From: an uncultured Bacteroidia bacterium | GTDB taxonomy: Bacteria; Bacteroidota; Bacteroidia; Bacteroidales; UBA932 | DNA: 37,852 nucleotides | Direction of reading: 5' to 3' | Assembly (NCBI GenBank): GCA_902785065.1 | Contig: CACZXH010000015.1 | Location: 1-37,852, forward strand | Shown: in pieces, positions 1-37,852 of the stretch | Numbering within the stretch: the stretch's first letter is position 1 | Layout of the letters: each line of letters starts with the position of its first letter | The notes under the pieces: generated by a model | What the model was told of the DNA's origin: nothing | Seen by the model: only the letters and a program-made list of their open reading frames with translations | The model's database searches: none | Made by a program: the position numbers and the translations under genes

Positions 1-27
1 CGCAAGGGCAAGAAGAATTCTTTTCAT
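1..27 (-). CDS. 5' end of a probable secreted-protein gene (partial)
   Basis: Only nine codons are inside the window. Reading leftwards from the ATG at 27, they encode MKRILLALA, which looks like the start of a signal peptide (two basic residues, then hydrophobic). It begins 17 bases after the gyrA stop codon, on the same strand, so it could be the next gene of a gyrA operon. In many Bacteroidales gyrA is followed by a TPR-repeat secreted protein, but nothing in these nine codons identifies the family, so that is only a guess. Confidence 0.4.
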
Positions 28-44
28 GATACTATAAGGTTAAT

Positions 45-2612
45 TTAGTTGTTGTTCTCTTCGGGTGCTTCCGGTGCCGGAGGCAGTTCCTGGTTCTCGG
101 CGGCCTGGGCTTCTTCGTCGTCGCTGTGGGCCACCACGGACACGGCGGCGATGGCGTCTCCTTCGCGGATGCTCACCAGCTTCACCCCCTGGGTGGCGCG
201 TCCCGCCACGCGGATGGTGGAAACCGGCATCCGGATCGTCATGCCCGACCGGTTGATGATCATCAGGTCGTCCTCGTCGCAGACGTTCTTGATAGCCACC
301 AGGGATCCGGTCTTCTCCGTGATATTGAGGGTGCGGACACCCTTCGCGCCACGGGCGGTCTGACGGTACTCCATCGGATCGGAGCGCTTACCGAATCCGT
401 TCTCCGAAACCACGAGAACCTGGCGGCTCTCCGCGCCTTCGGCCTCCGGATCCTGGCATACGACACCGATCACATAATCCCCTTCATCAAGATTAATGCC
501 ACGGACGCCGGTGGACGTGCGGCCGAGCGGCCGGGCCTCCCTTTCGTCGAAGCGGACGCAGCGTCCGCCATGGGCCGCGATCATGATGAAACAGCGACCG
601 TTCGTGAGGATTGCCTCGATGAGTTCGTCGTCCTCGCGGATGTTGATGGCGTTCACGCCGTTGGTCCTCGGACGGGAGTAGGCCTCCAGGGAAGTCTTCT
701 TCACGACGCCCTGGCGGGTGACCATCATGATGTAGTTGTTGTTGATGAAATCCTCGTCCTTGAGGGTCTTCACGTTCACGTAAGCCTTGATCTTGTCGTC
801 CGGGTCGATCATCAGGATGTTCTGGACGGCACGGCCCTTGGAGGCGCGGTTGCCTTCCGGGATCTCGTACACCTTCAGCCAGTGGCAGCGGCCCTTCTGG
901 GTGAACAGGAGGAGCGTCGAGTGGTTGTTGGCGATATAAATGTGCTCGATGAAGTCGGCGTCGCGGGTGGCGCTGGCCTTGATGCCCACGCCGCCACGGT
1001 TCTGCGTGCGGAACTCGGTGAGCGGGGTGCGCTTGATATAGCCGAGGTGGGAGATCGTGATGACCTGGTCCTCGTCGGAGTAGAAGTCCTCGGGGTTGAA
1101 CTCATCCTCGGAGAGGGTGATTTCGGTGCGGCGGGGATCGCCGTATTTTTCCTTGAGCTCCCGGGTCTCGTCCTTGACGATGCCCAACTGCAGCTCCACG
1201 CTGGCGAGGACCGCCTCGCAGTGCGCGATGAACTTCATCAGTTCGTCATACTCGTTCTGGAGCTTCTCGCGCTCCAGGCCGACGAGCTGACGCAGACGCA
1301 TGTTCACGATTTCGGTGGCCTGGATCTCGCTGAAGTCCCAGCGGTCCATCAGGATCTGGCGGGCTTCGTCGATGGAAGCGGCCTCGTAACGGATGACATG
1401 CACGATCTCGTCGATGATGTCCATCGCCTTGAGGAGGCCTTCTAGGATGTGGGCGCGCTTCTTTGCCTTGTCCAGCTCGAACTTCGTGCGGCGGACGACC
1501 ACCTCGTGGCGGAAGTCGACGAAGTTGCGGAGGATCTCCTTGAGGGAGAGGGTGCGCGGACGTCCCTTGACGAGGGCCACGTTGTTGAAGGAGAAACTCG
1601 ACTGCAGCGGGGTGTACTTGAACAGGGTGTTCAGCACGACGCCGGAGTTCACGCCCTGCTTGAGGCGGATGACCACGCGGATACCCTCGCGGGAACTTTC
1701 GTCATTGATGTAGGAAATGCCTTCGATCTTCTTGTCGTCGGCCATCTGCGCGATCTTCTCGATCATCTCGCGCTTGTTCACCATATAGGGAATCTCGGTG
1801 ACGACGATGGTCTCGTGTCCCTTATCGTCCACCTCGATTTCCGTCTTGGAGCGCACCACGACGCGGCCGCGGCCGGTCTCATAGGCTTCCTTGATGCCGC
1901 TGCGGCCCATGACGATGCCGCCGGTCGGGAAGTCGGGACCCTTGATGTACTGCATCAGTTCGTCCGTGGTGATCTCGGGGTTGTCGATATAGGCGCAGAT
2001 CGCGTCGCAGCATTCGCCCAGGTTGTGCGGGGCCATGTTCGTGGCCATGCCGACGGCAATGCCGGACGCGCCGTTCAGCAGGAGCAGCGGAGCCTTCGTG
2101 GGAAGGACCGTCGGTTCCTGGAGGGTGTCATCGAAGTTCAGGTCCATGTCGACAGTGTCCTTGTCCATGTCGGCGAGGACGTCCTCGGACATCTTCTCGA
2201 GCTTGGCCTCGGTGTAACGCATGGCGGCCGGGGAATCGCCGTCCATCGAACCGAAGTTGCCCTGACCCCACACCAGCGGGTAACGCTGGTTCCACCACTG
2301 GCCCAGACGGACCATCGCGTCGTATACGCTGGAGTCGCCGTGCGGGTGGTACTTACCCATCACGTCACCCACGATACGGGCGGATTTCTTGGTCTGGCCG
2401 TTATATCTGACACCCATTTCGTTCATACCGTAGAGCACGCGGCGCTGCACCGGCTTGAGGCCGTCCCGGGCGTCCGGAAGGGCGCGGGACACGATGACGG
2501 ACATCGAATAGTCGATGTACGCGGTGCGCATCTCGTGGTCGATCTCCACCGGCTGGATCAGCCCCGTCGACTGGGGCTCTTCCACCGGATTCTTCTCTTC
2601 GTTGTTGTCCAT
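45..2612 (-). CDS. gyrA: DNA gyrase subunit A
   Basis: GyrA is the DNA breakage-reunion subunit of gyrase (A2B2), which introduces negative supercoils using ATP hydrolysed by GyrB. The 855-residue protein has the standard length. The N-terminal topoisomerase IV/gyrase A domain carries the catalytic tyrosine in [10 protein letters not shown] (Tyr133). The quinolone-determining region [12 protein letters not shown] has Ser94 and Asp98, the residues typical of drug-susceptible enzymes. The C-terminal beta-pinwheel has the GyrA box as QNRGGVG, which separates it from ParC. The tail is acidic and proline/glutamate rich. It is divergent from the Clp ATPase gene, with its own consensus promoter at 2638-2668. 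GyrB is not in the window. Identification is secure. Confidence 0.98.
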
Positions 2613-2637
2613 GTTTTATAACCTATCTATAAACATG

Positions 2638-2668
2638 CAAATATAGCATTTTTTATTGATTCTTCAAA
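2638..2668 (-). promoter_or_regulatory. gyrA promoter (Bacteroidota type)
   Basis: On the minus strand a -33 element TTTG (2668-2665) is followed after 19 bases by the -7 element TATATTTG (2645-2638). The gyrA ATG lies 25 bases downstream. This is the best full match to the Bacteroidota sigma factor consensus in the window. Confidence 0.8.
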
Positions 2669-2704
2669 GACTGACAAATTGTCCGGAAGCGGTTTCCCGC
2701 ACGA

Positions 2705-2735
2705 TTGTTGATACCGGGGATTTTGCTTATCTTTG
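2705..2735 (+). promoter_or_regulatory. clp ATPase promoter, almost leaderless
   Basis: TTG (2705-2707), 20 bases, then TATCTTTG (2728-2735). Only six bases (CTCCCT) separate the -7 element from the ATG at 2742, so the transcript should have a leader of a few bases at most and no room for a ribosome binding site. Confidence 0.75.
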
Positions 2736-2741
2736 CTCCCT

Positions 2742-5078
2742 ATGATACAGATATCCGACCAACTGAACGGCATTATCAAATACGCCCGCGAAGAGGCGAT
2801 GCGCACCGGCAGCTACGGCATCGGCCCGGACCACCTCTTTCTCGGGATCATCCGCCACGTGGACAACACCGCCTTCCAGGTGCTGCAGGGGCTCGGCATC
2901 GAACCCGCCGAACTCAAATCCTTCATTGACGGCAGGATTTTCACCAACGAGACCATCCCCTACTCCGAGATCGACCACATCAACTTCTCCCGCCAGGCGC
3001 AGAACGTGCTGAGTATCACGGTTATGGAAGCCACCCGGCTGAAGAGCCCGGAGGCGGCCCCGCACCACCTCCTGCTCGCCCTGTGCCGCACCACGGACAG
3101 CTACGGCCAGGCCTTCCTCCGCAGCCGCGGGGTGGACTACGGCCGCATGCTCTCTTACATGGAGACCGAAGGCCTGCTGCAGGTCCAGAAACAGGAGCAG
3201 CAGCCCGCCGAGGGAGACAGCGAGGAGGAGACAGAAGACGGCGAGACCTCCAAGAAGAACGGCATCGACATCGAGGAATTCGGATACGACCTGACGAAAG
3301 CGGCCCGCGAAGGGAAGCTGGACCCGGTCGTGGGACGCGACATGGAGATCGCCCGCGTGATCGAGATCCTCGGGCGGCGCAAGAAGAACAACCCGATGCT
3401 CATCGGCGAGCCCGGCGTGGGCAAGTCGGCCATTGTGGAGGGCATTGCCCTCCGGATCGCCTCCGGGGACATTTCCCCCGCCCTGGCGAAGAAACGCATC
3501 CTGTCGCTGGACATCGCTTCGGTGGTGGCAGGCACCAAATACCGCGGCGACTTCGAGAAGCGCCTCAAGGCCATCATCAAGGAAGCCCAGTCGAACCCTG
3601 ACCTGATCCTGTTCATCGACGAGTTCCACACCATCGTGGGCGCCGGCGGCGCGTCGGGCAGCCTGGACGCGGCGAACATGCTCAAGCCGGCCCTCGCCCG
3701 CGGCGAACTCCAGTGCGTGGGCGCGACCACAATGGATGAGTTCACCAAGATCGTGGAGAAGGACGGCGCCCTGGACCGCCGCTTCCAGAAGATCGTCGTG
3801 GAGCCCACGGACGTACCGGAATCCATCGAGATCCTCCGCCACCTGAAACCCCATTACGAGGAGTTCCATCACATTTCCTACGCCGACGAGGCCGTGGAGG
3901 CCGCCGTCCGGCTCACCGACCGGTACCTCACCGACCGGGCCCTGCCGGACAAGGCCATCGACGCGATGGACGAGGCCGGCTCCATGGTGCGGCTCAACCT
4001 CGCCCGCAAAAAGGGCGGAGCCGATACCGTGACCGCCGAGGATATCGCCTCCGTCGTGTCCAAGATGACCGGCATCCCGGTGAACAAGGTCGCCGAGTCC
4101 GAGGGCAACCGCATCCTCCGGATGAAGAAGCGCCTCCAGGCCCGGATCATCGGGCAGGACGAGGCCATCGACACGGTCGTGCGGGCCATCCAGCGCGGCC
4201 GGGCGGGGCTCAAGGACCCGCACCGCCCCATCGGCACGTTCCTGTTCTTCGGCCCCACCGGCGTGGGCAAGACCCAGCTGGCGCGGTCCCTGGCCGAATA
4301 CCTGTTCGATTCGGAGGACAACATGGTCCGGATCGACATGAGCGAATACATGGAGAAGTTCTCCGTCTCCCGGCTCATTGGTGCGCCTCCGGGCTACGTG
4401 GGCTACGAGGAGGGCGGCCAGCTCTCGGAACGGGTGCGCCGCAAGCCCTATTGCGTCGTCCTGCTGGACGAGATCGAGAAAGCCCATCCCGATATCTTCA
4501 ACCTGCTCCTGCAGGTCATGGACGAGGGCCGGCTGACGGACAGCAACGGACGCGTGGTGGACTTCAAGAACACCATCGTCATCATGACCTCCAACGTGGG
4601 CAGCCGCGAAGTGGAGGAATATGGGAATGGAATCGGGTTTGCTACGGCCGGAAGAAAGGTGGAGGCGGACCGGAAGAACGTGGTCGCCAAGGCTGTCAAG
4701 AAGGCGTTCCCGCCGGAATTCATCAACCGGGTGGACGAGCAGGTCTACTTCAATTCCTTGTCCCGGGAGGATATCGAACGCATTATTGATATCGAGCTGA
4801 AGGGCCTGAAGAAGCGAGCGCTGGAGTCGGGCTACCGGATCACGGTCACCCCGTCAGCCAAGCGCTTCGTGGCCGAAGCGGGCTACGACCCCGCCTACGG
4901 GGCCAGGCCGCTGAAGCGGGCCATCACGAAATATATCGAGGATCCCGTCGCCGAATTCATCATCACCGACCGCATCCAGGTGTCCCACGCCAAGCAGGAG
5001 CTGGCGGACGTCCGGGAGGTCAAGGTGGGCCTGTCGGCGGACAAGGAGTCCATCGCCGTCTCCCTTAAAACTCCGTGA
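2742..5078 (+). CDS. clpC: Clp protease ATPase, ClpC/ClpA type lacking the M domain
   Basis: An AAA+ unfoldase that feeds proteins to ClpP. The 778 residues comprise a Clp N-domain (about 1-145), an acidic linker (150-172), AAA-1 with Walker A GEPGVGKS (222-229) and AAA-2 with Walker A GPTGVGKT (504-511). The IGF tripeptide at 631-633 is the loop that docks into ClpP, so it is a protease partner rather than a ClpB disaggregase. The coiled-coil middle domain that ClpC normally has after AAA-1 is absent: the chain runs from VRLNLARKKGG directly into the next segment, as in ClpA. The ATG at 2742 is chosen because the -7 promoter box ends at 2735; an upstream in-frame TTG lies inside that box. 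Naming it clpC rather than clpA is a judgement based on lineage. Confidence 0.9.
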   Translation: MIQISDQLNGIIKYAREEAMRTGSYGIGPDHLFLGIIRHVDNTAFQVLQGLGIEPAELKSFIDGRIFTNETIPYSEIDHINFSRQAQNVLSITVMEATRLKSPEAAPHHLLLALCRTTDSYGQAFLRSRGVDYGRMLSYMETEGLLQVQKQEQQPAEGDSEEETEDGETSKKNGIDIEEFGYDLTKAAREGKLDPVVGRDMEIARVIEILGRRKKNNPMLIGEPGVGKSAIVEGIALRIASGDISPALAKKRILSLDIASVVAGTKYRGDFEKRLKAIIKEAQSNPDLILFIDEFHTIVGAGGASGSLDAANMLKPALARGELQCVGATTMDEFTKIVEKDGALDRRFQKIVVEPTDVPESIEILRHLKPHYEEFHHISYADEAVEAAVRLTDRYLTDRALPDKAIDAMDEAGSMVRLNLARKKGGADTVTAEDIASVVSKMTGIPVNKVAESEGNRILRMKKRLQARIIGQDEAIDTVVRAIQRGRAGLKDPHRPIGTFLFFGPTGVGKTQLARSLAEYLFDSEDNMVRIDMSEYMEKFSVSRLIGAPPGYVGYEEGGQLSERVRRKPYCVVLLDEIEKAHPDIFNLLLQVMDEGRLTDSNGRVVDFKNTIVIMTSNVGSREVEEYGNGIGFATAGRKVEADRKNVVAKAVKKAFPPEFINRVDEQVYFNSLSREDIERIIDIELKGLKKRALESGYRITVTPSAKRFVAEAGYDPAYGARPLKRAITKYIEDPVAEFIITDRIQVSHAKQELADVREVKVGLSADKESIAVSLKTP

Positions 5079-5190
5079 CGCCTTCCACCTCGAGGCCGAG
5101 GTCGTCAATGAGGTCCTTGAGGGCCTGGAAGGAAACGTCGGAGGAGAGGAAGGAACCGAGGGCGTCGATGTTGTAATCTGTGTTTCTCAT
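5065..5190 (-). CDS. Small 41-residue protein, unknown function
   Basis: ATG at 5190, stop TAA at 5065, 41 codons. The protein begins MRNTDYNIDALGSFLSSD and ends DDLGLEVEGVTEF; it is acidic, soluble-looking, probably two short helices, with no recognised domain. Codons are the GC-ending ones favoured by neighbouring genes, and a TACCTTTG promoter element (5223-5216) lies 25 bases upstream. The last 14 bases overlap the 3' end of the clp ATPase gene, converging with it. I do not recognise the family. The promoter and codon use argue that it is real, but a 41-codon frame can arise by chance. Confidence 0.55.
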   Translation of the reverse strand: MRNTDYNIDALGSFLSSDVSFQALKDLIDDLGLEVEGVTEF

Positions 5191-5215
5191 GGCAGTACCG
5201 TTTTGTTTTCTGATA

Positions 5216-5223
5216 CAAAGGTA
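5216..5223 (-). promoter_or_regulatory. -7 element of the 41-residue gene
   Basis: TACCTTTG on the minus strand, 25 bases before the ATG at 5190. No convincing -33 TTG is found at 19-20 bases. Confidence 0.5.
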
Positions 5224-5253
5224 CGGCCACCTTGTGCCAAAATGCGGTACAAA

Positions 5254-5907
5254 ATGAAAAAATTAGTGATTTTTGACCTGGACGGGACCCTGTTGGACAC
5301 GATCGAGGACCTGGGGAACGCCACAAACCATGCCCTGCGCACGCTCGGGTTCCCCGAACGGCAGCGGGACGAATACTACAAACTGGTAGGCCGCGGCATT
5401 ACAAACCTGTTCAAGGGCGCCGTCCCGGCAGGCTGCGACACCCCGGAGACCATCGACCGGATGCGGGAACTGTTCCTGGCACATTATGGCGTCCATCTGT
5501 GCGACCGCACACACCCCTACCCCGGCATCCCGGAGCTCCTGGAACACATCACCGCCCGCGGCATCCGCATTGCCGTGGCGTCCAACAAGTATCAGGAAGG
5601 GGCGGAGACCGTTATCGGCCATTTCTTCGGACAGTACGCCTGGACCGCCGTCCTGGGCCAGCGGGAGGGCTTCCCCATCAAACCCGATCCGGGCATCGTG
5701 GAACTGTGCAGGCAAGCTGCGGACGTCGCAAAAGACGAGGTCCTGTACGTAGGCGATTCCAATGTGGACATGCAGACGGGCCTTGGCGCCGGGGTCGATA
5801 CCGTCGGCGTCACCTGGGGATTCCGTTCACGGGAAGAACTCGCCGCCTTCCAGCCCACCGCGCTGGTGGACACCCCGGCGGAACTGGAGGAACTGATCCT
5901 CCGCTAG
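5254..5907 (+). CDS. gph: HAD-superfamily phosphatase, phosphoglycolate phosphatase-like
   Basis: 217 residues with all HAD subclass I motifs: DLDGTL near residue 8 (nucleophile and acid aspartates), SNK (motif II), KPDP (motif III lysine) and GDSNVD (motif IV, Mg binding), with an alpha-helical cap between motifs I and II. It most resembles Gph-type phosphatases, which remove 2-phosphoglycolate formed during DNA repair, but HAD substrate specificity cannot be read from sequence. The start MKKLVIF at 5254 is preferred because the conserved fold begins there; an in-frame ATG at 5242 is possible. No clear TAnnTTTG is seen upstream. It ends three bases from the convergent uridine phosphorylase gene. 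Confidence 0.85.
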   Translation: MKKLVIFDLDGTLLDTIEDLGNATNHALRTLGFPERQRDEYYKLVGRGITNLFKGAVPAGCDTPETIDRMRELFLAHYGVHLCDRTHPYPGIPELLEHITARGIRIAVASNKYQEGAETVIGHFFGQYAWTAVLGQREGFPIKPDPGIVELCRQAADVAKDEVLYVGDSNVDMQTGLGAGVDTVGVTWGFRSREELAAFQPTALVDTPAELEELILR

Positions 5908-5910
5908 GCG

Positions 5911-6795
5911 CTAGAGCGTGGCCATCCGGTCCACCGCGATCTCCGCGAGCCGGCGGATGAACGGCTTGTAGTCCGGATTGGAGCTCTGGAGATAGCGGTT
6001 CGCAATGGCGCAGCACACGGTGCAGGCGTTATGGCCGAGCAGTGCGCAGAGGCCCGCCAGCGGGGCGCTTTCCATTTCGAAGTTCGTGATGCGCCGCTCC
6101 ATGCCGCCCGCTTCGAAGCGGAAGGACTCGATGCGTTCCAGCATGTCCGGCATCGCAAGCGGAATGCGGACGACGCGGCCCTGGGGGCCGTAGAAACCCG
6201 GCGCGGAAATCGTGACACCCGGGACGGTGACATCCTTCATCAGGTCGATGATCTTGTCCGACGCCTTCACGAAATAGGGCGACTGGAGGGTCTTTTCCCA
6301 GTCCATATGGGCCTTGAAGGCTTCCTCGACCTCGGGAATGGTGACCTTTTCTCGACCCGCATACCAGTTCATCACGCCGTCGAAGCCGACGGAATAGTGC
6401 GAGAGGATGTAGGAGCCCAGCGGAATGTCCGCGTGCAGGGCGCCGGAAGTGCCGATGCGGAGGATGTTCAGGGCCTTGTGCTCGGGCTTGACTTCGCGGG
6501 TGGCGAAATCGACGTTGGCCAGGGCGTCCAACTCGGTCATCACGATATCGATGTTGTCGGGGCCGATGCCATGGGAAAGGACGGTGATGCGCTTGCCGTG
6601 ACGGCGGCCGGTAATGGAGACGAACTCGCGGGAGGCGTGCCGGAATTCAATGTCCTCCAGCAGTTCGCCGATCATGTCGACGCGGCCGGGGTCGCCCACG
6701 AGGATGACGTTGTCGGCCAGTTCTTCGGGCTTGAGGTGGATGTGGAACACGGAGCCGTCGCCGTTGATGATGAGTTCGGATTCAGGGATTCTCAT
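5911..6795 (-). CDS. udp: Nucleoside phosphorylase, probably uridine phosphorylase
   Basis: 294 residues of the PNP/UDP phosphorylase family, which splits uridine with phosphate into uracil and ribose-1-phosphate for pyrimidine salvage. Visible signatures are VGDPGR (phosphate site), RIGTSGALHADIPLGS, and NFEMESAPLAGLCALLG, where the MES segment binds the ribose. The MES motif with an upstream F and the overall layout fit uridine phosphorylases of Bacteroidota better than purine enzymes. The start MRIPESEL at 6795 lies 26 bases after a TATATTTG element. It is divergent from the DUF4293 gene, with the two -7 boxes only 21 bases apart. Confidence 0.85.
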   Translation of the reverse strand: MRIPESELIINGDGSVFHIHLKPEELADNVILVGDPGRVDMIGELLEDIEFRHASREFVSITGRRHGKRITVLSHGIGPDNIDIVMTELDALANVDFATREVKPEHKALNILRIGTSGALHADIPLGSYILSHYSVGFDGVMNWYAGREKVTIPEVEEAFKAHMDWEKTLQSPYFVKASDKIIDLMKDVTVPGVTISAPGFYGPQGRVVRIPLAMPDMLERIESFRFEAGGMERRITNFEMESAPLAGLCALLGHNACTVCCAIANRYLQSSNPDYKPFIRRLAEIAVDRMATL

Positions 6796-6821
6796 GGCAA
6801 TTCGGATTATGCGGTAAAGTA

Positions 6822-6829
6822 CAAATATA
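6822..6829 (-). promoter_or_regulatory. -7 element of uridine phosphorylase gene
   Basis: TATATTTG on the minus strand, 26 bases upstream of the ATG at 6795. Confidence 0.7.
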
Positions 6830-6850
6830 GTTTTTTCCCCGGACAATTCC

Positions 6851-6858
6851 TATCTTTG
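6851..6858 (+). promoter_or_regulatory. -7 element of DUF4293 gene
   Basis: TATCTTTG, 17 bases upstream of the ATG at 6876. It is back to back with the uridine phosphorylase promoter. Confidence 0.7.
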
Positions 6859-6875
6859 CACAAATTTATCAACCT

Positions 6876-7322
6876 ATGTGGCAGCGCATCCAAACCTTAT
6901 ATCTGGCGGTCTCCGCCGTCCTTCTGTTTATCCTGTTCTTCAGTGACGCCTACGCCGTCTCGGCGCCCGAGGGGATGCAGTACGTAACTTACCTGCAGTT
7001 GCAGAAACCCTATTTCGGGATCCTGCTGGGCATCCTGTTCGCGATGACCGTCCTCGCGCTCATCACCTTCAAGGTCCGCATCCTTCAGATGCGCCTTGCT
7101 ACCCTCTCGGGGCTCGTCGCCCTGGGCATGACGGGCTGGCTGGCGTACCTCTACTTCACGGCACCGGAGGGTGTCGTCTTCCGCTGGACCGTCATCTTCC
7201 CGCTCATCGCGGCCATCTGCGATTTCCTCGCCGCGCGGGGCTGCTTCCAGGACCAGCTGATGGTCGAAAGCGCCTACCGCATCCGCGAATCTCGGAAACG
7301 GGACCGCAAAAAAAAGAAGTAA
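6876..7322 (+). CDS. DUF4293 family inner-membrane protein
   Basis: 148 residues starting MWQRIQTLYL, the typical opening of DUF4293, a family restricted to Bacteroidota. Four transmembrane helices are evident (about residues 7-25, 47-67, 75-94 and 106-123), followed by a very basic tail (RESRKRDRKKKK) expected in the cytoplasm. The function is unknown. The stop codon lies inside a perfect palindrome shared with the convergent fabZ gene, and the lysine tail is partly encoded by it. Confidence 0.85.
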   Translation: MWQRIQTLYLAVSAVLLFILFFSDAYAVSAPEGMQYVTYLQLQKPYFGILLGILFAMTVLALITFKVRILQMRLATLSGLVALGMTGWLAYLYFTAPEGVVFRWTVIFPLIAAICDFLAARGCFQDQLMVESAYRIRESRKRDRKKKK

Positions 7323-7343
7323 ACCGGCCGGTTTACTTCTTTT
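7312..7343. terminator. Bidirectional terminator, perfect 32-base palindrome
   Basis: The sequence AAAAGAAGTAAACCGG followed directly by its exact reverse complement gives a 16-bp stem with A-runs on one side and T-runs on the other, so it can end transcription in both directions. It contains the stop codons of both convergent genes (TAA at 7320-7322, and 7335-7333 on the minus strand). Confidence 0.85.
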
Positions 7344-7770
7344 CAGTTTTCATCGGGTCGGGAATCACCGCGAACGTGAGTTTCCCGCGGCAGCATAGCT
7401 TGCCGCCTACTTCCAGTTTGGCCGAGCAGTGGAAGATGCCGGCCTTGTTCTCGTCGATCCGGCAGGTGACTTCGCACAGGTCGCCCGGGCGGACCGTGTT
7501 CTTGAACTTGACGTCGTCGATGCCGCGGTAGACGGCCAGGTTGCCCGGCAGCACCTCGAGCATCAGGCGGGTGCAGCTCTGGGCCATGATCTCGCAGAGG
7601 ATGACGCCCGGAACCATCGGGTTTCCGGGGAAATGGCCCCGGCAGAAGAATTCGTCGTCACGGATGCGATACTGACCGTGACCGGTCCCGTCCGGGTCCA
7701 TCCACACCTCGTCAATGAGGAGCATGGGTTCCCGGTGGGGAATATGCTGCATGATCTCTTCTCTGTTCAT
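7333..7770 (-). CDS. fabZ: 3-hydroxyacyl-ACP dehydratase (FabZ type)
   Basis: A 145-residue single hot-dog-fold enzyme that dehydrates 3-hydroxyacyl-ACP to trans-2-enoyl-ACP in fatty acid elongation. The catalytic pair is visible: His46 in CRGHFPGNPMVPG and Glu60 in VILCEIMAQ. The N-terminus MNREEIMQHIPHREPMLLID is the usual FabZ opening, and the ATG at 7770 is one base after the fabF stop, so the two genes are translationally coupled. It is the last gene of the fabF-fabZ unit. The gene could instead be called a FabA/FabZ-like dehydratase, but it lacks FabA isomerase features. Confidence 0.9.
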   Translation of the reverse strand: MNREEIMQHIPHREPMLLIDEVWMDPDGTGHGQYRIRDDEFFCRGHFPGNPMVPGVILCEIMAQSCTRLMLEVLPGNLAVYRGIDDVKFKNTVRPGDLCEVTCRIDENKAGIFHCSAKLEVGGKLCCRGKLTFAVIPDPMKTEKK

Positions 7771-7771
7771 C

Positions 7772-9028
7772 TTATTCGGAATACTTGCGGAAAGCAACGC
7801 AGGCGTCGTGTCCGCCGAAGCCGAGGGAGTCGGAGATGCCGATGGTGATGTCGCTCTTCACGGCGACGTTCGGCGTGTAGTCCAGGTCGCATTCCGGATC
7901 CGGGCAGTCCAGGTTGATGGTCGGCGGGATGATGCCGTCCCGGAGGGCCAGGATGGTGGCGATCGCCTCCGCGGCGCCGGCAGCGCCGAACATATGGCCG
8001 GTCATGGACTTGATGGAACTGATATGGGCCTTGTAGGCATAGTCGCCGAGGGCCACCTTGTAGGCGATGGTTTCAGCGATGTCGTTCAGATGCGTGCCCG
8101 TGCCGTGGGCATTGATGTAGAGGTTGTCTTTCTCCGGGTCGAAACCGGCTTCCTCCAGGGCGAGCTGGATGGCCCGGGCCTGGGTGCTGCCGTCCGGACG
8201 CGGTGCGGTGGCGTGGTATGCGTCGCAGGTATTGCCGTAGCCCACCATTTCGCCATAAATCTTCGCGCCGCGCGCGAGGGCGTGGTCCAGGGACTCGAGA
8301 ATGAGGACGGCGGCGCCGTCGCCCATGACGAAGCCCTGCCGGTTCGCGTTGAACGGGAGGGACGCGTATTTGGGATCCGTGGCGCGGGAAAGGGCCTTCG
8401 CATTGGCGAAACCGGCCACGCCGATCGGAATGGAGGCGTGTTCGGAGCCGCCGGCGATAATGGCGTCGGCATAGCCATGCCGGACGGCACGGAACGCCTC
8501 ACCGAGGCAGTGCGAAGAGGTGGCGCAGGCGGTGACGATGTCCAGGCACGGGCCTTTGGCCTGGTGCTTGATGGCGATGTGGCCGGCCGCGATGTTGGAG
8601 ATCATCGTCGGAATGAACAACGGGGAAACCCACTTGCCGGTCGGGTCCTCGACCATCTTGGCCGTCTCCCGGTACTGGATCTCAAAGCCGCCGATGCCGG
8701 AGCCCACGTAGACGCCGAGGCGGAACGGGTCGATGTTCATCTCCTCGCCTTCGGTTTTCAGGCCGGAAGCCTCCATGGCCTGCCAGGCGGCCGCCATGGC
8801 GAACTGGGTGAACTTGTCCTGCTTGCGGACGAAGGCCTTGTCCATATCATAACGCTCCGGGTCGAAGTCCTTGACCTTGCCGGCGATCGTGACGGGCATG
8901 TCCTTGAAGTCCTCGACGTAGTCGATGCCGCAGACGCCGTCCACGAGGTTCTTCCAATACGTATCAAGATCATTTCCCACGGAGGAAATGATGCCCATGC
9001 CGGTGATAACTACTCTTTTCGGTTCCAT
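7772..9028 (-). CDS. fabF: 3-oxoacyl-ACP synthase II
   Basis: The 418-residue condensing enzyme extends acyl-ACP by two carbons using malonyl-ACP. The Cys-His-His triad is intact: Cys168 in TACATSSH, His in INAHGTGTHLND and His in KSMTGHMFGAAG. The start MEPKRVVITGMG at 9028 matches the family's first beta strand and lies 20 bases after a TATATTTG element. A longer in-frame extension would run through that promoter and is rejected. It sits downstream of fabH with its own promoter and upstream of fabZ. Confidence 0.95.
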   Translation of the reverse strand: MEPKRVVITGMGIISSVGNDLDTYWKNLVDGVCGIDYVEDFKDMPVTIAGKVKDFDPERYDMDKAFVRKQDKFTQFAMAAAWQAMEASGLKTEGEEMNIDPFRLGVYVGSGIGGFEIQYRETAKMVEDPTGKWVSPLFIPTMISNIAAGHIAIKHQAKGPCLDIVTACATSSHCLGEAFRAVRHGYADAIIAGGSEHASIPIGVAGFANAKALSRATDPKYASLPFNANRQGFVMGDGAAVLILESLDHALARGAKIYGEMVGYGNTCDAYHATAPRPDGSTQARAIQLALEEAGFDPEKDNLYINAHGTGTHLNDIAETIAYKVALGDYAYKAHISSIKSMTGHMFGAAGAAEAIATILALRDGIIPPTINLDCPDPECDLDYTPNVAVKSDITIGISDSLGFGGHDACVAFRKYSE

Positions 9029-9048
9029 AATTTCAGTACAACAGACTG

Positions 9049-9056
9049 CAAATATA
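9049..9056 (-). promoter_or_regulatory. -7 element of fabF-fabZ
   Basis: TATATTTG on the minus strand in the 43-base gap between fabH and fabF, 20 bases before the fabF ATG. fabF-fabZ can therefore be transcribed separately from fabH. Confidence 0.7.
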
Positions 9057-9071
9057 CGAAATATTCCGCAA

Positions 9072-10019
9072 TTACCACTCAACGAGGGCCGCCGCGGACA
9101 GGAGCCCTGCGCCGAACGCGCTGAATATCAATTTATCTCCGGATTTGAAAAGTCCCTTCCGCTTGCACTCGTCCAGCAGGATCGGACAGGAAGCGGACGA
9201 CGAATTCCCATGGTCCGCAATGTTGGTCGGGAACTTGTCTTCCGGGACGCCGAGGCGGTTCCGGATTCCTTCCACGATGCGGAGGTTCGCCTGATGGATC
9301 ATGTAATAATCGACGTCATCCACGCCCAGGCCGGCTTCCGCGAGGACCGCCCGGATATCGTCCACGGAGGCGGTGACGGCGAAGCGGAACACTTCCCGTC
9401 CCTGCATCTGCAGGGGGACGCCGGACTCGGTCTTGGTGACGAACGGCGTGGGTTCCAGCGGCCGGAACTGCCAGATCTTGTCCGGATCGGGCCGGGCGCC
9501 GATCCGGATGGACCGGACCCCCTCCCCTTCCGAAAGGACGACGGCCCCGGCTCCATCCCCGAACAGGACGCAGGTGGCGCGGTCCTGCCAGGAGGTCATC
9601 CGGCTGGGCTCCTCGGCGCAGACGATGAGCACGTTCTTCACCTTCCCCACCTTGAAGTAGGAATCGGCGATGTCCAGGGCATAGATGAAGCCCGGGCAGG
9701 CGCAGTTTATGTCAATGCAGGGGCAGTGCAGGCCCACGGCCGCGGCGATAATGCATCCCAGGCCCGGGGTCATATACTCGTTGACCACATTGGAACATAG
9801 CAGGAGGTCGATGTCCTCCGGCTTCTTGCCGGCGTCGGCCAGGGCCTTCAAGGCGGCGTCGCGGCCCAGGTCCTCCAGCCGTTCGTCGGAAATGACGTGG
9901 CGGGAACGGATGCCCGTCCGGGTCACGATCCATTCGTCGGTCGTGTCCAGGAAGCCCTCCAGGTCGGCGTTGGTGACCACCTTCCGCGGCAGGGCGCTTC
10001 CGGTACCGATAATCTTCAT
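9072..10019 (-). CDS. fabH: 3-oxoacyl-ACP synthase III
   Basis: 315 residues; starts fatty acid synthesis by condensing an acyl-CoA with malonyl-ACP. The catalytic Cys108 is in INCACPGF, the catalytic His in YMIHQANLRI and the Asn in HGNSSSAS. The more common motif is DLNAACAGF, so the proline after the cysteine is a small departure that may relate to primer choice (inference). The start MKIIGTGSALP at 10019 follows a TACATTTG element by 26 bases; the upstream in-frame extension crosses the promoter and is not used. It is divergent from the LytTR regulator, sharing an intergenic region with three GKGGCGAA boxes. Confidence 0.95.
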   Translation of the reverse strand: MKIIGTGSALPRKVVTNADLEGFLDTTDEWIVTRTGIRSRHVISDERLEDLGRDAALKALADAGKKPEDIDLLLCSNVVNEYMTPGLGCIIAAAVGLHCPCIDINCACPGFIYALDIADSYFKVGKVKNVLIVCAEEPSRMTSWQDRATCVLFGDGAGAVVLSEGEGVRSIRIGARPDPDKIWQFRPLEPTPFVTKTESGVPLQMQGREVFRFAVTASVDDIRAVLAEAGLGVDDVDYYMIHQANLRIVEGIRNRLGVPEDKFPTNIADHGNSSSASCPILLDECKRKGLFKSGDKLIFSAFGAGLLSAAALVEW

Positions 10020-10045
10020 ATCTGAGTAGGTTTTAGTATCGGATA

Positions 10046-10053
10046 CAAATGTA
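10046..10053 (-). promoter_or_regulatory. -7 element of fabH
   Basis: TACATTTG on the minus strand, 26 bases before the fabH ATG. No -33 TTG is visible. The nearest GTGGCGAA box begins 30 bases upstream of the element, the same distance as in the buk promoter. Confidence 0.65.
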
Positions 10054-10082
10054 GGCCGACGAAACCGATTTATGAAATAAAA

Positions 10083-10141
10083 GTGGCGAAAACGGCCCCG
10101 CGCGGGTGCAACTGGGGCGAAATCGCGAAAAAAGGGGCGAA
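10083..10141 (+). promoter_or_regulatory. Cluster of three GKGGCGAA boxes (fabH / LytTR regulator)
   Basis: Three copies of an 8-base box occur on the plus strand: GTGGCGAA at 10083-10090, GGGGCGAA at 10114-10121 and GGGGCGAA at 10134-10141. The last two are exactly 20 bases apart. The third ends seven bases before a -7 element for the LytTR gene, where a -33 element would normally be. Direct repeats spaced two helical turns apart are typical of LytTR-domain binding sites, so autoregulation by the adjacent gene is plausible but inferred. Confidence 0.6.
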
Positions 10142-10148
10142 ATATCGG

Positions 10149-10166
10149 TAATTTTGCGTATTTTTG
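10149..10166 (+). promoter_or_regulatory. Two overlapping -7 candidates for the LytTR regulator
   Basis: TAATTTTG at 10149-10156 and TATTTTTG at 10159-10166 both fit TAnnTTTG, 21 and 11 bases before the ATG at 10178. The first has nearly the same distance to its third GGGGCGAA box (15 bases start to start) as the carbonic anhydrase promoter (16). Confidence 0.6.
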
Positions 10167-10177
10167 TATTCCTTGCA

Positions 10178-11053
10178 ATGGAAGAAGGTAAGAAGAAATA
10201 TATCCCCGGTTACCTGCGGGAGCGCTACCAGTTGCTGGGCACGGTCACTTTCGCCGCCCTGTTTTCGGTGGTCTTCCTGCTCGTAAGCATCCCCTTCTCC
10301 AACAACGCGTGGTTCCGCCTCGGGAACAGCACCTTCTTCGGCTTCACCGCGATATTCGCCTTCCTATCGCTGTCCATCCTCATCGTCAGCCGCGTGGTTA
10401 TGTACAAGACCCGGAACCGTCTGCGGATGACCTACTGGGGCTACACGGCCTGGTGCCTGGCGGAAATCTTCCTGATCACCACCCTGTACACCATCTTCAC
10501 GGTAACCATCGCCCAGCCCGAGGACCAGAACGGGCTCGTCATTTTCCTGCACGCCCTTGTGTACGCCTTCGTGTGCCTGGGCGTTCCCTTCCTCATCGCG
10601 GGCATGTTCTTCACGATCATCGACCAGAACCGGACCATCCGGCTGATGAACATGCACGACGTCGTGACGGAAGAGACCCCCGACGAAGGTGCCACCGACC
10701 AGAAATTCACCCTCTTCGACAACAACGGCGTCCTCAAGCTTTCCGTCTCCAGCGCGAACCTCTACTACGTGGAGGCGGACGACAACTATATCAAAGTGTG
10801 GTACTCTGACAACAAAGGCGACCTCCAGACCTACATGCTCCGCTGCCGCCTGAAGACGGTGGAAGAGAGTTTCGCGGGCTCGGACCTCCTCCGCTGCCAC
10901 CGCAAGTTCATCGTGAACATGGCCAAAGTCAAGGTACTCCAGAAGGTGGGCGCCACCTACGAAATCACCCTCGACAACGAGGCCATCGCCCCGATACCGG
11001 TCACGAAGACCTATATCGAGGACGTTCTGAAAAGGTTCCGGGAAAAGGAATAG
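10178..11053 (+). CDS. Membrane-bound LytTR-family transcription regulator
   Basis: 291 residues. Four transmembrane helices occupy about 20-40, 52-75, 88-112 and 117-145; the LytTR DNA-binding domain lies at about 185-290, with the family hallmarks LYYVEADDNYIKVWY and LLRCHRKFIVNM. The architecture is that of one-component membrane LytTR regulators rather than of response regulators: no receiver domain is present. Start MEEGKKKYIPG at 10178 lies just after the -7 elements; the longer in-frame start would overlap them. The ligand or membrane signal is unknown. Its own promoter carries spaced direct repeats, suggesting autoregulation. The stop codon TAG is formed by the first bases of a REP-like repeat. 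Confidence 0.85.
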   Translation: MEEGKKKYIPGYLRERYQLLGTVTFAALFSVVFLLVSIPFSNNAWFRLGNSTFFGFTAIFAFLSLSILIVSRVVMYKTRNRLRMTYWGYTAWCLAEIFLITTLYTIFTVTIAQPEDQNGLVIFLHALVYAFVCLGVPFLIAGMFFTIIDQNRTIRLMNMHDVVTEETPDEGATDQKFTLFDNNGVLKLSVSSANLYYVEADDNYIKVWYSDNKGDLQTYMLRCRLKTVEESFAGSDLLRCHRKFIVNMAKVKVLQKVGATYEITLDNEAIAPIPVTKTYIEDVLKRFREKE

Positions 11054-11091
11054 ATTCTCACGTCGGTCTTACGACCTCCTCAGAATGACAG
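11052..11091. repeat. REP-like palindromic repeat, copy 1
   Basis: Starts AGATTCTCA and ends AGAATGACAG, with ATTCT/AGAAT outer arms and an inner GGTC/GACC stem (loop TTAC). It fills the whole space between the convergent LytTR and queF genes and supplies the AG of the LytTR TAG stop. It probably also acts as a transcription terminator. Related copies are at 27689-27716 and 28345-28382. Confidence 0.65.
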
Positions 11092-11547
11092 CTACTCGTG
11101 CGCAGCGAAACGCTGCTCTGCAAGCTGCTCCCACTTCGTGCCGGGGCGGCCGTAGTTCGCATACGGGAAAATGGAGATGCCGCCGCGCGGGGTGAAGAAA
11201 CCGGTGACTTCGATATACTTCGGGTCCATCAGCTTGATGAGGTCCTTCATGATGGTGTTCACGACGTCCTCATGGAAATCGCCGTGGCTGCGGAAACTGA
11301 ACAGGTACAGCTTGAGGCTCTTGGATTCCACCATCCGGACGTCGGGCACGTAGCTGATGCGGATCTCCGCGAAGTCAGGCTGGCCGGTGATGGGACACAG
11401 GGTCGTGAACTCCGGGCAGTTGAAACGCACCCAGTAGTCGTTGCCGGGATGCTGGTTCTCGAAGGTTTCCAGCACTTCGGGCGCATAGTCCTGACTGTAG
11501 GACGTTTTGTGGCCCAGGCTCTTGAGGGTTTCGGGATTGCGTGCCAT
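11092..11547 (-). CDS. queF: NADPH-dependent 7-cyano-7-deazaguanine reductase
   Basis: A 151-residue short (unimodal) QueF. It reduces the nitrile of preQ0 to the aminomethyl group of preQ1 in tRNA queuosine synthesis. Cys51 in [13 protein letters not shown] forms the thioimide with substrate, and [13 protein letters not shown] is the QueF signature that binds NADPH. It starts one base after the prfA stop and has no promoter of its own, so it is likely co-transcribed with prfA. No other queuosine gene is present in the window. Confidence 0.95.
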
Positions 11548-11548
11548 C

Positions 11549-12649
11549 TTATGCTTCCTCCTCTCCGGCTTCCTTCAGGCGCTCGGCGTTCTCCGCGATC
11601 TGGAGCTGGTCGATGCACTCCTGGATGTCCCCGTCCATGAAGACGGGCAGGTTGTACATGCTCCAGCCGATGCGGTGGTCCGTCACGCGGCCCTGGGGAT
11701 AGTTGTAGGTACGGATCTTCGCGGAACGGTCACCGGTGGAGACCATGGTCTTGCGTTTCGCGGCGATGCCGTCCAGGTATTTCTGGTGTTCGAGGTTGTA
11801 CAGGCGGGTACGGAGCTCTTCCATCGCCCGGTCCAGGTTCTTGAGCTGGGAACGCTCTTCCTGGCACTGGACCACGAGGCCGGACGGGATGTGCGTCAGG
11901 CGCACGGCGGAATAGGTGGTGTTCACCCCCTGCCCGCCCGGGCCGGAGGCGCAGAAAAGGTCCTTGCGGATATCGGCCGGGTTCAATTCGACGTCGAACT
12001 CGCCGGCTTCCGGGAACACGGCCACGGACGCGGCCGATGTCTGGATGCGGCCCTGGGTTTCCGTCTGGGGGACGCGCTGGACACGGTGCACGCCGGATTC
12101 GTACTTCATCACGCCGTACACGCCGTCCTGACTGGAGGATAGCTTGAATACGATCTGCTTGAAGCCGCCGGCCGTGCCGGGAGCCTGGTCGGTGACCTCC
12201 AGCTTCCAGCCCCGACGCTCAGCGAAGTGCTGGTACATGCGGAACAGGTCGCCGGCGAAAATGGCCGCTTCGTCACCGCCGGTGCCGCCGCGGATTTCCA
12301 CCATCGCGTTCTTGGAATCGTCCGGATCGGCCGGGATGAGGAGGAGTTTGATGTTCTGCTCCATGTCGGGGAGCTTGGGCTCGATCTCCGCGACCTCGTC
12401 GCGGGCCATCTCCCGCAGGTCCTCGTCCTTTTCGTTCATAAGGATATCCTTCGCCTGCGCGAGCTCGTCCAGCATGCGTTTGTATTCGAGGCCGGCCTGG
12501 ATAATCGGCTGCAGCTCCTTGTAGTCCTTGTTCAGCTGCACGAACTTCTTCATATCGGCGATGACGGCCGGGTCGGCGAGCGACTCTTCCAGTTTCCTGT
12601 ATTTGTCCTGAAGGCTCAGCACCTTCTCCAGCAATGTGTTCTCTGCCAT
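11549..12649 (-). CDS. prfA: Peptide chain release factor 1
   Basis: 366 residues; recognises UAA and UAG and triggers peptide release. The GGQ hydrolysis motif is at 238-240 in [13 protein letters not shown]. The stop-codon-reading tripeptide is PQT (194-196, within [14 protein letters not shown]), a P-x-T motif that marks RF1, not RF2. Start [10 protein letters not shown] at 12649 has AAAAGGAG five bases upstream, one of the few Shine-Dalgarno-like sequences here, and a TATCTTTG promoter 24 bases away. It is followed by queF and preceded by mazG. Confidence 0.96.
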
Positions 12650-12673
12650 GGGAACTCCTTTTGAATTAGTCTG

Positions 12674-12681
12674 CAAAGATA
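12674..12681 (-). promoter_or_regulatory. -7 element of prfA-queF
   Basis: TATCTTTG on the minus strand between mazG and prfA, 24 bases before the prfA ATG. It gives prfA-queF a promoter separate from mazG. Confidence 0.7.
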
Positions 12682-12705
12682 CGGAAAAAACTCCGAATTA
12701 CCATA

Positions 12706-13506
12706 TCAGAGCCCTTTGGCCTTCCCTTCGTCCCAAATCGCGTCCATCTCGGCGAGGGTCATGTCCGCGAGTTTCAGTCCGCGGCGGATCGTTTCCTCCT
12801 CCATGTAGGAGAAACGGCGGCGGAACTTGTCGCAGGCGCCGCTGAGAGCGGCTTCCGGGTCGATACCGTACAGGCGGGAGGCGTTGATGACGGCGAACAG
12901 CAGGTCGCCGAACTCCTCCTGCATGTGCTTCGGGTCATCCTCGGCACAGGCGTCCTTCGCCTCCCCCAGCTCCTCCTGCACCTTGGGCCAGACATCTTCC
13001 TTCTGCTCCCAGTCGAAACCGCATCCGCGGGCCTTCTCCTGCAGGGACATGGCCTTGAGGATGGCGGGCATGGCATCGGGAATGCCGGCCATCACGCGCT
13101 TGTTGCCGTCCTTTTCCTTGGCTTTCACGAGTTCCCAGGTATCGGCGATCTCCTTCGCGGTGGTGGGCTTGCCGGCCTCAGGACCGAACACGTGCGGGTG
13201 GCGGAAGACCATCTTGTCGCACACCTTGTTCAGGGAGTCGGCGATATCGAAGGAGCCCTCTTCCTGGGCGATGCGGGCATAGAAGACCATGTGGTACAGC
13301 AGGTCGCCGATTTCCTTCGCCGTCCCCTTCCGGTCGCCCTTGAGGATGGTGTCGCTGAGTTCATACACTTCCTCCTCGGTCATCGGCCGGATGGTGTCAA
13401 TGGTTTGCGCCGCATTCCACGGGCATTTTTCCCGGAGGAGGTCCATGATATCGAGCAAACGGCCGAAGGCGGCCACCTTTTCTTCCCTGGTATGCATTTT
13501 ATTCAT
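12706..13506 (-). CDS. mazG: Nucleoside triphosphate pyrophosphohydrolase MazG
   Basis: 266 residues; hydrolyses NTPs/dNTPs to the monophosphate and pyrophosphate, a housecleaning role. Two MazG all-alpha domains are visible, each with the metal-binding EExxE-type helix: EVYELSDTI plus EIGDLLYHM in the first, ELGEAKDAC plus EFGDLLFAV in the second. The opening HTREEKVAAFGRLLDIMDLLREKCPW is the conserved start. ATG 13506 (MNKMHTREE) is chosen; ATG 13497 (MHTREE) is equally possible, with a TATATTTG element 10 bases upstream of the first. Any start further upstream would cross into the divergent CoA-transferase promoter. Confidence 0.93.
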   Translation of the reverse strand: MNKMHTREEKVAAFGRLLDIMDLLREKCPWNAAQTIDTIRPMTEEEVYELSDTILKGDRKGTAKEIGDLLYHMVFYARIAQEEGSFDIADSLNKVCDKMVFRHPHVFGPEAGKPTTAKEIADTWELVKAKEKDGNKRVMAGIPDAMPAILKAMSLQEKARGCGFDWEQKEDVWPKVQEELGEAKDACAEDDPKHMQEEFGDLLFAVINASRLYGIDPEAALSGACDKFRRRFSYMEEETIRRGLKLADMTLAEMDAIWDEGKAKGL

Positions 13507-13516
13507 AAAATTTTTA

Positions 13517-13524
13517 CAAATATA
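13517..13524 (-). promoter_or_regulatory. -7 element of mazG
   Basis: TATATTTG on the minus strand, 10 bases before ATG 13506, so the mRNA leader is very short. Confidence 0.65.
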
Positions 13525-13537
13525 CAAAGAATCTACG

Positions 13538-13545
13538 TATATTTG
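13538..13545 (+). promoter_or_regulatory. -7 element of the CoA-transferase gene
   Basis: TATATTTG, 12 bases before the ATG at 13558; it is back to back with the mazG promoter, the two -7 boxes being 13 bases apart. Confidence 0.65.
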
Positions 13546-13557
13546 CCCGGTTTGCGT

Positions 13558-14841
13558 ATGAAGCCCTTGACATTCATATCGGCGGACGAAGCCGTCCGCG
13601 GCGTCCGGAGCGGGGATCACATCCATCTCTCCCCGATCGCCAGCGTCCCCCACGTCCTCATCGACGCCCTGTGCCGCAGGGCGGGCGAACTGAAGGACCT
13701 CCACTTCCACCACTTCCACACCGAAGGCCCCGCCCCCTACGGCTCCCCGGAGTACGAAGGCGTGTTCTTCGACCAGGGTTTCTTCGTGGGCCCGAACGTA
13801 CGGAAAAGCGTCCAGGAAGGCTATGCCGATTATATCCCCACGCACCTGTTCGAGTCGCAGGCGATGTACCGCAGCGGCGCGCTCCCGTGCGATGTCGCGA
13901 TGGTGCAGGTTTCCGAGCCTGTCGACGGGATCGTCTCCCTCGGCACCTCCGTGGACTGCTCAGTCGCCGCCCTCGAGGTGGCCCGCCTGAAAATCGCCGT
14001 CGTCAATCCGAACGTTCCCTTCTCCTATGGAGAACCCATCCCCGTGGACCGGTTCGACGCCTTCGTCTGGGACGAGACGCCGCTGATCACCAAGGACTAC
14101 GTGCAGCCTACGGAAATCGACCGGATGATCGGCCGGAACTGCTCGGAACTCGTGCCGGACGGGGCCTGCCTGCAGATGGGCATCGGCTCGCTGCCCAACG
14201 CCGTCTGCTCGGAACTGGCCAACCACCAGCACCTGGGCCTCCACACGGAAATGTTCGCCGACGGCGCCTTGGACCTCATCCGGAAAGGCGTCATCGACGG
14301 GGCCGCGAAGAAGATCGACACCGGCCAGGTCGTCGCCTCTTTCCTCCTGGGCTCGCAGGACGTGTACGACTTCATCGACCGGAACCCGGCCGTCCAGATG
14401 CGGGAAATCGCCTACACGAACGACCCCTGGATCATCGCGAAGAACCCGAACGTCGTGTCCATCAACTCCGCGACGGAAATCGACCTCACCGGCCAGGTGT
14501 GCGCCGATTCCATCGGCACGCGCATCTACTCCGGCACCGGCGGCCAGCTGGACTTCGTCCGCGGCGCCAAGATGTCCCCCGGCGGCAAGGCCGTCATCGC
14601 CCTCGCCTCCCGCACCGCGAAACTTACCCCGAAGATCGTCCCCACCCTGAAGCCCGGCGCCGGCGTCGTCACGCCCCGGGCGGACGTGCAGTGGGTCGTC
14701 ACGGAATGGGGCGCCGTGAACCTGTACGGCAAGTCCCTGCAGGAACGCGCCCGCCTGCTGATCTCCATCGCCCATCCGGACGACAGAGAACAGTTGGACC
14801 GAGCCGCGTTCGAACGGTTCGGTCCCCACTGGAAGTATTAA
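13558..14841 (+). CDS. Acyl-CoA:acetate CoA-transferase (4-hydroxybutyrate/butyrate type)
   Basis: 427 residues of the class I acetyl-CoA hydrolase/transferase family that includes 4-hydroxybutyrate and butyryl-CoA:acetate CoA-transferases. The catalytic glutamate that forms the CoA thioester is Glu231 in GLHTEMFADG. QMGIGSLPNAV and GTGGQLDFVRGA are the conserved glycine-rich CoA-binding segments. It could release butyrate from butyryl-CoA, or activate 4-hydroxybutyrate or succinate-pathway acids; sequence alone does not decide. The context, convergent with acyl-CoA dehydrogenase and etfAB and with buk and ptb elsewhere in the window, supports a role in butyrate fermentation. Confidence 0.85.
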   Translation: MKPLTFISADEAVRGVRSGDHIHLSPIASVPHVLIDALCRRAGELKDLHFHHFHTEGPAPYGSPEYEGVFFDQGFFVGPNVRKSVQEGYADYIPTHLFESQAMYRSGALPCDVAMVQVSEPVDGIVSLGTSVDCSVAALEVARLKIAVVNPNVPFSYGEPIPVDRFDAFVWDETPLITKDYVQPTEIDRMIGRNCSELVPDGACLQMGIGSLPNAVCSELANHQHLGLHTEMFADGALDLIRKGVIDGAAKKIDTGQVVASFLLGSQDVYDFIDRNPAVQMREIAYTNDPWIIAKNPNVVSINSATEIDLTGQVCADSIGTRIYSGTGGQLDFVRGAKMSPGGKAVIALASRTAKLTPKIVPTLKPGAGVVTPRADVQWVVTEWGAVNLYGKSLQERARLLISIAHPDDREQLDRAAFERFGPHWKY

Positions 14842-14850
14842 ATCACGTCT

Positions 14851-16566
14851 CTACGCCTCCACGACGCGGAACGCGGCGAGGTCGGAGGCCCTGAAAGCGC
14901 GGATGTACGCGCTTTTTCCATTTACGGTTTCCTCGGCCATCTGCGTCATCACGCGGGCGGATTTTGCAAAGAGTTCCGGCGCGAGGGTGGCGTCCCGCTG
15001 CAGCAACAGGGCCATCACGATCTCACCAGTCATGTCATACAGGCGACGGGCAAGGAAGTCCAGGACCTCCTGGTCCTCGAACGCCTTGACGGCCGCGATG
15101 CTCGCGTCGTAAATGTCGGCGAGAGCCGCGACGCGGGCGCGGAGAGGTTCCATCTCCGCCGAGACGGGCTCGGTGAGCAGGCCCCGGATGATTTCCGAAT
15201 AGGAGCCGTTCGTGATGTAACGGATCGCCGCGACGACCTGGAGTTGGGTCGTTCCTTCATAGATATTGAAAATGCGCGCGTCGCGCATCAGGCGCTGGCA
15301 CTTGTATTCCATGATGAAACCGGAACCGCCGTGGACGGAAACGCAGTCGAAGGCGTTCTGGTTCGCATATTCGGAGCTCATGCCCTTGCACAGGGGCGTG
15401 AAGGCGTCGGCCAGGCGGCTGTATTTCTTCATTTCGACGCGCTCCTCCCCCGTCAGCGGACGGTCGCGCTGGATGTCCTCCAGACACTTGTACACGTCCA
15501 CATGGGCGGCGGTGTGGTACAGCAGGGTACGGCTGGCATCCAGCTTCGCCTTCATCCGGCTGAGCATGTCGTACACGCCCGGGAAATGGTCGATGGTCTG
15601 GCCGAACTGGGCGCGCTCGGAAGCGTACCGGGCGGCCTCGTTGTAGGCTTCCTGGCTCAGGCCGGTGGATTGGGCGCCGATGCCCAGGCGGGCGCCGTTC
15701 ATCAGGGCCATCACGTACTTGATCAGGCCCATCCGGGTGCTGCCGCACAGTTCGGCCCGGGCATTCTTATAGGTCAGTTCGCAGGTGGGAGAGCCATGGA
15801 TACCCAGCTTGTGCTCAATGTGACGCACGTCCACGCCGCCCTGCCGCTTGTCGTAGATGAACATGGACAGGCCGCGGCCGTCGCGCGTCCCTTCCTCGCT
15901 GCGGGCGAGGACGAGGTGGATATCAGAGTCGCCGTTGGTGATGAACCGCTTGACGCCGTTCAGGAGCCAGCAGCCCTGTTCCTCGCTCCACGTGGCCTTG
16001 AGCATCACACGCTGGAGGTCGGAACCGGCATCGGGCTCGGTCAGGTCCATGGACATGGTCTCGCCGGCGCAAATGCGCGGGAGGAACTTCTGCCGCTGCT
16101 CTTCGGAACCGAACTCGTACAGGGTGTCGGCGCAGCTCTGGAGGCTCCAGATATTCTGGAACGAGGCGTCAGCGGCGCTCACCAGTTCAGAGCACATGCT
16201 GAACACGACGTTCGGGAGGTTCAGGCCGCCGTAGCGGCGCGGCTGCGCGACGCCGGTGAGGCCGGCCTTGCGCATCGCCTCCATGTTCTCGACGGTCTTG
16301 GAGGCATAGATCATCCGCCCGTTCTCGAGGTGCGGTCCTTCCAGGTCCACGCTCTCGGAGTTCAGGGCGATGATGTTGGCGGTGATGTCACCCACCACTT
16401 CCAGCAGGCGCTTGTAGTTTTCGATGCAGTCTTCATAGTCTACGGGCGCCTCCGGATACAGGTCCTTGTCGGCGAATCCCTTTTCCCGAAGCTCCACGAT
16501 CCGGCGCATCAGGGGATGCCGGAAGTAGAAGGCGATTTCGGGATGGTCGGTATAGTAGTTGGCCAT
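14851..16566 (-). CDS. Acyl-CoA dehydrogenase (butyryl-CoA dehydrogenase-like, long form)
   Basis: A 571-residue flavoprotein. The acyl-CoA dehydrogenase core is followed by an extra C-terminal helical domain (about 460-571), making it longer than the usual 380-residue short-chain enzymes. The catalytic base is Glu437 in IYEGTTQLQ. Other core motifs are MDLTEPDAGSDLQ (FAD contact) and VHGGSGF (CoA/FAD site). It is last in an etfB-etfA-acd operon, three bases after etfA, so ETF is its electron partner. The likely reaction is crotonyl-CoA to butyryl-CoA in fermentation, though fatty-acyl-CoA oxidation cannot be excluded. It ends nine bases from the convergent CoA-transferase gene. Confidence 0.9.
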   Translation of the reverse strand: MANYYTDHPEIAFYFRHPLMRRIVELREKGFADKDLYPEAPVDYEDCIENYKRLLEVVGDITANIIALNSESVDLEGPHLENGRMIYASKTVENMEAMRKAGLTGVAQPRRYGGLNLPNVVFSMCSELVSAADASFQNIWSLQSCADTLYEFGSEEQRQKFLPRICAGETMSMDLTEPDAGSDLQRVMLKATWSEEQGCWLLNGVKRFITNGDSDIHLVLARSEEGTRDGRGLSMFIYDKRQGGVDVRHIEHKLGIHGSPTCELTYKNARAELCGSTRMGLIKYVMALMNGARLGIGAQSTGLSQEAYNEAARYASERAQFGQTIDHFPGVYDMLSRMKAKLDASRTLLYHTAAHVDVYKCLEDIQRDRPLTGEERVEMKKYSRLADAFTPLCKGMSSEYANQNAFDCVSVHGGSGFIMEYKCQRLMRDARIFNIYEGTTQLQVVAAIRYITNGSYSEIIRGLLTEPVSAEMEPLRARVAALADIYDASIAAVKAFEDQEVLDFLARRLYDMTGEIVMALLLQRDATLAPELFAKSARVMTQMAEETVNGKSAYIRAFRASDLAAFRVVEA

Positions 16567-16569
16567 GGC

Positions 16570-17592
16570 TTACTTGCTGTTTTTCTTGTAATACTTAATG
16601 AGCTTCGGGATCACCTCTTCCACCGTGCCCACGATCACGTAGTCCGCAATCTTGTTGATGGGGGCGTCGGGATCGCTGTTCACGCTGATAATGATGCTGC
16701 TGTCCTGCATGCCGGCGATGTGCTGGATCTGGCCGCTGATGCCGCAGGCGATGTACACCTTCGGATGGACAGTCACGCCGGTCTGGCCGATCTGGCGGTC
16801 GGCGTCACAGAAGCCGGCATCCACGGCAGCGCGGCTCGCGCCCACCTCCGCATGGAGGACCTTCGCCAGGTCGAACAGCATCTGGAATCCTTCCTTGGAG
16901 CCCATGCCGTAACCGCCGGAAACAACGATGGAAGCGCCCTTGAGGTTATGCCTGGCGGCCTCCACGTGATGGTCCAGGACCTTCACGACATTGGCCTCCG
17001 GGCTCACGTACCGGTCCACTTCCGGATAGACCACTTCCCCGCGGGCCTTCCCCGCGTACAGGGCCTTCTGCATGACGCCGGAACGCACGGTCGCCATCTG
17101 CGGGCGGTGGTCCGGATTCACGATGGTCGCGACGATATTGCCGCCGAAGGCGGGACGGATCTGGTACAGCAGGTTCTTGTAGGACTTCCCGGTCTTGACA
17201 TCGTCGAAGTCGCCGATCTCGAGCTGCGTGCAGTCAGCGGTGAGCCCGCTGGTGAGGGAAGAGGACACGCGCGGACCCAGGTCCCGGCCGATGACGGTCG
17301 CGCCCATCAGGCAGATCTGCGGTTTCTCCTCCCGGAAGAGGTTCACAAGAATATCGGTGTGGGGAGCGGACGTGTAAGGGAACAGGTCCTTCCCGTCGAA
17401 AACAAACAGTTTGTCCACCCCGTACGGGAGGATCTGGGACTCCACGGCCCCTCGGATGCCGGTACCGGCCACCACGGCGTGCAGTTCCACGCCCAGCTCG
17501 TCGGCGAGCTTGCGGCCCTTGGTCAGGAGTTCCTGGGAGACCTCGGCCACGACCGTGCCCTCGATCTCGCAATAGACGAATACGTTATCCAT
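16570..17592 (-). CDS. etfA: Electron transfer flavoprotein subunit alpha
   Basis: 340 residues. The C-terminal FAD domain shows the ETF-alpha signature GQTGVTVHPKVYIACGISG and VNSDPDAPINKIADYVIVG. Together with EtfB it carries electrons to or from the adjacent acyl-CoA dehydrogenase. The start MDNVFVYCEIEG at 17592 is four bases after the etfB stop; the longer frame reading back into etfB is rejected. It is the middle gene of the operon. Whether this ETF is electron-bifurcating cannot be settled from motifs alone. Confidence 0.95.
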   Translation of the reverse strand: MDNVFVYCEIEGTVVAEVSQELLTKGRKLADELGVELHAVVAGTGIRGAVESQILPYGVDKLFVFDGKDLFPYTSAPHTDILVNLFREEKPQICLMGATVIGRDLGPRVSSSLTSGLTADCTQLEIGDFDDVKTGKSYKNLLYQIRPAFGGNIVATIVNPDHRPQMATVRSGVMQKALYAGKARGEVVYPEVDRYVSPEANVVKVLDHHVEAARHNLKGASIVVSGGYGMGSKEGFQMLFDLAKVLHAEVGASRAAVDAGFCDADRQIGQTGVTVHPKVYIACGISGQIQHIAGMQDSSIIISVNSDPDAPINKIADYVIVGTVEEVIPKLIKYYKKNSK

Positions 17593-17596
17593 AGTC

Positions 17597-18466
17597 TTAG
17601 CCGATGATCTTTTCACTGATGAGTTCCTGCACCAGGCCTTCGACATCCGCGTCGGAGGCGGTGAGGGTCTTGCTCTCCTTGGCCTGGAAGACGATGTTCT
17701 GCACCGTCTTCACGCGGGTCGGCGAGCCGGCGAAACCGCACTGGGACGGATCCCCGTCCACATCGGCCACCGTCCACTGGGTCAGGGTCAGGTACGGCCG
17801 TTCCGCATACAGGGCGGCGTGGGGGTCGTTCTCGGGGCGCTCGGAAGGGCAGGTCGCCCACTTGTATTTCATGACGAGCCGCACGTTCTGCGGGCGGCAG
17901 GGAGCCGCGGTCCCATTGACGGTAACCACGAGCGGAAGCGGAGCTTCGACGGTTTCGACGCCGCCGTCGATGGAACGGAGGATGGTCGCTTTGCCATCCT
18001 TCACGTCCAGGATCTCCTGGGCATAGGTGACTTGCGTCATGCCCAGTTTCTCGGCCACCTGCGGGCCCACCTGGGCCGTGTCGCCGTCAATGGCCTGGCG
18101 GCCGCCGAGGACGAGGTCCACGCCGCCGATCTTGCGGATGGCGGTCGCGAGGGCATAGGAAGTGGCGAGGGTGTCGGCGCCGGCAAAGAGCCGGTCGGTC
18201 AGGAGGTAGCCGGTATCGGCCCCGCGGTAGAGTCCCTGGCGGATGATTTCTCCCGCGCGGGGCGGGCCCATCGTCAGGATGGCTACAGTCGAGCCCGGAT
18301 GCTGTTCTTTCAGGCGGAGGGCCTGCTCCAGTGCGTTCAGGTCGTCAGGATTGAAGATGGCAGGCAATGCGGCGCGGTTCACGGTTCCTTCGGCCGTCAT
18401 GGCGTCTTTGCCCACGTTGCGGGTGTCCGGGACTTGTTTGGCCAGGACAACGATTTTCAAAGTCAT
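17597..18466 (-). CDS. etfB: Electron transfer flavoprotein subunit beta
   Basis: 289 residues, starting MTLKIVVLAKQVPDT, the standard opening. The segment GGRQAIDGDTAQVGPQ is the beta-subunit signature region; its DGDTAQVGP form resembles ETFs paired with butyryl-CoA dehydrogenase in anaerobes more than the mitochondrial type, hinting at (not proving) bifurcation. No TAnnTTTG element is visible in the 43 bases upstream, so the operon may be read from an unrecognised promoter or by read-through from the HerA-like gene past a weak hairpin. Confidence 0.95.
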   Translation of the reverse strand: MTLKIVVLAKQVPDTRNVGKDAMTAEGTVNRAALPAIFNPDDLNALEQALRLKEQHPGSTVAILTMGPPRAGEIIRQGLYRGADTGYLLTDRLFAGADTLATSYALATAIRKIGGVDLVLGGRQAIDGDTAQVGPQVAEKLGMTQVTYAQEILDVKDGKATILRSIDGGVETVEAPLPLVVTVNGTAAPCRPQNVRLVMKYKWATCPSERPENDPHAALYAERPYLTLTQWTVADVDGDPSQCGFAGSPTRVKTVQNIVFQAKESKTLTASDADVEGLVQELISEKIIG

Positions 18467-18500
18467 GTCAGGATTCAGGTTTCAGTACAATTGGGGAAAG

Positions 18501-18528
18501 GGGGAACCTCTATTTGATGAGGTTCCCC
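18501..18528 (-). terminator. Hairpin at the end of the HerA-like gene
   Basis: GGGGAACCTC, an 8-base loop, then GAGGTTCCCC: a perfect 10-bp stem overlapping the stop codon of the HerA-like gene. It is followed by CTTTCCCC rather than a clean T-run, so termination before etfB may be partial. Confidence 0.5.
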
Positions 18529-20135
18529 AGGATGCTCCGGGTGAGTTCCCGGGTAATGGTGTTCGTCGCGGATTTGGTGGCCTTCTGGACCGCCTTCTTG
18601 GTCGTGGAAGTGCCGCTCTTCTTCTTGGTGCCGGTAACGGAGTCGGCCACGGAGGCGGCGACGACGCCGGTCACGGCGGTGATCACGGACTTCAGGACCT
18701 TGGACGCGATGCTGTTCTTCTTTTTCTTGGCCTGTTCTTTCTCCGCCTTCGCCTGCTCCTTCTCGAGCTTGGCCTGTTCCTTGGCCTCGATGGCGGCCTG
18801 CTTCTCGGCCTCCTTCTGCGCCTGGAGTTCGGCCTTCTGACGCTCGGCCTCGGCCGTCGCGGCGACGAGGATCTCGTAGGCGCTCTCGCGGTCATCGACC
18901 TTGTCGTAGCGGCCCCAGAGGCGGGACTGCTTGATGATCGTGGCCCGCTGGTCCTCGGTGATGGCGCCGATCTGGCTCAGCGGGAAGAGGATCTTCGCGC
19001 GCTCGACCACGGAAGGCGCACCCTTTTCGTCCAGGAAGGAGACGAGGGCTTCGCCGGTCTCCAGCTGGAGGATGGCTTCATAGGTATCGAAGGCAGGGTT
19101 CGCCCGGAAGGTTTCCGCAGCCACCTTAACGGCCTTCTGGTCCTTCGGGGTATAGGCACGGAGGGCATGCTGGACCCGGTTTCCGAGTTGTCCCAGGATG
19201 TTTTCGGGGATATCGGTCGGACTCTGGGTGACGAAGTAGATGCCGACGCCCTTGGAGCGGATGAGGCGGATGACCTGCTCGATCTTGGCCGTCAGGGCCT
19301 TGGACGTATCCTCGAAGAGCATATGGGCCTCGTCGAAGAAGAAGACGAGCTTGGGAAGGTCCATGTCACCGACCTCCGGAAGGGTGCTGTACAGTTCAGA
19401 CAGCAGCCAGAGGAGGAAGGTGGAATAAAGCTTCGGCTTGAGCATCAGCTTGTCGGCGGCCAGGACGTTCATCACGCCCTTCCCGCCCTCGCACTGGAGG
19501 AGGTCGAAGATGTCGAAGGCCGGCCGACCGAAGAACAGGTCGGCGCCCTGATTCTCCAGGCCGAGGAGGGCGCGCTGGATGGCGCCGATGGAGGCGGTCG
19601 ACACGTTGCCGTACTGGATGGTGAATTCCGCGGCGTTCTGGCCCACGAAATTGAGCATGGCGCGGAGGTCCTTCAGGTCATCGAGCAGGAGGCCGTTGTC
19701 GTCGGCGATCTTGAAGACGATGTTCAGGACACCGGTCTGCGTCTCGTTCAGCTCCATCAGGCGGCCCAGCAGGTCCGGGCCCATGTCGGAAATGGTGGCG
19801 CGCATGGGGTGTCCCTGCTCGCCGTACACGTCGAAGAAACGGACGGGGCAGCTCTGGAACTGCGGGTCTTCGATGCCGAACTCCGGCAGGCGCTTCTGGA
19901 TGAAACCGGAGAGCTTGCCCACCTGGCTGATGCCGCTGAGGTCGCCCTTCATGTCGGCCATGAAGCACGGGACGCCGGCCTGGCAGAAGGTTTCGGCCAG
20001 CACCTGCAGGGTGACGGTCTTGCCGGTACCGGTGGCGCCGGCGATGAGCCCGTGGCGGTTCGCCATCTTTCCGACGATGGAGATGGGGCCGTTGGCAGAG
20101 TGGGCTACGTACAGCCCGCGTTCTTTATCAAGCAT
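18510..20135 (-). CDS. HerA-like ATPase, DUF853 family
   Basis: A 541-residue AAA+/FtsK-HerA type ATPase of the DUF853 family (E. coli YjgR group). Walker A GATGTGKT is at 33-40 and Walker [10 protein letters not shown] near 285; the conserved arginine/glutamine segment [11 protein letters not shown] follows. The C-terminal 120 residues are a Lys/Glu/Ala-rich coiled coil, then a hydrophobic Ala/Val stretch ([19 protein letters not shown]) and a Ser/Thr/Lys tail. The cellular role of the family is not established; a DNA-translocating or membrane-linked ATPase is possible. It starts two bases after the cstA stop and is last in its operon. Confidence 0.88.
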
Positions 20136-20137
20136 GT

Positions 20138-21592
20138 CTATCTGTTTTTACGATATTTCCAAAGATAGAAAAGAATTGCCGAAATGGCAAATGTTCCGAG
20201 GGCGATCCAGGGAATCGTGGCCACCGGAAGGCCCAGGCCGATCTTGTCCACGAGGATGAAGGTCAGGCACACGGAAGTCATGAAAAGGGCCGGAATCAGG
20301 GCGATCAGGTAGTACATTCCCGGCTTGTTGAGGACCAGGTACACGGTCGCCGTCCAGAACATGAATACGGAAAGCGTCTGGTTGGCCCAGCCGAAGTAAC
20401 GCCAGATGACGTTGAAGCCGTTCGCATCGGCGATATTGTACCACAGGAGGAGGCCCGACAGGATGAAAAGCGGGACGGCGATATAGAGGCGCTTCCGCAT
20501 CGGCCCCTGGTCCAGGTGGAGGAAATCCGCAATGATCAGACGGGCGCTCCGGAAGGCCGTGTCGCCGCTGGTGATGGGCGCCGCCACGACGCCCAGGACG
20601 GCGAGGATGCCGCCCAGCACGCCGAGCCAGCTCTGCGAGACCTTCGTCACCACGACCGGAGCCGCCGCCGTGAGGTCGGAACCGACCTCGGCCGCGCCGC
20701 CGTCGAAGAAGAAGTAGGAGGAGACCGCCGCCCAGATCAGGGCGACCAGGCCTTCCGTGACCATCGCGCCGTAGAAGATGGGACGGCCGAGCTTTTCCGT
20801 CGTGATGCAGCGGGCCATCAGCGGGCTCTGGGTGGCGTGGAAACCGCTCACGGCGCCGCAGGCGATGGTGATGAACAGACAGGGGAAAATGGGCTGGTCC
20901 TTCAGGCCGACGGACGGGCCGCGGTTCTGCAGGCCTTGCCAGAATTCGGGCAGGGAGGGCCATTTGATCAGGAGGCACACCATCAGGGCCACCGCCATGA
21001 ACAGCAGGGCCGCCGCGAACACCGGATAGATCCGGCCGATGATCTTGTCGATGGGGAGGAGCGTCGCAATGACGTAATAGGCGAAGACGACGAACACCCA
21101 GGTCATGACCGACCACTGGCCGCCGTCGCCCACCATGCCGCCCAGGATGACGGCCGGGCTGTACACGAACACGGCGCCCACCATCAGCAGGAGGAGGACG
21201 GAGAAAACGAGCATGACCTTCTTGGTCGTCTCGCCCAGATACCGGCCCACCAGGACGGGATACCCCGCCCCGCCGTGCCGGACGGAGAGCATGCCGGACA
21301 TGTAGTCATGGACGGCGCCCGCGAAAATGCAGCCGAAAACGATCCATAGGTAGGCCGACGGGCCGAACTTCGCACCCATGATCGCGCCGAAAATGGGTCC
21401 GGTCCCGGCGATGTTCAGGAACTGGATCATATACACTTTCCACGCGGGCATCGCGATGAAGTCCACGTTGTCGGCCTTGGCCACGGCCGGCGTCACCAGG
21501 TTCGGATTGGGGCCGAAGACCCGGTCCACGAAGGAACCGTACAAAAGATAGCCGACGACGAGCGCGGCCACGCTGATGAGGAATGAAATCAT
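20138..21592 (-). CDS. cstA: Carbon starvation protein A family transporter
   Basis: A 484-residue integral membrane protein with about 13 hydrophobic helices. The CstA signatures are clear: [39 protein letters not shown] and, later, [18 protein letters not shown]. Family members take up pyruvate or peptides; the substrate here is not determinable. At 484 residues it is the short form common in Bacteroidota, against about 700 in E. coli. It starts six bases after the rsmD stop, and the HerA-like gene follows two bases after its stop. Confidence 0.93.
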
Positions 21593-21598
21593 AGTATG

Positions 21599-22141
21599 CT
21601 AGGCTTCCGTTTGTTCGAAAAAGGTGAAATGCACACGGCCGTACACCTTCTCCTTCTTGAAGCGGGGGTGCTCCCGGAAGGAGTGCTCCCCGCCGTGCTC
21701 CAGGATGAAGTAACAGCCGGGATGGAGGATGTCCTGCGCGAAGACCTGGTCCGGAATGGAGTCCAGGTTCTCCAGGGCGTAGGGCGGGTCTGCAAAGATG
21801 ATGTCGAACTTCTCCCGGCAGATGGGGAGGAAGTCGAAGACGTTGTCCCGGACCATCGTCACGTTCGTAAGACCCAGGCGCTGCGCCTCGGTCTTGATAA
21901 ACGACGCGTTCTCGCGTGCCATCTCCACGCAGTACACGCGGGAGGCGCCGCGGGAGGCGAATTCAAATGAAATGGCGCCGGTCCCTCCGAAGAGGTCCAG
22001 CACCTTGAGGTCCTCGAATTCGTATTCGTTGTCCAGGACGTTGAACAAGCCCTCGCGGGCGAAGTCCGTGGTCGGGCGCGCCTTGTATCCCGCCGGCGGC
22101 AGGATGGTCTTTCCTTTCAGGCGTCCACCGATGATCCTCAT
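21599..22141 (-). CDS. rsmD: 16S rRNA (guanine-966-N2) methyltransferase
   Basis: A 180-residue SAM-dependent methyltransferase that modifies G966 of 16S rRNA. The SAM-binding motif LDLFGGTGAISFEFASRG and the catalytic DPPYAL are present, along with the RsmD-specific N-terminal RPTTDFAREGLFNVL. Its ATG overlaps the stop of the DUF3822 gene by four bases (ATGA), indicating translational coupling; this pair is a conserved Bacteroidota arrangement. Confidence 0.95.
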   Translation of the reverse strand: MRIIGGRLKGKTILPPAGYKARPTTDFAREGLFNVLDNEYEFEDLKVLDLFGGTGAISFEFASRGASRVYCVEMARENASFIKTEAQRLGLTNVTMVRDNVFDFLPICREKFDIIFADPPYALENLDSIPDQVFAQDILHPGCYFILEHGGEHSFREHPRFKKEKVYGRVHFTFFEQTEA

Positions 22142-22827
22142 AGTTCGACGACCGCCTTGAAATAGCGGTACAGGGAGAGTTCCGCCTCGGACGTCAGGGG
22201 GGTCCGGAAACAGACAGTCGTGACTTCCGGATTGAGCTGGAGGCGCTTCAGGGCGAGGAACAGGAAATACTCGGCCGTCGTGAAATCGGGGGCGGCGTAC
22301 ACGTTCGCGAGCTGCAGGCTGCGGCCCTGGGCGACGGCCAGATGCAGCCAGCCGTCCCGGTACGAGGCCACGACCTTGTTATAGTCCTCGCAGGCAGGCA
22401 GCGCCTTGAGGATGTAGTACATCTCCGGAAGGACGGGCACCGACGCGCCGGAAGCCGTCAGGACCGTCTGGGAGAGGACTTTGGACAGGGATTCGCCGAT
22501 GGAGTTGGAGAACAGCAGGACGGCCCCGAGTTCGGGGATGCGGACATAGCCCGTGGCATCGGACGGCTCGAGCGCGACCACGTCGGACAGCAGGGTCCGG
22601 ACGGCCTCGGGCCGGAAGAAGGACTCGGGGACGAGGGTGCACTTGGGCGTCAGGAGGGAAATGTCCACCTCGTCGTAGCGGCGCTGGAACTCCGGCGTGG
22701 TGAAAAGGCGGTCTGCGCTGAGCCAGGCGGAAGAGCGGACTTCGTCACCCTCCCGTACCTTAAAAGAATATCCACTCAAGGAGACTTGAATGGATATTCC
22801 TGAAGTCGTTGTGCGCGGACTGTCCAT
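22138..22827 (-). CDS. DUF3822 family protein
   Basis: A 229-residue soluble protein of the DUF3822 family, which in Bacteroidota commonly lies just upstream of rsmD, as here. The family is thought to have an actin-like ATPase (ASKHA, PilM-like) fold but its function is unknown. No signal peptide or membrane segment is seen. The 5' coding region holds a nested inverted repeat (22767-22799) that could fold in the mRNA. The gene begins nine bases after the preceding gene's stop. Confidence 0.8.
   Translation of the reverse strand: MDSPRTTTSGISIQVSLSGYSFKVREGDEVRSSAWLSADRLFTTPEFQRRYDEVDISLLTPKCTLVPESFFRPEAVRTLLSDVVALEPSDATGYVRIPELGAVLLFSNSIGESLSKVLSQTVLTASGASVPVLPEMYYILKALPACEDYNKVVASYRDGWLHLAVAQGRSLQLANVYAAPDFTTAEYFLFLALKRLQLNPEVTTVCFRTPLTSEAELSLYRYFKAVVEL
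22767..22799 (-). repeat. Nested inverted repeat in the DUF3822 start region
   Basis: GAATATCCA and TGGATATTC form 9-base perfect arms; inside them CAAG and CTTG form a further four pairs around a four-base loop. In the mRNA this makes a hairpin over codons 10-20 of the DUF3822 gene, close to its start. It may modulate translation, or be chance. Confidence 0.5.
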
Positions 22828-22836
22828 CGCGGAAGA

Positions 22837-23544
22837 CTACTCCCAGTTACCGGCGTTGTTGTTCGGCTGGTTGACAGAGCCGACCTGCAGGCCGGTGTAA
22901 CGGTTCTGGTCCTCGCATTCGGCATCGAGGTTGATGCGAAGCTGGTTGTCCATGCCCTTGAGGAGGGCCTTCCAAGGCATGCGGGCCTCGAACAGCGGCA
23001 CCTGGACACCGGAGACGGTCTTCACGATCGCGTCGGTCTCGACGGGCATCTTGCCGGAGAACGGGATGTACTTGAGGGAGTCGATGCAGAAGTCAGGACG
23101 GTTGTTGAACAGGGTGTCCTTCACCGCGATCGGGGTGCTGACGGAGAAGACGAGCTTCTCGCCCTTGCGGTAGAGTTCCATGAACTTCGCGTTCTGTTCC
23201 TCCTTGCTCAGCTTCTTGAAAGCCTTGTCATTCTTGTACTTGTTGGTGTTCTCGACAGCGAGGGAGTCATCGTTGGAACCGACCTGCATGATGATGTCCA
23301 TCTTGCCGGTGTTGTAGAAGTTGATCAGGGAGTCGATGTCGGCCGTGTAACGGTTGTTGACACCCTTGAAAGCGACCTCGAGGGTACGGATGTCCTTGAG
23401 GCGCTGGACGGCGACTTCCTGCCTGCGGGCCTTTTCCTTGTTGAAGTTAACCGGCTTCATGATGCTGCGGTAAATGCCGTAAACACAACCGACAGCGACA
23501 AGCGCGAGGAGGATCTCGACGATGATTTTGACAAGCTTGTTCAT
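22837..23544 (-). CDS. Membrane-anchored protein of unknown function
   Basis: 235 residues. A single N-terminal transmembrane segment (about 6-24) is followed by a basic stretch (KPVNFNKEKARRQE) and a periplasmic-looking domain with VQRLKDIRTLEVAFKGVNNRYTADIDSLINFYNTG, resembling the helical start of pilin-like or LemA-like secreted proteins. It is a recurrent Bacteroidota hypothetical, but I cannot assign a domain. The C-terminus is Asn-rich (NQPNNNAGNWE). It is the first gene of the operon leading to DUF3822-rsmD-cstA-herA and has a consensus promoter. Confidence 0.85.
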   Translation of the reverse strand: MNKLVKIIVEILLALVAVGCVYGIYRSIMKPVNFNKEKARRQEVAVQRLKDIRTLEVAFKGVNNRYTADIDSLINFYNTGKMDIIMQVGSNDDSLAVENTNKYKNDKAFKKLSKEEQNAKFMELYRKGEKLVFSVSTPIAVKDTLFNNRPDFCIDSLKYIPFSGKMPVETDAIVKTVSGVQVPLFEARMPWKALLKGMDNQLRINLDAECEDQNRYTGLQVGSVNQPNNNAGNWE

Positions 23545-23579
23545 TATTTCAGTGTTTTATAATTTTTCCAAAGTTCCGA

Positions 23580-23610
23580 CAAAGTTACAAAAATCATTTA
23601 TGAAAAGCAA
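23580..23610 (-). promoter_or_regulatory. Promoter of the five-gene operon (membrane protein to HerA)
   Basis: On the minus strand TTG (23610-23608), 20 bases, then TAACTTTG (23587-23580); the ATG is 35 bases downstream. This is a full -33/-7 match. Confidence 0.75.
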
Positions 23611-23619
23611 TATATTTTG

Positions 23620-23627
23620 TATTTTTG
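23620..23627 (+). promoter_or_regulatory. -7 element of the nrnA-FKBP-MATE operon
   Basis: TATTTTTG, 16 bases before the ATG at 23644, divergent from the membrane-protein operon promoter. Confidence 0.65.
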
Positions 23628-23643
23628 CAACGCAAAAGAACAG

Positions 23644-24690
23644 ATGGCTTTGTACGGAATCGAAACGGAAAGCATCCGGGCCTTCGACGCCTTGCTGGAA
23701 AGCGGCAGGACGGTGACGGTCACGGCCCACACGCACCCCGACGGGGATGCGCTGGGCAGCGTGTCCGCCCTCGTCGCATACCTCCGGGAGCGCCGGGGCA
23801 AGGACGCCGCCGCCGTCCTGCCCGACTCCCCCGCCGCCACGGTCCGCTTCATCGTCCCGGACAGCGTCCCGCTGCTGTGCCATGATACGGATCCGGAGGC
23901 CTGCCTCGCCCGTATCGCGGCGAGCGACCTGGTCATCCTGCTCGATGCCAACGGCTTCTCCCGTACGGAGGGCCTGCAGGAAGCCTTCGAGGCCTCCCCC
24001 GCCCCGAAAGCGCTCATCGACCATCACGTCGGTCCCGATACGGACCGCTTCCGGGTGGCTTTCTCCACCCCGGACGTCTCTTCCGCATCGGAGCTGCTGT
24101 ACTACGTCCTGCTGGAACTGCCGGACATCGGCGGCGACGCCCGCCGGCTGCCCGCCGACGCAGCCCGCGCCCTCCTGACCGGCATGACCACCGACACGAA
24201 CAATTTCGCCAACTCCGTCTATCCCGGCACCTTCCGGATGGCCGCTGAGCTCCTCGCCGCCGGCGTGGACCGCGACGCCGTCCTCGCAGACCTGTACAAC
24301 CGGTACCGCGAGAACCGGGTCCGGGTGATGGGGTATCTCCAGTACGAAAAGCTGCGGATCACCCCGGAAGGCCTCGCCTTCATTGTCGCAACGCGGGACA
24401 TCCTGGAACGCTTCGACGTGGACGAGGGCGAGACGGAAGGACTGGTGAACATCCCGCTGTCCATCGACCGGGTGAAAATGAGCATCCTCCTCAAGGAGGA
24501 AAAAGACCATTTCCGCGTGTCCATCCGCTCCAAGAAAGGATTCTCGGCCCGGGCCTGCGCCATGGCCCATTTCCATGGGGGCGGCCACGAGAACGCCTCC
24601 GGCGGCAAGTTGTGGTGGCCGGCCGACATTCCCGGCCCCGAAGCGGCCGACGCCTACCTTGAACAAGTATCCCGAGCCTGCCTGTCATGA
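23644..24690 (+). CDS. nrnA: DHH phosphoesterase, NrnA-like (oligoribonuclease / pAp phosphatase)
   Basis: 348 residues. The DHH domain has motif HTHPDGDALGS (His29-Asp35, Mn ligands) and the name-giving Asp126-His127-His128 in IDHHVG; the DHHA1 domain ends with the substrate-binding HGGGHENASGG near residue 312. NrnA enzymes degrade short RNA oligomers and dephosphorylate 3'-phosphoadenosine 5'-phosphate. The start at 23644 is chosen because it follows the -7 element by 16 bases; an upstream TTG in frame precedes that element. The following FKBP gene overlaps the stop by four bases. Confidence 0.92.
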   Translation: MALYGIETESIRAFDALLESGRTVTVTAHTHPDGDALGSVSALVAYLRERRGKDAAAVLPDSPAATVRFIVPDSVPLLCHDTDPEACLARIAASDLVILLDANGFSRTEGLQEAFEASPAPKALIDHHVGPDTDRFRVAFSTPDVSSASELLYYVLLELPDIGGDARRLPADAARALLTGMTTDTNNFANSVYPGTFRMAAELLAAGVDRDAVLADLYNRYRENRVRVMGYLQYEKLRITPEGLAFIVATRDILERFDVDEGETEGLVNIPLSIDRVKMSILLKEEKDHFRVSIRSKKGFSARACAMAHFHGGGHENASGGKLWWPADIPGPEAADAYLEQVSRACLS

Positions 24691-25265
24691 AAAAGAGCAC
24701 CCGCATCCTGATACCGGCCCTCCTCCTCGCACTCACCGCCGGACTCCTCCCTGCCTGCAACAAGGAGGCGGTCCAGCTTGCGTACGACAAGCAGGAGACC
24801 AACATCGCCTCTTTCGTGGAAGCCCAGCTCAAGGCCGACAAGACCGCGAAAGTCACCTACAAGGACGGCGTAGTCCGTGTGGTCCTGCACGACACGCTCC
24901 AGCGGGAGGGCCTCCTGGCAGACACCCTCCAGACCGGCGGCACCGTCTCCTTCTACTACGCCGGCTACGTTCTCAAGAACGCCAGCGTCAGCAACGCGAA
25001 CCTGTTCACCACCAACCATAAGAAGACGGCCGATGCCGCCGGCTGGCGGCTCTCCGACACGACCGCCTTCCATATCCGGACCCTCACCCTGGACGACCAG
25101 CTGCTGGAAGGCCTCCGGCGCGGTCTGGAAGGCGTCCGGAACCAGGACGAGTGCTACATCCTCTTTTCCGGCAAATATGCCTACGGATCCAAGGCCCAAG
25201 GCACGATTCCTGCAAGGTCAGCCCTGGTTTACCACATTTGGGTGAACAGCATTTCCAACGATTAA
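24687..25265 (+). CDS. FKBP-type peptidyl-prolyl isomerase lipoprotein
   Basis: 192 residues. An N-terminal signal peptide ends in the lipobox LPAC with Cys24, so the protein is a lipoprotein, probably in the outer membrane. The C-terminal half is FKBP-like (LLEGLRRGLEGVRNQDE, then KYAYGSKAQGTIPARSALVYHIWV). It would assist folding of exported proteins by prolyl isomerisation. The classical active-site residues are only partly present, so enzymatic activity is uncertain. The gene is coupled to nrnA by an ATGA overlap and to a second FKBP gene one base downstream. Confidence 0.82.
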   Translation: MKKSTRILIPALLLALTAGLLPACNKEAVQLAYDKQETNIASFVEAQLKADKTAKVTYKDGVVRVVLHDTLQREGLLADTLQTGGTVSFYYAGYVLKNASVSNANLFTTNHKKTADAAGWRLSDTTAFHIRTLTLDDQLLEGLRRGLEGVRNQDECYILFSGKYAYGSKAQGTIPARSALVYHIWVNSISND

Positions 25266-25266
25266 A

Positions 25267-26289
25267 ATGAAAACGATGAACCATATCCTTCCGAGACTTA
25301 TCCTCCTTCCCGTCGCGGCCGCCCTCGTGGCGGTCTCCTGCAACAAGAACGTCGGCGAAGGAACCAACGTCGCCCTCAAGCGCCAGTTCGACGCCTGGCG
25401 CGCCATCCATTATCCCGCCGCCCAGGAAAAGGACGGCATCTACATCATCGAGGACATCCCGGGTACCGGCCGGGAATGGGACGACGACCTCCCGGTCACC
25501 TTCCTGACCTATACCATGCGGAACCTGGACGGGACCGTCACCTTCAACACCGACGAGCAATGGGCCAGGCAGCTGGGTACCTGGAGCCAGACGGGGTACT
25601 ACGGTCCCCAAATCACCCTGACCGGGGAGGATGCGAGCTACGCCGGCCTGGACATCCTGCTGGAAGGCATGCGGCAGGGCGGAACCCGCACGGCCATCAT
25701 CCCCTCCTGGATGCTGACCTACAAACGGTATGATTCCCCGGAGAAGTACCTGGAGAATTCGACCGATGCCGCCTCCACCATCTACACCATCACGTTCCTG
25801 GACCAGACCGAGAACCTGAAAGAATATGAGTTCCGGAACCTGAAGGATTATGCTTCCGAGAACTGGCACGTGACCGACACCCTCTCTACCGGCGCGGTGT
25901 TCTTCAAGTCCTTTACGGAATTCGACGACGATCCCGTCGAGATGCCCATTGACACCACCGTGTACATCAACTACACCGGCCGCCGCCTCTCCGACGGACA
26001 GGTGTTCGACACCACCATCGCAGACACCGCCAAGGTGTACCATATCTACAATGCGTCCAAGACCTACGCCCCCGTTCCGGTCACCTGGGCCGAGAAAGCC
26101 GCGGACATCAAGTTGGACGGCAGCAAGGTGGTGGATGGATTCGCCCTCGGTATGTTCGCGATGCACGCCGGCGAAAAGGCCTCCTTCTGCTTCGGTTTCA
26201 ACCTCGGCTACGGCAGCTCCGGTTCCGGCAGCATGATTCCGGGCTATGCCGCGCTCCAGTTCGATATCGAGTTGGTCCCTGAACCGTAG
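25267..26289 (+). CDS. Second FKBP-type lipoprotein with two FKBP-like halves
   Basis: 340 residues. The signal peptide ends with lipobox AVSC, Cys25. Two FKBP-like halves are visible: about 55-185 (containing LDILLEGMRQGGTRTAIIPSWM) and about 190-340 (VYINYTGRRLSDGQVFDTT, then GFALGMFAMHAGEKASF and GYGSSGSGSMIPGYAALQFDIEL). The second half retains more of the consensus. Start at ATG 25267; ATG 25276 is an alternative with the same signal peptide. It follows the first FKBP gene by one base, and MATE follows three bases after its stop, implying one transcript. Confidence 0.82.
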   Translation: MKTMNHILPRLILLPVAAALVAVSCNKNVGEGTNVALKRQFDAWRAIHYPAAQEKDGIYIIEDIPGTGREWDDDLPVTFLTYTMRNLDGTVTFNTDEQWARQLGTWSQTGYYGPQITLTGEDASYAGLDILLEGMRQGGTRTAIIPSWMLTYKRYDSPEKYLENSTDAASTIYTITFLDQTENLKEYEFRNLKDYASENWHVTDTLSTGAVFFKSFTEFDDDPVEMPIDTTVYINYTGRRLSDGQVFDTTIADTAKVYHIYNASKTYAPVPVTWAEKAADIKLDGSKVVDGFALGMFAMHAGEKASFCFGFNLGYGSSGSGSMIPGYAALQFDIELVPEP

Positions 26290-26292
26290 TCC

Positions 26293-27690
26293 ATGGCTGG
26301 AAGCATTCCCACCGAGCTGGGCGTCAAGCCCGTCAACCAGCTGATCCGCCAGTACGCAGTCCCCGGTATCATCGCCATGACTGCGTCTTCGCTTTATAAC
26401 ATGGTGGACAGCATCTATATCGGTCACATCGCCGAGGTGGGCTCGCTGGCGATCTCCGGCCTCGCGGTCACCTTCCCCCTGATGAACATTTCCACGGCGT
26501 TCGGCACCCTGGTGGGCGTGGGCGCCGCCACGATGATCTCCGTCCTGCTGGGCCAGAAGAACTACGCGGTCGCGAACAAGGTCCTCTCCAACGAGGTCAC
26601 CCTGAACATCATCACCGGTCTCGTCTTCACCTTCGTGACGCTGATGTGGATGGACCCGATCCTGCGCTTCTTCGGCGCGACCGAGGCCACCCTTCCCTTC
26701 GCCCGGCAGTACATGACGGTCATCGCCATCGGCAACGCCGTCACGCACCTCTACTTCGGCCTGAACAGCGTTATCCGCTCGTCCGGGAATCCGAAGACAG
26801 CGATGGGTCTGACCCTGTTTACGGTCACGTCCAACGCCATCCTGGACCCGGTGTTCATCTTCGTCTTCAAGCTGGGCATCCAGGGCGCGGCCATCGCCAC
26901 CGTCCTGTGCCAGCTCATGGCCCTCTGCTACACGATGTGGTTCTTCCTGGACCAGGACAAGTTCCTCCACCTCCCCCGCAGCCGGAAGGTTTTCCGGATC
27001 GACTGGCGCATCGCCAAGGACTCCCTCGCCATCGGCATGGGTCCGTTCCTGATGAACCTCGCGAGCTGCATCGTCGTGCTGTTCATCAACCAGCAGCTCG
27101 TCAAGTGGGGCGGCGACCTCGCCCTCGGCGCCTACGGCATCGTGAACCGGATCAGTTTCCTGTTCGTGATGATCATCATGGGATTCAACCAGGGCATGCA
27201 GCCCATTGCGGGCTACAACTACGGCGCGCGCCAGTACGCCCGTGTCCGTGAAGTTTATGTGAAGACGGCCGGCTGGGCCACCCTCGTCTGTCTCTTCGGC
27301 TTCATGATCTCCGAAGTGCTCCCCGGCCCCACCGTGAGCATTTTCACCCCGGATCCCGTCCTGCACGACATGGCGGCGCGGGGCCTGCGGATGATGAACC
27401 TCGCCTTCCCGATCATCGGGTTCCAGATGGTCACCACCAACCTGTTCCAGTGCCTCGGCATGGTGAACAAGTCCATCTTCCTGTCCCTGTCGCGGCAGCT
27501 CCTGTTCCTGCTGCCGTGCATCTACATCCTGCCCCCGCTGCTGGAGTCCGAGACCGGCGTGTGGTACAGTTTCCCGATCTCGGACACCATCGCGGCCATC
27601 GTCACGGCCTTCTTCGCCGTCGGCCTCCTCCGAAATCTCGGACGGCTCAAGGACGGGGACGACCCGGCCATTCTCGGAAGCAAGATTTAG
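26293..27690 (+). CDS. MATE family efflux transporter
   Basis: A 465-residue membrane protein with twelve hydrophobic helices in two homologous MatE halves; QGMQPIAGYNYGARQYARVREVY is the characteristic second-half motif, and the first half has the equivalent GVGAATMISVLLGQKNYAVANKVLS. MATE pumps export drugs or metabolites with Na+ or H+; the substrate is not predictable. It is the last gene of the nrnA-FKBP-FKBP operon. Its TAG stop is formed by the start of a REP-like repeat. Confidence 0.92.
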   Translation: MAGSIPTELGVKPVNQLIRQYAVPGIIAMTASSLYNMVDSIYIGHIAEVGSLAISGLAVTFPLMNISTAFGTLVGVGAATMISVLLGQKNYAVANKVLSNEVTLNIITGLVFTFVTLMWMDPILRFFGATEATLPFARQYMTVIAIGNAVTHLYFGLNSVIRSSGNPKTAMGLTLFTVTSNAILDPVFIFVFKLGIQGAAIATVLCQLMALCYTMWFFLDQDKFLHLPRSRKVFRIDWRIAKDSLAIGMGPFLMNLASCIVVLFINQQLVKWGGDLALGAYGIVNRISFLFVMIIMGFNQGMQPIAGYNYGARQYARVREVYVKTAGWATLVCLFGFMISEVLPGPTVSIFTPDPVLHDMAARGLRMMNLAFPIIGFQMVTTNLFQCLGMVNKSIFLSLSRQLLFLLPCIYILPPLLESETGVWYSFPISDTIAAIVTAFFAVGLLRNLGRLKDGDDPAILGSKI

Positions 27691-27716
27691 ATTCTCACAC
27701 TTCGTTCAGAATGACA
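27689..27716. repeat. REP-like palindromic repeat, copy 2 (short)
   Basis: AGATTCTCAC, then ACTTCGTTC, then AGAATGACA. It has the same ends as copy 1 (11052-11091), with a shorter centre matching part of copy 3. Its first bases complete the MATE stop codon TAG and its last bases contain the ATG of the next gene. Confidence 0.65.
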
Positions 27717-28322
27717 AATACGATCATCAACGTAGGAAGACAGTTCGGCAGCGGCGGCGGATACGTCGCCCAGGCCGTCGGCAAGAAACTCGGCATTCCG
27801 GTCTATGACAACGAGCTCATCTCGAAGGCCGCCGAGGAAAACGGCTACTCCAAGAGCATCTTCGAGGGCGGAGAGCAGCGCAAGAGCCTGTTCTCGATGT
27901 CCAGCTTCTTCTCCTCCGGCCGCCTCGGCTTCGGGGAGACGGGCTATGTCAATGACGACATGCTGTTCAAGATCCAGAGCGAGATCATCCGGACTATCGC
28001 CGAAAAGGGAGATGCCATCATCGTGGGCCGCTGCGCCGACTATATCCTCCGCGACCTGGACTGCCTGGACGTGTTCGTCTGTGCGCCGATGGAATACCGC
28101 ATCCAGCGCCTCGTGCAGAACGAGGGCTTGGACCCGGACGAGGCCGAGGCTCTCATGCGCCGCAAGGACCGCACTCGCGAAGCCTACTACAACTTCTACA
28201 CGTTCGGCGCCTGGGGCAAGGCCGACAACTACGACCTGTGCGTCGACAGCTCCATCCTGGGCATCGACGGCACCGCCGACTGCATCATCGATTTCGGCCG
28301 CCGTGCCGGCAAGATCCGGTAA
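27711..28322 (+). CDS. Cytidylate kinase-like family protein
   Basis: 203 residues of the cytidylate-kinase-like P-loop family (Cytidylate_kin2). The modified P-loop is INVGRQFGSGGGYVAQAVGKKL and the LID-like segment is MRRKDRTREAYYNFYT. True CMP kinases have GPSGSGK here, so the phosphate acceptor may differ; the function of the family is not established. The conserved fold starts almost at residue 1, supporting ATG 27711, which lies inside a REP-like repeat. The gene order MATE then cytidylate-kinase-like recurs in Bacteroidota. No -7 element is seen in the 20-base gap, so it is likely co-transcribed with MATE. Confidence 0.85.
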   Translation: MTNTIINVGRQFGSGGGYVAQAVGKKLGIPVYDNELISKAAEENGYSKSIFEGGEQRKSLFSMSSFFSSGRLGFGETGYVNDDMLFKIQSEIIRTIAEKGDAIIVGRCADYILRDLDCLDVFVCAPMEYRIQRLVQNEGLDPDEAEALMRRKDRTREAYYNFYTFGAWGKADNYDLCVDSSILGIDGTADCIIDFGRRAGKIR

Positions 28323-28344
28323 TTGCCTGCGGAACGAATCTGTC

Positions 28345-28382
28345 TGTCATTTCGAGCGGAACGAAGTGAAGTCGAGAAATCT
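28345..28382. repeat. REP-like palindromic repeat, copy 3 (inverted)
   Basis: Runs TGTCATTTCGAGCGGAACG, then AAGTGAAGTCGAGAAATCT, opposite in orientation to copies 1 and 2. This is the long version of the widespread 'GTCATTTCGAGC...GAGAAATCT' type of bacterial palindromic repeat. The beta-lactamase-fold gene appears to start (GTG 28366) inside it. Confidence 0.7.
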
Positions 28383-29580
28383 CATACTCATCCTGTCCTT
28401 GTTCCTCCCTTTCCTCGCTGCCGCGCAGGGAAGGGGCCTCAACGACCGCATCACCAATGACCTGTCCCGCCTGCCGGCGATGGATGCCGTCGTGGACAGT
28501 TTCATGACCCGGTGGTCGCTCCGGGGCGTCTCCCTGTCCGTCATGCGGAATGATTCCCTATTGTACGCCCGAGGTTACGGCCGGGCGGACGCGTCCAAGC
28601 CGATGACTCCGGGCACCCTCCTGCGGATGGCGTCCGTCTCGAAGCTGATCACCGCCGTCGGTATCATGAAGCTGCAGGAGCGGGGCAAGCTCGTGCTGGA
28701 CACCCCCGTCTTCGGGCCTTTCGGGATCCTGGACGGCTATGACCAGTACATCACCGACGACAATTACTACCTCATCACGGTCGAGCATCTGCTGCGGCAC
28801 CAGGCCGGCTTCACACAGAAAGGCGGCGACCCGATGTTCTCCACGCCCGCGATGATGCGGGCCATCGGCACGTCCAAGGCGCCTACGCAGGAACAGCTCA
28901 CCCGCTACCTCCTCCGACGTCCCCTCGCTTACCTGCCCGGGACCGACCAGGAGTATTCCAACTTCGGCTACCTGCTCCTGTCGATGATCATCGAAAAGAT
29001 CACCGGGGAGTCCTACGAGGCCTGGACGAAGCGCGAAGTGCTGGAACCGGCTGGCTGCACGGACTTCCATATCGGCGGGAACTTCTACGAGGACCGCTTC
29101 CCCGGCGAGACGCGCTACTTCATGCATAAAGAGGCCAAGCCTATCAACTCCTTCGACGGGCGCGGCCAGGTGGAGCGCTGCTACGGCGGCAACGACATCC
29201 ACGGGCTGTCCGGCGCCGGCGCCTGGATCGGCTCCACGCCGGAACTCGCCCGCTTCGTCGCCTCCATCGACGGAATCTCCGCCGTTCCCGACCAGATCAA
29301 TCCCTTCACCGTCTACCAGATGACCGCGCGCCTGTCCGACGAGATCTTTTCGCTGGGCTGGGTGGACTGCACGGTGGACGGCGAATGGACCCGGACCGGC
29401 TCGTTCTCCGGCACCTCCGCCCTCGTGAAAACCTTCCCCGACGGCGAAACCTGGGTCCTCATCTCCAACACCTCCACCTGGATGGGCTCCCGCTTCTCCC
29501 GCGAGACAGGCGCCCTCTGCAAGAACCTCCGCGCCCGTTTTTCGGACCAGCTGCCGGAGCGGGACCTCTTCGCGGACTGA
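28366..29580 (+). CDS. Secreted serine beta-lactamase-fold hydrolase (class C / esterase type)
   Basis: 404 residues. The GTG start at 28366 gives a complete signal peptide: basic MKSRN, hydrophobic LILILSLFLPFL, and AAAQ as cleavage site. No ATG lies in frame nearby upstream of the hydrophobic core, and translation further upstream lacks signal features. The serine hydrolase motifs are SVSK (Ser90-Lys93) and YSN near residue 197. The third KTG-type motif is not clear, with FSGTSAL in its place. Members of this family include AmpC-like lactamases, DD-peptidases and esterases; a real lactamase role is not shown. It begins 43 bases after the kinase-like gene. Confidence 0.82.
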   Translation: MKSRNLILILSLFLPFLAAAQGRGLNDRITNDLSRLPAMDAVVDSFMTRWSLRGVSLSVMRNDSLLYARGYGRADASKPMTPGTLLRMASVSKLITAVGIMKLQERGKLVLDTPVFGPFGILDGYDQYITDDNYYLITVEHLLRHQAGFTQKGGDPMFSTPAMMRAIGTSKAPTQEQLTRYLLRRPLAYLPGTDQEYSNFGYLLLSMIIEKITGESYEAWTKREVLEPAGCTDFHIGGNFYEDRFPGETRYFMHKEAKPINSFDGRGQVERCYGGNDIHGLSGAGAWIGSTPELARFVASIDGISAVPDQINPFTVYQMTARLSDEIFSLGWVDCTVDGEWTRTGSFSGTSALVKTFPDGETWVLISNTSTWMGSRFSRETGALCKNLRARFSDQLPERDLFAD

Positions 29581-29631
29581 ATTCTTCACTAATTTGGTTT
29601 GAAATTGAAAGGATTACGGACGGAAAATCCG

Positions 29632-29659
29632 TAACTTGCACCTTGTCAATTACAAGGTG
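29632..29659 (+). promoter_or_regulatory. Degenerate promoter and inverted repeat before the GH3 gene
   Basis: TAACTTG (29632-29638) is a one-base-short version of TAnnTTTG. It runs into an inverted repeat, CACCTTGT (29639-29646) and ACAAGGTG (29652-29659), which ends three bases before the ATG at 29663. This could be an operator or a hairpin covering the start codon. The 82-base gap contains no other clear element. Confidence 0.45.
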
Positions 29660-29662
29660 ATT

Positions 29663-32239
29663 ATGAAACAGCTTTTCCTGACCCTTTTCACCGCGGCCGT
29701 CTGCCTTACGGCCTGCGGTCCCAAAACCACGTACAAGTATCCGTTCCAGGATCCGTCCCTGAAAATGGAGAAGCGGATCGAGAACCTCCTCACGCTCCTG
29801 ACCCCGGAGGAGAAGATCGGCCTGCTGATGAACAAGTCCATTTCCGTGGACAGCCTGGGCATCCCCGCCTACAACTGGTGGAGCGAGGCCTGCCACGGCA
29901 TCCGCGCCGACGGCTACACCGTGTATCCGCAGCCCATCGGTATGGCCGCCGCCTTCGACCCGGAGCAGGTCTATAAGATCTATTCCACCGTCTCCGACGA
30001 GGCGCGCGCCAACTGGAACCGTTCCCAGCGGGAATGGAACCTGTCCTTCTGGTGCCCGAACATCAACATTTTCCGCGACCCGCGCTGGGGACGCGGCCAG
30101 GAAACCCCGGGCGAAGACCCGTACCTGACCTCGGTCATCGGCCTCCAGACCGTCCTGGGCATGCAGCAGAAGACCGGCAAGTACTATAAGACCCACGCCT
30201 GCGCCAAGCATTACGCCGTGCACAGCGGCCCGGAACCGCTCCGCCACAGCATGGACGTGTCCGTGTCCATGCGCGACCTCTGGGAGACCTACCTCCCCGC
30301 CTTCAAGACCCTGGTGGTCGAGGGTGATGTCCGCGAAGTGATGGGCGCGTACCAGCGCTACGAGGGCGTACCGTGCACGATGAGCGACCGCCTGCTCGTG
30401 GACATCCTCCGCGACAAGTGGGGTTATGACGGCCTGGTGGTCACCGACTGCGACGCCATCAACAACTACTTCAACCGCGGCCAGCACATGACCCACCAGG
30501 ATCCGGTGCATGCCGCCGCCGACGCCCTCAAGCACGGCACCGACCTCGAGTGCGGCCGTACCTTCCGCAACCTCGGCGACGCCCTTGAGCAGGGCCTGAT
30601 CACCGTCGACGACCTCGACCACGCCCTCATCCCGGTCCTCCGCGGCCGCTTCGAGCTGGGCATGTTCGACCCGGACGAAATGTCCCCGTGGAAGGACCTC
30701 AAACCGGAGGTGATCTCCAGCGAGGAACACCACCAGCTGGCCGTCGAGGCCGCACGCGAAAGCATGGTCCTCCTCAAGAACAACGGCATCCTGCCGCTCT
30801 CCAAGGACATCAAGCGCATCGCCGTCGTGGGCCCGAACGCCGACGACGTGGACCTGATGAACGGCAACTACGGCGGCACCCCGACCGACAACCACAAGTT
30901 CTCCATCCTCACCGGCATCCGCAACGCCTTCCCGAACACGGAAGTGGTCTATGACAAGGCCTGCGAGCTCGTGGACGAGTACAACACCATCAACCACATC
31001 AGCGACTTCAACGATGGTCAGGGCCTCCTCGTGGAATTCTTCAACAACAAGGAATTCAAGGGTGAACCTGCCGCGAAGGGCAACTACAAGGAACTGAACT
31101 TCAGCACCTTCGGCGGTTACGGTTTCGCCGACGGCGTGAACACGGACAACATCTCCGTGCGCGCCACCGGCAAGTGGACCGCCCCGTTCACCGGCAACCT
31201 GAAGTATGTCGTCAACAGCGACAACACGTACAAGTTCGTCGTGAACGGCAAGGTCGTGGATGAGCAGAAGCAGCCCGCCGCCGGCGCCGGCCGCCGCGGT
31301 TTCGGCTTCGGCCGTCGCCGCCAGATCGAGTACAAGGAACTCCCCGTCGTGGCCGGCAAGACCTACGACGTGAAGATCGAATACGTGAAGGGCGCTTCCC
31401 CGTTCGCGATGTTCAGCGCACAGATGTGCGAACGCAACCTCCCGGACGTCGAAGCCCTCGCGAAGCAGTTCGGCGACGTGGACGCCTGGATCATGGTCGG
31501 CGGTATTTCCCCGGCCCTCGAGGGTGAGGGCGGCGACAAAGCCGACATCGAGGTCCCGGCCGTCCAGCAGCGCCTGCTGAAGGGCCTCCGCGCCACCGGC
31601 AAGCCGGTCATCCTGGTGAACTGCTCCGGTTCCGCCCTGGCCTTCGCGCCCATTGTGGACGACTGTGACGCCATCCTACAGGCCTGGTACGGCGGCGAAG
31701 GCGGCGCCCAGGCCGTCGGCGAAGTCCTGAACGGCGACTGCAACCCTTCCGGCAAGCTTCCCGTCACCTTCTACGCCTCCACCGACCAGCTGCCCGACTT
31801 CCTGGACTACAACATGGAAGGCCGCACCTACCGTTACTTCAAGGGCACGCCCCAGTATCCGTTCGGCTTCGGCCTGAGCTACACCACCTTCGCCTATGGC
31901 CAGGGCAAGCTCTCCAAGTCCTCCGTCAAGGCCGGCAAGGGCGTGAAGGTCACCGTTCCCGTCCAGAACACCGGCAACCGCGCCGGCACCGAGGTCGTCC
32001 AGGTCTATGTCAAGGCCCTCGACAACCCCGATGCCCCGATCAAGGCCTTGAAGGGCTTCCAGCGTGTGTCCATCGACCCGGGCAAGACCGCCAGCGTCAC
32101 CATTGACATCGCCCCGGACGCCTTCGCCTACTATGACGGCAACGACGGCGTCGCCATCAAGCCCGGCAAGTACCAGATCCTCTACGGCTCCTCCTCCGCC
32201 GATGCGGACCTGAAGGCGCTCGACTTCGAGGTGAAGTAG
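29663..32239 (+). CDS. Glycoside hydrolase family 3 lipoprotein with PA14 insert (beta-xylosidase/glucosidase-like)
   Basis: 858 residues. The lipobox LTAC with Cys18 predicts a lipid-anchored exported enzyme. The GH3 barrel contains the nucleophile Asp262 in GLVVTDCDAIN; KHYAVHSGPEPLRHSMD is the substrate-binding lysine-histidine motif. After the second GH3 domain begins (VVGPNADD), a PA14-like domain is inserted (about 455-590). The C-terminal fibronectin-III-like domain ends the protein. The TDCDAI sequence and SEACHGI resemble plant-type beta-xylosidases, so xylan-derived oligosaccharides are the likely substrate; beta-glucosidase activity is also possible. An unusual Gly/Arg-rich loop (GRRGFGFGRRR) lies in the PA14 insert. 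Confidence 0.92.
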   Translation: MKQLFLTLFTAAVCLTACGPKTTYKYPFQDPSLKMEKRIENLLTLLTPEEKIGLLMNKSISVDSLGIPAYNWWSEACHGIRADGYTVYPQPIGMAAAFDPEQVYKIYSTVSDEARANWNRSQREWNLSFWCPNINIFRDPRWGRGQETPGEDPYLTSVIGLQTVLGMQQKTGKYYKTHACAKHYAVHSGPEPLRHSMDVSVSMRDLWETYLPAFKTLVVEGDVREVMGAYQRYEGVPCTMSDRLLVDILRDKWGYDGLVVTDCDAINNYFNRGQHMTHQDPVHAAADALKHGTDLECGRTFRNLGDALEQGLITVDDLDHALIPVLRGRFELGMFDPDEMSPWKDLKPEVISSEEHHQLAVEAARESMVLLKNNGILPLSKDIKRIAVVGPNADDVDLMNGNYGGTPTDNHKFSILTGIRNAFPNTEVVYDKACELVDEYNTINHISDFNDGQGLLVEFFNNKEFKGEPAAKGNYKELNFSTFGGYGFADGVNTDNISVRATGKWTAPFTGNLKYVVNSDNTYKFVVNGKVVDEQKQPAAGAGRRGFGFGRRRQIEYKELPVVAGKTYDVKIEYVKGASPFAMFSAQMCERNLPDVEALAKQFGDVDAWIMVGGISPALEGEGGDKADIEVPAVQQRLLKGLRATGKPVILVNCSGSALAFAPIVDDCDAILQAWYGGEGGAQAVGEVLNGDCNPSGKLPVTFYASTDQLPDFLDYNMEGRTYRYFKGTPQYPFGFGLSYTTFAYGQGKLSKSSVKAGKGVKVTVPVQNTGNRAGTEVVQVYVKALDNPDAPIKALKGFQRVSIDPGKTASVTIDIAPDAFAYYDGNDGVAIKPGKYQILYGSSSADADLKALDFEVK

Positions 32240-32278
32240 CCGTCTCACATACAACGCTGGCTATCAGCCAATTACACT

Positions 32279-32310
32279 AAACTCCCTGGTGCAAATGTAC
32301 CAGGGAGTTT
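32279..32310. terminator. Bidirectional terminator between GH3 and butyrate kinase
   Basis: AAACTCCCTGGT and ACCAGGGAGTTT form a perfect 12-bp stem with an 8-base loop, with A and T runs at the base, between two convergent genes. A smaller hairpin (TGGCT/AGCCA, 32258-32270) lies between it and GH3. Nothing else is recognised in the 110-base gap. Confidence 0.85.
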
Positions 32311-32349
32311 TCGTTAATACGCTGGTTGCAGCAGGTTAGCCGGAACAGA

Positions 32350-33474
32350 TTATTCGTCCAGCAGCCGCTCTTTGTCATACCGGTGGACCTTCGTTTCACC
32401 GGCGAGGATGAGGTAGCCGTTTTCGGCGAGGGAGTCGAGCTCGTTCTCGCCAGGATAGACTTCGGTGGGGGCGATGAAGGCAGTGCGGCGGCGGATGTCG
32501 GCGACGATACGGCTGTCCTTGGCGATGCCGCCGGTGAGGAGGATGACATCGACCTGTCCGTCGACGGTGGCGGCGAGGGAGGCGATGTATTTCGCGACGT
32601 TCAGGCCGAAGGCATTGAGCCAGGTGACCACCTTCGGGTCTTCGGCGGCGCGGCGCTCCAGCTCGCGGAGGTCGTTGGTGCCGAAGAAGGCGACGGCGCC
32701 GCCCCGGCCCAGCACACGGTGTTTCACCTCCCGCTCGGACAGGCCGCTGCGGAAACACATTTCAATCAAGGGAAAAGCCGGGCAGGAGCCGGCGCGTTCC
32801 GGGGTGAAGGGGCCGTCGCCGCCCAAACCGTTGTTCGTGTCAATGACCTTTCCGTGCTGGTGCAGGGTGACGGTGATGCCGCCGCCCATATGGGCCACGA
32901 TGGCCGTTATGTCATTGGTTGCATGCCCATGCTCGCGGAGATAGCGGCGGACGACCGCGCGGGAGTTCAACGCGTGGAAGAATGCGCGGCGCGGGAAATC
33001 AGGGAGGCCGCCCACGTGGCACTCCGGGAGCATTTCGTCCGCCATCGGCGGGTCTGCGACATAGGCCATGCAGGCGGGACCGCCGATGCCGCGCTCCCGG
33101 CGGAAGGCCGTCACTTCGGTGGCGATGTCATCGGCGATCACGGCCGACAGGTTGCAGGCATGGACGCCGTCACGTCCGGAAAGGAGCACTTCACGCATAT
33201 CGGCATTGACCCGGTACACGCCGGTCACGGCCGGGGCGAACAGGCCGCCGCGCGCCATGATGATATCGATGTCGCCGAGGCCCACGCCCGCCTCCCGGAG
33301 GAAATCCATCACGATTTCCCGACGCAGGGGTCCCTGCTCCAGCACGCTGTCAAAGCGGATGACCTCTTGGGCGCTGAGCTCCAGATTCCGGACCAGGACG
33401 GTGTTTCCATCCACATAATACCCCACCTTGGTCGATGTCGATCCCGTGTTGATGGCGAGTACCTTTCCTTTCAT
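32350..33474 (-). CDS. buk: Butyrate kinase
   Basis: 374 residues of the acetokinase (ASKHA) family. The N-terminal phosphate loop is INTGSTSTKVGYY; ARGGLFAPAVTGVYRVN and AHMGGGITV are butyrate-kinase-type motifs that differ from acetate kinase. It converts butyryl phosphate and ADP to butyrate and ATP, working with a phosphate butyryltransferase (a candidate is at 36377-37285). Branched-chain acyl phosphates may also be used. It is divergent from carbonic anhydrase, with a TATTTTTG promoter and a shared cluster of GKGGCGAA boxes. Confidence 0.94.
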   Translation of the reverse strand: MKGKVLAINTGSTSTKVGYYVDGNTVLVRNLELSAQEVIRFDSVLEQGPLRREIVMDFLREAGVGLGDIDIIMARGGLFAPAVTGVYRVNADMREVLLSGRDGVHACNLSAVIADDIATEVTAFRRERGIGGPACMAYVADPPMADEMLPECHVGGLPDFPRRAFFHALNSRAVVRRYLREHGHATNDITAIVAHMGGGITVTLHQHGKVIDTNNGLGGDGPFTPERAGSCPAFPLIEMCFRSGLSEREVKHRVLGRGGAVAFFGTNDLRELERRAAEDPKVVTWLNAFGLNVAKYIASLAATVDGQVDVILLTGGIAKDSRIVADIRRRTAFIAPTEVYPGENELDSLAENGYLILAGETKVHRYDKERLLDE

Positions 33475-33500
33475 CTTTCCACTTTTGGTTTAGGTTTCCG

Positions 33501-33508
33501 CAAAAATA
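33501..33508 (-). promoter_or_regulatory. -7 element of buk
   Basis: TATTTTTG on the minus strand, 26 bases before the ATG at 33474. No -33 TTG is seen at the right distance; the nearest GTGGCGAA box begins 30 bases upstream. Confidence 0.65.
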
Positions 33509-33537
33509 CCCACCCTCGCGCGTTCCTCCATAAAAGA

Positions 33538-33585
33538 GTGGCGAACTGCGGCGGTTTGTGGCGAAATCCGGATGATGGGGGCGAA
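33538..33585 (+). promoter_or_regulatory. Three GKGGCGAA boxes at exact 20-base spacing (buk / carbonic anhydrase)
   Basis: GTGGCGAA at 33538-33545 and 33558-33565 and GGGGCGAA at 33578-33585: three direct copies, each 20 bases from the next. The third ends eight bases before the -7 element of the carbonic anhydrase gene, which has no -33 TTG. The same boxes occur before the LytTR regulator at 10083-10141. An activator bound here would replace the -33 contact (inference). Confidence 0.65.
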
Positions 33586-33593
33586 TAAATGGT

Positions 33594-33601
33594 TATCTTT
33601 G
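33594..33601 (+). promoter_or_regulatory. -7 element of the carbonic anhydrase gene
   Basis: TATCTTTG, 16 bases before the ATG at 33618. Confidence 0.7.
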
Positions 33602-33617
33602 TAAAAAGGCTACTACC

Positions 33618-34154
33618 ATGATCGACCAAATCCTTGCCTACAACGCCCGATTCGTGGCGGAGAAGGGATATGAACCCTATGTGACCGATAAGTTTCCGGC
33701 GAAGAAACTGGCGGTGCTCACGTGCATGGACACGCGATTGACGGAGCTGCTGCCGAAGGCGCTGGGGCTCCGGAACGGCGACGCGAAGATAATCAAGAAT
33801 GCCGGCGGGCTGGTGCTGTCGGAGACGGATTCGGCCATCCGGTCCCTGCTCGTGGGCATTTACGAGCTGGGCGTGCAGGAAGTGATGGTCGTCCATCACT
33901 CCACCTGCGGCGCCTGCCACATGAGCTACAACGAATTCAAGCCGCACATGCTGGAGCGCGGCATTTCCCCCGAAACGCTCACAGCGTGGGAATCCAAAGG
34001 CGTAGCCGACTGGCTCGAAGGCTTCCACGACACGGAAGCTTCCGTGCGCCGGACTGTCGATGCGATTATGAACCACCCCCTGATGCCGAAGGACGTCACC
34101 GTCCGGGGCTTCATCATCGACTCCGTCACCGGCGCCCTGACGGAAGTATTCTAA
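33618..34154 (+). CDS. Beta-class carbonic anhydrase
   Basis: 178 residues. The zinc ligands and catalytic dyad are present: Cys36, Asp38 and Arg40 in TCMDTRL, and His94 and Cys97 in HHSTCGAC. It interconverts CO2 and bicarbonate, supplying bicarbonate for carboxylations such as acetyl-CoA carboxylase and PEP carboxykinase. The enzyme is short, as in the cytoplasmic clade found in many Firmicutes and Bacteroidota, and has no signal peptide. Seven bases after its stop begins the left 88-base palindromic repeat, which can act as its terminator. Confidence 0.93.
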   Translation: MIDQILAYNARFVAEKGYEPYVTDKFPAKKLAVLTCMDTRLTELLPKALGLRNGDAKIIKNAGGLVLSETDSAIRSLLVGIYELGVQEVMVVHHSTCGACHMSYNEFKPHMLERGISPETLTAWESKGVADWLEGFHDTEASVRRTVDAIMNHPLMPKDVTVRGFIIDSVTGALTEVF

Positions 34155-34161
34155 GCCTCAG

Positions 34162-34249
34162 TGCGGGTAACGTCCCGAAAACAGGGACGTCACCGTCAAT
34201 TTGGTCGATATTTGCGGGTGACGTCCCCGAAACAGGGACGTCACCCGCA
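34162..34249. repeat. 88-base double-palindrome repeat, left copy
   Basis: Hairpin 1: TGCGGGTAACGTCCC, loop GAAAACA, GGGACGTCACC. An 18-base spacer (GTCAATTTGGTCGATATT) follows. Hairpin 2: TGCGGGTGACGTCCC, loop CGAAACA, GGGACGTCACCCGCA, a perfect 15-bp stem. The A in hairpin 1 (34169) breaks one pair. It lies between the ends of the carbonic anhydrase gene and the small basic gene. Confidence 0.85.
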
Positions 34250-34262
34250 CCCCTGGGAGAAT

Positions 34263-34448
34263 CTAATCGAAATCAATCTTCTTCAGCCGCTTGCGGTCGT
34301 ACACCTTCTTGGAACGGTGTACGGCGGAGCGTAGGGACACGGGTTTCCCGTGTTCCGCGATCTCTTCCATGCGCGCCGCCCTCCGCTGCGCCAGCATGTA
34401 ATCCGCCTGCGTGATCCGCAATTTCTTGGGACTCTTCTTGGGTTTCAT
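34263..34448 (-). CDS. Small basic protein of unknown function
   Basis: 61 residues, beginning MKPKKSPKKLRITQADYM and ending RSKKVYDRKRLKKIDFD, strongly positive, predicted helical, with no known domain that I can name. A TACTTTTG promoter element lies 22 bases upstream of the ATG. It shares strand and repeat-bounded segment with the transposase, 56 bases downstream of it. Its charge suggests nucleic acid binding; this is inference. It could be an accessory protein of the element, or a chromosomal gene that happened to lie between two insertions. Confidence 0.7.
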   Translation of the reverse strand: MKPKKSPKKLRITQADYMLAQRRAARMEEIAEHGKPVSLRSAVHRSKKVYDRKRLKKIDFD

Positions 34449-34470
34449 GGGATGAAGGGACTCTTTCGGA

Positions 34471-34478
34471 CAAAAGTA
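34471..34478 (-). promoter_or_regulatory. -7 element of the small basic gene
   Basis: TACTTTTG on the minus strand, 22 bases before the ATG at 34448, in the gap after the transposase gene. Confidence 0.55.
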
Positions 34479-34504
34479 CGGTTTATTTGGGGTATTTCCT
34501 ATGG

Positions 34505-35374
34505 TCAAATGGAATCCATCAGCCGGGCGGCCTGCTCGTAGGTCAGTCCGCAGACGCGGGCGATCTGGTTGACATGGGCGCTGAACCTGAAGTGCAACTG
34601 ACGGACGAATTCCACTTGCCCGTCTCGCGCAAGCTGGGAGAACTTCCGTTTGCCAAACAAACTTTGGCATAGGTCCGGGATGGCGGCCAGGATGACCTGG
34701 TCCCGGAAAGCCGGGAGATTGTCATCGGCCTCCAGCCGCTTCTTGGCCTTGGAAGAATTCGACAAGAACCAATTCATCCGCTGGGGAGTCTTGAAACACG
34801 CTTCGACGGCCGCGACATCGATATAGTTCTGTGGCAGGATATATCCATCGGCACCGACCAGCCAGTCCTCCGGGAGCGATTCGACATCCGTGTGCAGCAG
34901 ACGCTTGCATGCCCGCTTGGAGAATGCTCCCAACGGACGTCCGGTGAGCTTGACAGGATTGAAGAACACATCGCCTGTCCCCCAGGGATATTGGCTCGGA
35001 TGGGAGCAGATGTTGGCAGCAACGCAGTTCATTTCGACATAGGCGATTGCCTTCTCCGGATCTTCGTCATACCAGGAAATGGGATCGATACGCACATCGT
35101 TTCCCCGAAGAAACTCCTTGACCCCGTACTTGTACCTCAAATACAGGGAGTACCGATGCTTGAAGCCTTCAATGAACGCCTTGGCATCTCTCTTCGAATC
35201 CGCCTTCAGGACGAAATGCACATGGTTGGACATCAAGATGAACGAAAGTATGACAACCCGGCTCGCATGCGCCTGGATGGCGACGAAATTCATCCCCACC
35301 TTGTAATCTTCCTCATCCCGAAACCAAAGCCCCGCTTGTAAATGTTCCGTAGTAATCAGCCACAACTTCCTCAT
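34505..35374 (-). CDS. REP-associated tyrosine transposase (Y1/HUH family)
   Basis: 289 residues. The Y1 transposase domain has the HUH motif as SNHVHFVL (His-Val-His); the catalytic tyrosine is most likely in FKHRYSLYLRYKYG. The segment AIAYVEMNCVAANICSHPSQYPWG is typical of Bacteroidota RAYT-like proteins. A C-terminal helix-turn-helix-like region (FSAHVNQIARVCGLTYEQAARLM) could bind DNA. Such enzymes cut single-stranded DNA at REP hairpins. The start ATG 35374 (MRKLWLITTEHL) is preferred: a TATCTTTG element at 35431-35424 lies 49 bases upstream, inside the longer frame, whose extra 77 residues are translated repeat and promoter. ATG 35488 is the main alternative. Confidence 0.82.
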   Translation of the reverse strand: MRKLWLITTEHLQAGLWFRDEEDYKVGMNFVAIQAHASRVVILSFILMSNHVHFVLKADSKRDAKAFIEGFKHRYSLYLRYKYGVKEFLRGNDVRIDPISWYDEDPEKAIAYVEMNCVAANICSHPSQYPWGTGDVFFNPVKLTGRPLGAFSKRACKRLLHTDVESLPEDWLVGADGYILPQNYIDVAAVEACFKTPQRMNWFLSNSSKAKKRLEADDNLPAFRDQVILAAIPDLCQSLFGKRKFSQLARDGQVEFVRQLHFRFSAHVNQIARVCGLTYEQAARLMDSI

Positions 35375-35423
35375 AATCCTTCTCAAACACCATCTCGTCC
35401 GGAGAACCCGGAATGGCTTTCCA

Positions 35424-35464
35424 CAAAGATAGGCATAAGTCGATGGATTCCAAGGGCCATCGAC
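35424..35464 (-). promoter_or_regulatory. Transposase promoter with adjacent inverted repeat
   Basis: TATCTTTG (35431-35424, minus strand) is the -7 element. Directly upstream, GTCGATGG (35439-35446) and CCATCGAC (35457-35464) form an 8-base inverted repeat over the expected -33 region, a likely operator position. GTCGAT also occurs in the spacer of the 88-base repeats. Confidence 0.6.
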
Positions 35465-35516
35465 ACAATTTGCGAAACTATTTTTCATGGGCAAAGGACC
35501 TGCCGAAAGAGGAAAA

Positions 35517-35604
35517 TGCGGGTGACGTCCCGAAAACAGGGACGTCACCGTCAATTTGGTCGATATTTGCGGGTGACGTCCCTGTTTCCGGGACGTCACC
35601 CGCA
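35517..35604. repeat. 88-base double-palindrome repeat, right copy
   Basis: Same layout and length as the left copy. Hairpin 1: TGCGGGTGACGTCCC, loop GAAAACA, GGGACGTCACC. Identical 18-base spacer. Hairpin 2 has the same 15-bp stem but the loop is TGTTTCC, the reverse complement (bar one base) of the left copy's CGAAACA. The only other difference is G instead of A at the eighth base. Confidence 0.85.
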
Positions 35605-35611
35605 CCTCAAC

Positions 35612-36367
35612 CTATTTTTCCACCGTGCGGAGGCGGATTTCGTCTTCGTCGAGGGAAAAGCCGACGATGTCCAGGGATTTGAGCTGCTTCTTGAGCTGCG
35701 GGACGGCGGAGAGGTTGATGACGGCGCGGCCGTTGGCGTAGGAGTCGACGAGGCCGGCGGGGAGGCGTTCCAGGATGCGGGGGGCGAAGAGGTCAGCGGC
35801 TGCGTTTTTAGCGACGCCGGAGTCAATCTGGAGGGTCAGGCGGTCGCCTTTGACCTCGATGATCTTGAAGCCGGCCGTGAAATGCATGCTCTGCTCGCCG
35901 ATTACGGGCACGTCCACTTTCCCGGCATAGGTGAGGAGAATCCGGTCCGGGGCCTGCGTGGTCAGGGTGATGTCCCGACCGCTCTTGTCGCGGACGAGGT
36001 CGTTGAGAACTGTCACGGGGACCGCGACGACGGTTTCCTCGGCGGCAGCGGGCGCATCAACCGGAGCTTCCACAGGCGCATTTCCGGACACATCCCCAGA
36101 TACATCCCCGGATGTATCCCCACGCACATCTGCACGCGGCTTCCCGGTGTCGACCTTCCGCTCCCGGACGACCGGAATCGTCTCTTCATCGACGGTCAAG
36201 TACACGGTGTCGCGGACCACAGCGACGGCCGAAGCTGTATCGGCGGATCCAGCCTCACCGGAAGCCTCCGGAGCGGCTGGTTTCCGGTGAAGAAAAAGGC
36301 TGGCGGCCACAGCCACGGCGATCGCCGCAACCAGCCACCAGCCCCATTTTCGGCGGTGCGAACCCAT
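35612..36367 (-). CDS. Membrane-anchored protein of unknown function
   Basis: 251 residues. A single N-terminal transmembrane segment (WWLVAAIAVAVAASLFL, about 10-26) follows basic MGSHRRKWG, so the rest should be periplasmic. A low-complexity linker contains four DVSG-type repeats and Ala/Pro/Glu residues (about 60-110). The C-terminal domain (about 110-251: LNDLVRDKSGRDITLT through FSLDEDEIRLRTVEK) has alternating beta strands and a helix, like small lipid- or ligand-binding periplasmic domains, but I cannot name a family. It begins nine bases after the ptb stop, so it is likely in the ackA-ptb operon. Confidence 0.8.
   Translation of the reverse strand: MGSHRRKWGWWLVAAIAVAVAASLFLHRKPAAPEASGEAGSADTASAVAVVRDTVYLTVDEETIPVVRERKVDTGKPRADVRGDTSGDVSGDVSGNAPVEAPVDAPAAAEETVVAVPVTVLNDLVRDKSGRDITLTTQAPDRILLTYAGKVDVPVIGEQSMHFTAGFKIIEVKGDRLTLQIDSGVAKNAAADLFAPRILERLPAGLVDSYANGRAVINLSAVPQLKKQLKSLDIVGFSLDEDEIRLRTVEK
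36083..36130 (-). repeat. 12-base tandem repeat encoding DVSG units
   Basis: Four consecutive 12-base units of the form GATGTATCTGGG (variants GATGTGCGTGGG, GATACATCCGGG, GATGTGTCCGGA) encode DVRG-DTSG-DVSG-DVSG in the linker of the membrane-anchored protein. Unit number may vary by slippage without changing frame. Confidence 0.75.
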
Positions 36368-36376
36368 CGGACGGGA

Positions 36377-37285
36377 TTATTTCACGCTCATCACCGCAGA
36401 GGCGATGGAGTTGAGTTTCACGTCCACGGAGTCCGCGCGGGAAGCGAGGATGCAAGGCACCTTCACGCCCACGAGGAAGCCGGCCTGGCGGACGCCCACG
36501 GCGAGCTTGGAGTTCGTCTTCCAGAAGACGTTGGCGGACTCGATGTTCGGGAAGAGGAGGCAGTCGGCGTCGCCGGCCACCGGGCTGACGAGCTTCTTGA
36601 TCTCCACGGATTCCTGGTCGATCGCGACATCCAGGGCGAGCGGGCCGTCCCCGATGCAGCCCTTGATCTGGCCGCGGTCGCACATCTTGGCGAGCATGGC
36701 GCCCTCGATGCATGCGGGCATGGAATCGAGCATCTGCTCGGACGCAGCGATGAAGGCGATCTTCGGCTTCGCGATGCCGAAGGACTTCGCGGTACTCACG
36801 AGGTACCCGGCGAGCTTGACCTTCTGGCGGAAGTCCGGGAGCGGAATCACGGCCATGTCGGAAATGAAGACGAGCTTGTGGTAGTTCGGGTTCTCGATCA
36901 CGCCCACGTGGCTCAGGACGCCCTTCGGAGGCAGGAGGCCGGTCTCCTTGTTCAGGATGGCGCGGAGGAACTTGTCGGTAGAGCAGAGGCCCTTCATCAG
37001 GACTTCACCCTCGCCGTCATGGACCATCTTCACGGCCTGGGCAACCGCCTTCAGCTCATCCTTGATGTCCACGATCTCGAACTTGGCGACGTCGATGTTG
37101 TTGTCGGCGCAGACCTTCTTGATGAGGTCCTCGTCACCCACGAGGACGCACTTCACAAAGCCCATGTCGGAGGCCAGGGAGGCCGCCTCGATGGTATGCT
37201 CGTCGACAGCCCACGCTGCCACCATCTTCTTGCAGATGTTCTTCGCCTTGAGCTCGACGAAGAGGTCGTTGAAATTCTGGATCAT
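36377..37285 (-). CDS. ptb: Phosphate butyryltransferase-type phosphotransacylase
   Basis: 302 residues of the PTA/PTB family, in the short form typical of phosphate butyryltransferases. Motifs include EVLMKGLCSTDKFLRAIL (the LMKG CoA/phosphate segment), SHVGVIENP, and DGPLALDVAID near residue 220, which is the PTB/PTA active-site signature. It exchanges CoA for phosphate on butyryl-CoA, acetyl-CoA or propionyl-CoA. It directly follows acetate kinase (14-base gap), so it may act as the phosphotransacetylase of this operon, or serve butyrate kinase encoded 3 kb away. Identity as a phosphotransacylase is firm; the acyl preference is not. Confidence 0.88.
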   Translation of the reverse strand: MIQNFNDLFVELKAKNICKKMVAAWAVDEHTIEAASLASDMGFVKCVLVGDEDLIKKVCADNNIDVAKFEIVDIKDELKAVAQAVKMVHDGEGEVLMKGLCSTDKFLRAILNKETGLLPPKGVLSHVGVIENPNYHKLVFISDMAVIPLPDFRQKVKLAGYLVSTAKSFGIAKPKIAFIAASEQMLDSMPACIEGAMLAKMCDRGQIKGCIGDGPLALDVAIDQESVEIKKLVSPVAGDADCLLFPNIESANVFWKTNSKLAVGVRQAGFLVGVKVPCILASRADSVDVKLNSIASAVMSVK

Positions 37286-37299
37286 ATCAGGGTTATGGA

Positions 37300-37852
37300 T
37301 TAGTCTTGGTTCTGAAGGGCGATGTGCATGGTGTCACGGGCGATCACCAGCTCCTCGTTCGTGCAAATGAGAGCGGCTTTCACCTTGGAGTCCGCGGTGG
37401 TGATGATGGCGTCCTCGCCGAAGGCGACGTTCGCCTCGTAGTCCACCTTGAGGCCCAGGTAGGAGAAGTTCTCCAGGACGCGGCGGCGGAGGCGGGAGTT
37501 GTGCTCGCCGATACCGCCGGTGAAGACGATCAGGTCCACACCGTTCATCGCAGCGACGTAGGAGCCGATATTCTTGATGATGTCGTAGGTGAATTTCTTG
37601 AGGGCGAGTTTGGCCTTGGGGTCGCCGTTGTTCGCACGCTCGTCCAGTTCGCGGCAGTCGGAGCTGTACTCGGACACACCCAGGAAGCCGGACTTGCGGT
37701 TCAGGATGGTGGACATCTCGTCGGGGGTGACACCGAGCTTGTTCTCCAGGTAAATGACGGCGTTCGCGTCGATGTTGCCCACGCGGGTGCCCATGATCAT
37801 GCCTTCGAGCGGGGAGAAGCCCATGGACGTGTCCACGCACTTGCCGTTCTGG
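37300..37852 (-). CDS. ackA: Acetate kinase (C-terminal part; 5' end outside window)
   Basis: 184 visible residues of the C-terminal half of acetate kinase, reading in from the window edge (...QNGKCVDTSMGFSPLEG). The family signature VDTSMGFSPLEGMIMGTRVG and the ATP-binding FTGGIGEHNSRLR are present, ending in the conserved TNEELVIARDT. It makes acetate and ATP from acetyl phosphate. It is upstream of and probably co-transcribed with the phosphotransacylase gene. About half the protein is missing from the window. Confidence 0.96.
   Translation of the reverse strand, partial: QNGKCVDTSMGFSPLEGMIMGTRVGNIDANAVIYLENKLGVTPDEMSTILNRKSGFLGVSEYSSDCRELDERANNGDPKAKLALKKFTYDIIKNIGSYVAAMNGVDLIVFTGGIGEHNSRLRRRVLENFSYLGLKVDYEANVAFGEDAIITTADSKVKAALICTNEELVIARDTMHIALQNQD

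Follow-up and report, generated by a model that had tools for sequence, protein, structure and literature searches.

Shared promoter boxes are very probably landing sites of a membrane-embedded LytTR regulator of fatty-acid-making genes

In the window, that is the whole stretch of 37,852 nucleotides analysed here, two divergent promoter regions, one between fabH and a LytTR regulator gene and one between buk and a carbonic anhydrase gene, share arrays of an 8-bp box, and these boxes very probably serve a membrane-embedded regulator of fatty-acid-making genes as its landing sites. Specifically, we consider it highly likely that the boxes are conserved operators of the neighbouring LytTR regulator, a protein with predicted membrane helices that would activate fatty-acid and acyl genes and would probably repress its own promoter. 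To our knowledge, no regulator of fatty-acid synthesis is known for Bacteroidales; a search of the open-access full-text literature by titles and abstract openings, with subscription journals mostly outside its reach, returned neither such a regulator nor a LytTR protein tied to fatty-acid genes, and nothing related on Cryptobacteroides regulons. The system offers a concrete candidate controller of membrane fats in Bacteroidales, with operators, geometry and a target list, as well as a membrane-integrated transcription factor with much of its candidate regulon readable from sequence. Moreover, the helical phasing at several unrelated promoters makes it a good model for LytTR action on the Bacteroidetes-type promoter.

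Boxes in the window and in its genome

All six GKGGCGAA boxes of the original prediction were recovered. Three lie on the + strand between the LytTR gene (10178..11053, +) and fabH (beta-ketoacyl-ACP synthase III; 9072..10019, −), which is the first gene of a divergent fab run that continues with a fabF-like beta-ketoacyl synthase gene (7772..9028, −; Pfam PF00109/PF02801) and a fabZ/fabA-like dehydratase gene (7333..7770, −; Pfam PF07977). Box 1 is at 10083..10090 (GTGGCGAA; TTCGCCAC when read on the − strand), box 2, which is conserved in orthologues, at 10114..10121 and box 3 at 10134..10141, exactly 20 bp after box 2, both with the letters GGGGCGAA. Box 1 also has a degenerate partner at +20 (10103..10110, +; CGGGTGCA) that fits 6 of the 8 positions of GKGGYGAW. 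The other three boxes, again on the + strand, lie between the butyrate kinase gene buk (32350..33474, −; TIGR02707 352 bits, cut-off 289) and the carbonic anhydrase gene (Pro_CA; 33618..34154, +; Pfam PF00484) at 33538..33545, 33558..33565 (GTGGCGAA) and 33578..33585 (GGGGCGAA), the last of them 8 bp before TATCTTTG, the −7 element of the carbonic anhydrase gene (33594..33601, +). A gene for a phosphate acetyl/butyryl transferase (36377-37285) is located about 3 kb from buk. Past the carbonic anhydrase gene, the window contains repeated GGGACGTCACC/GGTGACGTCCC-like segments at 34165-34250, and near them, at 34505-35293, an IS200-like transposase match.

We use −7 and −33 as what we take to be the names of the elements of Bacteroidetes promoters. 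These names agree with the promoter columns of PMC6193735. The fixed distance that had been predicted between box 1 and the divergent −7 element was borne out by a script, which measured 29 bp on both sides, i.e. to the fabH −7 at 10046..10053 (−; TACATTTG on the − strand, CAAATGTA on the + strand) and to the buk −7 at 33501..33508 (−; TATTTTTG on the − strand, CAAAAATA on the + strand). The 'ATAAAA tract' reported before box 1 overlaps the weak −33 of the divergent gene, 20 bp from the −7, which is TTTC for fabH (10074..10077, −; GAAA on the + strand) and TATG for buk (33529..33532, −; CATA on the + strand). A TAnnTTTG element is present 7-8 bp after the third box, as had been described; however, at the LytTR promoter this element (TAATTTTG, 10149..10156, +, 7 bp past box 3) may be an alternative −7 and not the one in use, and TATTTTTG at 10159..10166 (+), 17 bp past box 3, is the likely −7. 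In 11 of the 12 closest fabH-linked LytTR orthologues (L238-L248, L250) the first −7 match comes 17-18 bp past the last box, the equivalent of the window's TATTTTTG at 10159-10166, and L238 has a −7 match 7 bp after the last box, as in the window. The −33 TTG is absent at both the LytTR and the carbonic anhydrase promoters.

As a single 8-mer, GKGGCGAA is in mild excess in the window, with 9 found versus 5.0 ± 2.1 expected and 3 of 100 shuffles reaching 9. In the 2.74-Mb genome, exact pairs with a gap of 11-13 bp occur three times and the reversed control pattern not once with that gap. A genome-wide search for pairs spaced 19-21 bp apart had been proposed with the original prediction; exact pairs are restricted to the LytTR/fabH and buk/carbonic anhydrase promoters. 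With up to three mismatches allowed, the same genome has 110 pairs versus 86 for the reversed control. Because such loose pairs barely exceed the control, only near-exact pairs are informative, and loose matches were left out of use with the exception of one array on contig C1 (113094-113141), which was kept because of its two successive 20-bp steps and its intergenic place.

The C1 array comprises one exact and two variant boxes in successive steps of 20 bp, is reversed relative to the downstream gene, and stops precisely 29 bp short of TACTTTTG; its −33 place is occupied by TTTG. It precedes the gene for a 428-residue protein, which was found in 14 of the 18 genomes searched, and two box cores 40 bp apart recur before this gene in 10 of the 14. 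The 29-bp gap was measured by script in the arrays of five relatives; the others have no exact TAnnTTTG, and in one of those the gap is 29 bp by eye. The protein has a sub-threshold Pfam Condensation match (E 0.03, 13.5 bits, cut-off 30.6), and a search of solved structures gave no match. It also contains a motif that we take to be of the HALADG type; together with the sub-threshold match, this motif weakly hints that the condensation-like protein may be an 'acyltransferase'.

Conservation and phasing at fabH-linked LytTR promoters

We fetched 80 named LytTR orthologues regardless of whether boxes were present, 61 of which adjoin fabH. The named relatives among the LytTR matches are rumen and gut Bacteroidales genomes, and judging by them the window comes from Candidatus Cryptobacteroides; in the fetched loci, genes were called by a simple codon-score heuristic that misses genes. 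The predicted conservation of the boxes in related genomes was confirmed: the core GKGGYRA is present upstream of the LytTR gene, within up to about 200 bp, in 61 of 61 fabH-adjacent orthologues and a box pair with a 19-21 bp spacing in 50 of them; as controls in the same 61 promoters, the reversed motif was found in 13 and an antisense box in 12. Equal frequency elsewhere and random spacing had been named as grounds for abandoning the prediction, and neither was observed. The 12,200 bases upstream of the 61 LytTR genes contain GKGGYGAW 86 times on the + and 4 times on the − strand (7.05 and 0.33 per kb) versus 42 and 47 times in the remaining 273,808 bases of these loci (0.15 and 0.17 per kb). 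Phasing holds for all 53 pairs upstream that lie 9-60 bp apart, with spacings of 10, 20, 30-32, 40, 50-52 or 60 bp, and outside the upstream regions of the 61 loci there is one pair, at 36 bp.

The promoter geometry was analysed in the 61 orthologues plus the window, 59 of which were measurable and three without a match. In 51 of the 59 promoters, precisely 29 bp separate the first box from the fabH −7, and the other eight distances are 39, 40, 80 (four) and 100 bp (two). In the 50 orthologues with 29 bp, the letters of the spacer between box and −7 average 43% identity, and the −33 is separated by 20 bp from the −7 and by 5 bp from the box; its place is taken by TTTC or TTTT in 47 of these and by TTTG in 3. 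A partner of box 1 at +20 with a match of at least 6/8 is present in 31 of 49 orthologous promoters; by comparison, offsets +9 to +19 give no more than 3 of 49 each, and +21 gives 9. The same scan peaks at +31 to +33 (13, 14 and 8 of 49), because box 2 sits there in close relatives, and at −14, −13 and −12 (14, 13 and 6), probably an effect of the A-rich −33. From one core to the next the distance is 20, 30-32, 40-41, 51-52, 60 or 71-73 bp, and in one case 10 bp. On the LytTR side, the last box is 5-8 bp (39 promoters), 17-18 bp (13), 25-31 bp (5), 51 bp (one) or 91 bp (one) from the −7 and is, at 5-8 or 17-18 bp, inside the LytTR core promoter in 52 of 59.

Several loci count against a strict link. 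Among the 12 orthologues in which fabF is the nearest divergent gene, eight have it directly adjacent and none of these eight has a box; with fabF more than 1 kb away, a box is present in 3 of 4. Similarly, LytTR orthologues for which neither fab gene was found have a box in 1 of 7 cases and none in 6, and in genome G093 no LytTR gene is divergent from fabH. As separate observations, the LytTR orthologues of L269, L286 and L289 and, by eye, of L057, L058 and L061 are divergent from fabF, not fabH, and show no boxes; in several of these loci the two promoters almost meet. In L376 (genome G174), a divergent LytTR-domain frame, apparently without membrane helices, lies beside fabH; this species retains fabH yet was scored LytTR-negative.

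Box-bearing promoters across Cryptobacteroides

Pairs of GKGGYGAW 20 bp apart were found in 177 of 400 Cryptobacteroides genomes versus 12 of 400 for the reversed control (the 12 counted by eye). We surveyed 142 fetched loci with 146 sites plus three window entries, excluding four LytTR promoters already in hand; the survey covers the 149 entries listed, and further matches exist beyond those. Among the matches listed, 71 of 149 entries are at a gene for an AMP-binding acyl-CoA ligase and/or a HAD-like protein, typically a divergent pair, 27 at fabH/LytTR, 9 at buk (two promoters counted twice), and 6, from 5 loci, before an SDR oxidoreductase gene; also among the matches listed, 36 of 149 lie elsewhere (class Z), and 8 sites are inside called genes. 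In L081, L121 and L140 the box pairs lie, by eye, within an apparent terminator hairpin, and a reading frame adjoins them that we take to resemble TsaE.

All 9 buk entries, which represent 7 distinct promoter sequences, 6 of them with TATG at the −33 place, have 29 bp between the first box and the −7. At the acyl-CoA ligase promoters of other species, this distance is 39 bp in 52 of 70 −7 hits, i.e. one helical turn beyond the 29 bp of fabH and buk (38-40 bp in 57 of 70, 59-61 bp in 9, others in 4), and 32 of the 52 promoters with 39 bp carry nTTG as their −33, at a distance of 20 bp from the −7. On the HAD side, the consensus −7 ends on the first base of the box in 21 class A matches, and in many HAD promoters the box overlaps the −7 or stands downstream of it. 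In the 16 box-bearing loci among HAD loci of LytTR-positive genomes that were chosen irrespective of boxes, CAAAnnTA is found, relative to the box, at 39 bp (7), 81 bp (5), 61 bp (1) or 59/48 bp (1), or not at all (2). Counting against LytTR operators, the HAD promoter of the window's own genome (L353) has no box. The HAD-like protein itself (L109:2031-2861), which has only a modest Pfam HAD match, is present in 57 of 60 nearly complete genomes, and its gene is divergent from that for the acyl-CoA ligase in many loci.

LytTR (E<=1e-40) is present in 293 of 400 Cryptobacteroides genomes. Strict pairs were found in 164 of the 293 LytTR-positive versus 12 of the 107 LytTR-negative genomes (Fisher p 6.5e-17; the counts cover 176 of the 177 pair-bearing genomes). 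Against this association, 129 of the 293 LytTR-positive genomes are without a strict pair; of the 12 LytTR-negative genomes with one, four have it inside called genes. In genomes that are at least about 90% complete, the HAD/ligase promoter box is present in 16 of 30 LytTR-positive versus 2 of 28 LytTR-negative loci, and a box pair in 7 versus 0 of the same loci; against this, the LytTR-negative L338 and L340 retain the box at the same 39-bp place. When phylogeny was controlled for on the HAD-gene tree, the co-occurrence was not significant (4 independent pairs; on average 1.4 changed the same way and 0.1 the opposite way), and we therefore treat it as supporting evidence only. Of 30 nearly complete LytTR-negative Cryptobacteroides genomes, 28 lack a match to this FabH at E<=1e-40, so that the regulator and fabH, its proposed main target, go together; such FabH-less genomes may have another start of fatty-acid synthesis or a distant enzyme. 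Separately, a covariation between the DNA-proximal residue of the LytTR domain (H or N in RC[HN]RK) and the sixth base of the last box, for which the raw association was strong (H with 29 G and 18 A versus N with 0 and 14, p = 2e-5), was rejected as shared ancestry because 0 of 4 independent pairs agreed on the LytTR tree.

The candidate regulator, its proposed action and known systems

The LytTR protein is predicted to have four N-terminal helices (residues 16-40, 51-77, 86-111 and 119-150; hydrophobic by eye), followed by a C-terminal LytTR domain (Pfam PF04397, 50.8 bits, cut-off 22.6), and has no other Pfam match. Its structure model is of moderate quality (pLDDT 75.6, pTM 0.54); in Foldseek searches with it, LytTR folds were matched (3d6w, E 1.7e-5; 4cbv; 4g4k), with AgrA/ComE entries among the matches, and the membrane part had no informative structural relative. 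The protein combines DNA binding and predicted membrane helices, with neither a receiver nor a kinase domain by Pfam, and is thus a candidate transmembrane one-component regulator. Beside its gene there is no gene for a separate membrane-protein partner; queF (11092-11547, −), in opposite orientation, follows downstream, and the divergent fab genes lie upstream.

We propose that an 8-bp box would be one half-site and that two half-sites 20 bp apart, i.e. about two helical turns and on the same face of the DNA, would form the site of a dimer, or part of a higher array. When read as RCCAC-W4, the half-sites are oriented toward fabHFZ, buk, the acyl-CoA ligase gene (in other species) and the gene for the condensation-like protein, with the nearest half-site just upstream of a weak −33, or one turn further, as expected of an activator that touches RNA polymerase in a class-II-like manner. 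This activator geometry is observed at the divergent lipid genes, and from it we infer that LytTR binds and activates there. Facing the other way, the array extends over the spacer or the −33 of the promoters for LytTR and carbonic anhydrase, or overlaps the −7 of the HAD gene, and repression is the likelier action there. On the regulator side most promoters have a box within the core promoter, and we accordingly lean modestly toward negative autoregulation over auto-activation. The predicted membrane helices and the gene content, and solely these, suggest that the membrane part may sense the membrane or lipid state and adjust fatty-acid initiation and acyl supply. Tentatively, and with confidence somewhat short of even, we envisage a single-protein membrane lipid sensor of Bacteroidales that would set FabH, Buk or acyl-CoA ligase (branched or short acyl supply) and acyl transfer, with one phase-locked repeat array activating the metabolic side and damping the regulator side.

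It is possible, with a distinctly less than even chance, that LytTR binds the boxes and also activates its own and the carbonic anhydrase promoters. Both promoters lack a −33 TTG, LRS regulators are known to auto-activate (excerpts of PMC6193735), and the distances from the last box to the LytTR −7 cluster at 5-8, 17-18 and 25-31 bp, about one turn apart, which counts for auto-activation because such phasing matters for activators. However, the box is inside the core promoter in 52 of 59 cases, the half-sites point the other way, and in many HAD promoters the box overlaps the −7 or is downstream of it. The autoregulating LytTR activator of the original prediction is supported in part. The box system is tied to the LytTR gene (61/61) and to buk (29 bp in 7 sequences), and the geometry is strong for an activator on the divergent side (fabH, buk, acyl-CoA ligase); by contrast, at the LytTR and carbonic anhydrase promoters the core-promoter boxes fit repression at least as well, and the candidate regulon is wider and more lipid-centred than had been stated.

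That a different regulator binds the boxes, the LytTR gene being merely one of its targets, appears unlikely to us. Such a regulator could be co-inherited with LytTR, in line with the non-significant phylogeny-controlled co-occurrence, the pairs in 12 of 107 LytTR-negative genomes and the boxes without LytTR in L338 and L340. Nevertheless, the raw co-occurrence is strong, fabH is missing from 28 of 30 LytTR-negative genomes (E<=1e-40), and half-site length, RCCAC core and period match the LytTR repeats in the excerpts of PMC6193735. The least probable reading by far is that the boxes arise by chance or are a general promoter feature of GC-rich genomes; the window's excess of the single 8-mer is slight and loose pairs are at most mildly above control, but this reading is already contradicted by the pair enrichment over the reversed control, by density and phased spacing, by a position that is kept while the letters between drift, and by the recurrence of the same spacing at non-homologous promoters. 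In total, operators of the LytTR regulator remain our preferred reading of the boxes.

Among known systems, FapR, the regulator that coordinates fab genes including fabH in Firmicutes, is alike in its tie to these genes, and the proteins are unrelated: FapR is a soluble protein with an HTH and a hotdog-fold malonyl-CoA sensor, and the LytTR regulator has no Pfam match to an HTH or a hotdog acyl-binding domain of this type. AgrA and other LytTR response regulators carry a receiver domain, in the place of which membrane helices stand here. They share the LytTR fold (4g4k, 4xqj; excerpts of PMC4227749), and the RCHRK segment of the window's protein corresponds to the FhRhHRS DNA-contact motif. 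LytTR regulators, direct repeats and transmembrane LytTR proteins are already known, as far as the excerpts of PMC6193735, PMC10269533 and PMC4227749 go.

Known LytTR repeats are mostly of the ACCACTTAT type, 9-11 bp long, 11-13 bp apart and 10-11 bp upstream of the −35/−33 (excerpts of PMC6193735). On the opposite strand the box reads TTCRCCMC, with A/T-rich bases after it, and resembles these repeats in length, spacing and core; compared with repeats of about 9 bp that are 11-13 bp apart, the array of the window has an 8-bp core and a 12-bp gap. In the same excerpts, the LRS of S. mutans (HdrRM, BrsRM) likewise combine LytTR, ACCACTTAT-type repeats 12 bp apart and a link to their own promoter; however, they consist of a soluble regulator plus a separate membrane protein and target bacteriocin and competence genes. 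Because it has no separate membrane partner gene, the regulator described here falls outside the LRS definition; as to positive feedback, its own promoter carries conserved boxes, which for the most part fall within the core promoter.

The LRS-like transmembrane LytTR regulators of Bacteroides (excerpts of PMC6193735) likewise have LytTR behind several membrane segments and repeats upstream of a TATCTTTG promoter, with 11-bp repeats that are 11 bp apart and 11 bp upstream of TGTA-19-TATCTTTG. This 11-bp offset to the −33 is reproduced at the acyl-CoA ligase promoters, and fabH, buk and the gene for the condensation-like protein are one turn closer. By contrast, the Bacteroides regulators form an operon with an NfeD/DUF2154 membrane protein and have a CCGG repeat core, whereas the regulator described here has a divergent fab run in place of a partner gene, and its boxes have an RCCAC core and a 20-bp period.
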